Origin: a virus
Direction: 5' to 3' (one strand)
Length of the DNA: 37,282 nt
Virus record (IMG/VR): IMGVR_UViG_3300031839_000695
Location: 1-37,282 of that record
The translations under genes were made by a program, and so were the position numbers. Shown here in pieces: positions 1 to 37,282 of this stretch. How positions within the stretch are numbered: the stretch's first letter is position 1; each line of letters starts with the position of its first letter. The notes beneath the pieces are model-generated. The model was not told where the DNA came from, ran no database searches, and saw only the letters and a program-made list of their open reading frames with translations.

Positions 1-89
1 AGCTGATGCTCCACACGGTACAGGATTTCGTACGTCTTGAGCAGCAGTTGGTACGCGTTAGCGCGCGCTGCGGTTAAACTCTTCGTCAT
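1..89 (-). CDS. Small protein beginning MTKSLTAARA, C-terminus cut by the window edge
   Basis: This is the first 29 or so codons of the 59-aa gene seen complete at 36609-36788, with the same start and nucleotide-identical here. In this copy the start codon sits directly behind the AAGGAGAGC ribosome-binding site that serves the 62-aa cassette gene in the right copy. The cassette deletion therefore moves the gene under a new translation signal. It overlaps the end of the 39-aa gene at 58-177 in another frame. Function is unknown. It is incomplete only because the window starts here. Confidence 0.6.
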   Translation of the reverse strand, partial: MTKSLTAARANAYQLLLKTYEILYRVEHQ

Positions 90-177
90 CCCAGCTCTCC
101 TTAATCCATTCGTCATACGTTAAGAAACATTTCCGGTGATAAGACCAAAAGCGACATTGTTTATACACATCACTCAT
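58..177 (-). CDS. 39-aa hypothetical protein MSDVYKQCRFW..., left variant
   Basis: The translation starts MSDVYKQCRFWSYHRKCFLT and ends DDEEFNRSAR. The homologous copy at 36917-37033 differs at a few residues and ends DDEEFGPSR, because the cassette boundary falls inside its last codons. The body is rich in aromatic residues and basic at first (CRFWSYHRKC), then acidic (DEWIKESWDDEEF). Its 3' end encodes DDEEF in one frame and the start ATGACGAAGAG of the next gene in another. Conservation of the frame between two diverged copies supports real coding. No family was recognised. Confidence 0.6.
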   Translation of the reverse strand: MSDVYKQCRFWSYHRKCFLTYDEWIKESWDDEEFNRSAR

Positions 178-494
178 AACGCTATCATCCTGTGATTAAT
201 AATTACTTGCACCGTTACGTCCCATTCGGTTGAATAAGCATACGCTGCTGCCATTTGTTTTGCAACATCTATTACACGCTCTCGCACGTCACCGTTAACG
301 TGATCGGACCAGAAAGGTATGGTGATGACGGGTTGCACCACGGAGTCGCAGTAAATCTTTATCAGAGCGTCCATATCGAAGCTCTCAGGCGACGTAAACG
401 GGTTAGGCATAGGGCTGTACTGCCTAGCCTCAGCGGCCTGCATAGCGGCCTCTGCGGCCTCCTGGCCGGCTTGTATCAATTCTGCTGTCGTCAT
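174..494 (-). CDS. Hypothetical early protein, about 106 aa, left copy
   Basis: The product has an Ala/Gln/Glu-rich helical N-terminus (about residues 1-27) followed by a globular part with NPFTSPESFD, PFWSDHVNGD and VTVQVIINHRMIAL. A partial right-hand copy is at 37030-37282 with two substitutions (VVQP/VVEP, VIDVAK/VIEVAK), both conservative, so the frame is under protein-level constraint. Two ATGs lie in frame, at 500 and 494. The GAGG just upstream is spaced correctly only for 494, although ATG500 overlaps the previous stop as ATGA. Function is not recognised. It is one of the run of small minus-strand genes. Confidence 0.65.
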   Translation of the reverse strand: MTTAELIQAGQEAAEAAMQAAEARQYSPMPNPFTSPESFDMDALIKIYCDSVVQPVITIPFWSDHVNGDVRERVIDVAKQMAAAYAYSTEWDVTVQVIINHRMIAL

Positions 495-496
495 GG

Positions 497-730
497 TCAT
501 GCCTCAATCTCCCAGCGGTCATTGGTTTCGTACACTGTGCCCCAGTTTGCGGGGAACACGGTTTCGCTGCGCAGGTTTCCGTCGCGCCTGTCCTGCTTCC
601 ACTTCACAATCTCTTCAAATTGTTTTTGGTATGGCTCGCCGTTTGCTAAGCAGCGTGTGCGCTCAAGCCGGCGGTGCTGCAGGTCGATGCCTTGCGCAAG
701 GTAGCGCGTTAGCTCTGTGCCAAGATTCAT
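497..730 (-). CDS. Hypothetical protein, 77 aa
   Basis: A charged, mostly helical small protein (LTRYLAQGIDLQHRRLERTR..., FEEIVKWKQDRRDGN) ending DRWEIEA. The start at 730 has a clear ribosome-binding site (AGGAGAAAACGCT-ATG on the minus strand). The stop overlaps the next start as ATGA, so translation is probably coupled to the 174-494 gene. I recognise no domain. Its place among tightly packed small minus-strand genes, first in line from the control region, suggests an early host-takeover or accessory role, which is inference only. Confidence 0.6.
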   Translation of the reverse strand: MNLGTELTRYLAQGIDLQHRRLERTRCLANGEPYQKQFEEIVKWKQDRRDGNLRSETVFPANWGTVYETNDRWEIEA

Positions 731-773
731 AGCGTTTTCTCCTGTTGAACTGGTAAGTAATCCTTACACGTTA

Positions 774-823
774 CACTTTACTGCGCATAGTTTGCGGCGA
801 TTCGCACACTTTTCTGCGCATAG
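774..823. repeat. 17-bp direct repeat pair in an intergenic spacer
   Basis: CACTTTACTGCGCATAG (774-790) and CACTTTTCTGCGCATAG (807-823) differ at one base and lie 33 bp apart, in the 115-bp gap between two minus-strand genes. Each carries the palindrome TGCGCA. The gap also contains GCGTGGGCCGTAGCG (823-837), a relative of the triple repeat in the control region. I see no sigma70-like promoter here, so a protein-binding or RNA-processing site is possible. Confidence 0.6.
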
Positions 824-845
824 CGTGGGCCGTAGCGCCACACAC

Positions 846-1127
846 TCATAGCCCATACTCCTCGTGCCAGTCTGTAATGCTTTCCATGTAGTCGTCAATC
901 TCTTGATAATACTTCGCGTCTATGGCCTTCGCTAGCGCTTCCTCAAAGCCGGCGAAGCGCTTGCCCACTTCCAGCAATAGCGGCGACAAGTCGTCCCCTA
1001 TGGGGATGTAAAGCTCGTCCGAATCGCCTGCCGCTATGGTTTCGCGGAGCCACTCTTGCGCCAACCCTTCCCGTATCTTTGCTTTCTCGCAAAGCCATTC
1101 ATAGTTTGCGTCATAGTCTAGCGCCAT
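846..1127 (-). CDS. Hypothetical acidic protein, 93 aa
   Basis: Acidic protein starting MALDYDANYEWLCEKAKIRE and ending DDYMESITDWHEEYGL, probably mostly helical, with no transmembrane segment. ATG at 1127 is preceded by GGAGCAATGACGA and overlaps the end of the upstream membrane-protein gene (ends 1118) by 10 bases, indicating coupled translation. No family was recognised. Strong acidity is common in early phage inhibitors of host enzymes, but nothing specific points there. Confidence 0.6.
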   Translation of the reverse strand: MALDYDANYEWLCEKAKIREGLAQEWLRETIAAGDSDELYIPIGDDLSPLLLEVGKRFAGFEEALAKAIDAKYYQEIDDYMESITDWHEEYGL

Positions 1128-1336
1128 TCGTCATTGCTCCCTTGCTTGCGTTGTTTGATGCCTTTATGGACCAGCATTATAAAGTTTATAACTGCGAGCG
1201 CTGGCCCAAGTGTTATAATTAACACATACTCCCACACGTTGAAAGTGTCGCGCCTGTTCTCGAAGTCTTCGGCCCACATAGCGAGCGCGCACACTATCCC
1301 GAGGGCAAGATATACAGTTAAAGCATTGATTTCCAT
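1118..1336 (-). CDS. Small membrane protein, 72 aa
   Basis: Starting at ATG1336 the product has two hydrophobic segments, about residues 4-20 (ALTVYLALGIVCALAMW) and 35-53 (YVLIITLGPALAVINFIML), separated by the charged stretch AEDFENRRDTFNVWE, and a basic tail (HKGIKQRKQGSNDEWR). I chose 1336 rather than the longer frame start at 1390 because GAGGAAAACACT precedes it and the extension would overlap the 52-aa gene upstream. It is probably a two-pass inner-membrane protein. It forms a pair with the next small membrane gene. Confidence 0.6.
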   Translation of the reverse strand: MEINALTVYLALGIVCALAMWAEDFENRRDTFNVWEYVLIITLGPALAVINFIMLVHKGIKQRKQGSNDEWR

Positions 1337-1346
1337 AGTGTTTTCC

Positions 1347-1505
1347 TCACAGTGTAAACAGTAGCGAAACAGCGAGCCACCATGTCCCAAGCAGTAGCGA
1401 AGCGGCGGCGGTGATGGCTAGGGCCGCGATGATCATGCCGGCCCATGCTGCCCAGCGATTAAGCCGGGCTTGGCGTTCGTATTCCTTGCGTGCTGCGGCG
1501 TTCAT
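1347..1505 (-). CDS. Small membrane protein, 52 aa
   Basis: The sequence begins MNAAARKEYERQARLNRW and continues into hydrophobic segments MIIAALAITAAASLLLG and WWLAVSLLFTL, so it has a basic, probably cytoplasmic N-terminus and one or two membrane passes. The ATG overlaps the stop of the upstream gene as ATGA (1505-1502), and the TGA lies 11 bases before the next start, so it sits inside a coupled operon. Its tight fit between neighbours is the main support. No family was recognised. Confidence 0.6.
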   Translation of the reverse strand: MNAAARKEYERQARLNRWAAWAGMIIAALAITAAASLLLGTWWLAVSLLFTL

Positions 1506-1918
1506 GCTTCCACCTCCCGCGCAGCGATGATGCGCTCCGCCGTATTTTCCAAGTTCCAGCTCTGGCAGGCGAAGCCGCCGCCAAACTCGCGGCCCCGGTA
1601 GACGCGGAAGCCTAGCCGGTTGGCGATCTTGTGCGCCTTGCTGTACTCATTAGCGAAGGCGAGGAAGTGGATAACGTAGCGCGGCTCGCCCTTGGCGTTG
1701 TTGTTTACGCGGTAGAAATCATGGCCGAGGGCTTGGGCAGTCTTGTAATCAAGGTGCGCCTTAGCCATACGGGAGTCCTCGTCATAGCCGTCGAACCAGC
1801 CCTCCCCGTGCGTATCGTCGCGGCGGCAGTGTGCCTGCGCTTCGTCAAGGGTCAGACCGCGCTTGATGATGCAGGGCGCGTCGTTAAAGTAAAAGCGAAT
1901 GATTTTGTAAGTTTGCAT
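1502..1918 (-). CDS. Conserved phage hypothetical protein, 138 aa
   Basis: Starts MQTYKIIRFYFNDAPCIIKR. The segment HCRRDDTHGEGWFDGYDE (about residues 29-46) resembles a motif I remember from very small phage proteins of unknown function, here followed by a second half (HDFYRVNNNAKGEPRYVIHFLAFANEYSKAHKIANRLGFRVYRG) that could be a separate fused domain. ATG1918 has GGAGAAAACACA upstream; the frame extends to 1963 without a better site. Cytoplasmic, no signal or membrane segment. Function unknown. Confidence 0.65.
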   Translation of the reverse strand: MQTYKIIRFYFNDAPCIIKRGLTLDEAQAHCRRDDTHGEGWFDGYDEDSRMAKAHLDYKTAQALGHDFYRVNNNAKGEPRYVIHFLAFANEYSKAHKIANRLGFRVYRGREFGGGFACQSWNLENTAERIIAAREVEA

Positions 1919-1943
1919 TGTGTTTTCTCCGTTACGTCCCGAA

Positions 1944-2135
1944 CTAAAAGCCAAGCTTCGCACAAACCATTTCCTGCTGCAAGCGCACCTTGAAGCCCAG
2001 CTTCTGCGCCTGCTCCAGCGTCCCTTCTGTTAGGGTTTTGGTGCCAGCGATGCGGGCTAGCGTTTCGGCCTTCTTGCATGCCGGGTAGAACTTGCGCTGG
2101 CCGTATACGTCAACTGCGCGGATGAATAGTTCCAT
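1944..2135 (-). CDS. Hypothetical protein, 63 aa
   Basis: A compact basic protein beginning MELFIRAVDVYGQRKFYPAC and containing KKAETLARIAGTKTLTEGTLEQAQKLGFKVRL. The strand-helix pattern suggests one small folded domain, but I do not recognise it. It ends 25 bases before the next gene, with normal operon spacing. Upstream (2136-2220) is a short gap containing a hairpin. Confidence rests on position, start and composition only. Confidence 0.55.
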   Translation of the reverse strand: MELFIRAVDVYGQRKFYPACKKAETLARIAGTKTLTEGTLEQAQKLGFKVRLQQEMVCAKLGF

Positions 2136-2197
2136 GATCGTATGCTCCGAATTCTGTGGCTTACCTCATCAGCGTGCGGGGAGCCATCCCGTCACGG

Positions 2198-2213
2198 ACG
2201 CCCTAGTGGGCGT
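2198..2213. terminator. Small intergenic hairpin, possible attenuator
   Basis: ACGCCC-TAGT-GGGCGT is a perfect 6-bp GC-rich stem with a 4-base loop between two minus-strand genes. No T-run follows on the minus strand, so it is not a textbook terminator. It may attenuate or protect the early transcript from 3' exonucleases. Confidence 0.4.
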
Positions 2214-2220
2214 TTCGGCG

Positions 2221-2469
2221 TTAGTAGCGGCGACCGCACACGGCCCGCGCGTTGTTGCGTGCTTCTTTTAACGCTTGGGGCTCTTCTTCGCCTTCGCTGA
2301 TCTCACCCCAAAGGTTTTCCAACAGGCTAACAATGCTGCTCATTGTGGCCCACTTGTGGTCTTCCACGTTGTCCGCATTGTTTTCTGCCGCTTGGGCCCA
2401 CTCGTACGCGCGGTGCGCTATGTGGTCCGCGAAGGCTTCTGCTTCTTTGATCAAACGCTCTTTGTTCAT
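2221..2469 (-). CDS. Hypothetical early protein, 82 aa
   Basis: Helical, acidic protein (MNKERLIKEAEAFADHIAHR..., LLENLWGEISEGEEEPQALKE) with a basic end (CGRRY). ATG2469 is preceded by CCTTGGAGCGACACACA, a leader repeated exactly in front of the next upstream gene at 2753. Both proteins start MN and are of similar length and composition, so they may be diverged paralogues, but I cannot align them convincingly. Being near the divergent control region it should be among the first minus-strand genes transcribed. Confidence 0.6.
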   Translation of the reverse strand: MNKERLIKEAEAFADHIAHRAYEWAQAAENNADNVEDHKWATMSSIVSLLENLWGEISEGEEEPQALKEARNNARAVCGRRY

Positions 2470-2486
2470 TGTGTGTCGCTCCAAGG

Positions 2487-2753
2487 TTACACAGTAAAAT
2501 CAGACGCCCAATCGTTTAGGGTTTCGTCTGAATGTTCGCTGACGTTAACGCCAGTTTCCAAGAATAAGTCAAGGTGCAGAGCGTCCAGCATTTCTTGGGT
2601 ACCTTCTGCGTCCCGCAAAAGCGCCGCAACACTTGCAAACTGCCCGTTTTTAATGGCGTCGAATGCCTCTGCGCGCATCAGTGCAAGCTTTTGGTTTTCT
2701 TCAGCGATGCGGCGAATGATGTGCGCCACCTCTGCTTTCTGTTCTGCGTTCAT
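2487..2753 (-). CDS. Hypothetical early protein, 88 aa, first gene of the minus block
   Basis: Sequence MNAEQKAEVAHIIRRIAEEN..., helical, ending in an acidic stretch (SEHSDETLNDWASDFTV). The open frame reaches 2837, but ATG2753 is favoured because it has the same GGAGCGACACACA leader as the gene at 2469. A candidate promoter (2790-2817) lies just upstream. As the promoter-proximal gene it probably belongs to the earliest expressed set. No domain was recognised. Confidence 0.6.
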   Translation of the reverse strand: MNAEQKAEVAHIIRRIAEENQKLALMRAEAFDAIKNGQFASVAALLRDAEGTQEMLDALHLDLFLETGVNVSEHSDETLNDWASDFTV

Positions 2754-2789
2754 TGTGTGTCGCTCCAAGGGCCCGCGCCGTGCGGGGTT

Positions 2790-2817
2790 GCTATACATAA
2801 TGCATCCAGCGTGCCAA
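2790..2817 (-). promoter_or_regulatory. Candidate promoter for the early minus-strand block
   Basis: On the minus strand TTGGCA (2817-2812), a 16-base spacer and TATAGC (2795-2790) precede ATG2753, with a predicted start near 2783. It is weaker than, and unlike, the six-member TATGRTAAGATA promoter family, so early transcription could differ in timing. The match is imperfect and unproven. Confidence 0.4.
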
Positions 2818-2881
2818 CTTTGGAAACACCAACACAATCAAGGGTTTAGCGTATCGGCCCAAGCGCAGCGCCTGGCGTAGT

Positions 2882-2942
2882 GTTACCTTAAGTAGCGATA
2901 GTGTTACCACCGGTAACGTAACACGGTAACAGTAACGGTAAC
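2882..2942. repeat. GGTAAC iteron cluster in the divergent control region
   Basis: GGTAAC occurs at 2912, 2925 and 2937, with near copies GTAAC at 2918 and AGTAAC at 2931, giving a 6-7 bp head-to-tail array. The inverse GTTACC occurs at 2882 and 2903. The central part is also a dyad: GTGTTAC (2901) pairs with GTAACAC (2918). Such arrays are typical binding sites for an initiator or repressor. It lies in the roughly 830-bp gene-free stretch between the two divergent blocks. Confidence 0.7.
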
Positions 2943-3025
2943 GTTTTGGGGCGCGATGGTGGCGCGTTGCTGCCGGGGCGGTTGCCGCATCGCCCTCTCA
3001 CCGCTCCCAATGTGAACACTGCTAA

Positions 3026-3079
3026 CATGTAGCAGGTGCTACGCTACCGCTGCGGACCATGTAGCAGGCGCTACGCTAC
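3026..3079. repeat. Two 22-bp palindrome-bearing direct repeats, 32-bp period
   Basis: Copies at 3026-3047 and 3058-3079 differ at one base. Each contains a dyad, GTAGCAGGTGCTAC (3029-3042) and GTAGCAGGCGCTAC (3061-3074). The period is exactly 32 bp, about three helical turns, so a dimeric protein bound at each site would face the same side of the DNA. A short GTTATAAC palindrome follows at about 3090. Confidence 0.7.
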
Positions 3080-3110
3080 TGAGTGTGATGTTATAACGTA
3101 ACGCAAGCGC

Positions 3111-3151
3111 GGGCGGGGGCGCGACGGGGGCGGGGGAGGGCTGCGCGGGGG
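3111..3151 (+). other. G-quadruplex motif in the control region
   Basis: G-runs lie at 3111-3113, 3115-3119, 3126-3130, 3132-3136, 3138-3140 and 3147-3151. The first four fit the G3+N1-7 quadruplex pattern with loops of 1, 6 and 1 bases, with spare G-runs behind. This strand-asymmetric G tract in the middle of the non-coding region is not explained by codon use. It may mark an origin, a packaging or cleavage signal, or a transcription block between the divergent blocks. Confidence 0.65.
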
Positions 3152-3300
3152 CGCGTTTGGCCGGGGTGCTGCTCCGCTTTGCAAAAAGTCCATTTTGAAA
3201 CCCAAAACGGTCACCAATCTGCACACTTTGCACACAATTCAACTGGCCTGCATAGCGCATTCTGCCTGCAAATTGTACAAAAAGTGAACAATATGGAAAA

Positions 3301-3372
3301 CTGCATGGGCCGTAACGCTCTGCATGGGCCGTTACGCTACCATTTAGCCCTCTGCGTGGGCCGTTAAGCTAC
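3301..3372. repeat. Triple repeat of CTGCATGGGCCGTTACGCT just upstream of a promoter
   Basis: Copies begin at 3301, 3320 and 3352. The second and third also share their downstream extension (CATTTAGCCCT / TATTTACGCTCT) and are spaced by 32 bp. The array ends 17 bases before the -35 box at 3390, a good position for an activator or repressor of the structural operon. Copies of the core TGGGCCGTTACG recur elsewhere near gene starts (823, 3965, 10863). Confidence 0.75.
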
Positions 3373-3389
3373 TATTTACGCTCTAGCTC

Positions 3390-3418
3390 TTGACTTTTGC
3401 TCTAAAATATGATAAGAT
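3390..3418 (+). promoter_or_regulatory. Promoter of the structural operon (P1)
   Basis: TTGACT (3390-3395), a 17-base spacer and TAAGAT (3413-3418), with an upstream TG giving an extended -10 (TATGATAAGATA). It belongs to a family of six nearly identical promoters in this genome. The predicted start near 3425 gives an untranslated leader of about 160 bases before terS. Host sigma70-type RNA polymerase is the probable user. Confidence 0.85.
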
Positions 3419-3434
3419 ATATGCTATTGTTTAG

Positions 3435-3545
3435 CTATACAGGTACACAGCGGCTAGCAGCTACAGCCTAACGACAACTGCTGACAACAAAAGCACAGCC
3501 GAAAGCCTTACGACGACAGCCGACTACCACTGACCACCTGTATAG
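3435..3545 (+). ncRNA. Structured leader RNA candidate upstream of terS
   Basis: CTATACAGGT (3435-3444) is perfectly complementary to ACCTGTATAG (3536-3545), enclosing 91 bases poor in T and rich in ACAGCC and ACGACA words. The stem starts about 10 bases after the predicted P1 start and ends about 24 bases before the terS ribosome-binding site. Most phage leaders are shorter, so a folded regulatory RNA, a replication primer or a packaging-related element is possible. No known RNA family was recognised. Confidence 0.5.
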
Positions 3546-3583
3546 GTACCGTAATGTAGCAAAATATAGAGGATGTGTATAGT

Positions 3584-3973
3584 ATGGTGGATAAGCCCGT
3601 AGCGAAGCGCGGTCGCCCCTCCAAAGCGGCACTCCAATCGACAAAAGATTTGAGTAAAAGACAGCAGGCGGCAGCATTAAAGGACTTTAGGGCACGACTT
3701 CTGTTAAACCCTAAGTCACCTGCGTTAATTGAAAAGATGTTTGATATTGCTTTTGATGATGAGCATAAGCAGCAGGCTGTAGCGCTAAAGCTTCTAGCGG
3801 ATAGGCTTATGCCCGTGGCGGGCTTTACGGCAGACGGTAAGCAGCAAGCTCAAGTTAGTATTAACATTAGTGGTATTGGTGTACCGTCTGGGTCTGTAAC
3901 CGTTGAAAACGGTGCCGATGATGCTGAAGACGGGGAATATGAAGAGCTGTATGAGTCGGAAAAGGGAGCGTAA
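3584..3973 (+). CDS. terS: Probable small terminase subunit (TerS)
   Basis: 129 aa starting MVDKPVAKRGRPSKAALQST. An AT-hook-like KRGRPSK near the N-terminus is followed by a helical core (SKRQQAAALKDFRARLLLNP...EHKQQAVALKLLADRLM) and an acidic tail (ENGADDAEDGEYEELYESEK). It sits directly before TerL, the usual position, and its length fits the family. It would recognise phage DNA and present it to the TerL motor. I use ATG3584, with AGAGGA ten bases upstream; the GTG at 3575 is too close to that site. Identity rests mainly on position and composition. Confidence 0.7.
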   Translation: MVDKPVAKRGRPSKAALQSTKDLSKRQQAAALKDFRARLLLNPKSPALIEKMFDIAFDDEHKQQAVALKLLADRLMPVAGFTADGKQQAQVSINISGIGVPSGSVTVENGADDAEDGEYEELYESEKGA

Positions 3974-3984
3974 CGGCCCACACA

Positions 3985-5244
3985 ATGGCTAACATAGACC
4001 TATCCCTCATACCGTGGCAGCAGGAAGTGTATGAAGATGACAGCCGCTTTAAGGTTGTCGCTGCTGGCCGGCGCTGCGGCAAGTCGCATCTAGCTGCCGT
4101 ATCGCTAATCGTAGCGGCCCTTAACGGTGAGCCGGGAAAGGTGTTCTATGTTGCACCAACGCAGGGCATGGCGCGTGACATCCTGTGGGAAAAGCTGTTT
4201 GAATTAGCTGGAGAGATTGTCGAGAACAGTAACATCAACAATCTAACCATCACGCTCGCTGGCGGCAACACCATATACTTAAAGGGTGCTGACCGCCCCG
4301 ACACCCTGCGGGGTGTGTCCTTGAAGTATTTGGTCATGGACGAGTTGGCGTTTATGAAGCAAGACGTATGGGAGGCTATCCTACGTCCGGCGCTGTCAGA
4401 CCTCAAAGGCAAAGCGCTATTCATCGGAACGCCTGAAGGCCGGAACCATTTCTACGATATGTGGATGGGAGGCTACTCCGGGGCGTGGGACGATTGGTCT
4501 GCGTGGCAGTTTACGTCACGGGACAACCCGTTCCTAGACAGCACAGAGATTGACCATGCGGAGGCTACGCTGCCCCGCTGGGCTTTCAACCAAGAGTACA
4601 TGGCTAGCTTTGACGCACAGGGCTCGGAGTTCTTTGATGCAGATGAGTTTATGTACTATGACGAAAAGCCCAAAGAGCTGCCGGGAGATTATTACATTGC
4701 GGTTGACTTGGCCGGCTTTGAAAGTGATAGAGGCAACAAAACTAAACGCCGAGACAATAGTGCCATTGCTGTGGTGTTTGTAGACGAGAATGGCATTTGG
4801 TGGGTTGAAGATATACAGTTTGGGCGCTGGGCGCTAGACGAAACGGCAGAGCGTATCTTTAGAGCTGTGGAAGAGTATCGTCCTCCAGCGGTTGGTATTG
4901 AGAAAGGTATTGCTCAGCAGGCCGTCATGCAGCCGCTCAGCGACATTATGCGACGCACCGCTCGTGTGTTCCGTGTGGAGCTGCTGAGCCACGGCAACAA
5001 GAAAAAGCAAGACCGCATACTGTGGGCACTGCAAGGTCGCTTAGAGCATAAGCGTATTCGCTTTAAGCATGGCGCATGGAACACGGCGCTAGTGGACGAA
5101 GCCTCTGCGTTCCCGTCACAGCTAGTGCATGACGATTTGCTTGACGCTTTAAGCTATGTGGATCAGATGGCTATTGTGCCGTACATGACCGACCTAGACC
5201 TTGAAGACGATTACGAACCATTTGATGCCGTTGCTGGCTATTAG
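3985..5244 (+). CDS. terL: Terminase large subunit (TerL), packaging ATPase-nuclease
   Basis: 419 aa. The ATPase domain has Walker A GRRCGKS (residues 28-34), Walker B LVMDE (D119, E120) and the coupling motif GTP (148-150). The RNase H-fold nuclease domain has AVDLA (D241), GIEKG (E306) and HDDLLDAL (D383, D384, D387), all catalytic elements of large terminases. It pumps DNA into the prohead through the portal and cuts the concatemer. Length suits compact terminases and is much shorter than T7 gp19. It begins 11 bases after terS. The spacer contains the inverse of the TGGGCCGTTACG motif. Confidence 0.95.
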   Translation: MANIDLSLIPWQQEVYEDDSRFKVVAAGRRCGKSHLAAVSLIVAALNGEPGKVFYVAPTQGMARDILWEKLFELAGEIVENSNINNLTITLAGGNTIYLKGADRPDTLRGVSLKYLVMDELAFMKQDVWEAILRPALSDLKGKALFIGTPEGRNHFYDMWMGGYSGAWDDWSAWQFTSRDNPFLDSTEIDHAEATLPRWAFNQEYMASFDAQGSEFFDADEFMYYDEKPKELPGDYYIAVDLAGFESDRGNKTKRRDNSAIAVVFVDENGIWWVEDIQFGRWALDETAERIFRAVEEYRPPAVGIEKGIAQQAVMQPLSDIMRRTARVFRVELLSHGNKKKQDRILWALQGRLEHKRIRFKHGAWNTALVDEASAFPSQLVHDDLLDALSYVDQMAIVPYMTDLDLEDDYEPFDAVAGY

Positions 5245-5278
5245 TCCGGGCCGCTGCGTTTAACATAAGGGAACCACT

Positions 5279-7297
5279 ATGAGTGACAACGTGTTCTTAC
5301 AAGAAGCACAATTCGGCCCAGACCAAGACTTGGCTGAGTGGGTGCTGAGCCGCTGCAACAAATGGCGTGATCACTACGAAAGCAATTACAGCGCACGGCA
5401 TGAAGAGTTTATGCGCATCTATCGTGGCATCTGGTCGCCAGAGGATGTGATGCGTGACTCTGAGCGGTCGAAGCTTATCGCTCCCGCTACGGCCCAGGCT
5501 GTTGAGTCTTGCGTTGCAGAAGTCGAAGAGGCTACCTTTGGGCGTGGCAAAATCTTTGACATCAAGGACGATGTTAACGACCAAGAGCCGGCAGACATTG
5601 CGTACCTTCGGCGCAAGCTTCACGAAGACTTTGCTGCTGCGCGCATTCGCTCCTCTGTGGCTGAAGTGCTTGTTAATGCTGCTGTGTTTGGTACGGGCAT
5701 TGGCGAAGTGGTTGTGGAGGAAATGAAAGAGTATAAGCCCGCTACGCGTCCGCTAATGGAAGGCGACATGCAAGAGGTGGGCGTGGAGGAAGTGTACCGC
5801 CCCATTGTCAAGATTAATCCGGTGCAGCCGCGCAACTTCCTTATCGACCCGAACGCCACCTGTGTCAATAGTGCCATGGGTTGCGCCATTGATGAGTATG
5901 TATCGCGCCACATTGTTGAAGAGCTGCAAGAGTCTGGCGTGTATCGGGATGATGTGTACGTAGGCAGCGCCGCAGCGGACGAAGAGATTGAGCCAGACCC
6001 CGAAATTGACAGCCGTCCCACCGACCGCGTGCGCCTCCTTAAGTACTACGGCAAAGTGCCGCGTGACCTGCTGCTGTCTGAAGGCGTTACGGAAGACGAG
6101 ATTGCGGAGAAGGGCGCATACGTTGAAGCTATTATTGTAATTGCTAACGAGGGTGAGCTGCTTAAGGCCATCCCGTCGCCCTATATGTGCCAAGATCGTC
6201 CCATCGTAGCGTTCCAGTGGGACATCGTACCGAGTGTATTCTGGGGACGTGGTGTATGCGAAAAAGCTTATATGTCACAAAAAGCCTTGGACGCGGAGCT
6301 AAGGGCACGCATCGACGCCCTCGCCCTTACTACGCATCCCATGATGGCCGTGGACGCAACACGTATCCCGCGCGGCCATAAGCTTGAAGTACGTCCTGGC
6401 CGCATGTTGCTAACCAACGGCTCCCCGTCTGATTCCATCATGCCCTTTAAGTTTGGGCAGCTAGACCAAGTAACCTTTGCGCAGGGCGCTCAGCTACAGC
6501 AGATGGTTAGTCAAGCAACCGGTGCCGCTGAGGCCAATGCCGGTATGGTACAAAACGATGTTACCGCAGCCGGCATGTCCATGACGCAGGGCGCCATTGT
6601 CAAGCGCCAGAAGCGTACGCTCGTGAACTTCCAAGAAAACTTCCTAATCCCGTTTGTGCGCAAAGCAGCACACCGTTACATGCAGTTTGACCCGGAAAAC
6701 TATCCGGTGCGGGACTACAAGTTTGTAGCGTTCAGCTCTCTTGGCGCTATGGCCCGCGAGTACGAAGTGGCACAGCTTGCACAAATCCTGCAGATGGTGC
6801 CGCCTGAGTCTCCGGCGCATGGTGCCGTTATTAAGGGCATCATCGACCACCTTAACGTCACCAACCGCGACGAACTTATTGCTGCTATTGAGGCCGGCAA
6901 CCAGCCCAACCCGGAAGCGCAGCAGATGGCTATGGCGCAGCAGCAAGCGCAGATGGCTGTGCTACAGGGTCAGGTACAGCTTCTGCAAGCACAGGCCGCT
7001 GAGTCCCAGTCCCGTGCCAACAAGTACAACACGGAAACGCAGCTTGCACCCACGGAGCTTACGCTTAAGTACAGCGACCAGAACAACGACGGTGTTGCAG
7101 ACAAAGACTTTGAGCGCCGCGTGAAGATGGCAGAGCTGCTGCTAAAAGAGCAAGAGCTGAGGGGCAAGCAAAACAGCGAAGCCGAAATGGCTAAGGCTAA
7201 AGCTGAAGCGGAATTGATTCGCCAGCTAACAGCAATGGGAGGCGCTAACGCACAGGGAGGCGCTCCAGCGCCGCAAGCGCCGCAACAGGAGCAGTAA
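5279..7297 (+). CDS. Portal (head-tail connector) protein, 672 aa
   Basis: Follows terL by 34 bases, has the size of podovirus portals, and the typical long helical, Gln/Ala-rich C-terminus (about residues 540-672, with [20 protein letters not shown]). The N-terminal part ([35 protein letters not shown]) and the middle ([30 protein letters not shown]) match my memory of portal proteins in marine podoviruses. Twelve copies would form the vertex ring for DNA packaging and tail attachment. GGGAACC-like weak ribosome-binding site before ATG5279. Confidence 0.9.
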
Positions 7298-7300
7298 GCC

Positions 7301-8314
7301 ATGGCCTCTGATCTAGCGTTACTTGCCCTTGTAAAACAAATGCAGGGCTTTACGGGACCGCAAGGCCCGCAAGGCCCTGAAGGCCCGCAAGGCGTACAAG
7401 GCCAGCAAGGCCCTGCCGGTAAGGATGGGCGCGACGGTAAAGACGGCGCTGCTGGGCCACAAGGACCGGCAGGACCGCAAGGTTTACAAGGCCCGCAAGG
7501 TCCTCAAGGACCTGCCGGAGAGGCTGGCGCTGACGGCCAGGACGGTATAGGCGTTGAGAGCGCCTACGTGGCCGCTGACGGCTCGTTAGTCTTTACCCTT
7601 ACGGATGGTAGCGAGGTAGACGTAGGACCGCTCAGCGGGCTTTCTGTGGCCTCTGAGGGCAATACGTACGTTATAGGGCAGGGCAACAAAGCCAATTCTA
7701 TTTACTTAGAGGGCATGGCCGGTCCTGCTATATGGAATAACATTGAAGGCACCGTAGACTTTCCGCTTAACGATGAGGTGACGCTGCAGCTTGGGCAAGA
7801 AGAGCTGTTCTACGCCAAAGCCTCTGAAGCTATTAGCAATGGCGAAGTCGTTATGTTTGCTGGCGCACAAGGCGACCACTTGCTTATCCAAAAGGCTGAC
7901 GTAACTGTTCCGGGCTTTAGGCAAGAGTGGGTTATCGGTGTTGCTACGCAAGACTTTGCTAACAACGACTTTGGGTACGTAACGTCTTTTGGTAAGGTGC
8001 GGGAGCTTGACACGCTAGCGTTTAACGAAGGCGACCTGCTATGGCTGTCGGCTACTACGCCCGGAGCGCTTACTAACGTAGAGCCCGCTAAGCCTGCATG
8101 CTCTGTGCTTGTTGCTGCCGTTACGCGCTCTCACCAAACACAAGGCACTATCTTTGTACGACCTACTACGACTAGCCGCATTGACGAGCTGTGCAACGTA
8201 TCGGCAGCTACGCCCAATGACGGCGACGTGTTGGCTTGGGACGCAGCGCAAGGCATTTGGAAGCCCATTGCGCCTGTCTTCCCGGCCCTTTATGGCATCA
8301 CCACCTACCCGTAA
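7301..8314 (+). CDS. Collagen-like virion protein (head fibre or appendage)
   Basis: 337 aa. Residues about 15-83 are Gly-X-Y collagen triplets ([12 protein letters not shown]..., [10 protein letters not shown]), which should trimerise. The rest is beta-rich, with a region ([24 protein letters not shown]...[24 protein letters not shown]) like the small capsid-decorating or fibre domains of phages. It starts four bases after the portal stop, with AGGAG ten bases upstream. Its place between portal and scaffold suggests a virion surface fibre rather than the main host-recognition fibre, which is probably the S74 protein at 12418. Confidence 0.8.
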
Positions 8315-8328
8315 CTAAGGAGTAGCAC

Positions 8329-8418
8329 ATGAAATCTTATGGTTACAAAAAGCCCGCTAAGAAAAAGAAGCCCGCCAACAAGCCTAAGCCGGCAAAGAGC
8401 AAGCGCCGTGGCTACTAA
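8329..8418 (+). CDS. 29-aa extremely basic peptide
   Basis: MKSYGYKKPAKKKKPANKPK and then PAKSKRRGY: roughly half Lys/Arg, with histone-H1-like (K/P/A) composition. AAGGAG (8317-8322) is spaced seven bases from the ATG, which supports translation. First of five tiny basic genes between the collagen-like protein and the second promoter. It could neutralise DNA charge in the head or bind nucleic acid; no homologue is claimed. Confidence 0.6.
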   Translation: MKSYGYKKPAKKKKPANKPKPAKSKRRGY

Positions 8419-8560
8419 GAAGTCGCCTACGCCTAAGAACAAAGCGCTGTACGCTAAGGTTAAGGCAGAGGCTAAACGTAAGTTTGACGTGTGGCCCTCT
8501 GCGTACGCTAGCGGCTGGCTAACCAAAGAGTATAAGAAACGCGGAGGCACCTATGCCTGA
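8408..8560 (+). CDS. 50-aa DUF5872-like basic protein
   Basis: Starting at GTG8408 the protein reads MATKKSPTPKNKALYAKVKA and contains KRKFDVWPSAYASGWLTKEYKKRGGTY. This resembles the short domain known from phages and large DNA viruses as DUF5872 (KVKxEAKxKFxVWPSAYASxxLxKxYKxRGG); the assignment is from memory. The frame is open from ATG8339, but GTG8408 gives the family-like N-terminus and an 11-base overlap with the previous gene. Function unknown; virion-associated in some viruses. Confidence 0.65.
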   Translation: MATKKSPTPKNKALYAKVKAEAKRKFDVWPSAYASGWLTKEYKKRGGTYA

Positions 8561-8807
8561 TAAGCCCAAGGGCGGTCTGACTAAGTGGTTTAAGGAAGAC
8601 TGGCGTGACCTCAAGACCGGCAAGAAGTGTGGCCGTTCTGGTAAGGAAAAGAACAAGCGCCCGTATCCGTCATGCCGCCCAAAGGCCGTGGCAGACAAAA
8701 TGACTGCTGCTGAAAAGCGTTCGTCTACCAAGCGGAAGACCAGCAGCAAGCCCATCAAGCATGCTGTTACGGCTTCTGGCCGTAGGAGGAAGAACAATGC
8801 CAAATAA
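8553..8807 (+). CDS. 84-aa basic, cysteine-containing small protein
   Basis: MPDKPKGGLTKWFKEDWRDL is followed by KTGKKCGRSGKEKNKRPYPSCRPKAVADKMTAAEK and a Lys/Ser-rich tail. The segment W(V/R)DLKTGKKCGRSG...RPYPSCRP recurs in many phage and giant-virus genomes beside DUF5872 proteins, as I remember it. It overlaps the previous gene by 8 bases and the next by 11. Two cysteines could form a disulfide or bind metal. Very basic, like its neighbours. Confidence 0.7.
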   Translation: MPDKPKGGLTKWFKEDWRDLKTGKKCGRSGKEKNKRPYPSCRPKAVADKMTAAEKRSSTKRKTSSKPIKHAVTASGRRRKNNAK

Positions 8808-9057
8808 GCGTACGCCTGCTAAGGGCAAGGCAAAGGTTAAGATTACTGCTAGCGGACGTAAAGTGTCGTATGGGCAGGCGGGGCAGGCTAAGGGCGGTGG
8901 GACGCGTGTGCGCCCCGGTACGTCCAAAGGCGACGCCTACTGCGCTCGCAGCGCCGGCCAAATGAAAAGCCACCCCAAAGCAGCTAAAGACCCCAACAGC
9001 CCGCTACGCCTGTCGCGTAAGCGCTGGAAGTGCAGCGGCACTAAGAGCAGGAAATAA
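8797..9057 (+). CDS. 86-aa basic small protein
   Basis: Starts MPNKRTPAKGKAKVKITASG and contains VRPGTSKGDAYCARSAGQMKSHPKAAKDPNSPLRLSRKRWKCSGTKS. The C-terminal half is a short conserved-looking module with two cysteines and many basic residues. ATG8797 has TAGGAGGAAGAACA upstream, one of the strongest ribosome-binding sites here, so it should be well made. The start lies inside the previous gene's end. Function unknown, but fits the basic cluster. Confidence 0.7.
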   Translation: MPNKRTPAKGKAKVKITASGRKVSYGQAGQAKGGGTRVRPGTSKGDAYCARSAGQMKSHPKAAKDPNSPLRLSRKRWKCSGTKSRK

Positions 9058-9058
9058 C

Positions 9059-9241
9059 ATGGCTAAAGGTGTAAATCATTACTTTAAAGACGGAAAGGTG
9101 CATCGCGGCGGTACGCACAAAATGCCCGATGGCTCTATACACAGCGGTGCTAAGCACGGCGCTAACAGCAAACGCCTATATCACTTTGGCGAATTGTCCA
9201 AAACAGCACAGGCTGCTGCTCGTAAATCAAGGTCAAAATAA
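9059..9241 (+). CDS. 60-aa basic small protein
   Basis: MAKGVNHYFKDGKVHRGGTH, then KMPDGSIHSGAKHGANSKRLYHFGELSKTAQAAARKSRSK. It is His- and Lys-rich; the DGS(I/V)HSG..H...S.RLYHF pattern is familiar from small phage structural-region proteins of unknown role. It starts one base after the preceding stop with AGGAAATAAC upstream. The promoter P2 begins immediately after its stop codon, so it closes the first structural sub-operon. Confidence 0.7.
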   Translation: MAKGVNHYFKDGKVHRGGTHKMPDGSIHSGAKHGANSKRLYHFGELSKTAQAAARKSRSK

Positions 9242-9244
9242 GGC

Positions 9245-9273
9245 TTGACATTTAGTCCAAAATATGATAAGAT
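9245..9273 (+). promoter_or_regulatory. Second structural promoter (P2)
   Basis: TTGACA (9245-9250), a 17-base spacer and TAAGAT (9268-9273); the 15 bases AAAATATGATAAGAT are identical to P1. It lies in a short gap before the genes leading to scaffold and capsid, so it should boost capsid protein output. The predicted start is near 9280. Confidence 0.85.
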
Positions 9274-9322
9274 ATAGTCTATCTTTGAAGTAACCATAAC
9301 GACTGGCCTCACGGAGACAACC

Positions 9323-9496
9323 ATGTCACTTGTAACACAAGCAAAGTTTGACGAGTTAGTTAAGAACACTACTTCCTACCTTCAGGATGTGTTCAGGCGC
9401 TTAGATGCTATTGAGGAAAAAGTTGACAAGCTACTGTCAGCTCCGCAGGCAACCACCCGTCGTAACACCACTAAGGAGAAAGTAGATGAGCAGTGA
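9323..9496 (+). CDS. 57-aa coiled-coil protein
   Basis: MSLVTQAKFDELVKNTTSYL is followed by QDVFRRLDAIEEKVDKLLSA, a clear amphipathic heptad pattern, and a polar tail. It is the first gene behind P2. ATG follows CGGAGACAACC. The stop is inside the start of the next gene (ATGAGCAGTGA, 11-base overlap), so the two are coupled. Possibly a small assembly factor; no family assigned. Confidence 0.65.
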   Translation: MSLVTQAKFDELVKNTTSYLQDVFRRLDAIEEKVDKLLSAPQATTRRNTTKEKVDEQ

Positions 9497-9734
9497 AGAT
9501 AAGAAGTTTTTTGAAGATTGCCGTAGCATGTTTATTACGGACGGCTGGAAGCATTTCCAAAAGGAAATTAATGTAGCTTTGCAGTCCATGAACCTTGGCG
9601 GTATCGACTCGTCCAACGAGTTCTGGAAAGCTAAAGGCCGCTGGGAAGCGCTGCTACAAATCGCTGGCTGGGAAAACGCAGTGCTTGCCGCAGAGCAGCA
9701 GGCGGAAGAGCCAGAAGAAGAGTCGGACGCTTAA
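9486..9734 (+). CDS. Conserved hypothetical protein upstream of scaffold, 82 aa
   Basis: MSSEDKKFFEDCRSMFITDG, then WKHFQKEINVALQSMNLGGIDSSNEFWKAKGRWEALLQIAGWENAVLAAEQQ and an acidic tail. It is helical and Trp-rich, of a type often found in podoviruses between portal and scaffold genes. ATG9486 is served by AAGGAGAAAGTAG. Role unknown; position suggests head assembly or connector completion. Confidence 0.7.
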   Translation: MSSEDKKFFEDCRSMFITDGWKHFQKEINVALQSMNLGGIDSSNEFWKAKGRWEALLQIAGWENAVLAAEQQAEEPEEESDA

Positions 9735-9737
9735 GGC

Positions 9738-9962
9738 GTGCGTAAAATCTTTGACGTGCAGTGTGAAAGCTGCGCAGAAGTAACTGAAGTGTTTGGTAGG
9801 GATAGCGACTCGTTCCGGTGCGGAGCCTGCGGTGCCCCTGCCAAACGCATCATCAGCCCAGTACGCTGTAAGCTTGAAGGGGTGTCGGGGAGTTTCCCCG
9901 GTGCCGCTATGAAGTGGGAGCGAGAGCATACTAAGGCTGGACTTAAGAACGGACAAGCATAG
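9738..9962 (+). CDS. Zinc-ribbon protein, FmdB-like, 74 aa
   Basis: MRKIFDVQCESCAEVTEVFG, then FRCGACGAPAKRIISPVRCKLEG. Two CxxC pairs (C9/C12 and about C29/C32) form a zinc ribbon of the FmdB/Zn-ribbon_8 type, common as a small phage gene near scaffold genes. The start is GTG9738, since no ATG is available and the zinc ribbon begins at once. It may bind nucleic acid or protein; the role is unknown. Confidence 0.75.
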   Translation: MRKIFDVQCESCAEVTEVFGRDSDSFRCGACGAPAKRIISPVRCKLEGVSGSFPGAAMKWEREHTKAGLKNGQA

Positions 9963-10019
9963 CCATACGCCCCGTTTAGCCACAACCATCTGATAACCCG
10001 TAAGGGCCGGAGTTTAATA

Positions 10020-10847
10020 ATGGCACGATTAGTAGACGCACCCGATGACAACGCTGTGGAGGCAACCGAGGAGCTTGGGAACCTTGACGAAATGGCAACG
10101 GAGCAAGCCGCAGAGATTGCGGAAGCAGAGCCGGAGCCGGTAGTCGAAGAGGAACAAGACGACGATCTTCCAGAAAAGTATAGGGGCAAAAGTGCATCAG
10201 AGATTGCAACGATGCACAGGGAGCTGGAGCAACGCCTAGGCCAGCAAAGCCAAGAAGTTGGAGACTTGCGTAAAGCCTTTGACGAAATGGTTAAGCAGTC
10301 TATTGCAGCGCAACAGGCCCAGTCTGCACCGGAACAAGAAGCGGACGAGATTGACTTTTTTACCGATCCGCAGGCAGCAGTACAGCGAGCTATTGAGAAC
10401 CACCCAATGCTTAAGCAGTCTCAGGCTGTAGCGGCAGAAATGGCAAAGTCTCAAGCGCTAGCCCAACTGCAGGCTGCACACCCTGACATGAAAGAAATCC
10501 TTACGGATGCTGGCTTTCAGGATTGGATTGGTAAGTCACAAGTTCGACGTGAGCTGTTTGAACGCGCCGATAAAGCGTACGACTTTGCTGCAGCAGATGA
10601 ACTAATGACGCTGTACAAGGAACGACGCGGCATCGTTGAGCAAACCGCAAAGGTCGAGAAGGTGGCGCAGCAGAACGAAATCAAGAAAGCTTCTACGGGC
10701 TCGGCACGGTCTAATCCCGATAGTGCAAAGACTAGAAAGATTTACCGCCGCCGTGACATTATTGAACTTATGAACCGTGACCCGAAGCGATACGAAGCGC
10801 TACAACCAGAGATTATGCGAGCGTACGCTGAGGGCCGTGTTAAGTAG
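10020..10847 (+). CDS. Scaffolding protein, 275 aa
   Basis: Acidic N-terminus (EATEELGNLDEMATEQAAEIAEAEPEPVVEEEQDDD), a conserved-looking PEKYRGKSASEIATMHRELEQRLGQQSQEVGDLRK segment, long helices and a basic C-terminus (KIYRRRDIIELMNRDPKRYEALQPEIMRAYAEGRVK). The acidic-helical-basic plan and the position immediately before the capsid gene are typical of podovirus scaffolds, which direct shell assembly inside the prohead and then leave. Confidence 0.9.
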   Translation: MARLVDAPDDNAVEATEELGNLDEMATEQAAEIAEAEPEPVVEEEQDDDLPEKYRGKSASEIATMHRELEQRLGQQSQEVGDLRKAFDEMVKQSIAAQQAQSAPEQEADEIDFFTDPQAAVQRAIENHPMLKQSQAVAAEMAKSQALAQLQAAHPDMKEILTDAGFQDWIGKSQVRRELFERADKAYDFAAADELMTLYKERRGIVEQTAKVEKVAQQNEIKKASTGSARSNPDSAKTRKIYRRRDIIELMNRDPKRYEALQPEIMRAYAEGRVK

Positions 10848-10852
10848 CTGAA

Positions 10853-10886
10853 ACGGCATTTGCCGTAACGGCCCATACCCTTACGG
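10853..10886 (+). promoter_or_regulatory. Overlapping hairpins in the capsid gene leader
   Basis: ACGGCA-TT-TGCCGT (10853-10866) can pair locally, while CCGTAA (10863-10868) can pair with TTACGG (10881-10886), right next to the GGAG ribosome-binding site. The two helices share bases and exclude each other, so they could tune capsid translation or protect mRNA ends. Seen in sequence; function is inferred. Confidence 0.4.
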
Positions 10887-10897
10887 AGTAATACACA

Positions 10898-11773
10898 ATG
10901 GCACTTGGATCTAACCACGTAACCAAAACCACCGCTGCTACTTTCATCCCCGAAATCTGGTCCGATGAAATCATTGCAGCATACGAGAAGTCCCTTGTCG
11001 TTAAGCCCCTCGTCCGCTCCATGAGCATGACCGGCAAGAAAGGCGATACGATTCACATCCCGAAGCCCACCCGTGGCAACGCCAGCGTCAAAGCTGCGCA
11101 AACGGAAGTGACCCTTATCGCTGCCACCGAGTCTGAGCTGACGGTCGCTATCGACCAGCACTACGAGTACAGCCGTCTTATTGAAGACATTGTGGACGTG
11201 CAGGCCCTGAACAGCCTCCGCCAGTTCTACACGTCTGACGCCGGCTACGCTCTTGCCACCCGCGTTGACACCGCTCTGATTGCTGAGGCTGCTAACTTCA
11301 CGTCGCAGCTTGAGTTCCGCAGCGGCGCCGGCACGGCCACGGCTGCTGGTACGGCAACGGCTTCTTTCACCGACCTTGGCTTCCGTGAAGCTCTGCAGGT
11401 TCTTGACGACAACGATGTCCCAATGGATAACCGCGTGTTCGTCATTCCGCCTGCTATGAAGAAAGAGCTTCTGGGCATTACCAATTACGTCAGCACGGAC
11501 TTCGTGACCGGCAAGCCCGTTGAGACCGGCAAGATTGGCTCTCTGTACGGCGTTGACGTGTACGTGTCCACCAACCTGCCCACCGAAAACACGGACGAGA
11601 AAGGCGCTCTGCTTATGCACAAAGACGCCATCGTGTTCGCGGAGCAGCTTGGCGTTCGCGTTCAGACCCAGTACAAGCAAGAGTACCTTGCTGACCTCAT
11701 GACTGCCGATACTCTTTACGGAACCGAGACGTATAGGGCTGAAGCAGGCGTTAAGCTCTTTGGCACTGTGTAA
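10898..11773 (+). CDS. Major capsid protein, 291 aa
   Basis: Starts MALGSNHVTKTTAATFIPEI and shows the layout of HK97-fold capsid proteins of small podoviruses: N-terminal arm (FIPEIWSDEIIAAYEKSLVVKPLVRSMSMTGKKGDTIHIPKPTRG), spine helix (DIVDVQALNSLRQFYTSDAGYALATRVDTALIAEAA), and C-terminal P-domain (RVFVIPPAMKKELLGI...GKIGSLYGVDVYVSTNLP). It directly follows the scaffold and its GC-rich, C-ending codon use differs from neighbours, as expected for the most highly expressed gene. It forms the icosahedral shell. Confidence 0.93.
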   Translation: MALGSNHVTKTTAATFIPEIWSDEIIAAYEKSLVVKPLVRSMSMTGKKGDTIHIPKPTRGNASVKAAQTEVTLIAATESELTVAIDQHYEYSRLIEDIVDVQALNSLRQFYTSDAGYALATRVDTALIAEAANFTSQLEFRSGAGTATAAGTATASFTDLGFREALQVLDDNDVPMDNRVFVIPPAMKKELLGITNYVSTDFVTGKPVETGKIGSLYGVDVYVSTNLPTENTDEKGALLMHKDAIVFAEQLGVRVQTQYKQEYLADLMTADTLYGTETYRAEAGVKLFGTV

Positions 11774-11785
11774 CATCAAGTAGTA

Positions 11786-11822
11786 CCGCCGGGGGAAAAG
11801 GTGGCGGCCCAAGTACCCCGGC
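11786..11822 (+). terminator. GC-rich alternative hairpins after the capsid gene
   Basis: CCGCC (11786-11790) can pair with GGCGG (11803-11807), or GCCGGGG (11788-11794) with CCCCGGC (11816-11822). There is no T-run, so it is more likely an attenuator or an mRNA 3'-end protector that lowers expression of downstream genes than a full terminator. Confidence 0.4.
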
Positions 11823-11846
11823 ATCCTACCGCCATAGGATTACAAT

Positions 11847-12446
11847 ATGAAAGAATGTCGAGTCTGCGGGGACGTTAAGCCCGTAACAGAATATAACAAA
11901 GATAGCAAAACTAAAGACGGCTATCGTACAGATTGTCGTAATTGTTCTAAAAAGAAAGACCGCAAGTATGCAGCAAAAAACAGAGAGGCTGCAAAACTAC
12001 GAGCTAAAAAGTGGCATTACAAAAACAAAAAGCGCGCTAACGAAAACAGCAAACGATGGCGCCAAGAAAACCCAGAGCGCCTTAAAGAACTAAGTAAGCG
12101 CTGGCACGAAGAAAACAAAGAGCGTGTTAAAGAATTAAACAGAGCTTGGAAGAAAGCCAATAAGCACAAAGTAAATGCAAATACGCGTATGCGACAAGCA
12201 GCCAAGCTGAACGCTACGCCTCCCTGGCTAAACGAAGACCATAAGTTTATGCTAGAAGAGATTTACGAGTTGCGCGACCTGCGCACTCAAGCAACCGGAG
12301 TGGTGCACCACGTAGACCACATAGTCCCGTTGCGCGGCGCAAAAGTCTGTGGACTGCATGTGCCATGGAACTTACAAGTCATTCCCGCGTCTGCTAATAT
12401 ACGCAAAGGAAACTCTTATGGCAATCACGTACACCCCGACTACTAA
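11847..12446 (+). CDS. Free-standing HNH homing-type endonuclease, 199 aa
   Basis: N-terminal zinc-binding module CRVCGDVKPVTEYNK...CRNC (about residues 4-33), a very basic Lys/Arg/Asn-rich helical middle (about 34-120) containing three related RW-x-ENxERxKEL repeats, and a C-terminal HNH nuclease (HHVDHIVPLRGAKVCGLHVPWNLQVIPASANIRKGN). HNH nucleases nick or cut DNA; free-standing ones between structural genes are usually mobile. Its A-rich codon use differs from the capsid gene. Its 3' end overlaps the next gene by 29 bases and contains that gene's ribosome-binding site. Confidence 0.85.
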   Translation: MKECRVCGDVKPVTEYNKDSKTKDGYRTDCRNCSKKKDRKYAAKNREAAKLRAKKWHYKNKKRANENSKRWRQENPERLKELSKRWHEENKERVKELNRAWKKANKHKVNANTRMRQAAKLNATPPWLNEDHKFMLEEIYELRDLRTQATGVVHHVDHIVPLRGAKVCGLHVPWNLQVIPASANIRKGNSYGNHVHPDY

Positions 12447-13947
12447 CTTCGGCGCAAAAGACTCTCTGCCCACCAACGACCCCGATAAGGTAATCAAGGG
12501 CAGTGAGTTCACGACGGAGTTTACGGCTATCCAGACGGCGTTCAGCCTTGCTGCGCCTGCTGCATCGCCTACCTTTACCGGCACCGTAACCATCCCCACT
12601 GCGGACATCAACGGCGGCAACATCGACGGCACCGTTATCGGCGCTGCTACGCCCGCTGCTGGGAGCTTTACGACTGGTCAGTTTGGCACGAGCTTGAACG
12701 TAGACGGCACCGTCACGGCTGATGGGTTGACTGTAAGTGGCTCTGTAGCGGCTGGTGCGGTTCTTGCCACTATTTCAAACTCTGGGGCAAATGGTGCGGC
12801 TCAACTTTATTTAAATAATGATGCTCAAAACTGGATTGTGAACACAAGAGTTGATGATGCCTTTTCAGTATTCAACGCAACGTCTAGCAAAACTCCATTT
12901 TTAATAAACACCAACGGAGACATCTCATTCTACGAAGACACGGGCACGACTGCAAAGTTCTTCTGGGATGCGAGTGCGGAGTCGTTGGGGATTGGGACGA
13001 GTTCGCCTGATACTGCTTTGCATGTTTCTTCTTCTTCAGGTACCAAGGCTACCTTTGAACGCACTGGTGCCACAGGGTCCTATATTGGTCTAAAGGATAG
13101 TTCTGGAAGTCTTGTTTATCTGGGCGGGAACAGTGGTGTTTTTGAAGTTCAAACGCCGGGTTCTTCGTATTCGACAAAGCTGGCAATTACGTCTGCAGGC
13201 AACGTCGGGATTGGGACGAGTTCGCCGTCTGGAAACCTCCATGTAGACGGCGGAGAGGTGTTCTTTAGCTCCACAGGTAACTCAAAACTTCAAATTAAGG
13301 CAGGTAACACGTCATCGTCGTTTATTGAGTTTGGCGATCCAGATGATGGAAATGTGGGTCGATTGCTTTATTCACATTCTGATAACAGTATGCAATTTAC
13401 TGTTAACGCTTCCGAAGCCATGCGCATCGACTCCAGCCAGAACCTTCTGGTGGGGACGACTGATACGACGCTATACAACAATGGCGCAGGCGGTAACACA
13501 GGTGTTTTGCTTCGGGGCAGTGTCGGGAATATTCAGGCGGCGCGATCAGATGGGGCGCCAGTAGACCTTAACCGTTTAGACACTAATGGTGACATTTCTG
13601 TATTTGCAAAAGACGGCACCCCGGTGGGGAGTATTTCCGTTACAGCTTCCGCCACCGCCTACAACACCTCCTCCGACGCTCGCCTGAAGGAAAACATCGC
13701 GGACGCAGAGGACGCCGGGGCCAAGGTTGATGCTATCCAAGTTCGCCAGTTCGACTGGAAGGCTGACGGCTCGCACCAAGATTACGGCATGGTGGCTCAG
13801 GAGCTTTTAACCGTTGCGCCTGAAGCCGTAAGCGGCGACCCCGAGTCTGACGACATGATGGGCGTGGACTACAGCAAGCTAGTGCCCATGATGCTAAAAG
13901 AAATCCAATCCCTACGCGCCCGCGTGGCGCAGCTTGAAGGAGTTTAA
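12418..13947 (+). CDS. Tail fibre/spike with C-terminal S74 self-cleaving chaperone
   Basis: 509 aa from ATG12418 (AAAGGAAACTCTT upstream). N-terminal MAITYTPTTNFGAKDSLPTN is a podovirus-type tail attachment segment. The middle is beta-rich, with repeated GIGTSSP modules as in trimeric adhesins. The C-terminus is an intramolecular chaperone of the endosialidase/Peptidase S74 family: SDARLKENI, with the Ser-Lys dyad S419/K424 (spacing five, as in the family), and ends in LKEIQSLRARVAQLEGV. After trimer folding the chaperone should cut itself off just before S419. It is the likely receptor-binding protein. Confidence 0.9.
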   Translation: MAITYTPTTNFGAKDSLPTNDPDKVIKGSEFTTEFTAIQTAFSLAAPAASPTFTGTVTIPTADINGGNIDGTVIGAATPAAGSFTTGQFGTSLNVDGTVTADGLTVSGSVAAGAVLATISNSGANGAAQLYLNNDAQNWIVNTRVDDAFSVFNATSSKTPFLINTNGDISFYEDTGTTAKFFWDASAESLGIGTSSPDTALHVSSSSGTKATFERTGATGSYIGLKDSSGSLVYLGGNSGVFEVQTPGSSYSTKLAITSAGNVGIGTSSPSGNLHVDGGEVFFSSTGNSKLQIKAGNTSSSFIEFGDPDDGNVGRLLYSHSDNSMQFTVNASEAMRIDSSQNLLVGTTDTTLYNNGAGGNTGVLLRGSVGNIQAARSDGAPVDLNRLDTNGDISVFAKDGTPVGSISVTASATAYNTSSDARLKENIADAEDAGAKVDAIQVRQFDWKADGSHQDYGMVAQELLTVAPEAVSGDPESDDMMGVDYSKLVPMMLKEIQSLRARVAQLEGV

Positions 13948-13949
13948 TC

Positions 13950-14255
13950 ATGGCAGCAACCTTTGAATGGACTGTGGGGCAGCTTGAGCGCACCCTTTCT
14001 GACGGCGGAGTGATTGTGGCGCACTGGCGCTGCACGGCCTCTGACGGCGACTACAGCGCTTCCTCCTACGGCACCGCTGGTTTTGCGCCTGACGCTTCTG
14101 CGCCTGGCTTTGTCGCTTACGACGCGCTCACGGAAGCTGACGTGCTGGCTTGGGTGTGGGCTGACGGGGTGGACCGCGACGCCACCGAAGCGGCCCTCCA
14201 AGCCCGCATCGACGCTGACAAGAACCCCGTAACGGCCAATGGAGTACCGTGGTGA
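13950..14255 (+). CDS. Small fibre-associated protein, 101 aa (DUF7936-like)
   Basis: MAATFEWTVGQLERTLSDGG, then VIVAHWRCTASDGDYSASSYGTAGFAPDASAPGFVAYDALTEADVLAWVW. The pattern F.W.v...er....G.V...HwrvtasdG.ysassYGt is common in a small protein next to phage fibre genes, which I recall as DUF7936. It starts two bases after the fibre stop. A role in fibre assembly or attachment is plausible but unproven. Confidence 0.75.
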   Translation: MAATFEWTVGQLERTLSDGGVIVAHWRCTASDGDYSASSYGTAGFAPDASAPGFVAYDALTEADVLAWVWADGVDRDATEAALQARIDADKNPVTANGVPW

Positions 14256-14301
14256 AGCTGTTCCGACACCGCTTTGCTTTAACCATTAATGGAGTCTGAA
14301 C

Positions 14302-14496
14302 ATGGAAAACTTTTTCGCTTTCTTTGACGCTTTCCCTGCGTGGCTGACGGCTATTACGTCCCTTGTAACTGCCGCTACGGCCATTACGGCCCTTACGCCT
14401 ACGCAAGCGGACGATAAGGTTGTCGCTGTAGCGCTGCGCGTGCTTAACGTCCTCGCCGGTAACTTTGGCAAGAACCGCAACGCTGACGATGCGTAA
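14302..14496 (+). CDS. Small hydrophobic protein, 64 aa, possible holin-like
   Basis: [20 protein letters not shown], then [44 protein letters not shown]. One hydrophobic stretch (about residues 11-32) with a helical, polar C-terminus. TGGAGTCTGAAC precedes the ATG. First of four small membrane genes around the lysozyme, so lysis timing is a reasonable guess. Confidence 0.65.
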
Positions 14497-14501
14497 CAGC
14501 A

Positions 14502-14663
14502 ATGGACGGCCCTAATCAGCTAGAGCTTCTAGTTTCCTTATGGCCGGTGTTCGCGGGTTTTATTAGCTTGGTTATTGTGCTAGCCAAAATGCACAGCGAG
14601 CTGGAGACAGTTAAAGAGAAAGTCCGCGTATTGTTTGACTTGTGGAATGGGCGGGACAAGTAG
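14502..14663 (+). CDS. Small membrane protein with short coiled coil, 53 aa
   Basis: MDGPNQLELLVSLWPVFAGF, then ISLVIVLAKMHSELETVKEKVRVLFDLWNGRDK. One transmembrane helix (about residues 9-28) followed by a charged heptad segment, as in many marine phage proteins of the lysis region. It fits exactly between neighbours: two-base gap to the previous coding frame's end region and two bases to the next start (14666). It could be a spanin-like or accessory holin protein; not proven. Confidence 0.7.
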   Translation: MDGPNQLELLVSLWPVFAGFISLVIVLAKMHSELETVKEKVRVLFDLWNGRDK

Positions 14664-14665
14664 CG

Positions 14666-15139
14666 ATGACCTTTGACGCAATCAAGAACATCGTCGGTGC
14701 TGTAGCGCCTACCCTTGGAACGGCCCTTGGTGGCCCGCTAGGAGGCGCTGCAGCTTCCGCTATTGCTGGCGTATTGGGCTGTGACACCGACGAGCGCAGC
14801 TTACAGAAAGCGCTAACGCAAGCCACGCCGGAACAGCTCACGGAGATTAAGAAAGCTGAGCTGGATTTTGAAGCGCGCATGAAAGAATTAGACGTAGACC
14901 TTTACGCTTTGCAAACCGCTGACACAGCGGATGCGCGAAGCCACTTTGCTAAAGACTGGACGGCACGGTTCCTGGCGATTGCGCTGTGCTGCTTGTTTGC
15001 CGGCTACATTATTCTTGTAACCGTACTGCCACCGGATCAGAACAGTGACGCTATCATTAACCTTATTCTCGGCAGCATTACTGGCAGCTTTAGCACCGTT
15101 ATCGCTTTTTACTTTGGCTCTAGTCAGCGGCAGGATTGA
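14666..15139 (+). CDS. Holin-like membrane protein, 157 aa
   Basis: N-terminal glycine-rich hydrophobic segment (AIKNIVGAVAPTLGTALGGPLGGAAASAIAGVLG), a charged helical middle (TPEQLTEIKKAELDFEARMKELDVDLYALQTADTADAR), then two hydrophobic helices (FLAIALCCLFAGYIILVTVLPP and IINLILGSITGSFSTVIAFYFG). The end FYFGSSQ and the plan match my memory of 3TM-type phage holins. Located three bases before lysozyme. It should form inner-membrane lesions that release the endolysin. I use ATG14666, two bases after the prior stop. Confidence 0.75.
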   Translation: MTFDAIKNIVGAVAPTLGTALGGPLGGAAASAIAGVLGCDTDERSLQKALTQATPEQLTEIKKAELDFEARMKELDVDLYALQTADTADARSHFAKDWTARFLAIALCCLFAGYIILVTVLPPDQNSDAIINLILGSITGSFSTVIAFYFGSSQRQD

Positions 15140-15142
15140 TCA

Positions 15143-15589
15143 ATGCGGACAGGAAGAGACGGAGTTGAACTCATACGACACTTTGAAGGCTGCCGTTTTG
15201 ATGCTTACCTGTGTCCTGCTGGGGTGTGGACTATTGGCTATGGGCACACTGCTGACGTAAAGGAAGGAGATAGCATTGACCAAGAAGCGGCTGAAGCTTT
15301 TCTTATTGAAGACTTGGAAACGTTTGAAAGAAACGTTACGAATCTTGTTAAGGTTCCTCTTACGCAACAACAGTTCGACGCTCTTGTTTCATGGACCTTC
15401 AACCTCGGCGCTGGCAACTTGGCAGAGTCGACGCTCCTCAAAAAGCTAAACAATTACCAATACGCAGAAGTACCAGAGCAGATGATGCGCTGGGTGCGTG
15501 CTGGCGGACAGGTCCTTGAAGGGCTAGTTAGACGCCGCGCCGCTGAAGCTGCACTATTCCAAAGCAAAGATTGGCGCGGAGTCCAATAA
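15143..15589 (+). CDS. Endolysin, GH24 lysozyme, 148 aa
   Basis: T4/P22-type lysozyme: catalytic E15 in HFEGCRFDAY, T30 in GVWTIGYGHT, and the C-terminal lobe QQFDALVSWTFNLGAGNL...RRRAAEAALF. The residue at the T4 D20 position is C24 (YLCPAG), so the triad is Glu-Cys-Thr. This substitution occurs in many phage members and does not imply loss of activity. It cleaves peptidoglycan between MurNAc and GlcNAc. No signal peptide is visible, so holin-dependent release is expected. Confidence 0.93.
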   Translation: MRTGRDGVELIRHFEGCRFDAYLCPAGVWTIGYGHTADVKEGDSIDQEAAEAFLIEDLETFERNVTNLVKVPLTQQQFDALVSWTFNLGAGNLAESTLLKKLNNYQYAEVPEQMMRWVRAGGQVLEGLVRRRAAEAALFQSKDWRGVQ

Positions 15590-15786
15590 TGCAACAGCTA
15601 CAAGATAATGCACACAAGGTTGCAGACCAGCTAGCCGCTACGTCTGTGATTGGGGCCATCACGGCCAACCTTCCGCTCATCACTGAGTGGATGCAAATGA
15701 TTGCTGCATTGATTGGTATTTGTTCCGGTTTGGCGGCGCTGCGCTTTTACCTTAAGCGCACCTCCAATCTTGACAAGGAAGACTAA
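15589..15786 (+). CDS. Small holin-like protein, 65 aa
   Basis: MQQLQDNAHKVADQLAATSV, then IGAITANLPLITEWMQMIAALIGICSGLAALRFYLKRTSNLDKED. One or two membrane segments (about residues 18-28 and 35-52) and a charged tail, like class II holins of T7-type phages. The ATG overlaps the lysozyme stop (TAATG), and its own TAA overlaps the next ATG in the same way, so lysozyme, this gene and the 585-aa gene are translationally coupled. Confidence 0.7.
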   Translation: MQQLQDNAHKVADQLAATSVIGAITANLPLITEWMQMIAALIGICSGLAALRFYLKRTSNLDKED

Positions 15787-17543
15787 TGGGTGGCTTTAGC
15801 TTTGGCATTCCTTTAAGCTTTGGTGGCGTAACGCTTACGCCTGATCAAATTGCTGCTGCTGTTGCGGCACAGACTAATCAGCCGGCGCAGACTCTTACGC
15901 AAGCTGTAATGGCTGCGCCGCCGCGCACGCCTCAATATACTGGTACTGCGGCTATGGAGTTAACTGGCGACCCTGATATGGACCGTCAGATTTTAGATGC
16001 ACAAGCTACGCAAGCCCAGCCGCAAAATATTGCTAAGCTTCAAGAAATGAAAGCGTCGGGTGCCCTTCCTTCTGATTATATTGTTGGACTGCCGGGAGGC
16101 AAACCCGGAGTTTTAGAAATTGGCATTAATCAAGAAGGTGTTAAAGGCCCGAACTATCAGCAAATTTCTTATAGTACGCCCGAAGAATATCGTGAAGCTT
16201 ATAACTTAATGCTTCAAACACCGACACCGCGCGAGTCGTGGACAATGAACAGGCGTCCAGAACTAGCGGCTCTTGCCGGTGGTTTAATGTCTCTTGCTAT
16301 TCCAGGCGTAGCTGGTGGTATTGTGGGAACGTTGTTTCCTGCTGCCGGTGCTGCTTCTGCTGGTGCTGCAGCAGCGTTAGGAGGCGCTGGTGGTGGCTTA
16401 GGAGCGTTAGGCACAACAGCTCTTACGTCAGGCATAGGCGCGGGCTTGGGGGCTGGGCTTGCTGCTGTTACTGGAGGCGATCCTCTTCAAGGCGCTTTAG
16501 GCGGAGCGCTGGGCGGAGGTTTAGGGGCGGGGCAACAAGGCGTTACGGCACTTGGAAGCTTAAGCGCTGCTGGTCCTTCTGTTATTGAACAAGTATTTAG
16601 CGATGCAGACTACCGCGCTGGTGGCGTAATTCCTGAGCAGCCGTTTGAAACCCAAGCGCCAGTAGTTGAGCAGCAACAAGAAGCTGGCGGTGGTGGCGCT
16701 ACGCCCGTTCCAGCCCCTGCTCCGGCACCTGTAACGCCTGCTCCAGCGCCAGCTCCAGCGCCAGCTCCAGCACCTGCTCCTACAGTTAGTGACGCAGAGC
16801 AAACTGCAGGCGTAGACCCTGTTGTAGCTAATCAAATCCTTGAAGCAATTCTTTCTGAAACAGATCAAAACGTACGCGATGGTTTGATTGCTGATTGGCA
16901 AAACTATACAGGCGAAACGTTTGACAACACGCTTTTGCCGGAGTATCAAGAACAAGCCCCTCCGCAACCTGTTGGATACGTATGGGGCGACGGTGTGTGG
17001 ACGCCTGTGTTTGATATTCCGCCTGCAGGTTCTGTTGTTTTTGAGCCCGGTGTTGAGCAGCCTAATTACACTCCGCAAGAAGAAGTTGTTGATGTGTTTC
17101 TTCCGCCAGACTTAGTATCTGACACTACGGCACCAGAGCCCATTGAGCCTGAGCCGCCCGTAGAGCCCGCTCCTGAGCCGGTAGCGCCCACCCCTACGTC
17201 CCCTACGCCTGAGCCCACTCCGGCCCCTGAGCCCGCTCCTACGCCCGTACAGGAGCCTGTAGAGCAGCCAGCACCGGAACCTGCAGCGGGTGCTGATGAA
17301 AGCGTAGCGGTTGGCGGTGAGGGCAACGGTACGGGTGACGGTACCGGAGAAGGGGAAGGCGACGGAGAAGGCGACGGTAACGGCACGGGCATGGGCGCAG
17401 GCATGATGGCCGCTGCAGCAGGCGCTGCGTTTAAGCCGCAATGGTCCGAGTTGTTTAAGTACACAACCTTAACGCCATACCAAAAGAAAGCTATTGCGCC
17501 CTATGTTGATTACATTGCGCAAGCACGAGGAATGTTATCATGA
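15786..17543 (+). CDS. Low-complexity Gly/Ala- and Pro-rich virion-region protein, 585 aa
   Basis: N-terminal domain (about 1-155), a long hydrophobic Gly/Ala segment (about 158-258, LAALAGGLMSLAIPGVAGGIVG and similar), a Pro-Ala dipeptide tract (about 308-330), a second folded-looking part with GYVWGDGVWTPVFDIP (about 394-410), a Pro-Glu-Pro-rich tract (about 447-497), a Gly/Asp/Glu tract (about 508-536), and a short conserved-looking end (FKPQWSELFKYTTLTPYQKK). The glycine-zipper-like segment suggests membrane insertion, so an ejected internal or tail protein is possible. No family was recognised. It overlaps the next gene as ATGA. Confidence 0.7.
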   Translation: MGGFSFGIPLSFGGVTLTPDQIAAAVAAQTNQPAQTLTQAVMAAPPRTPQYTGTAAMELTGDPDMDRQILDAQATQAQPQNIAKLQEMKASGALPSDYIVGLPGGKPGVLEIGINQEGVKGPNYQQISYSTPEEYREAYNLMLQTPTPRESWTMNRRPELAALAGGLMSLAIPGVAGGIVGTLFPAAGAASAGAAAALGGAGGGLGALGTTALTSGIGAGLGAGLAAVTGGDPLQGALGGALGGGLGAGQQGVTALGSLSAAGPSVIEQVFSDADYRAGGVIPEQPFETQAPVVEQQQEAGGGGATPVPAPAPAPVTPAPAPAPAPAPAPAPTVSDAEQTAGVDPVVANQILEAILSETDQNVRDGLIADWQNYTGETFDNTLLPEYQEQAPPQPVGYVWGDGVWTPVFDIPPAGSVVFEPGVEQPNYTPQEEVVDVFLPPDLVSDTTAPEPIEPEPPVEPAPEPVAPTPTSPTPEPTPAPEPAPTPVQEPVEQPAPEPAAGADESVAVGGEGNGTGDGTGEGEGDGEGDGNGTGMGAGMMAAAAGAAFKPQWSELFKYTTLTPYQKKAIAPYVDYIAQARGMLS

Positions 17544-18187
17544 CGTATTTGGAAGCTGTGAATCAAGTGCTGCAGCGGTTACGTGAAGACACCGTAACGG
17601 ACGTAGTGAACCTTGATGACCCCGTAGCTGAAATGGTTACTGCGTTAATAAATGATGCTAAGCAGATTGTCGAAGATGCACACACTTGGAATGCGCTGCG
17701 GCACGAATGGTCCATTACGACTGCTGCAGATGACAACCTATATAGCTTGACAAATGCAGGAAATTATGGTAAGATAGAGGCTATCCTTAAGGATGACGGA
17801 GTGGAGCTTAAGCAAGAACAGCTAAGCGCTATTCGCAAGCGACAAGCCGCATCGCCAGCAAACAACAAACCCAAGTACTATGCAGTCAACGGTGTAGACG
17901 GCAATTACGACATCCAAATACAGCTATTCCCGAAACCTGATGGCGTATACAACTACACCGTATACGGCTTCAAGCGTCAAGCAGAACTCAGCAACAAAGA
18001 CGATGTATTGCTTGTGCCTTCTAAGCCCGTTGTGTACACGGCGCTAGCTATGGCTGCGCGTGAGCGTGGCGAAGTAGGCGGTCAAACGGCAGCGGAGCTG
18101 TTCTCGCTAGCTAATGTGTACCTTAGCGACGCTATTGCTTGGGATGCTTCCCTTAACGATTACGATAACGTCTGGATGACTGTGTAA
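17540..18187 (+). CDS. Tail tubular protein A (T7 gp11-like adaptor), 215 aa
   Basis: MTYLEAVNQVLQRLREDTVT is the typical start of gp11-type adaptors, followed by helices (VAEMVTALINDAKQIVEDAHTWNALRHEW) and a beta region (YNYTVYGFKRQAELSNKDDVLLVPSKPVVYTALAMAARERGEVGG). It forms a ring joining the portal to the nozzle. ATGA overlap with the preceding gene; its stop overlaps the next start. A perfect promoter-family match lies inside it at 17747. Confidence 0.9.
   Translation: MTYLEAVNQVLQRLREDTVTDVVNLDDPVAEMVTALINDAKQIVEDAHTWNALRHEWSITTAADDNLYSLTNAGNYGKIEAILKDDGVELKQEQLSAIRKRQAASPANNKPKYYAVNGVDGNYDIQIQLFPKPDGVYNYTVYGFKRQAELSNKDDVLLVPSKPVVYTALAMAARERGEVGGQTAAELFSLANVYLSDAIAWDASLNDYDNVWMTV
17747..17775 (+). 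promoter_or_regulatory. Intragenic promoter (P3) inside tail tubular protein A
   Basis: TTGACA (17747-17752), a 17-base spacer and TAAGAT (17770-17775) with TATGGTAAGATA, matching the family that precedes replication genes. It lies in coding sequence but agrees in both boxes, spacer and extended -10, so chance is unlikely. It would raise transcription of nozzle and ejection protein genes. Confidence 0.7.
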
Positions 18188-19899
18188 TGGCGCAGCAACA
18201 ACAGAACATTACGGTTAGCGCTCCGGGGTTTCAAGGGCTGAATACGGAAGACTCTCCGCTTCAGCAAGACCCCGGCTTTGCGCTTGTTGCCGACAATGCT
18301 GTTGTAGATAAGTTTGGTCGTATTGGCTCTCGTAAGCCTTGGACGGAGTTTACCACTGCGGTTAACGTAACGTATAGCGCAGCGGTTGGCGTAGCAGACA
18401 CGCAGATTAAGACGCACCGCCTGGGCCACGGTGACATCAATGGCACCATTTACGTGTTAGCTACGGTTGGTGTGTATCAGTATAACGCATCTGGCTCTTT
18501 GCTGCAAGACGACTACTTTATCTGCAAGCTTACCACCAGCGCCGGTCCTACGTACGAGCTGGATGAGATTAGCTATCCTGCCCTCGTCGATGACAGCGCG
18601 CTGGCTGACGCCCGCATTGTCAGCTTTAACGACAAGATGTACGTGTTTAGCGCCGGCAACGAATGCCTTGAGTATGACGGCAGCACGCTTGTTAAGCTGT
18701 TCACCGGCACTAACGACGTAGACTACATTAAGCCACAGGACGACACGGGCACCCTTGCGGCAGTCATTAACGGTGACGTAGCCGCAGCCGCTTACGGTCG
18801 CTTGTGGGTTAGTGGCGTAAACGGTGACTACCAAAGCATTTACTACAGCGACCTGCTCATTGCCACGCAGTGGTACGATGGGCGTGCTGTGCCTGCCGAT
18901 GCGCAAAACACTGGCGGCATTCTTAACGTCAACGAATACTGGCCCAGCGGTACTGACCGTATTGTAGGCATTGCGGCGCACAACGGCGCATTGTTTATTT
19001 TTGGTCGGCAGTCCATCTTGGTGTACAACAACGCCGCTACGGGCGACCCTGCAGCCGCTGACGGCATCGTGTTAGCCGATACCATTAGTGGCATTGGCTG
19101 CGTGAACCGCGACGCCATCGCTAACATTGGCTCTGACGTACTGTTTGTTGACGACTCTGGTGTACGCTCCTTGGGCCGCACGATCCAAGAGAAGTCTGCA
19201 CCGCTTGGCGACCTAACCTCTAACGTACGCCGTGACATCACGGACATCATTGCGCTTACGGCAGACAAGACCACTATATCGCTGTCGTACTGGCCTGATG
19301 AAAACTTAACGGTTGTCAACTTTAGTAACGACTTGCAAGCGTTTGCGATTGAGATGCGAGCGCCTAGCGTAACGGGTGGCAACAAGGTGACGCGCTGGAC
19401 CAACACGGTCTGGGAGCGTGCCATGTACTACGAGGTGGCCGGCGAAGCCCGCGTGTTGCTAGCAAGCAGCGCCAGCGGCTATGGCTGCTTCTTGTACGAT
19501 GACGGTTTAAACTACAATGATGAGCCGTTTGAGTTTAAGTATGAGTCTAATTCATTTACGTTTGGTCAGCCTGCCAACTCTAAGTTCGTAAAGCAGATTG
19601 ACTTTACTGTTGTGTCTACGCTGTCTAATGCTCAGGCGTACGCAGGGTGGGGGTATAGTGGGCGCCTTGACTACACTAAGTCCTTGACAATCACCGCTCA
19701 GGCCCCAGCGCTATACAACGTAGCATACTTTAACCAGACTGACGAATACGGTCCTGGCCTTACAACTATTAAGCGCTATCGCGTGAACGCAAAAGGGAGC
19801 GGCGAGTCAGTGATTATTGGATTCCGCATTGAAGTTAACGGCAACACGTGTAGCCTTCAAGAGATTAACGTACAGACCCTCATCGGGAGGATTATCTAA
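18187..19899 (+). CDS. Tail nozzle protein (tail tubular protein B, gp12-like), 570 aa
   Basis: Beta-rich protein beginning MAQQQQNITVSAPGFQGLNT, with EDSPLQQDPGFALVADNAVVDKFGRIGSRKPW, a pattern shared by podovirus nozzle proteins. Repeated beta-propeller-like strands (DKMYVFSAGNECLEYDGSTL, RLWVSGVNGDYQSIYYSDLL, GALFIFGRQSILVYNN) follow. It directly follows the adaptor, as gp12 does in T7, but is shorter than T7 gp12. It forms the tail tip that DNA leaves through. Confidence 0.87.
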   Translation: MAQQQQNITVSAPGFQGLNTEDSPLQQDPGFALVADNAVVDKFGRIGSRKPWTEFTTAVNVTYSAAVGVADTQIKTHRLGHGDINGTIYVLATVGVYQYNASGSLLQDDYFICKLTTSAGPTYELDEISYPALVDDSALADARIVSFNDKMYVFSAGNECLEYDGSTLVKLFTGTNDVDYIKPQDDTGTLAAVINGDVAAAAYGRLWVSGVNGDYQSIYYSDLLIATQWYDGRAVPADAQNTGGILNVNEYWPSGTDRIVGIAAHNGALFIFGRQSILVYNNAATGDPAAADGIVLADTISGIGCVNRDAIANIGSDVLFVDDSGVRSLGRTIQEKSAPLGDLTSNVRRDITDIIALTADKTTISLSYWPDENLTVVNFSNDLQAFAIEMRAPSVTGGNKVTRWTNTVWERAMYYEVAGEARVLLASSASGYGCFLYDDGLNYNDEPFEFKYESNSFTFGQPANSKFVKQIDFTVVSTLSNAQAYAGWGYSGRLDYTKSLTITAQAPALYNVAYFNQTDEYGPGLTTIKRYRVNAKGSGESVIIGFRIEVNGNTCSLQEINVQTLIGRII

Positions 19900-21027
19900 A
19901 TGAGCCTTTTTGATTTGCTGGCAGGTGCCGGTAGCGCTGCTGCTGGCTACCAAATGGCTGAAGATATTCGGCAGACTGGGCGCGAAGGCGCTGCACAGAT
20001 TCAAGAGCTGGGTAGGCAGCTACAAGATCAAGCTGCTTTCCGTGGCTACGGTGTGCAGACCGGCCTAGGACGCTCTACGATTAGCCCTACGGGGAGTTTG
20101 GACGTAGGCGTAGGCCCACAGCAGGCTATGCTGCAAGCCGGTCAGAGCATGTTTGGAGGCGCTGGAGCGGGCTTTGACGCTGCCGGTCAAGCACTACAAC
20201 AAGCAATGACCAACCCGGCTTATGCGCAAGCGCTAGCTGCGATGCAGGCTGGGCAGGCTGGCCTAGCGGGGCAACAAGCTGGCGCCCTGGGTGCGTCGCA
20301 GCAGGCAATGCAGCAAGCCATGATGGACACGGCAGGGCGTGAGCAGCAAGTGTTTGAGCGCGCTATGGCACTGCAAGAGCCTGGACTGCAGCGCGCACAG
20401 GCCGCACAGCAGGCTCGTGAGTTTGCTATGGGACGCGGTGGACTACGTGGCTCACAGTTTGGCGGCACCGCTGAAGATGCCGCTATGGCCCGTGCACGCG
20501 CTGAGGCTACCAACCAAGCAGCGTTCCAGGCTATGGGGCAAGCGCAGCAGGAAGCAATGAACCGTGCCAATATGGCTGCACAGTTTGGTCAGCTTGGTAC
20601 GCAAGCCGGTCAGCTTCAAGGCCAGCTTGGCACCAACCTTGGGCAGCTTGGGCTACAGCAAGCACAGCTTGGGCAGCAAGGTGCTGGCATGCTAGCAGAC
20701 ATTGCGCAAGCCGGTGGGCAGCTTGGCCTGCAGGGTTACACCACGGCCTTCACTCCGCTGCAGCAGCAGCTTAATGCGCTGCAAGTGGGACAACAGGCAG
20801 CCGAAATGGCCCAAACCGGCCAGCTCACTGGTGCCGGTTACGGTGCACAGCTTGGCCTTGGCGGCATTCAGGCACAGATTAATGCCGAGAAGGCAGCAAG
20901 CGAGCTGTTCGGTAACTTGTTCGGTGCTGGCATGACGGCTATTGGAAGCATTGGGCAAGGCGCTCCAGAGGGCTCTACGCTAATGGAGCAAATTCTTGGT
21001 GTATATAAAGACCGCACTGGAACCTAA
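19900..21027 (+). CDS. Gln/Gly/Ala-rich internal virion protein (gp14-position), 375 aa
   Basis: Starts MSLFDLLAGAGSAAAGYQMA. Nearly all of it is Gln, Ala and Gly with many repeats (AGQLQGQLGTNLGQLGLQQAQLGQQGAG), and ends in a hydrophobic helix (LFGNLFGAGMTAIGSIGQG). It starts one base after the nozzle stop and precedes two long helical proteins, the position of T7 gp14, the ejection protein inserted in the outer membrane. Identification is by position and composition, not by sequence identity. Confidence 0.7.
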   Translation: MSLFDLLAGAGSAAAGYQMAEDIRQTGREGAAQIQELGRQLQDQAAFRGYGVQTGLGRSTISPTGSLDVGVGPQQAMLQAGQSMFGGAGAGFDAAGQALQQAMTNPAYAQALAAMQAGQAGLAGQQAGALGASQQAMQQAMMDTAGREQQVFERAMALQEPGLQRAQAAQQAREFAMGRGGLRGSQFGGTAEDAAMARARAEATNQAAFQAMGQAQQEAMNRANMAAQFGQLGTQAGQLQGQLGTNLGQLGLQQAQLGQQGAGMLADIAQAGGQLGLQGYTTAFTPLQQQLNALQVGQQAAEMAQTGQLTGAGYGAQLGLGGIQAQINAEKAASELFGNLFGAGMTAIGSIGQGAPEGSTLMEQILGVYKDRTGT

Positions 21028-21038
21028 GGAGCGACATC

Positions 21039-22394
21039 ATGGCAGGTAGAGACGCAAGCGCCAACCTTGGCGGAATGTTGTCGCAGATTGGGGGCGCTAT
21101 TGGCGGCATGAGTGGAGCCGGAGAAGGGCTTATGCGGCCCATCATGACTTCGTTCCGCCCGCAACTAGACCCCACCAGTGTTGAGTCTTTGCAGCGCCAA
21201 GCAGCGTTTCAGGGGCGTATTGGTGACACTGAGCAAGCGCGGCTGTTTACTGGACAAGCGCTAGCGCTAGAGGAGCGTAACAGGGCTGAAGAGGAGCGCA
21301 AGCGTAAGCTTGAAGAAGGACAAGAGCGCGTAAAAGCGCTAAATGCTTTTCGTAATGCTGTTGCTTCTGGCGATCCCACGGCTATTGCTACAGCACGTGC
21401 TAATGTTGAAGCCGTTGGACAGGCGCAGGGGCAGTTGTTGCTACCGCAAGCGGCTGCTATTGAAACTAACGAGCGGCAAAAGAAAACAGCAGCGGCAACG
21501 GAAGCCGCAGCGGCAGAAGCGCTTCGCTTAAACAACTTAGAATCCGGGCTGCGCGCTGCGTTTAACGCTGTGGACAGTATTGAACAAGCAGATGTTATTC
21601 TTAAGAACGCTCCGGCAGAAGTGTCGCAGCAAGCCGCTAATGCACACAAAGAAGTGGTTGGTCGCATCACTGCTCAGCAAAAACGGGCAGAGGAAGAGCG
21701 TGATCTTAGCGAAGTTCTTCCGCCTTCATTTGAAACTGCTATGGTAGAAGATAAGCTGGTTATTCCCAGCATTGCAAACCTTGACGAAGAGGTGCGCAAC
21801 CAACTAAACAGCATGGCGGAGCGATTAGTTGCTGACATTGGCGCAGCAAACGCAGAGGCCCGTGATGGAAAAGCTATTATTCCACGTGCTAAGCAAGAGG
21901 CTTTACGGCGTCGTCGAGACGATTTGGAAAAGCTAGTAAGCAAAGCTGTTCTTGATCAGGCCAATAACGAGTCAAAAGCAAAAAGGGAACAGCAAGTTGC
22001 TTTTATTGACGAAGCGCGAAAAATAGCAACTATACAAGACTTTGACAATAAAGAAATTGAAGCTGTTAAAAAGGATTTAGAGAAGCAAGGATACACGCTT
22101 AGTTACGAAGATGCTAAGAACTATCTACGGCAGCAAGCTCTTAATCGCCATTTTGCAACAGCGCCTCGTGCTGATGACGATGGTGTTATTGACTTAGATT
22201 CACTAAAGCCCGGCGAAACGCCCAAGCAAGGCGTGGCAGTTCCGCCAGAGTTTCAAATTTTTGACTTAAACGCTTTGGAAAAAGACGAACGCGGAAACTT
22301 TCAAAAAGCTCTTGATTTGGCAGAATCCGGCGTAGAGCTTTTCACTGACTTGTTTGCGCCTAAAGCTGCTGTTAACCGGCTAACCGAGGACTAA
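21039..22394 (+). CDS. Helical internal virion protein (gp15-position), 451 aa
   Basis: After a glycine-rich start (LGGMLSQIGGAIGGMSGAGEG) the protein is almost wholly charged helix and coiled coil (ALALEERNRAEEERKRKLEEGQERVKAL, EEVRNQLNSMAERLVADIG, REQQVAFIDEARKIATI). Located between the gp14-like and the largest late protein. Probably packaged in the head and ejected into the periplasm to build the DNA channel. The function is inferred from order. AAGGAGCGACATC precedes the ATG. Confidence 0.7.
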   Translation: MAGRDASANLGGMLSQIGGAIGGMSGAGEGLMRPIMTSFRPQLDPTSVESLQRQAAFQGRIGDTEQARLFTGQALALEERNRAEEERKRKLEEGQERVKALNAFRNAVASGDPTAIATARANVEAVGQAQGQLLLPQAAAIETNERQKKTAAATEAAAAEALRLNNLESGLRAAFNAVDSIEQADVILKNAPAEVSQQAANAHKEVVGRITAQQKRAEEERDLSEVLPPSFETAMVEDKLVIPSIANLDEEVRNQLNSMAERLVADIGAANAEARDGKAIIPRAKQEALRRRRDDLEKLVSKAVLDQANNESKAKREQQVAFIDEARKIATIQDFDNKEIEAVKKDLEKQGYTLSYEDAKNYLRQQALNRHFATAPRADDDGVIDLDSLKPGETPKQGVAVPPEFQIFDLNALEKDERGNFQKALDLAESGVELFTDLFAPKAAVNRLTED

Positions 22395-22396
22395 AC

Positions 22397-24934
22397 GTGC
22401 CTGAGTTTCGCATAAAGAAAGACGGCAAGGTTTACAAAGTAACTACTAACACGCAGCAAGAAGCTATTGATCGCGTTCTTGCGCATGTTGGTGAAAAACC
22501 CGCTGCGCCAGCAGAGCCGGAACGCCCTACGCCGCTGCCCAGCGCTGTAGCTACTGCGCAAGAAACGTTTGAGCGGCTAGCTAGCAGGGCTGCGCCGGGG
22601 ATTAAGCCGTTAGAAAGCGGTGTGCTTGCTACCATTGGCGATTACTTAGTTGAAAATCGTCCTAGCGAAATGGATGCAGTACAGCGCGCTTTGCAAAGCC
22701 TACAGCTTGGTCAGGGCCTTGGCGAATACTTACAAACCACCGGTACCGGCCAGCCCACTACGCTTGGACAAGACGTAATGGCGGCTTTAGACGTGTTTGA
22801 CGTGACTGGCGTTGCGCCTGGGCTTGGCAAAGGCGTTGCTGCTGGAGCGCGCGCGGCCACTGATGTAGCACGCCGTGCCGCTGGTATGGTTAGCGACTTA
22901 GAGCCCCTGTCTATGGCACGCATTAAAAGCCCTGTACTGCCAGAAGAAGCGACGGAAGCGCTTGTAGCTTTTGATCGGCAGGTTACGGAGCGCGTTAAAC
23001 AGTCTCCGTTTGTAGACAACAAAGAGCAATTTGGTTGGGTGCAGAACTGGGGCATGGGGCTTACTGATTCTGTTCGTCAAAAGATTAGCCCAGAGGCAGG
23101 CGCTAAGCTACAGGTGGCTGACGAAACGGCAATGCGTCAAAACACCTTGGATGCGCAAGAGTTTGTTGAAACAAAAGCTATGCGTCGTGTTTCTAATTTA
23201 TTCGACACGGACGACAAGTTTGCAGGAATGATGCTTGACTTTTCCCGTGGTGCTGAAAGCAAAAAAGCTATTGAAGACTACATTGAACAAAAGATTGATA
23301 AGCGCCTTCGTAATCGTGCTTTACGTTTTGACAGCAGTGTAGATGCTTTTAATAAGTATATGGACTGGTCAGCAAAAAACAATAACAGATGGAATGTAGA
23401 AGCTGGTGAGTACCGAGGCGGAGGTGCTTTGTCTCAAATGGATATGTTTGGGGAGCCCGCAGAGGAGTGGTGGCTTCACACGCAAAAGGTGCGCGGTTTT
23501 GATAAATCTGCTAGAATAGAACCAGTTAGTAAACTAAACGAAAAAGACGTTCTTAGTTTTGAAGACGATCCGTACAACATGGCGGTTGACTTGGCGTCCA
23601 AAGAACGTACGCGTGGTATTGTTAAAGAAGGCGATAAGGTAAACGTTAGGGAGTATGCAAATCCTTTTGTTACTAACGCTAATCGTATCTATAATAACAA
23701 TCGTGTTCTAGCTGTTAAAGACGCGTTTGGTCTTCCTAATGTAAATACAGGCGCAGACGGCGTTATGGGCCTTCTTGAAAGCAACGCAAAGCAAAGAGGA
23801 TTAGGCGATACAAGCGCTCGCGCACTACGCAATGCTACCGTCACGCTACTAAAAGGCCAAAATAGAGCAGCCGATGCGGGGTGGCGTGCCCTTCAAAGCA
23901 GCGGTTACTCTGTCCTTTCTGGTCCCATGACGGCTATTCTAAACATGCACGATCTTTCTGTTGCTGTGTGGAATAACGGCATCAAGGCTTCTCTTGGTCT
24001 ATTTAATCCGCGCTTAAAAACCGCTGCTAGTTTAGAGCGTCTTGGTCTTACCCAGCAAAACGTAGGCGAGTGGTTTCAACGCGTACGCAAAGAAGGCGCT
24101 AAAGCAACTACTGCAGAGCGCGCAGAAATGCTAGCAAATATGTTTCGCGACGTTACCATGAACTTTGGTTTTAAACAGTTGGATGCTTTAGCTAAACACG
24201 GTGTTGTTCGTATTGTTGCACAAGATACGCTTAACCGCGCACGGCGTGGTACATTACGCGAGCGCTGGGCTGGCTACCTTGAGCCTGCAGATTTAGCGCG
24301 TCTTGAAGGAGCGCTTAAGCGTACCAACGGCGACGTAAGCAAGATGAACGCTAAAGAGGCTAAGCTATACGATCAGATTTTAACGGCAGGGCTTGGGCAG
24401 CAGCAGCTTATTTCTGCTGGAGGGCGTCCCATGCGCTGGCTTGAAAAGCCTAACCTTCGTCCAATGTGGATGATGCGCGGGTTTGCGATCAAGCACAACG
24501 CTTTGCTGTCTGATCGTATTGCTAAGAAGCTTCGGGCAGGCGATACAGCAGGTGCGGCAAAGGAAGCTACGATGTACTTGGCACTTCCTGGCGCGGCCTA
24601 TGCGGGACTTAACGTGGGCCGTAGGGCTATGTTTAAGGAAGACTATGAGCCTACCGAAGAAGAAGTGATGTATTCTTTAGCAGACTCTGTGCTTGGCCCC
24701 CTTAGCCTTAACAGCATGAGCCTTGGCTCGCAATACGAGCGCTCGTTGTGGCAGCGTGGAGACATTGCGCAGCTTGTAGCAAACGGCGTGCTTCCGCCCC
24801 TTGGACTTTATGGCGACGTTGCTGGCGGCGTTATGAAAGCAATTTCTAAGGGTGACGTTGAGGAAGTGGCTGATATTGTTGCTGAAAGCCCTTTCTACAA
24901 GCAGTGGTCTAACTTCTTTGACAACATAGACTAA
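22397..24934 (+). CDS. Large internal virion / DNA ejection protein (gp16-position), 845 aa
   Basis: Largest protein of the genome and last of the structural block. The N-terminus MPEFRIKKDGKVYKVTTNTQ...EAIDRVLAHVGEKP is a short beta-type module seen at the start of other phage ejection proteins, followed by Pro/Ala linkers and long helices. The C-terminal third (SLGLFNPRLKTAASLERLG..., MRWLEKPNLRPMWMMRGFAIKHNALLSDR) has amphipathic helices suited to membrane contact. I do not see the lytic transglycosylase signature of T7 gp16; wall degradation is left unassigned. ATG-less start: the codon at 22397 is GTG, preceded by GAGGACTAAAC. Confidence 0.72.
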   Translation: MPEFRIKKDGKVYKVTTNTQQEAIDRVLAHVGEKPAAPAEPERPTPLPSAVATAQETFERLASRAAPGIKPLESGVLATIGDYLVENRPSEMDAVQRALQSLQLGQGLGEYLQTTGTGQPTTLGQDVMAALDVFDVTGVAPGLGKGVAAGARAATDVARRAAGMVSDLEPLSMARIKSPVLPEEATEALVAFDRQVTERVKQSPFVDNKEQFGWVQNWGMGLTDSVRQKISPEAGAKLQVADETAMRQNTLDAQEFVETKAMRRVSNLFDTDDKFAGMMLDFSRGAESKKAIEDYIEQKIDKRLRNRALRFDSSVDAFNKYMDWSAKNNNRWNVEAGEYRGGGALSQMDMFGEPAEEWWLHTQKVRGFDKSARIEPVSKLNEKDVLSFEDDPYNMAVDLASKERTRGIVKEGDKVNVREYANPFVTNANRIYNNNRVLAVKDAFGLPNVNTGADGVMGLLESNAKQRGLGDTSARALRNATVTLLKGQNRAADAGWRALQSSGYSVLSGPMTAILNMHDLSVAVWNNGIKASLGLFNPRLKTAASLERLGLTQQNVGEWFQRVRKEGAKATTAERAEMLANMFRDVTMNFGFKQLDALAKHGVVRIVAQDTLNRARRGTLRERWAGYLEPADLARLEGALKRTNGDVSKMNAKEAKLYDQILTAGLGQQQLISAGGRPMRWLEKPNLRPMWMMRGFAIKHNALLSDRIAKKLRAGDTAGAAKEATMYLALPGAAYAGLNVGRRAMFKEDYEPTEEEVMYSLADSVLGPLSLNSMSLGSQYERSLWQRGDIAQLVANGVLPPLGLYGDVAGGVMKAISKGDVEEVADIVAESPFYKQWSNFFDNID

Positions 24935-24940
24935 AGCGTA

Positions 24941-24971
24941 GCGCCCGCTGAGCAGCACACTCGGCGGGCGC
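24941..24971. terminator. Bidirectional hairpin between converging blocks
   Basis: GCGCCCGCTGAG (24941-24952) pairs with CTCGGCGGGCGC (24960-24971) over 12 positions, with one G-U, and a 7-base loop. It is the only sequence between the structural block's last stop and the minus-strand mazG stop (24981), exactly where both transcripts should end. T-runs are lacking on both sides, so it may act as a bidirectional or Rho-assisted terminator. Confidence 0.75.
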
Positions 24972-24980
24972 CTTGCCCCT

Positions 24981-25304
24981 CTACAGGTCCTCCTCCTTCA
25001 CGAAGATGCCGTGGCGCATCTGTCCTTTGCGGTCCTTAATCTTGTTGTAGCTGACCGTTAGCGCCTGCTTCAGCGTAAACCCGTTACGCGTCGCAATGTT
25101 AATCAACACCACCAAGCAGTCGCCTAGTTCATCCCGCAAGTCAAAGCCATCATGGACATCTTGGTCCAGCTCCTGCACTTCCTCTAGCAGCTTGTGCATT
25201 TGTGCTGCGTCGCTGCTGCCTAGGATTAGGTTGCGGTCGTCATGCCACTCAGCTACGCGCTGCTCTAGTTCTTCAAAGCTCACTTCGTCAACTCCCTTGC
25301 CCAT
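24981..25304 (-). CDS. mazG: MazG-like nucleotide pyrophosphohydrolase, 107 aa
   Basis: Contains the MazG metal-binding motifs: KLLEEVQELDQD (EExxE) and LRDELGDCLVVLINIA (ExxD type), in a single all-alpha domain of the usual short phage size. The family hydrolyses NTPs or dNTPs to monophosphates; phage versions are thought to recycle nucleotides or alter host stress signalling. It is last in the minus block, overlapping the upstream gene by 25 bases. The ATG at 25304 has a weak ribosome-binding site, consistent with coupling. Confidence 0.88.
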   Translation of the reverse strand: MGKGVDEVSFEELEQRVAEWHDDRNLILGSSDAAQMHKLLEEVQELDQDVHDGFDLRDELGDCLVVLINIATRNGFTLKQALTVSYNKIKDRKGQMRHGIFVKEEDL

Positions 25305-25498
25305 ACACGTTCATTGATGTGGCTATTGTAGCAGTGGTTCTTGTCGAACCAGAACAGGTCATCCAGTGCCTCTTCGGCCCGCTCCCAGCCCTCGCGGTGG
25401 CAGCGCCCTGATACGGACTCATACGGCAGTCCGTTCAGGAACACTACGTTAGCGAGGACAGATAAGGCGTGGAAGACGCGGTGCAAGTACCCTTTCAC
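25280..25498 (-). CDS. Conserved phage hypothetical protein, 72 aa
   Basis: M(GTG)KGYLHRVFHALSVLANVVFLNGLPYE, then SVSGRCHREGWERAEEALDDLFWFDKNHC. The HALSVLANxxxxNG...SxSGRxxREGW..A....DDLF..DxNHC pattern resembles small phage proteins of unknown role. The GTG start overlaps the preceding stop (GTGA) with GGAGG in front. Mostly helical, two conserved-looking cysteines. Confidence 0.7.
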   Translation of the reverse strand: MKGYLHRVFHALSVLANVVFLNGLPYESVSGRCHREGWERAEEALDDLFWFDKNHCYNSHINERVWARELTK

Positions 25499-25728
25499 GG
25501 CCCATACCTCCGCTCAATCAGCAGCTCCAAGTAGTGAATGGCTTTGAGCAAGTCTTCCTTGCCGCCCTTCTGCTCGTGGCGCGTCACGTACTTCACCACG
25601 TTGCCTTCCATAAAGCCCAGCCCGTTCTGGTAGATGAAGTCGATGGGCTGAATAGCTAGGCGGTAGTGGTCCCCGCCTTCCTGGCGCTGGTCAGCCTTAG
25701 TGGACGGGGCCGTCGTAGCTTTCTTCAC
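25495..25728 (-). CDS. DUF3310 (SaV-like) protein, 77 aa
   Basis: From GTG25728 it reads MKKATTAPSTKADQRQEGGD, then HYRLAIQPIDFIYQNGLGFMEGNVVKYVTRHEQKGGKEDLLKAIHYLELLIE. GGDHY, IQPIDFI, GNVVKYVTRH, KGG..DL.KA.HYLELL are hallmarks of DUF3310, found in nucleotide-metabolism regions of many phages. GGAGGTTTTGAAA precedes the GTG, so I prefer it to the longer frame up to 25833, whose extra N-terminus overlaps the upstream gene. Biochemical role unknown. Confidence 0.8.
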   Translation of the reverse strand: MKKATTAPSTKADQRQEGGDHYRLAIQPIDFIYQNGLGFMEGNVVKYVTRHEQKGGKEDLLKAIHYLELLIERRYGP

Positions 25729-25984
25729 TTTCAAAACCTCCCATGATGAGTTGGTACTTACCGATGTCAAGCAGCATGTTAACGGTGTCAGGATGTAGGC
25801 CGTTAGAGGCCAGTACAAACTCCCTGCCTTCAATGAAGATGACGCAAGCGCTCTCCACCGCTACCTCTGGGTTGTCGTCTTCAAAGGTGCCGAGCGCATC
25901 GCGCAGCGACTGAAGCATATCGACAACCTTGTGCTTGTCCTTGCTGTTCTTTTTGAAGTCTCCTTTAACTACCTTCATGCCCAA
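25697..25984 (-). CDS. Hypothetical protein, 95 aa
   Basis: MGMKVVKGDFKKNSKDKHKV, then VDMLQSLRDALGTFEDDNPEVAVESACVIFIEGREFVLASNGLHPDTVNMLLDIGKYQLIMG. A mixed alpha/beta fold with a terminal acidic tail. It overlaps the stop of the upstream 58-aa gene and the start of the DUF3310 gene (32 bases), as usual in this operon. MKVV at 25978 is an alternative start. No family assigned. Confidence 0.65.
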   Translation of the reverse strand: MGMKVVKGDFKKNSKDKHKVVDMLQSLRDALGTFEDDNPEVAVESACVIFIEGREFVLASNGLHPDTVNMLLDIGKYQLIMGGFESEESYDGPVH

Positions 25985-26151
25985 TCATCCCATCGTTCCA
26001 TGTATTCTAGGAAGCGTTCCCGGTTGTCTAAGATATGTCCTCTAAGCACTTCTACCAGCTCCTCTGTAGTTATGTCGCATAGCTCAAAGATTTCTATAGC
26101 GTCGCAGTTATTAAGGACACGCTCAATTAGCGGGTCTTCGTGCAGCGTCAC
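25975..26151 (-). CDS. Small conserved phage protein, 58 aa
   Basis: From GTG26151: MTLHEDPLIERVLNNCDAIE, then IFELCDITTEELVEVLRGHILDNRERFLEYMERWDDWA. The pattern DAIEIFELCDITTEELVEVL...I..NRE.F (D.DEI.ELL.ITSEEL...F) is frequent in small phage proteins of unknown role. The start overlaps the preceding stop as GTGA, and AGGGTTGAGCC lies upstream. Acidic and helical. Confidence 0.7.
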   Translation of the reverse strand: MTLHEDPLIERVLNNCDAIEIFELCDITTEELVEVLRGHILDNRERFLEYMERWDDWA

Positions 26152-26840
26152 GGCTCAACCCTCCTGATTTTCGATCCAAGGTCCATCGGCTCCGGGTACG
26201 GTACGCCATCAATGACCACGCCGCAGCCAATGATGGGCTTGAGCTTGAAGTGTCGCCCATAGGCAAAGGCGAGGTGCTTCTGGTTGACGCCGCAGCCTAC
26301 CGCCATGCCCCACACCAGCTCCCTGTCGCTAGCCGTGTAGCTCACGCCAAGGTTGCTGTGGTTGTGGCCTGACACGGTGCACTGCATGCGCTGCTTGGCG
26401 TCGTTACGGAAGCCGTTGACACCGTTAGCGCTTTCGCCGTGATGGTACAGCACGCCGTCAATCTCAATGCTTTCCTCAATCTGCCAGCCCTTCGGCATTT
26501 CCAGCAACTCTTCCAGGGGCCGCATGTAGATGGAGGGCTCCATGCCTAACTTCCGTAGCTGCCGTGCCGGGATGCGGTCATGGTTGCCAAGGATCAGGGT
26601 GAGCTTGGGGAACGCTGCGTACCAGCGCTTAGCCCGCTCCAGTGCAGACTCGTACTCTCCGTGTACGTTGTGCAGCAGCGGCTCGCTGTCGTGGAATGAC
26701 AGGCTGTGGTTGTCGATGAAGTCACCAATGTGTACCACAGTGTCCACCTTCCAAGCCTTAAACTGCTCTTGGCAAAACTCCAAGTAGCCGTCAAGCTCGT
26801 AGGGCAAGTGTGTGTCACCGATAATGCCGACCCTTGCCAT
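26148..26840 (-). CDS. Calcineurin-like metallophosphoesterase, 230 aa
   Basis: All five metal-site motifs are visible: GDTH (D9, H11), GDFID (D40), GNHD (about residue 87), the HG of YHHGES, and GHNH towards the C-terminus. The family cleaves phosphoesters with two metals. Phage members include nucleases and nucleotide phosphatases, so the substrate is open. It starts at ATG26840, after the preceding HNH gene's stop; the frame upstream overlaps that gene. Confidence 0.85.
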   Translation of the reverse strand: MARVGIIGDTHLPYELDGYLEFCQEQFKAWKVDTVVHIGDFIDNHSLSFHDSEPLLHNVHGEYESALERAKRWYAAFPKLTLILGNHDRIPARQLRKLGMEPSIYMRPLEELLEMPKGWQIEESIEIDGVLYHHGESANGVNGFRNDAKQRMQCTVSGHNHSNLGVSYTASDRELVWGMAVGCGVNQKHLAFAYGRHFKLKPIIGCGVVIDGVPYPEPMDLGSKIRRVEP

Positions 26841-26841
26841 G

Positions 26842-27201
26842 CTATTTACTCCTCTTCTTTGCGTCACGTTCTTCGTTAGTCTTGGCTTGGTGGCACTCTT
26901 TACACAGCACTTGGAATCCATCAGCTTCGCAAAACATACGCTCTACGAAACCGGGGAGGTCGTCGTAGTTCCGTAACGACCCGCACTGTACAATATGGTC
27001 CACTTCCACCTGCCTTGTCCCAAACCAGCCGCCGCAGTGGGCGCATTCGTAGGTGTTGTACGCTACCTTAGCGGCTTGCTTGGCGCTGTGCTTCGGGCCC
27101 CAGCGTTGGAAAGCAGAGCGGAGGGCGCTACGGATAAAGCCAAAGTAGCGTGCCTCCGTCCACTTGCCATCATTACGCGTCCGTGCTACTCGCTTAGTCA
27201 T
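26842..27201 (-). CDS. HNH nuclease, 119 aa
   Basis: Basic N-terminus (KRVARTRNDGKWTEARYFGFIRSALRSAFQRWGPKHSAKQAAKVAY), then ECAHCGGWFGTRQVEVDHIVQCG and GFQVLCKECHQAKTNEE. The CxxC...CxxC zinc framework around DH...H fits a beta-beta-alpha metal nuclease. This type sits at a fixed place between exonuclease and phosphoesterase genes in many T7-like marine phages and may do recombination or resolvase work (T7 gp3 position) rather than homing. Eight-base overlap with the upstream 53-aa gene. Confidence 0.8.
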   Translation of the reverse strand: MTKRVARTRNDGKWTEARYFGFIRSALRSAFQRWGPKHSAKQAAKVAYNTYECAHCGGWFGTRQVEVDHIVQCGSLRNYDDLPGFVERMFCEADGFQVLCKECHQAKTNEERDAKKRSK

Positions 27202-27355
27202 CCAGTGTTTCCAGTATGATTCTAATCCGGTGGCGGTCCTTAAGCCACATCTTGATCATACGCAGTAGTGGTTTAAGCTGCTGAGGGTAGGTCAGGACAT
27301 GCTCTACGCGTCCACTGGGAACGCCCACAGCTCCCCCTCCTGCCTGCGAATCCAT
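27194..27355 (-). CDS. Small protein, 53 aa, overlapping exonuclease
   Basis: MDSQAGGGAVGVPSGRVEHV, then LTYPQQLKPLLRMIKMWLKDRHRIRIILETLDD. Its first 52 bases lie inside the exonuclease 3' end, but GGGAGGCAGCT six bases before ATG27355 is among the best ribosome-binding sites here. The C-terminal half is a basic helix. Only part of it fills a non-overlapping gap. Moderate support, no family. Confidence 0.55.
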   Translation of the reverse strand: MDSQAGGGAVGVPSGRVEHVLTYPQQLKPLLRMIKMWLKDRHRIRIILETLDD

Positions 27356-28035
27356 AGCTGCCTCCCTTGTCGTAGTAGCCAGTCGTCCAGTATCTGCTCC
27401 TTCTCGTCCACACACATGCCCACCTTATCGAAGGCTTCAGCGTACACGTTACGAACGTAAGCGTACATCTCAGCGGGGTCGTACATATCTTCGATGGGAT
27501 CAAGGAGTTTGCGTGTGGCCTTCTGGCCCAAGCGCTTGAACAATCCGGGGATGTTGTCCGTAGCGTCGCCAGTGATTAGCTGCTTGTAGAAAAAGCGGTC
27601 TGCATCTTCGGGTGACACGTGAAATAACTCCCTGCGCCTCCAGTTCCAGTGCCAACCGGGGACGCCGTACAGGTCTTTGTCTAGCGTTGCAATACCGTGG
27701 CCGTGCTGACACGCCATATAGCCAAGCTTGTCGTCTGCCTCCTCGCCTTCAACCACAACGGCGCCCAAAGAGTCAATCATGTACTCCTTGAGCGCCGTGA
27801 AGTGTTGCGGTTTGTCGGACTTACGGTTGCCTTTGTACGGGTAGGTGTCACAGGCGTACTCGTGCCGGTAGTTCCCTTTGCCCGTTAGGTAGATTTCAAC
27901 GCCCTCCGCCCGAAGCTCCTGCATAATCTGCTCGCAGACGGAGCGCGCTGAACGACAAGCAAACGCAATGGGGTCATCCTTGGCGGCGAACGCCACGCTA
28001 TACAGAATGATGTCGCCGTCCAGACCCCAGCGCAT
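27304..28035 (-). CDS. 5'-3' exonuclease (T7 gp6 / FEN-like), 243 aa
   Basis: PIN/FEN nuclease fold with the acidic set D6/D8 (GLDGD), E99/D101/D102 (EEADD), D119/D121 (TLDKDL) and D157/D160 (TGDATDNIPG), plus the bridge motif YKGNRK (68-72). It removes RNA primers and degrades host DNA for nucleotides. Its ATG overlaps the SSB stop (TAATG), so both come from promoter P4. Length is shorter than T7 gp6 (about 300 aa) but all key residues are kept. Confidence 0.9.
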   Translation of the reverse strand: MRWGLDGDIILYSVAFAAKDDPIAFACRSARSVCEQIMQELRAEGVEIYLTGKGNYRHEYACDTYPYKGNRKSDKPQHFTALKEYMIDSLGAVVVEGEEADDKLGYMACQHGHGIATLDKDLYGVPGWHWNWRRRELFHVSPEDADRFFYKQLITGDATDNIPGLFKRLGQKATRKLLDPIEDMYDPAEMYAYVRNVYAEAFDKVGMCVDEKEQILDDWLLRQGRQLWIRRQEGELWAFPVDA

Positions 28036-28481
28036 TACAGCACCTCGGCCATTGCGTCTTCGTCTACGCTGACTTCGGGCTTAGCCAGCTCTTCGATAGC
28101 CATGCTGACTAGCGAGGGGCGGCATACGCCGTCGCGTCCCTTGTACGCCTTGATCTTAGCGCGCACCACAGAGCCATACCCAATCTCGCGAGGGCTGCCC
28201 TCAAAGGGCGTCTTGCCGTCATCTTCAAACAAGATGTTAAACTTGCCGCTGTTATCAATCGGGTACTGCGACTTGCACTCAATGAACCGACCACGTGCGT
28301 ACTTGTCGTCGGGCTTCTGCTTAGTTTCCACTCCTAGCTCTTCCAACCGCTCAAGGGCACGGTCGCTGAGGTTGGTGAGTTGCACACCGTACTTGCCGGT
28401 GGGTGCGCCACGGTAGGTGATCTCGTCCACCAGGGACGGGAAGCTAACGGTAGCGCGGAGTTGAACGATTTGGTTTTCCAT
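28035..28481 (-). CDS. Single-stranded DNA-binding protein (gp2.5-like), 148 aa
   Basis: OB-fold-like protein beginning MENQIVQLRATVSFPSLVDE, with YARGRFIECKSQYPIDNSGKFNILFEDDGKTPFEG and SVVRAKIKAYKGRDGVCRPSLVSMAIEEL, and an acidic tail (SVDEDAMAEVL), as in phage SSBs whose tail contacts polymerase and helicase. ATG28481 has AAGGAACTAAAC; the frame upstream to 28520 lies in the promoter leader. It is the first gene behind P4. Confidence 0.85.
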   Translation of the reverse strand: MENQIVQLRATVSFPSLVDEITYRGAPTGKYGVQLTNLSDRALERLEELGVETKQKPDDKYARGRFIECKSQYPIDNSGKFNILFEDDGKTPFEGSPREIGYGSVVRAKIKAYKGRDGVCRPSLVSMAIEELAKPEVSVDEDAMAEVL

Positions 28482-28527
28482 GTTTAGTTCCTTGTTAGTT
28501 GCGTGGCCGGTGTTGACCACTGGTATT

Positions 28528-28556
28528 ATCTTCTCATATTACTGCGCGTTTGTCAA
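28528..28556 (-). promoter_or_regulatory. Promoter of the SSB-exonuclease group (P4)
   Basis: On the minus strand TTGACA (28556-28551), 17 bases, then GAAGAT (28533-28528) in TATGAGAAGATAAT. It fits the family except for one -10 base. The -35 box begins just after the HNH/AP2 stop, and the predicted start is about 40 bases before the SSB ATG. Confidence 0.8.
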
Positions 28557-28559
28557 GCG

Positions 28560-29084
28560 TTATGCAGCCCTCCCGTGGTTAACATGAAAGCCATGCTTAA
28601 CATCTGCTGCAGCACGTACCGCAACTGCATCTTCTAGTTTTTCAAAGCAACCAAGGTGAACTTTTTTTCCATTCACTTTCAGTTGTGCCCGCCATTTTTT
28701 GCTACGTTTGATAAAGTAGACTCCAGTATATCCTGAGGTATTGTCTGATCTACGTTTTGTGTTCTTTCGATTTGTTAAAGCGTCTACCATGCGTAAGTTT
28801 GAAAGCCTATTATCCGACCTTACTCCATTAATGTGGTCAATTTCAAATATTCCGACGTCCCACCCAGTAGCCATCTTGTAACAAATACGGTGCGCTTTAT
28901 ATCGCACATTATCAATACATACTTTAACGTATCCATGAGGTTTGTCTATAACACCAGCAAGTTGTCCGGCCTTAGCTGTCCCTCTTCGATTAGTTTTCCA
29001 CCGCAGCTCGCCGGTTTGAGGATTGTACCGCAGCAATTCATTAAGTCTTTTGTTAGACGGCAGTTTTTTAAATTTAGGTTTCAT
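28560..29084 (-). CDS. HNH endonuclease with AP2 DNA-binding domain, 174 aa
   Basis: Central HNH_3 nuclease (YKAHRICYKMATG...FEIDHINGVRSDNRLSNLRMV) followed by an AP2-type domain (TSGYTGVYFIKRSKKWRAQLKVNGKKVHLGCFEKLEDAVAVR). This pair is the classic free-standing phage homing endonuclease. It is inserted between polymerase and SSB, starts at the polymerase stop (TAATG), and has A/T-richer codon use than its neighbours, as expected for a transferred element. It probably cuts intron- or endonuclease-free relatives near this site. Confidence 0.9.
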   Translation of the reverse strand: MKPKFKKLPSNKRLNELLRYNPQTGELRWKTNRRGTAKAGQLAGVIDKPHGYVKVCIDNVRYKAHRICYKMATGWDVGIFEIDHINGVRSDNRLSNLRMVDALTNRKNTKRRSDNTSGYTGVYFIKRSKKWRAQLKVNGKKVHLGCFEKLEDAVAVRAAADVKHGFHVNHGRAA

Positions 29085-30727
29085 TAGTGTGTCTCGCTCC
29101 AGTTGTTTCCAATCTTGTACTCACCGTCCAGTGGACAGCGCAACTCTAGCGTACGTCCTGCCTCCCTTATCGCGTTACGGAACACTGCGCCCACTTGCTG
29201 CGCATACTCTTCAGGCACCTCAACCTGAAACTCGTCATGCACTTGAGCCACTAGCTTGTACGGGTAGCCGTAGCGTGCCAGCTTGTTGGTCGCAATGACC
29301 AGTGCCTTCTTCATGACGATAGCACCGGCGGATTGCAGCAGAGTGTTGAGTGCTGCGTGTTCGCTGCGTATCAGCACACGGCGCCCGTCAAGCCCCGGTA
29401 AGCTGCCCTGTAGCCCATGCTTAGCCACCTTGTTAATCAGCTTCAGGAGGGCAGGGAGGCTGTCTAGGAAGCTCTGCTTGAGCTGTGCGCCCTTGCGTGA
29501 CGACCCGCCTACAATGCTACCAATCTTGGCGTCACCGGCACCGTAGAGGAAGGCGTAGATGAACGTCTTCGCCTGCGGTCTAGTGTCCAGGCCGGCAGCT
29601 TGTTGATTGTAAGTGTGGATGTCGCCGTTAAGGATCAGGTCCGTGTACTCTGGGTCGTCCATGTAGTGGGCCAGCATGCGCAGCTCAAGGCCACTAGCGT
29701 CAATGCCGACAAGCTTGCTGCCCTCGGGCACAACGAAGCATTGGCGGTACAGAGAGTCGCTAGGAATCTGTGCCATGTTGGGTGAGCTGTGCGTCATGCG
29801 GCCCGTCACGGCACCGCACGTGTTGACACGGCCATGGATACGACCATCGTCTTGCACCGCATCAAGCCAGTTCTTAAGCATGCCGTAGCGCTTCTGAAGC
29901 GTAAGGTACTCAAGGACCAGAGCGGCTTCGGGAATGTGTTCGTTCTGCTTAAGCGTAGACTCGTCAACCTTGGGCTGTCCACTAGGCGTTGTGTCTTTCC
30001 ACACAGCACCCTTCTGGGCCAAGCGCTTCGCCACCTGCGGGCGGGAGCCTACGTTGAACACAGTTACGCTATCCTTAAGGCGCTTGCCGGTCTTCTCGGA
30101 CCAGCGCTCCTCCACGATGGGAGGGAAGACGGCCTGTAGTTCCGTCTCAATCTCCCGCATGCGCTGCTCGTGTTCGCAATAGAGATTGCAAGCAGTGGGG
30201 AAGTCGAAGGCGAAGCCATTGGCGATCTGCTGAGCCGTAGCCTTAGCAACAGCATGCTCAAGGTCACGGCACTGCTGACTGAAGCCCTGGCGATCTAGCT
30301 CTGCGACGATGTGTTCGTACACGTCCCAGTTAGCACGGCAGTCTTGCAGGCAGTAGCGGATCATGTCGTCCGTCAGGCCCTTGTCGAAGTCAGCGACATC
30401 GAACGCGTCCTTGAGTTCTTTTCCGGCCCGAAGCGCCCAAGCCTTTAGAGAATGCCCGCCTTCAGCAGGAGGGTTAAGGAGACGGCCCATGACCATGGTG
30501 TCATAGACCGTTCCGGTCCATTCCCAGCCCCACACACGGTGCAGCACAGGAAGGTCGAAGGACAGGAGGTTGTGGCCGATGATGCCATCAACGTCTTTCA
30601 GCGTTGCCGACAGCTCGGATGACGTAGCGCAGTGTACGCTGGCGTTCTGAGCGGGCAGATACACCCCAGCCATCCAGATCGTGTCGTGTGAAAGATTCGT
30701 CTCTATGTCCAACACTGCTAACTTCAT
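29084..30727 (-). CDS. polA: DNA polymerase, family A (T7-like), 547 aa
   Basis: 3'-5' exonuclease: DIET (D7, E9), GHNLLSFD (N53, D58), YCLQDC (Y125, D129). Polymerase: motif A GIDASGLELR (D343), motif B RPQAKTFIYAFLYG (R383, K387, Y391, Y395), motif C VHDE (H497-E499). The residue equivalent to E. coli Phe762 / T7 Tyr526 is tyrosine (Y391), as in T7. Short for the family (T7: 704 aa), so the thioredoxin-binding insert is probably absent. AGGAGAAAGCCGC precedes ATG30727. It is the replicative polymerase. Confidence 0.95.
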   Translation of the reverse strand: MKLAVLDIETNLSHDTIWMAGVYLPAQNASVHCATSSELSATLKDVDGIIGHNLLSFDLPVLHRVWGWEWTGTVYDTMVMGRLLNPPAEGGHSLKAWALRAGKELKDAFDVADFDKGLTDDMIRYCLQDCRANWDVYEHIVAELDRQGFSQQCRDLEHAVAKATAQQIANGFAFDFPTACNLYCEHEQRMREIETELQAVFPPIVEERWSEKTGKRLKDSVTVFNVGSRPQVAKRLAQKGAVWKDTTPSGQPKVDESTLKQNEHIPEAALVLEYLTLQKRYGMLKNWLDAVQDDGRIHGRVNTCGAVTGRMTHSSPNMAQIPSDSLYRQCFVVPEGSKLVGIDASGLELRMLAHYMDDPEYTDLILNGDIHTYNQQAAGLDTRPQAKTFIYAFLYGAGDAKIGSIVGGSSRKGAQLKQSFLDSLPALLKLINKVAKHGLQGSLPGLDGRRVLIRSEHAALNTLLQSAGAIVMKKALVIATNKLARYGYPYKLVAQVHDEFQVEVPEEYAQQVGAVFRNAIREAGRTLELRCPLDGEYKIGNNWSETH

Positions 30728-30800
30728 GCGGCTTTCTCCTAAGCCAGTTGAGTTCCTCTTCTTCCTGCAACGCGATTACATAATCACCCATTCTGCTCAT
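30588..30800 (-). CDS. Possible small gene overlapping the polymerase start
   Basis: MSRMGDYVIALQEEEELNWL, then RRKPHEV, then 43 more codons inside the polymerase gene in another frame. The first 24 or so codons fill the 69-base gap between genes, and ATG30800 overlaps the previous stop (ATGA). MGDYVIxLQEEEE resembles the start of tiny phage proteins. Codon and residue content after the overlap look like a shadow, so either a real overlapping gene or a decayed one. Low confidence. Confidence 0.35.
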   Translation of the reverse strand: MSRMGDYVIALQEEEELNWLRRKPHEVSSVGHRDESFTRHDLDGWGVSARSERQRTLRYVIRAVGNAERR

Positions 30801-31060
30801 ACGACTAGCCTATATTCGTAAAGGAACCCTTTTACATGACGCCTCTCTACAACATAGCTTCCAAACTTTGGCATCCGTAAGTTACGCAAGCATGCCGAAG
30901 CGCCTGAACCAGTCATGTTTACTTTTTTGGAAAGCCACTCAAGAGTGCGCCACTCTCCGTCTTTCATGGCATCATATATTTTTTGATGAGAGCCTTTAAG
31001 CTGTCTTCCTTCAATGTCGTAAGCGACTGGAAACATATCTACTTGCTCCATTCTGCTCAT
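30797..31060 (-). CDS. Winged-helix DNA-binding protein, 87 aa
   Basis: MSRMEQVDMFPVAYDIEGRQ, then LKGSHQKIYDAMKDGEWRTLEWLSKKVNMTGSGASACLRNLRMPKFGSYVVERRHVKGFLYEYRL. The pattern I...M.DGEWRTL..L...........S..LRxLR...FG...VERR...G...EYRL is a common phage winged helix: three helices and a beta wing. It may regulate the promoter family or bind the origin. Expressed from P5 behind a structured leader, with AAGGAGCAACGTT before the ATG. Confidence 0.75.
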   Translation of the reverse strand: MSRMEQVDMFPVAYDIEGRQLKGSHQKIYDAMKDGEWRTLEWLSKKVNMTGSGASACLRNLRMPKFGSYVVERRHVKGFLYEYRLVV

Positions 31061-31078
31061 AACGTTGCTCCTTTATGC

Positions 31079-31145
31079 TAGCGTTACGTAAGCGCTACGG
31101 CCTAACTAATATTGGTATTGCTGTATTAGGTTTGCCGTAACGCTA
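31079..31145 (-). promoter_or_regulatory. Structured leader upstream of the winged-helix gene
   Basis: Perfect inverted repeats: TAGCGTTAC (31079-31087) with GTAACGCTA (31137-31145), and inside them CTAATA (31106-31111) with TATTAG (31124-31129). ACGGC (31097-31101) can also pair with GCCGT (31134-31138), which competes with the outer stem. The leader of about 90 bases between P5 and ATG31060 may autoregulate the gene or bind its own protein. Confidence 0.5.
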
Positions 31146-31157
31146 CATAACGGTTTT

Positions 31158-31187
31158 ATCTTACCATACGGAGCGGGGGTGTGTCAA
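31158..31187 (-). promoter_or_regulatory. Promoter of the winged-helix/polymerase group (P5)
   Basis: On the minus strand TTGACA (31187-31182), 18 bases, then TAAGAT (31163-31158) in TATGGTAAGATAAA. The -35 box overlaps the last codons of the RNR gene. Spacer is one base longer than in the other members. Confidence 0.8.
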
Positions 31188-33097
31188 GCCCCAGAGCCTA
31201 CAACTTCACAGACACCGCCAGTGCAAGCCAGCTCTTGGCTACCCGTGGTGGTGTCGCCCCGCTCAAAGGCAGGCAGAGAAGCCCAGTCGATCTCAGGCAT
31301 CTTAGACGACAGGGACTTGTACTCCTGCTCCGTAAGCTCCTGATACGGCGCCTGACGGTACGTGCCGTTGTCGTAGGGCAGCAGAGAGATACCAGACATG
31401 ATGTCCCAGTTGTCCCAAATCCACTGGCATACAGAAAAGAACTCGTCTTCCTTGTAGTACACCGTGATGGACGGCTTGTGCTCACACCAGTGTAGCTGAT
31501 ACTGCTTCCACACTTCAAGCTGCCCGATAGCGCCCACATCATTGCGGAAGATGGAGGTCTTTGGTGCTTCAATCGGGAAGCTGAACACGGTGGTGGTGTC
31601 GGGCTTCATGACGCACGGCTCATACGGTACGCCCTGGTCCCGCAGGAAGTCCGTCATGGGGTCCTTGTTGTCCTGCCGTACGGTGCGTACGTAGTACCGC
31701 GAGTAGTTGGGGTGAATGCCTGAAGCGCACAGCGCAAGCTGGCTCACCGTACCGCTAGGCTTGACGCACGTGATGGCCGCAGCAGGGTTGATGCCAAGGC
31801 TCTCCGCCCACTGCTTGTTCACGTTGACGGCCCGCTCACGCATGACAGTCAGCCACTCTTCAAGCTTCTTGTTCCCCTTGCTGCCGTTAAGCACAGGGTG
31901 GTCCATGAGGCCCGTCAAGCTGACGCCAAGCAGCGCCTCCTCCTCGCAGTTCTTCTTCCACACAGAGCGGAGGTAGCGGAAGTTGGTGAGCGTAGCTTGC
32001 AGCGTACCAAAAGCCGTAGCCACCTCCACCTTCTCCAGCAGTTGGTCAAGCGTATCGGTGGACCGCACGATCACTTCGCTCAGGTTGCAGAACTCAGCGG
32101 GGCGCAGGAGGATTTCGCTGCACGGATTACACCCAAAGGCGGCGGTGTTATCCCGCCGTCCGTTACGCCCTGCAATGTTGCGTGCTGCTTCCCGTGAGAA
32201 GATGCCACGCTCACCAGAGTAGCTCTCGTACAACGCCTTCATCTCGCTCATGAAGAACGGGAAATCAGGCTTCTCGTCGTACACTGCGCTGTTGTTAGCG
32301 AGGGCACGCTGGCCGTTACGCTCCCACCACTGCCCAGACTTAGCGGCCTGCATGCGGTCAGACACAGGGCTTGACAGGCTGATAAGGGCAGAGCGCCGCA
32401 CACCGCCCACCACCACGATCTCAGCGATCTTACAGCAGATGTCATGGCACTCTAGGTCGGTGAGCTTGCGGCCCGCAGCACCCTTGAACACGTCCACAAG
32501 GAAGCGGTGCAGGTCTTCCAGCGGCTCCGGCCCAGACGCCCTGCCGCCAAAGGTCTTGAGGCGTGCGCCAGCGGGGCGTACCTGGGAGTAGTCAAGCTTG
32601 GGCACCTCGCCAGCGTAGAGCATGGCGATTAGCTGCCGCGTACTCTTAGCCCAGCCGATCTTGCTGTCCGCTACGACAATCGTGGTGTCCGTGCTGTCAA
32701 ACTCTTCGGCCACGATGGGCAGCTTCTTGACTTCCTCACGCTCCACGCTGAAGCCTACGCCCGTTCCGCAGAGCAGGATGTACATAAGCTCGTCGAAAGC
32801 TTTCGGGTCGTTGATGGCAAGGTAGGCGCAGTTGAAGCCGGCTACGTTGTCACGGTCCAGCGCAGGGCCAGCCGTCATGAGGGCGCGCATGCTCGGCACT
32901 ACGTCAAGGTCATGGATGGCTTTCTTGAAGCGCTTGACTTCATTGCCACCGATCATGCCCTTGTCTTTCCAGTAGTTGACGTAGCGGTTAACCGTCTCGT
33001 CCCACGTCTCGCGCCGCTGCTCGTCCTCCAGCCAGCGAGCGTACCGACTCGCATGAATGAAGGCGCTGTAGCTTGGGTTGCTTGTTGGAATCATCAT
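31184..33097 (-). CDS. nrdJ: Class II (adenosylcobalamin-dependent) ribonucleotide reductase, 637 aa
   Basis: Resembles the monomeric class II enzyme of Lactobacillus leichmannii (739 aa). Key residues align by spacing: C90 (FNCAYL, for C119), N324/C326/E328 (NPCSE, for N406, C408, E410), C337 (EFCNLS, for C419), and a C-terminal CTGGVC pair (for C731/C736). PSGTVSQLALCASG also fits. It makes deoxynucleotides from ribonucleotides with a thiyl radical generated by B12, so the infected cell must hold cobalamin. AGGGAGTAG precedes ATG33097; MI at 33094 is an alternative start. Confidence 0.93.
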   Translation of the reverse strand: MMIPTSNPSYSAFIHASRYARWLEDEQRRETWDETVNRYVNYWKDKGMIGGNEVKRFKKAIHDLDVVPSMRALMTAGPALDRDNVAGFNCAYLAINDPKAFDELMYILLCGTGVGFSVEREEVKKLPIVAEEFDSTDTTIVVADSKIGWAKSTRQLIAMLYAGEVPKLDYSQVRPAGARLKTFGGRASGPEPLEDLHRFLVDVFKGAAGRKLTDLECHDICCKIAEIVVVGGVRRSALISLSSPVSDRMQAAKSGQWWERNGQRALANNSAVYDEKPDFPFFMSEMKALYESYSGERGIFSREAARNIAGRNGRRDNTAAFGCNPCSEILLRPAEFCNLSEVIVRSTDTLDQLLEKVEVATAFGTLQATLTNFRYLRSVWKKNCEEEALLGVSLTGLMDHPVLNGSKGNKKLEEWLTVMRERAVNVNKQWAESLGINPAAAITCVKPSGTVSQLALCASGIHPNYSRYYVRTVRQDNKDPMTDFLRDQGVPYEPCVMKPDTTTVFSFPIEAPKTSIFRNDVGAIGQLEVWKQYQLHWCEHKPSITVYYKEDEFFSVCQWIWDNWDIMSGISLLPYDNGTYRQAPYQELTEQEYKSLSSKMPEIDWASLPAFERGDTTTGSQELACTGGVCEVVGSGA

Positions 33098-33209
33098 CTA
33101 CTCCCTTGTTGAAATACATACGTTCTAGTTTATCAAGCTTCTTAGACACTTGGTCTAGTAATCTTTCCAGCTCCTCGACACGAAGCGCTGAGGCTGAGCG
33201 GGGACGCAT
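32988..33209 (-). CDS. Small coiled-coil protein overlapping the RNR start
   Basis: MRPRSASALRVEELERLLDQ, then VSKKLDKLERMYFNKGVDDD: a clear basic N-terminus and heptad pattern in the 112 bases upstream of RNR, followed by 36 codons in another frame inside RNR. GGAGGAATTAGG before ATG33209 is a strong ribosome-binding site. It also overlaps the end of the DUF1289 gene. The first half looks real; the second half may be tolerated read-through. Confidence 0.5.
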   Translation of the reverse strand: MRPRSASALRVEELERLLDQVSKKLDKLERMYFNKGVDDDSNKQPKLQRLHSCESVRSLAGGRAAARDVGRDG

Positions 33210-33343
33210 CCTAATTCCTCCATAATTTGTTCACGTTCTGCGTCAGTGTAGCGACGCCACATGACAATCTGCTGTTTGGTTCTACCACAGCCAGTGCACA
33301 CGCCCCCCTCCAGCTCACACTCGCTGCGACACGGTGACTTCAT
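33155..33343 (-). CDS. DUF1289-like cysteine-rich protein, 62 aa
   Basis: MKSPCRSECELEGGVCTGCG, then RTKQQIVMWRRYTDAEREQIMEELG. C5, C9, C16, C19 in SPC...C......C.GCGRT...I..W...T..E...I are the DUF1289 signature (predicted Fe-S or metal-binding small proteins, common in Proteobacteria and their phages). Starts at ATG33343 with AAGGATGCGAGT. Its presence points to a proteobacterial host. Function unknown. Confidence 0.8.
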   Translation of the reverse strand: MKSPCRSECELEGGVCTGCGRTKQQIVMWRRYTDAEREQIMEELGCVPAQPQRFVSRSWKDY

Positions 33344-33353
33344 ACTCGCATCC

Positions 33354-33671
33354 TTACGCTATTACGTATTTAAAAATAAAGTCTTTAATGTCTTTGCTTC
33401 TATACCAAGTAGAGCCTCCTTTATGTCGCCACCTTCCCGTGGTTGCAGCATAATAAATCCTATCGTTTACTAAAAAGGTGGCATTCCCTCTATAATCATA
33501 ATCAATGCTGTGGTATTGAAAGGCGTATTCAGCTTCAAGAATCCTCACCTCGGTCGGCCTGGGCGCATTGTTCATTCTATCAATACGCATCCACTCATCC
33601 GTGGCGCGCTCATGCTCTATCTTTGCTTCTTCAATGGCCTTCTCAAGCTCCTTCAAAGATTCAGCACTCAT
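33354..33671 (-). CDS. Hypothetical protein, 105 aa
   Basis: N-terminal coiled coil (MSAESLKELEKAIEEAKIEH, ERATDEWMRIDRM), then a beta-rich C-terminal module AEYAFQYHSIDYDYRGNATFLVNDRIYYAATTGRWRHKGGSTWYRSKDIKDFIFKYVI. The WR.KG...WYRSKD..DF...YV motif recalls small phage proteins of unknown role. The ATG overlaps the primase-helicase stop (ATGA), so they are coupled. No function assigned. Confidence 0.68.
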   Translation of the reverse strand: MSAESLKELEKAIEEAKIEHERATDEWMRIDRMNNAPRPTEVRILEAEYAFQYHSIDYDYRGNATFLVNDRIYYAATTGRWRHKGGSTWYRSKDIKDFIFKYVIA

Positions 33672-35317
33672 AGCGCTTCCTCCTCAGGCGGCGTGTGTTC
33701 CGTAAGCCGTCCCGTCTCCATATTGTAGAGCAGGTGTCCGGCTGGTCCGGTGATGCCACTGAAGCGGTTCTTCAACACGCGGATGTGCGTGGTGTTGCGT
33801 TCAGTTACATTCTCAGCTTGGCCGTTACGCTCCAAGCCGATTACGAAGTCGCTGAGCTGGGCGATAGACGCACTGCCGCGCAGTTGCGCGACGGACGTAG
33901 CGGCCCCTTCCTCGTGGCCCTTACCGTCGGGGCGCTTGAGGTGTGACACAGCGAACAGCACAATGCCCGTGTCCTGGGTTAGCGTCCGCAGCTTAGTCAT
34001 GATCTCGTCAAGGGCTTTGCGTTCGTCGCCCTGCTGACCAGCGGACACTAAGATTGAGATGTGGTCTAGCACAATGACATTGCAGTCCAGCGCCTTGGCT
34101 AGGAAGCGTACACGGGACACCACATCATCAACGCTAGCGCCAATGTCAAAGCCAGCGTCCATGATGAACAGCCTGTCGTCCCCATACACACGTTCAAAGG
34201 AATCACAATACTCCTGAGAGCCGCGCGTTACGGTGCTGATGGGTAGGTGTAGCGGGGTGCTTAGGTCCACGCTCATGAAGCCTTCAGCGGTACGCTCGAC
34301 GCTCTCCTCCATGAACAGACAGCCGATGCGGTTGCTCGTGGTGTTCTTGATGTGCATCACGATCTCACGCAAGATGCTGGACTTACCCAGCCCGCTGCCT
34401 GCAGCGATGGTGACAAGCTCCGTGGGGCGGAAGCCATAGGTTAGTTCATTCAGCTTAGTCCACGGGTAGTCGCCAAGTCTGTGCGGACGGGGCGCTAGAA
34501 GCCGATCAAGCAGCTCTTCCTTGGACAGCACACCCTTAGGCGTGTAGAGCGAAGCGCTCCAGTACGCGTCCGTGAAGTCCTTCTGGCGCCCTGCCTTCAG
34601 GTAGTCGCACGCGTCCTTGCCGATGCGTGGGTCTAGCTTCATGACACGCAGCTTGCCAGCGAATACTTCCGCTGCCTTTTCGACTCCTTCACGGCCCGCG
34701 TCGTCAGCGTCAAAGCACAGAATGATTTCTTCAAAGCCGTCAAGAAACTTGTACGCTGCCTTGAAGTCTTTGCCTGCAGCGCCAGCGCCGTTCTTGAGAG
34801 ACACGACAGCAGCCTTCCCATCGAACATTTGGTTAGCCGCTACGGCGTCAAGCTCACCCTCAGTGACCACAATGCGGCGTTGGTTGTGGTTACCGTAACG
34901 CTGCTGCCCGAAGAGGCCGGCGTCTGTCGTATTGCCAACAGTCGCAAAGCCCTTTTCGGTAAGTCGGCGCACCTTAAACCCTATAGGCTCTGAAGACTCG
35001 TCAGAGAAGTAGGGGTAGTAGTGCTTATCGCTATCGACCACAACGCCATAGTGCTTTGTGTATGTTGACGTAATGTTGCGTTCTGGGATGCTGGTTGCAG
35101 GCGCTGCGGCCCACTTAGCAATCAAGCGCTCCAGCTCTGCGTCCTTCGTTAGACTAACCTCCATTATCCGCTCCTGTGGTTTGCGGGTGGCTGGTGTGTA
35201 TGTGTAGCAGGAGAAGCAGAAGTAGGTACCGTTATCGTACTCTGCGTTGGCGTCGCTGCTTCCGCACGACTCACATGCTGTGTGTCTTACGAAACTAGCT
35301 TTCGTCTGTTGAAGCAT
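33668..35317 (-). CDS. Primase-helicase (T7 gp4-like), 549 aa
   Basis: Zinc-binding primase domain CESC...CFSC (C15, C18, C34, C37); Toprim centre TEGELD (E153) and CFDADD (D203, D205); hexameric helicase with Walker A AGSGLGKSS (307-314) and Walker B VIVLDHIS (D418), HLKRPDGKGHEEGAATSVAQLRGSA. It unwinds the fork and primes lagging-strand synthesis for the family A polymerase. Length close to T7 gp4A (566). An internal start at M52 with its own ribosome-binding site may yield a short helicase form. GGAGGACGCA precedes ATG35317. Confidence 0.95.
   Translation of the reverse strand: MLQQTKASFVRHTACESCGSSDANAEYDNGTYFCFSCYTYTPATRKPQERIMEVSLTKDAELERLIAKWAAAPATSIPERNITSTYTKHYGVVVDSDKHYYPYFSDESSEPIGFKVRRLTEKGFATVGNTTDAGLFGQQRYGNHNQRRIVVTEGELDAVAANQMFDGKAAVVSLKNGAGAAGKDFKAAYKFLDGFEEIILCFDADDAGREGVEKAAEVFAGKLRVMKLDPRIGKDACDYLKAGRQKDFTDAYWSASLYTPKGVLSKEELLDRLLAPRPHRLGDYPWTKLNELTYGFRPTELVTIAAGSGLGKSSILREIVMHIKNTTSNRIGCLFMEESVERTAEGFMSVDLSTPLHLPISTVTRGSQEYCDSFERVYGDDRLFIMDAGFDIGASVDDVVSRVRFLAKALDCNVIVLDHISILVSAGQQGDERKALDEIMTKLRTLTQDTGIVLFAVSHLKRPDGKGHEEGAATSVAQLRGSASIAQLSDFVIGLERNGQAENVTERNTTHIRVLKNRFSGITGPAGHLLYNMETGRLTEHTPPEEEAL
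35162..35175 (-). promoter_or_regulatory. Internal ribosome-binding site and start in primase-helicase (M52)
   Basis: AGGAG (35175-35171), six bases, then ATG (35164-35162), in frame at residue 52, right behind the zinc-binding domain. This copies the logic of T7 gene 4, where internal initiation yields the zinc-less 4B helicase. The alternative product would be 498 aa. Confidence 0.65.
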
Positions 35318-35341
35318 TGCGTCCTCCGTAAAGGGCCTAAT

Positions 35342-35370
35342 ATCTTACCATATTTTTCGGTGAAAGTCAA
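35342..35370 (-). promoter_or_regulatory. Promoter of the primase-helicase group (P6)
   Basis: On the minus strand TTGACT (35370-35365), 17 bases, TAAGAT (35347-35342) in TATGGTAAGATATT. The -35 box contains the TGA stop of the preceding small gene. The predicted start is only about 17 bases before ATG35317, so the leader is very short. Confidence 0.85.
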
Positions 35371-35540
35371 TGGTCTATCATGGACAAAAGTAGATTCATC
35401 ACATTCTCTCCATATTCTTTGGCGATGTCTCGCATTGCAATGTCGGTGTCTGTCTCCGGGTTTGACAGGTAGTAGTACAGCTCCTCCAGCTCCGGGCGCG
35501 TGATGTCCCGGTAGTGATCAGTCTTCGTACGGTTCGGCAT
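35367..35540 (-). CDS. Small hypothetical protein, 57 aa
   Basis: MPNRTKTDHYRDITRPELEE, then LYYYLSNPETDTDIAMRDIAKEYGENVMNLLLSMIDH. Helical, acidic, with GAGGACAGCGTAG before ATG35540. It overlaps the preceding gene by 23 bases and its stop lies inside the P6 -35 box, so it exactly fills the gap. No family recognised. Confidence 0.65.
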   Translation of the reverse strand: MPNRTKTDHYRDITRPELEELYYYLSNPETDTDIAMRDIAKEYGENVMNLLLSMIDH

Positions 35541-35916
35541 CTACGCTGTCCTCGGGGTCAGTTTCCATGAAGAAGTCAAGCTCCCTGCGAACCCTTAAGG
35601 GTCCATCTCCTGGCATGTAGGTGTCGTCGCCGTCAACTGTGTCGAAGTTGCCGTAGGTGCGGGACAGCAGGCCGGTGCGTGCTTCGGTGCGCACGTCGAT
35701 CAAGTCCCATGAATTGTAGCCGCTGTCCATCTGCTGCTCCAAGTCTCGCATTGCGGACTCTCGGTCACGCCTTGCTTCACGTTCAATGTTGTGCTGCCGG
35801 TACTGCTCCGGCGTTATGGCTTCGGTCACGCCGCCCCTCGCCGTGTACTCTGCTACGTCTGCAGCGAGCCGGCGGCGCAGTATCTCCTTCTCCTTAATCG
35901 GTGTGTGTATCGTCAC
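35518..35916 (-). CDS. Hypothetical acidic protein, 132 aa
   Basis: GTG start at 35916 (GGGGATTCTTGA in front). MTIHTPIKEKEILRRRLAAD begins a helical N-terminal half rich in Arg and Glu (EREARRDRESAMRDLEQQM), then comes an acidic region ending TDPEDSVDAEPYED. No catalytic motif or known family. The acidic tail is typical of phage proteins that contact host polymerase or nucleases, but this is a guess. Overlaps both neighbours by about 23 bases. Confidence 0.6.
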   Translation of the reverse strand: MTIHTPIKEKEILRRRLAADVAEYTARGGVTEAITPEQYRQHNIEREARRDRESAMRDLEQQMDSGYNSWDLIDVRTEARTGLLSRTYGNFDTVDGDDTYMPGDGPLRVRRELDFFMETDPEDSVDAEPYED

Positions 35917-36142
35917 TCAAGAATCCCCCGTAGCGGTTGTCGCGCAGCCATGCGGCATGTTCCTCTGCTTCCATGTAGTCTCCCAGTACGGTTTCAATGG
36001 CCCGCAAAACAGTTACGTCCTCCGGGTACACATAAAAACTAACCATTAAGTTGTAATAATCTTGAAGCTCTGCCACTACGATCTCCGCAGCGAACTCGTG
36101 CATGGCTTCCGTGAGTACGCCAGACAGCTTTTCAGTTAGCAT
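35894..36142 (-). CDS. Hypothetical protein, 82 aa
   Basis: MLTEKLSGVLTEAMHEFAAE, then IVVAELQDYYNLMVSFYVYPEDVTVLRAIETVLGDYMEAEEHAAWLRDNRYGGFL. Mostly helical and acidic, no membrane segment. It overlaps the upstream gene by 11 bases and the downstream gene by 23. No family recognised. Confidence 0.6.
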   Translation of the reverse strand: MLTEKLSGVLTEAMHEFAAEIVVAELQDYYNLMVSFYVYPEDVTVLRAIETVLGDYMEAEEHAAWLRDNRYGGFLSDDTHTD

Positions 36143-36446
36143 CTTGCGCTTCCCTCCCCTTTGCTTTTGCGATGGCAGCCAAAGCTATCTTCAACGCTTC
36201 GGAGCCGAGTGCAGCAATTTCTTTGAACTCATAGATGCGCCCCGGCTCAAACAGACCGACTATTTTCTCCAATGCCTCCAGCAACTCCGGCGCCGCAGCG
36301 ATGAGATAGGCGTCAGCTATGTTATCAATTACGCCGCAGTCTACGCCAAGGTATTCAGCGACGTAGTAGACAGATTCCGGCGCGAGAATGTCAAAGCCCG
36401 CTACACGTTCCTCAAAAATCCAAGGTCCCGGTGTGCGCTTACTCAT
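36132..36446 (-). CDS. Conserved phage protein with TPGPW...LIAAAPELLEALE motif, 104 aa
   Basis: MSKRTPGPWIFEERVAGFDI, then ...GVIDNIADAYLIAAAPELLEALEKIV. The TPGPW start and A.LIAAAPELLEALE helix are a very common signature of small phage proteins of unknown role, found throughout tailed phages. I prefer ATG36446 to the longer frame because the family begins there and it overlaps the preceding stop (ATGAGTAA). Probably an early accessory gene. Confidence 0.78.
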   Translation of the reverse strand: MSKRTPGPWIFEERVAGFDILAPESVYYVAEYLGVDCGVIDNIADAYLIAAAPELLEALEKIVGLFEPGRIYEFKEIAALGSEALKIALAAIAKAKGREAQDAN

Positions 36447-36609
36447 GTTCTTCCTCCGCAGCCTCAAGTCCCACCTCTATGGCACGCAGCACGCCCAAGC
36501 TAAGGAACGCATGGGCCGCTTCGCTGTCCATATCAAGCACTACCGTAGCGCTGCCGTCTTCGTTCTCCACTATGTCAATCACTTCGACGTGAAACTTTTT
36601 AGCTTCCAT
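36439..36609 (-). CDS. Small conserved-type phage protein, 56 aa
   Basis: MEAKKFHVEVIDIVENEDGS, then ATVVLDMDSEAAHAFLSLGVLRAIEVGLEAAEEEHE. The strand-strand-helix plan with NEDGSATV..DMD.E....L..G...AI..G resembles a widespread short phage protein. GGAGGAGCAGTG precedes ATG36609, and the start overlaps the previous stop as TGATG. Function unknown. Confidence 0.7.
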   Translation of the reverse strand: MEAKKFHVEVIDIVENEDGSATVVLDMDSEAAHAFLSLGVLRAIEVGLEAAEEEHE

Positions 36610-36788
36610 CACTGCTCCTCCTCGTCAGTGTTCAGCTTTTCATCAAGCAATTCAATAGCTTGCGCAATGTCAATAAGCAATCGCGCTTCGTCGTCGCTAA
36701 GCTGATGCTCCACACGGTACAGGATTTCGTACGTCTTGAGCAGCAGTTGGTACGCGTTAGCGCGCGCTGCGGTTAAACTCTTCGTCAT
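36609..36788 (-). CDS. Small hypothetical protein, 59 aa (complete copy)
   Basis: MTKSLTAARANAYQLLLKTY, then EILYRVEHQLSDDEARLLIDIAQAIELLDEKLNTDEEEQ: wholly helical, acidic at the end. Its first 15 coding bases equal those of the 62-aa gene upstream (both start MTKSL), and that repeat is the border of the variable cassette. The start lies inside the 62-aa gene, whose last codons (DDEEFNRSAR) use the same DNA in another frame. The same gene is cut at 1-89. Confidence 0.65.
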   Translation of the reverse strand: MTKSLTAARANAYQLLLKTYEILYRVEHQLSDDEARLLIDIAQAIELLDEKLNTDEEEQ

Positions 36789-36945
36789 CTATAGTCTCCA
36801 GAAAGCGTTGCATTAAACTCTGATACGAACTGACGCCAGCCATAAAACCCTCGCGCCATTGTTCAGTTTGTAAGCTAAGGACAAACTCGTCAAATTGTAG
36901 CGGTTTCTCTAGCAACTTAACGAGACGGTCCAAACTCTTCGTCAT
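36757..36945 (-). CDS. 62-aa cassette gene present only in the right variant
   Basis: MTKSLDRLVKLLEKPLQFDE, then FVLSLQTEQWREGFMAGVSSYQSLMQRFLETIDDEEFNRSAR, helical with W..GF..GV. Start at ATG36945 behind AAGGAGAGCTGGG. Both ends overlap neighbours through the same word, read as DDEEF in one frame and as the MTKSL start in another. It is missing from the left copy by a clean in-register deletion. Function unknown; a dispensable accessory gene. Confidence 0.7.
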   Translation of the reverse strand: MTKSLDRLVKLLEKPLQFDEFVLSLQTEQWREGFMAGVSSYQSLMQRFLETIDDEEFNRSAR

Positions 36946-37033
36946 CCCAGCTCTCCTTAATCCATTCGTCGTAAGTTAAAAAGCATTGCCGATGGTAAGA
37001 CCAAAAGCGACATTGTTTATACGGATCACTCAT
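36917..37033 (-). CDS. 38-aa hypothetical protein MSDPYKQCRFW..., right variant
   Basis: MSDPYKQCRFWSYHRQCFLT, then YDEWIKESWDDEEFGPSR. Same gene as 58-177, with substitutions VYK/PYK and RKC/RQC and a different last few residues because the cassette border alters its end. It overlaps the start of the 62-aa gene. Presence in two variants at about 95% DNA identity supports the frame. Confidence 0.6.
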   Translation of the reverse strand: MSDPYKQCRFWSYHRQCFLTYDEWIKESWDDEEFGPSR

Positions 37034-37282
37034 AACGCTATCATCCTGTGATTAATAATAACTTGCACCGTTACGTCCCATTCGGTTGAATAAGCATACG
37101 CTGCTGCCATTTGTTTTGCAACTTCTATTACACGCTCGCGCACGTCACCGTTAACGTGATCGGACCAGAACGGTATGGTGATGACGGGCTCCACCACGGA
37201 GTCGCAGTAAATCTTTATCAGAGCGTCCATATCGAAGCTCTCAGGCGACGTAAACGGGTTAGGCATAGGGCTGTACTGCCTA
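37030..37282 (-). CDS. Hypothetical early protein, N-terminus cut by the window edge
   Basis: The same gene as 174-494. Visible part starts at RQYSPMPNPFTSPESFDMD-like sequence near the edge and ends VTVQVIINHRMIAL. It differs from the left copy at two residues (Q/E and D/E). The missing N-terminal codons lie beyond the window, that is, at 427-494 of the left end if the genome is circular. Confidence 0.65.
   Translation of the reverse strand, partial: RQYSPMPNPFTSPESFDMDALIKIYCDSVVEPVITIPFWSDHVNGDVRERVIEVAKQMAAAYAYSTEWDVTVQVIINHRMIAL

Follow-up and report, generated by a model that had tools for sequence, protein, structure and literature searches.

Unlike ends of an uncultured phage contig as probable strain alleles of a single small-ORF locus

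The window analyzed here is the whole of the viral record IMGVR_UViG_3300031839_000695, a stretch of 37,282 nucleotides whose two ends carry versions of one locus encoding small open reading frames (Table 1). The initial annotation held that 1-426 and 36700-37282 are the same locus, with 90 identical bases, then 336 bases with 15 differences, and a 157-bp presence/absence; realignment gave the same counts and placed the correspondence exactly to the base. The first 90 nucleotides of the head copy match 36700-36789 base for base by sequence comparison. Positions 76-426 and 36932-37282 align without gaps and with exactly 15 substitutions, at positions 115, 118, 124, 127, 132, 136, 139, 167, 168, 204, 267, 282, 315, 333 and 335 of the head copy, all of them confined to 91-335 (36947-37191 in the tail copy), and the closing 91 nt are again exact (336-426 and 37192-37282). 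Every difference is bounded by these identical flanks of 90 nt on the left and 91 nt on the right, between which the longest identical stretch is 62 nt. The 157 bases by which the tail copy exceeds the head copy consist of 142 unique nucleotides (36790-36931) and a second copy of the 15-nt motif AAACTCTTCGTCATC, which occurs twice in the tail (36775-36789 and 36932-36946) and once in the head (76-90). BLAST comparison of head and tail returned E values of 3e-164 and 4e-44, so the likeness of the two ends is far beyond chance. The insert-bearing tail version is referred to as allele A and the insert-free head version as allele B. In each copy a reading frame is cut at the contig edge and is whole only when both ends are overlapped.

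Table 1. Features of the terminal locus in the window
Feature	Position	Strand	Remarks
Left flank, head copy	1..90	.	Common to both alleles; starts at the first allele-B-only 91-mer
Allele B patch	91..335	.	Without insert; 15 substitutions relative to allele A
Right flank, head copy	336..426	.	Common to both alleles, 91 nt; recurs as the final 91-mer of the contig
Left flank, tail copy	36700..36789	.	Same as 1-90
15-nt direct repeat AAACTCTTCGTCATC, copy at ORF Y start	36775..36789	.
142 nt unique to allele A	36790..36931	.	Only in three near-identical contigs, in none of the other relatives examined
15-nt direct repeat, copy at ORF X start	36932..36946	.	Allele B has a single copy, 76-90
Allele A patch, counterpart of 91-335	36947..37191	.	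28-mer match in four other contigs
Right flank, tail copy	37192..37282	.	Contig's last 91-mer, already used at 336-426
ORF Y, 59 aa	36609..36788	-	Found in every locus-bearing relative; its first bases overlap the ORF X end; head copy cut at window position 1
ORF X, 62 aa	36757..36945	-	Allele A only; Shine-Dalgarno-like AAGGAG
ORF Z, allele A, 38 aa	36917..37033	-
ORF Z, allele B, 39 aa	58..177	-
108-aa ORF upstream of ORF Z	174..500	-	Complete in head copy; tail copy (37030-37282) cut by contig end

Read on the minus strand, the AAACTCTTCGTCATC motif forms the start of ORF Y and, in the tail copy only, that of ORF X. ORF X begins 7 nt past an AAGGAG that, in the head allele, directly precedes ORF Y; in the tail allele ORF Y has a GGAG of its own at the same spacing. 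Judged from this arrangement, ORF X may use the ancestral Shine-Dalgarno-like AAGGAG and start. No relatives of the predicted ORF X were found in Pfam, PHROG, phages or species genomes, and in IMG/VR it was not found beyond allele A itself.

Elsewhere in the window, matches to terminase, portal, coat, family A polymerase, primase-helicase and class II ribonucleotide reductase mark the genome as that of a tailed phage. The terminase, SU10/P22-like portal and P22-like coat matches are compatible with, although not proof of, headful packaging. The closest named polymerases belong to Pelagibacter and Roseobacter phages at 41-46% identity, which indicates only remote kinship to cultured phages. A nucleotide search of INPHARED with the structural region gave no match and protein searches gave only remote relatives (<60% identity), so no genus can be named. 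No tRNA was found in the window. Three alike, strong promoter-like elements lie on the plus-strand arm (3389-3427, 9244-9282 and 17746-17784), each with CTTGAC followed by TATGATAAGATA and a 17-nt spacer between the hexamers. A 360-aa open frame at 10742-11824 (minus strand) runs antisense to the major capsid gene (10898-11773) and has no PHROG match, and collagen-like 9-nt periodic repeats (7352-7512) open a tail-fibre-like gene.

Three contigs from other metagenomes, IMGVR_UViG_3300032081_000670, IMGVR_UViG_3300031957_001134 and IMGVR_UViG_3300031972_001185, run through the window's end, passing from tail allele A into window positions 427-700 at 100% identity over 1057 bp, and hold the locus in single copy. 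These near-identical allele-A contigs are labelled L004, L005 and L150. With the 15 allele sites left out, L004, L005 and L150 differ from the window at 4 of 15,054, 21 of 18,913 and 4 of 15,470 bp, respectively. Eleven of the 21 differences fall in one 92-bp patch (window 1418-1509) of G002, IMGVR_UViG_3300031957_001134, which is otherwise nearly identical to the window; this patch is possibly another exchanged allele. Insert-free loci occur once each in L151, L021, L068, L070 and relatives further removed. The diagnostic 28-mer of head allele B, GTTAAGAAACATTTCCGGTGATAAGACC, is present exactly in IMGVR_UViG_3300040810_000461, and the matching 28-mer of tail allele A was found in four other contigs. 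The whole allele B patch was found exactly in no other contig. Each allele is thus seen elsewhere as a contiguous, single-copy locus: A exactly in three contigs, and the insert-free type in several relatives, one of them with the 28-mer of B.

These single-copy loci argue that the window's ends are neither a tandem duplication nor an imperfect physical repeat. In the case of a genuine tandem duplication, one genome would hold both copies, since diverged, and a circle of 37,282 bp would have been opened between them. One contig does hold both copies, but the three near-identical contigs proceed from the tail copy straight to 427 onward with one copy only, and the inner gene ends at the duplication, those of the 108-aa ORF and ORF Y, would be truncated. 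In addition, a 29-mer spanning the tandem junction (...GTACTGCCTA followed directly by AGCTGATG...) had no match in IMG/VR, a search from which the window's own record may have been left out. A duplication is already contradicted for the allele-A strain, and overall we regard it as very improbable.

The arrangement of relatives also bears on the form of the genome. Contig IMGVR_UViG_3300040810_000461 (G003; 37,727 bp) has an exact 127-nt overlap of its ends and is opened near window 17.3 kb; it carries the terminal locus once, without the insert. The window's join falls inside G003, and the opening of G003 falls inside the window. The end overlap of G003 sits in a stretch of 9-nt periodic repeats, so this mutual permutation is the stronger argument for circularity. 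(The window's repeats at 7352-7512 also have a 9-nt period.) The join is likewise internal in the related contigs G001, G002 and G009, all opened elsewhere. Overlapping the window's ends makes whole again both the 108-aa ORF, which the right edge interrupts, and ORF Y, which the left edge interrupts, and yields a circular unit of 36,856 bp with allele A or 36,699 bp with allele B, in agreement with the roughly 36.86 or 36.70 kb estimated beforehand. A true direct terminal repeat is not what was found, as the ends are not identical and contigs read through the locus in single copy. A linear genome with imperfect physical terminal repeats would account for the repeat-like look of the ends, yet at least three near-identical contigs and a circularly closable relative have one copy of this locus, placed internally. 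Moreover, repeats that are copied through concatemers should be identical. We give this linear form almost no credence.

In order to examine where the contig begins and stops, a k-mer test was run on both circular units (36,856 and 36,699 bp) with several values of k. With k = 91, the contig opens with the earliest k-mer private to allele B and closes with the earliest shared one following branch A, which already occurs at 336-426; no shared k-mer lies within the bubble. At k values up to 90 the opening k-mer is shared, and at values from 92 upward the closing k-mer is not; only k = 91 fits among the values tried. This fit suggests that the contig is a walk out of branch B, around the circle once, and back by branch A, stopping on its own path. 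Counting against such a walk, 91 is not a common default value of k and the flanks are unequal (90 and 91 nt), though the asymmetry fits a stop on a revisited 91-mer. The ends of the three near-identical contigs also tend to fall at variants: of the 29 SNPs that separate these contigs from the window, 10 are found no more than 150 nt from one of these ends (P = 6e-11).

We therefore propose the following model. The contig would represent one full turn of the circular map of an uncultured tailed phage in whose population two alleles of a small-ORF operon were present. A de Bruijn assembler acting as if at k = 91 would have started at the first k-mer private to the allele lacking ORF X, passed through the shared backbone once, returned through the allele bearing ORF X, and halted upon re-entering a k-mer already used. 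Under the proposed circular walk, the terminal copies are opposite branches of a single bubble, and no molecule carries them as a repeat. A and B would then be strain variants with identical flanks, differing by a short divergent patch and one 62-aa ORF, and the gain of ORF X in A would have duplicated 15 nt at the start of the neighboring ORF. That the terminal copies are alternative alleles of one locus from two near-identical strains, joined by the assembler's circular path, we hold with high confidence. The original suspicion that the contig joins two strain variants finds support in the single-copy loci elsewhere and in the circular map.

The substitutions themselves are mostly silent, with 10 of 15 synonymous (4 of 6 in the 108-aa ORF and 6 of 9 in ORF Z; binomial P = 0.0007 for the excess, a count that includes an ORF Z codon altered by the insert), and other contigs again show site states of A as well as of B. 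The synonymous bias and the recurring states point to old functional alleles rather than sequencing error. It could be supposed that allele B stems from an unrelated lineage and was stitched by chance to a distant phage. B does match the 87%-identical relative L021 at 8 of the 15 site states, and L151 at only 3; against this, the 181 flanking bases of B are identical to A, which has a chance of 0.0006 at 4% divergence, and all known relatives outside the allele-A contigs differ in the flanks. Such a chimera is accordingly assigned little weight, if slightly more than a duplication. Since strains 4% apart would hardly share these 181 bases, we infer that the B strain is a close sibling of A carrying a divergent patch. 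That the patch came by recombinational exchange of a short segment, and in which direction, is likewise inferred; the 92-bp patch of G002 is comparable. The contig further suggests that both strains were together in the window's own sample.

Programmed variation, by a diversity-generating retroelement, an inversion or a phase switch, would likewise leave one locus in two states, and a direct repeat does accompany the insert. Yet the larger ORFs scanned include no reverse transcriptase or recombinase, no inverted repeat of at least 25 nt was found, the substitutions are of several base types and mostly synonymous, and relatives lack ORF X. We consider such a mechanism exceedingly unlikely, and return to strain alleles joined in assembly.

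With regard to the insert, among the distinct relatives that have the locus only the three allele-A contigs carry ORF X; the 15-nt motif, present once, is intact in L151 and almost so in L021 and L068. On this distribution, ORF X was probably gained in the A lineage, which is more parsimonious than repeated loss. A fuller account, which we put forward tentatively and rate below an even chance, is that allele A recently acquired a small gene private to its lineage: a cassette of 142 nt entered where ORF Y begins and 15 nt were duplicated, so that the putative ORF X took over the old ribosome-binding site and start codon and ORF Y received a new site at the same spacing, the near-clonal phages differing mainly by such short exchanged patches. 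As a source of the 142 nt, the rest of the window offered no similar stretch and the loci no convincing one, and a literature search on repeat-flanked gene insertions in phages found nothing on topic. A second clean ORF presence/absence was seen in G004, which lacks about 301 bp near 36149-36449; since no more than a few bases are repeated at the edges of this gap, duplication of 15 nt is not established as a general rule. More broadly, window positions 35915-36607 form a small-ORF region of variable content among relatives: the ORF near 36132-36467 is cleanly missing from G004, and a large part of 35915-36607 from G003.

The joining of alleles at contig ends is a known phenomenon and an ordinary assembly effect. 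Assemblers leave k-mer-length repeats at contig ends, and direct terminal repeats of 55, 77 and 99 bp have been recorded with CheckV (PMC8116208). The window resembles these cases in that a circular map is opened during assembly and the overlap left behind depends on k, as in G003, where it is exact at 127 nt. It departs from them in that its ends carry different alleles, so that the overlap of the whole ends is inexact (exact overlap 0). The outermost bases of the window's two ends contain no identical 20-bp repeat; with different alleles at the ends, an exact end-repeat test misses the closure. A complete phage genome can thus be filed as a 'linear' fragment, and end-overlap searches that tolerate mismatches would recover such genomes together with two haplotypes of one locus. 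Conversely, unlike contig ends should not be taken for biological terminal repeats or duplications.

In the work on COBRA, contigs are described as breaking where a population varies, and the ends that they share measure maxK or maxK-1 (PMC10914622). The window likewise ends at a strain-variant branch point; the branches usually fall in separate contigs, whereas here both lie on one. What looks newly described is the make-up of the 157-bp insert, its 62-aa ORF and its likely gain in allele A. In marine phage genomic islands, members of a near-identical population differ in gene content and in alleles (PMC6487183), as they do at this locus; unlike those islands, which are of kilobase scale, the variable piece here comprises one 62-aa ORF and a 245-bp patch.

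Follow-up and report, generated by a model that had tools for sequence, protein, structure and literature searches.

A 62-amino-acid (aa) gene is present in one form of a tightly packed operon of small phage genes and absent from another, and this presence/absence polymorphism is probably best explained by the insertion of a small accessory gene at the start site of its downstream neighbor. Both forms occur in the window (the entire 37,282-base stretch analyzed here), one at each end. Pairwise alignment of the contig ends showed that positions 1 to 426 equal positions 36700 to 37282 minus 157 bp; the ends are therefore two alleles of one locus, which we refer to as empty (left) and filled (right). 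Positions 1 to 90 are identical to 36700 to 36789, the 157-bp indel follows, and the remaining 351 bp (76 to 426 versus 36932 to 37282) match at 95.7%. The indel comprises one copy of a 15-bp word, GATGACGAAGAGTTT, and a unique insert body of 142 bp (36790 to 36931, minus strand). In the filled allele, three minus-strand genes overlap in series: gene A (38 aa, MSDPYKQCRFW...DDEEFGPSR; 36917 to 37033), the 62-aa gene (MTKSLDRL...DDEEFNRSAR; 36757 to 36945), and gene B (59 aa, MTKSLTAARA...DEEEQ; 36609 to 36788). As described in the first-pass annotation, these genes are joined by two copies of the word; they overlap by 29 and 32 nt, and the last codons of gene A sit within the 62-aa gene in another frame. 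That annotation had also described a left variant with one word, which we locate at 76 to 90, and no 62-aa gene, and had called both neighbors intact and overlapping there. The frames are indeed open, and the minus-strand gene A (39 aa; 58 to 177) overlaps the start of gene B by 32 nt, but the end of gene A differs, reading NRSAR in the empty allele and GPSR in the filled allele. Gene B is cut by the contig end on this side; its 5' part (1 to 89, minus strand) is 100% identical to 36700 to 36788.

The border word occurs in three exact copies across the window, all on the minus strand (36932 to 36946, 36775 to 36789, and 76 to 90), against a chance expectation of 0.06 even with up to two mismatches allowed. 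In the upstream frame every copy encodes DDEEF, whereas in another frame it forms the start of the next gene, with ATGACGAAGAGT opening that frame (MTKS, then L); the double reading proposed earlier thus holds at all three. Copy 1 encodes the tail of gene A and the start of the 62-aa gene, copy 2 the tail of the 62-aa gene and the start of gene B, and the single copy in the empty allele the tail of gene A and the start of gene B. The two right-end copies lie 157 bp apart. Chance almost never repeats an exact 15-mer within 400 bp (1 of 40 Markov simulations); the window holds 16 such pairs in total, several of which belong to other repeats. A Shine-Dalgarno-like AAGGAG precedes copy 1 and GGAG precedes copy 2 at equal spacing. 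The AAGGAGAGCTGGG-ATG that serves gene B in the empty form serves the 62-aa gene in the filled form, where gene B is instead preceded by an equally spaced GGAGACTATAG-ATG.

The occurrence of both alleles in one record led us to consider how the contig ends arose. The empty allele occurs in this record solely at the contig end, and the flanks common to both alleles measure 90 and 91 bp, which suggests that two arms of an assembly-graph bubble were placed at both ends of one record. Another record, IMGVR 3300032081_000670, differs from window positions 76 to 9367 at 15 sites, all within 115 to 335, is otherwise identical, and carries the filled form through without a break. Because the ends look like bubble arms and this second record is unbroken, the left form most likely comes from another strain in the sample rather than from a second copy within one genome. 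The same difference located exactly at the contig ends, with its short shared flanks, could also be taken to mean that the left end is chimeric and that the assembler created the two forms. We regard this as highly improbable, since both forms are internal elsewhere (filled in L001 to L003, empty with an identical word in L005); assembly accounts for both alleles being in one record, not for the existence of two forms. Given that the two ends overlap and differ as strains do, this record probably represents a complete genome of roughly 36.7 to 36.9 kb, terminally redundant or circularly permuted.

Relatives were sought with the 108-aa gene upstream of gene A (174 to 500, minus strand; its contig-truncated C terminus is the 78-aa frame beside gene A at the right end), with genes A and B, and with DNA patterns, all of which converged on one set of contigs. 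The 62-aa gene is present in three of these contigs and absent from 16, in 11 of which genes A and B are separate and overlapping and in five of which they are fused. Both forms therefore exist in independent contigs. The filled form is a single haplotype, 583 bp of which are identical in L001 to L003 and the right end of the window (36700 to 37282), and insertion is thus seen no more than once. The empty form with an A/B overlap is found in L004 to L011, L019, L022, and a contig from 3300028388 (L110/L137), the last of which was placed from coordinates and is not among the aligned forms. In the aligned empty forms, the distance from the start of gene A to that of gene B is a constant 88 nt, except that the ATG of L019 lies 3 nt further on. 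The five remaining contigs (L012:4324-4581, L013:554-808, L014:575-832, L015:4264-4521, and L016:1854-2111) have a junction 10 bp shorter that joins A and B in a single frame of 84 to 85 aa, so that two small proteins encoded separately in other contigs are naturally fused. A search for relatives with zero, one, or more cassettes between the A-like and B-like genes had been suggested at the outset; zero and one were found, but no different cassette was.

This distribution bears on the direction of change. Direct repeats of 15 bp at a distance of 157 bp form a classical substrate for deletion, and the junction of the left allele is exactly what a deletion between the two words predicts, as if the ancestor of the lineage had carried the 62-aa gene and the left allele had lost it. 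Yet all 16 contigs without the gene, close and distant outgroups included, are empty, which makes insertion the more parsimonious direction. Moreover, the empty and filled ends are separated by 15 further SNPs within 221 bp beside the junction, so the empty end is not a simple deletion product. The earlier description of the 62-aa gene as cleanly lost is at odds with both observations, and we consider loss unlikely.

Whether the insert encodes a protein is central to interpreting it as an accessory gene. We found no homologue of the 62-aa protein beyond the 100% identical copies in the three filled contigs, its 46 free codons remain open in 7.5% of shuffles, and it has no match in Pfam or PHROG. 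The frame might thus be open by chance, the 157-bp insert being noncoding or the by-product of an illegitimate event. Against this, the codon score of the gene body is 0.22 log2 per codon, compared with -0.25 +/- 0.15 in stop-free shuffles, of which a fraction of 0.0008 equal or surpass it, and exceeds that of every out-of-frame open segment; in addition, a ribosome-binding-like site lies before the ATG. The free codons therefore score like phage coding sequence, the gene is likely to be translated, and a chance frame is very unlikely. Because the filled form is one haplotype, it offers no sequence variation with which to test selection on the protein. The 142-bp body matches only the three filled contigs and the window itself: no homologues were detected in 2.9 million viral contigs beyond these three, 50,697 phage records yielded nothing notable, and no convincing similarity appeared elsewhere in the window or in the relatives. 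Gene B, conserved in 19 viral contigs, and gene A, with homologues in 14, have no meaningful match in Pfam or PHROGs, and no relatives of gene B were confirmed in 84,980 bacterial and archaeal genomes.

We then considered how a gene can be added without disrupting frames that overlap. The body of gene A is invariant at most positions and conserved to approximately ...KESW, and the tail beyond this point is not conserved, ending variously in DDEEFNRSAR, DDEEFGPSR, DDEELNRSAR, DDEQA, NDPTTD, or DD-stop. Judged from these alignments, the tail of gene A is whatever the start of the next gene encodes in the other frame, and the overlapped frames survive because the upstream tail is unconstrained. 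The first-pass annotation attributed to the word an ability to let a gene enter or leave without breaking frames; the neighbors are open in both forms, but this is not a property of the word, as the tail is nonconserved and can even be absent. The word itself is the first five codons of gene B plus one base, and it drifts along with gene B, with relatives carrying GATGACTAAGAGTTT, GATGACGAAGAGCTT, GATGATGAACAAGCT, AATGACCCCACGACT, and others; the exact form is present at the junction of one empty relative, L005. Since relatives carry differing words there, GATGACGAAGAGTTT is merely the start of gene B, contrary to the expectation that it would be conserved at cassette borders, and we rejected it as a conserved or dedicated recombination site. 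What appears to be a designed two-way word is an unconstrained tail read over a constrained start.

An exact repeat flanking an insert resembles a target-site duplication, and the word could in principle be where a mobile cassette system recognizes or duplicates its target. Besides the drift of the word with gene B, several features argue against such a dedicated element, which we view as extremely improbable. The one small frame of the 142-bp body lacks a family match, and the insert encodes no recognizable recombinase. Folding that might favor slippage between the words is no stronger than in shuffles (z = -0.41), and the extended junction word is absent from every other phage group among the 2.9 million viral contigs. 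With respect to morons, autonomous inserted genes with a promoter and terminator of their own, the 142-bp body lies entirely within the 62-aa frame and so has no intergenic space.

Based on these observations, we propose the following model. In the ancestor, gene A would have run into gene B, the first codons of which wrote the out-of-frame tail and stop of gene A. In one lineage, a 157-bp unit would have been inserted at the start of gene B, and the newcomer would have adopted the ribosome-binding site already there, together with the ATG and the first five codons (MTKSL). The insert would have brought its own GGAG and a second copy of the word, restarting gene B, and the incoming junction would again have provided stops for the upstream frames, such that no frame was broken. 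The leftover 15-bp repeat might let the unit be excised precisely, through replication slippage or single-strand annealing; alternatively, alleles may be exchanged with empty phages through recombination in the flanks. Counting against the insertion model, the searches revealed neither a donor nor a homologue for the insert, and the word at both borders is thus unaccounted for. The recombination step proposed earlier, homologous recombination at the word, is doubtful, although the existence of both forms and their open frames stand. A 15-bp match is below the usual RecA minimum, and for this reason slippage or annealing appears more likely than ordinary homologous recombination. Among the genes of this phage are those for an exonuclease and an endonuclease VII-like protein.

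The wider operon also varies in gene content. From gene A to the primase, gene orders differ across 12 haplotypes, and the gene next after gene B is any of five, depending on the relative. Many operon genes have acidic final codons that also serve as ribosome-binding sites, such as GAGGAGGAGCAGTGATG (EEEQ, stop, next start), and words of this kind are shared before different genes at neighboring junctions. Those junctions hold many different cassettes, whereas at the A/B junction the word drifts and the 62-aa gene is the sole module found. In L013, a 65-aa gene is flanked by copies of the 16-bp AAAAGCAAAGGGAGAG 200 bp apart, and L014 has one copy, though another gene differs there too. The third gene of L012 ends in THHAKR, a tail borne elsewhere by another family (fam4), because this tail is written by the start of the following gene. 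These findings support the view that exchange of small genes at start-site borders (ribosome-binding and start signals) is a general habit of this region. A bolder reading, which we offer tentatively and consider possible rather than probable, is that overlapping starts act as general docking points, with first codons serving out of frame as an interchangeable tail and stop, and that the operon is a string of exchangeable cassettes. If so, small genes could come, go, or replace one another while every frame stays intact.

Elsewhere in the window, a 23-bp exact repeat, CCTTGGAGCGACACACAATGAAC, opens two consecutive minus-strand genes 284 bp apart (2459 to 2486 and 2743 to 2770). We examined this start-site repeat (2464 to 2770) as a second in-window cassette and rejected it: L011 has a different gene at that place, its start preceded by the similar CACACACAATG, and no single-word empty site. 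Separately, glycine-rich small genes with short repeats (VKGSVWGSIGGSVGGDIHGDVKGSVHG) recur as operon cassettes, at L009:4593-4874 and in L006 between gene B and the primase.

The general principle behind this locus is already published, and the present case is a tidy instance of it. As judged from the sequences, the locus fits the "short conserved boundary sequence" model of phage mosaicism, in which gene-sized modules of lambdoid phages are swapped at gene borders via short shared sequences (Clark et al. 2001, HK620; Susskind and Botstein 1978; as cited in PMC3029335 and PMC3233612). Here the insert is bounded by the starts of two successive genes, so that module borders are gene borders, and short exact homology is present at both borders (15 bp; 16 bp in the second case, L013). 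Unlike the lambdoid boundary sequences as those sources present them, the word is not conserved between lineages, and its 15 bp serve in two frames as C terminus and start. A closer parallel is mycobacteriophage Island3 gene 68, a small orphan gene that Brujita lacks and that has its 18 C-terminal residues in common with the gene upstream of it; recombination between ~50-bp sequences was invoked, as a route to either insertion or deletion (Pope et al. 2011, PMC3029335). Both loci combine a present/absent small orphan, a direct repeat at the borders, and C-terminal residues shared with the upstream gene, but here the repeat is 15 bp instead of about 50 bp and takes in the downstream gene's start. 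Illegitimate recombination with selection for function is an alternative model of mosaicism (PMC3233612) that would likewise place borders at gene junctions. Alone, it would not leave an exact 15-bp repeat, though it may still explain the original insertion.

The locus thus offers a clean, nearly base-exact example in which a small gene appears to enter a packed phage operon by capturing a start site while the next gene receives a new one. Out-of-frame C-terminal tails in such operons may represent passive read-through into the next gene and not functional peptides. The example should help in the annotation of small, overlapping genes in phages, and it informs the debate over boundary homology versus illegitimate recombination.

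The locus belongs to an uncultured tailed phage that is probably podovirus-like, as matches to portal and head-tail adaptor proteins suggest. The best matches of its ribonucleotide reductase are in Roseobacter and Rhizobium phages (about 60% identity), and the small-gene operon adjoins replication genes. Directly after the portal gene, positions 7301 to 8314 encode a tail-fibre-like protein with collagen-like (Gly-Pro-Gln) repeats. A promoter-like sequence, CTTGAC...ATGATAAGATA, occurs in three plus-strand copies (3389 to 3427, 9244 to 9282, and 17746 to 17784), the second and third being 85% and 74% like the first.
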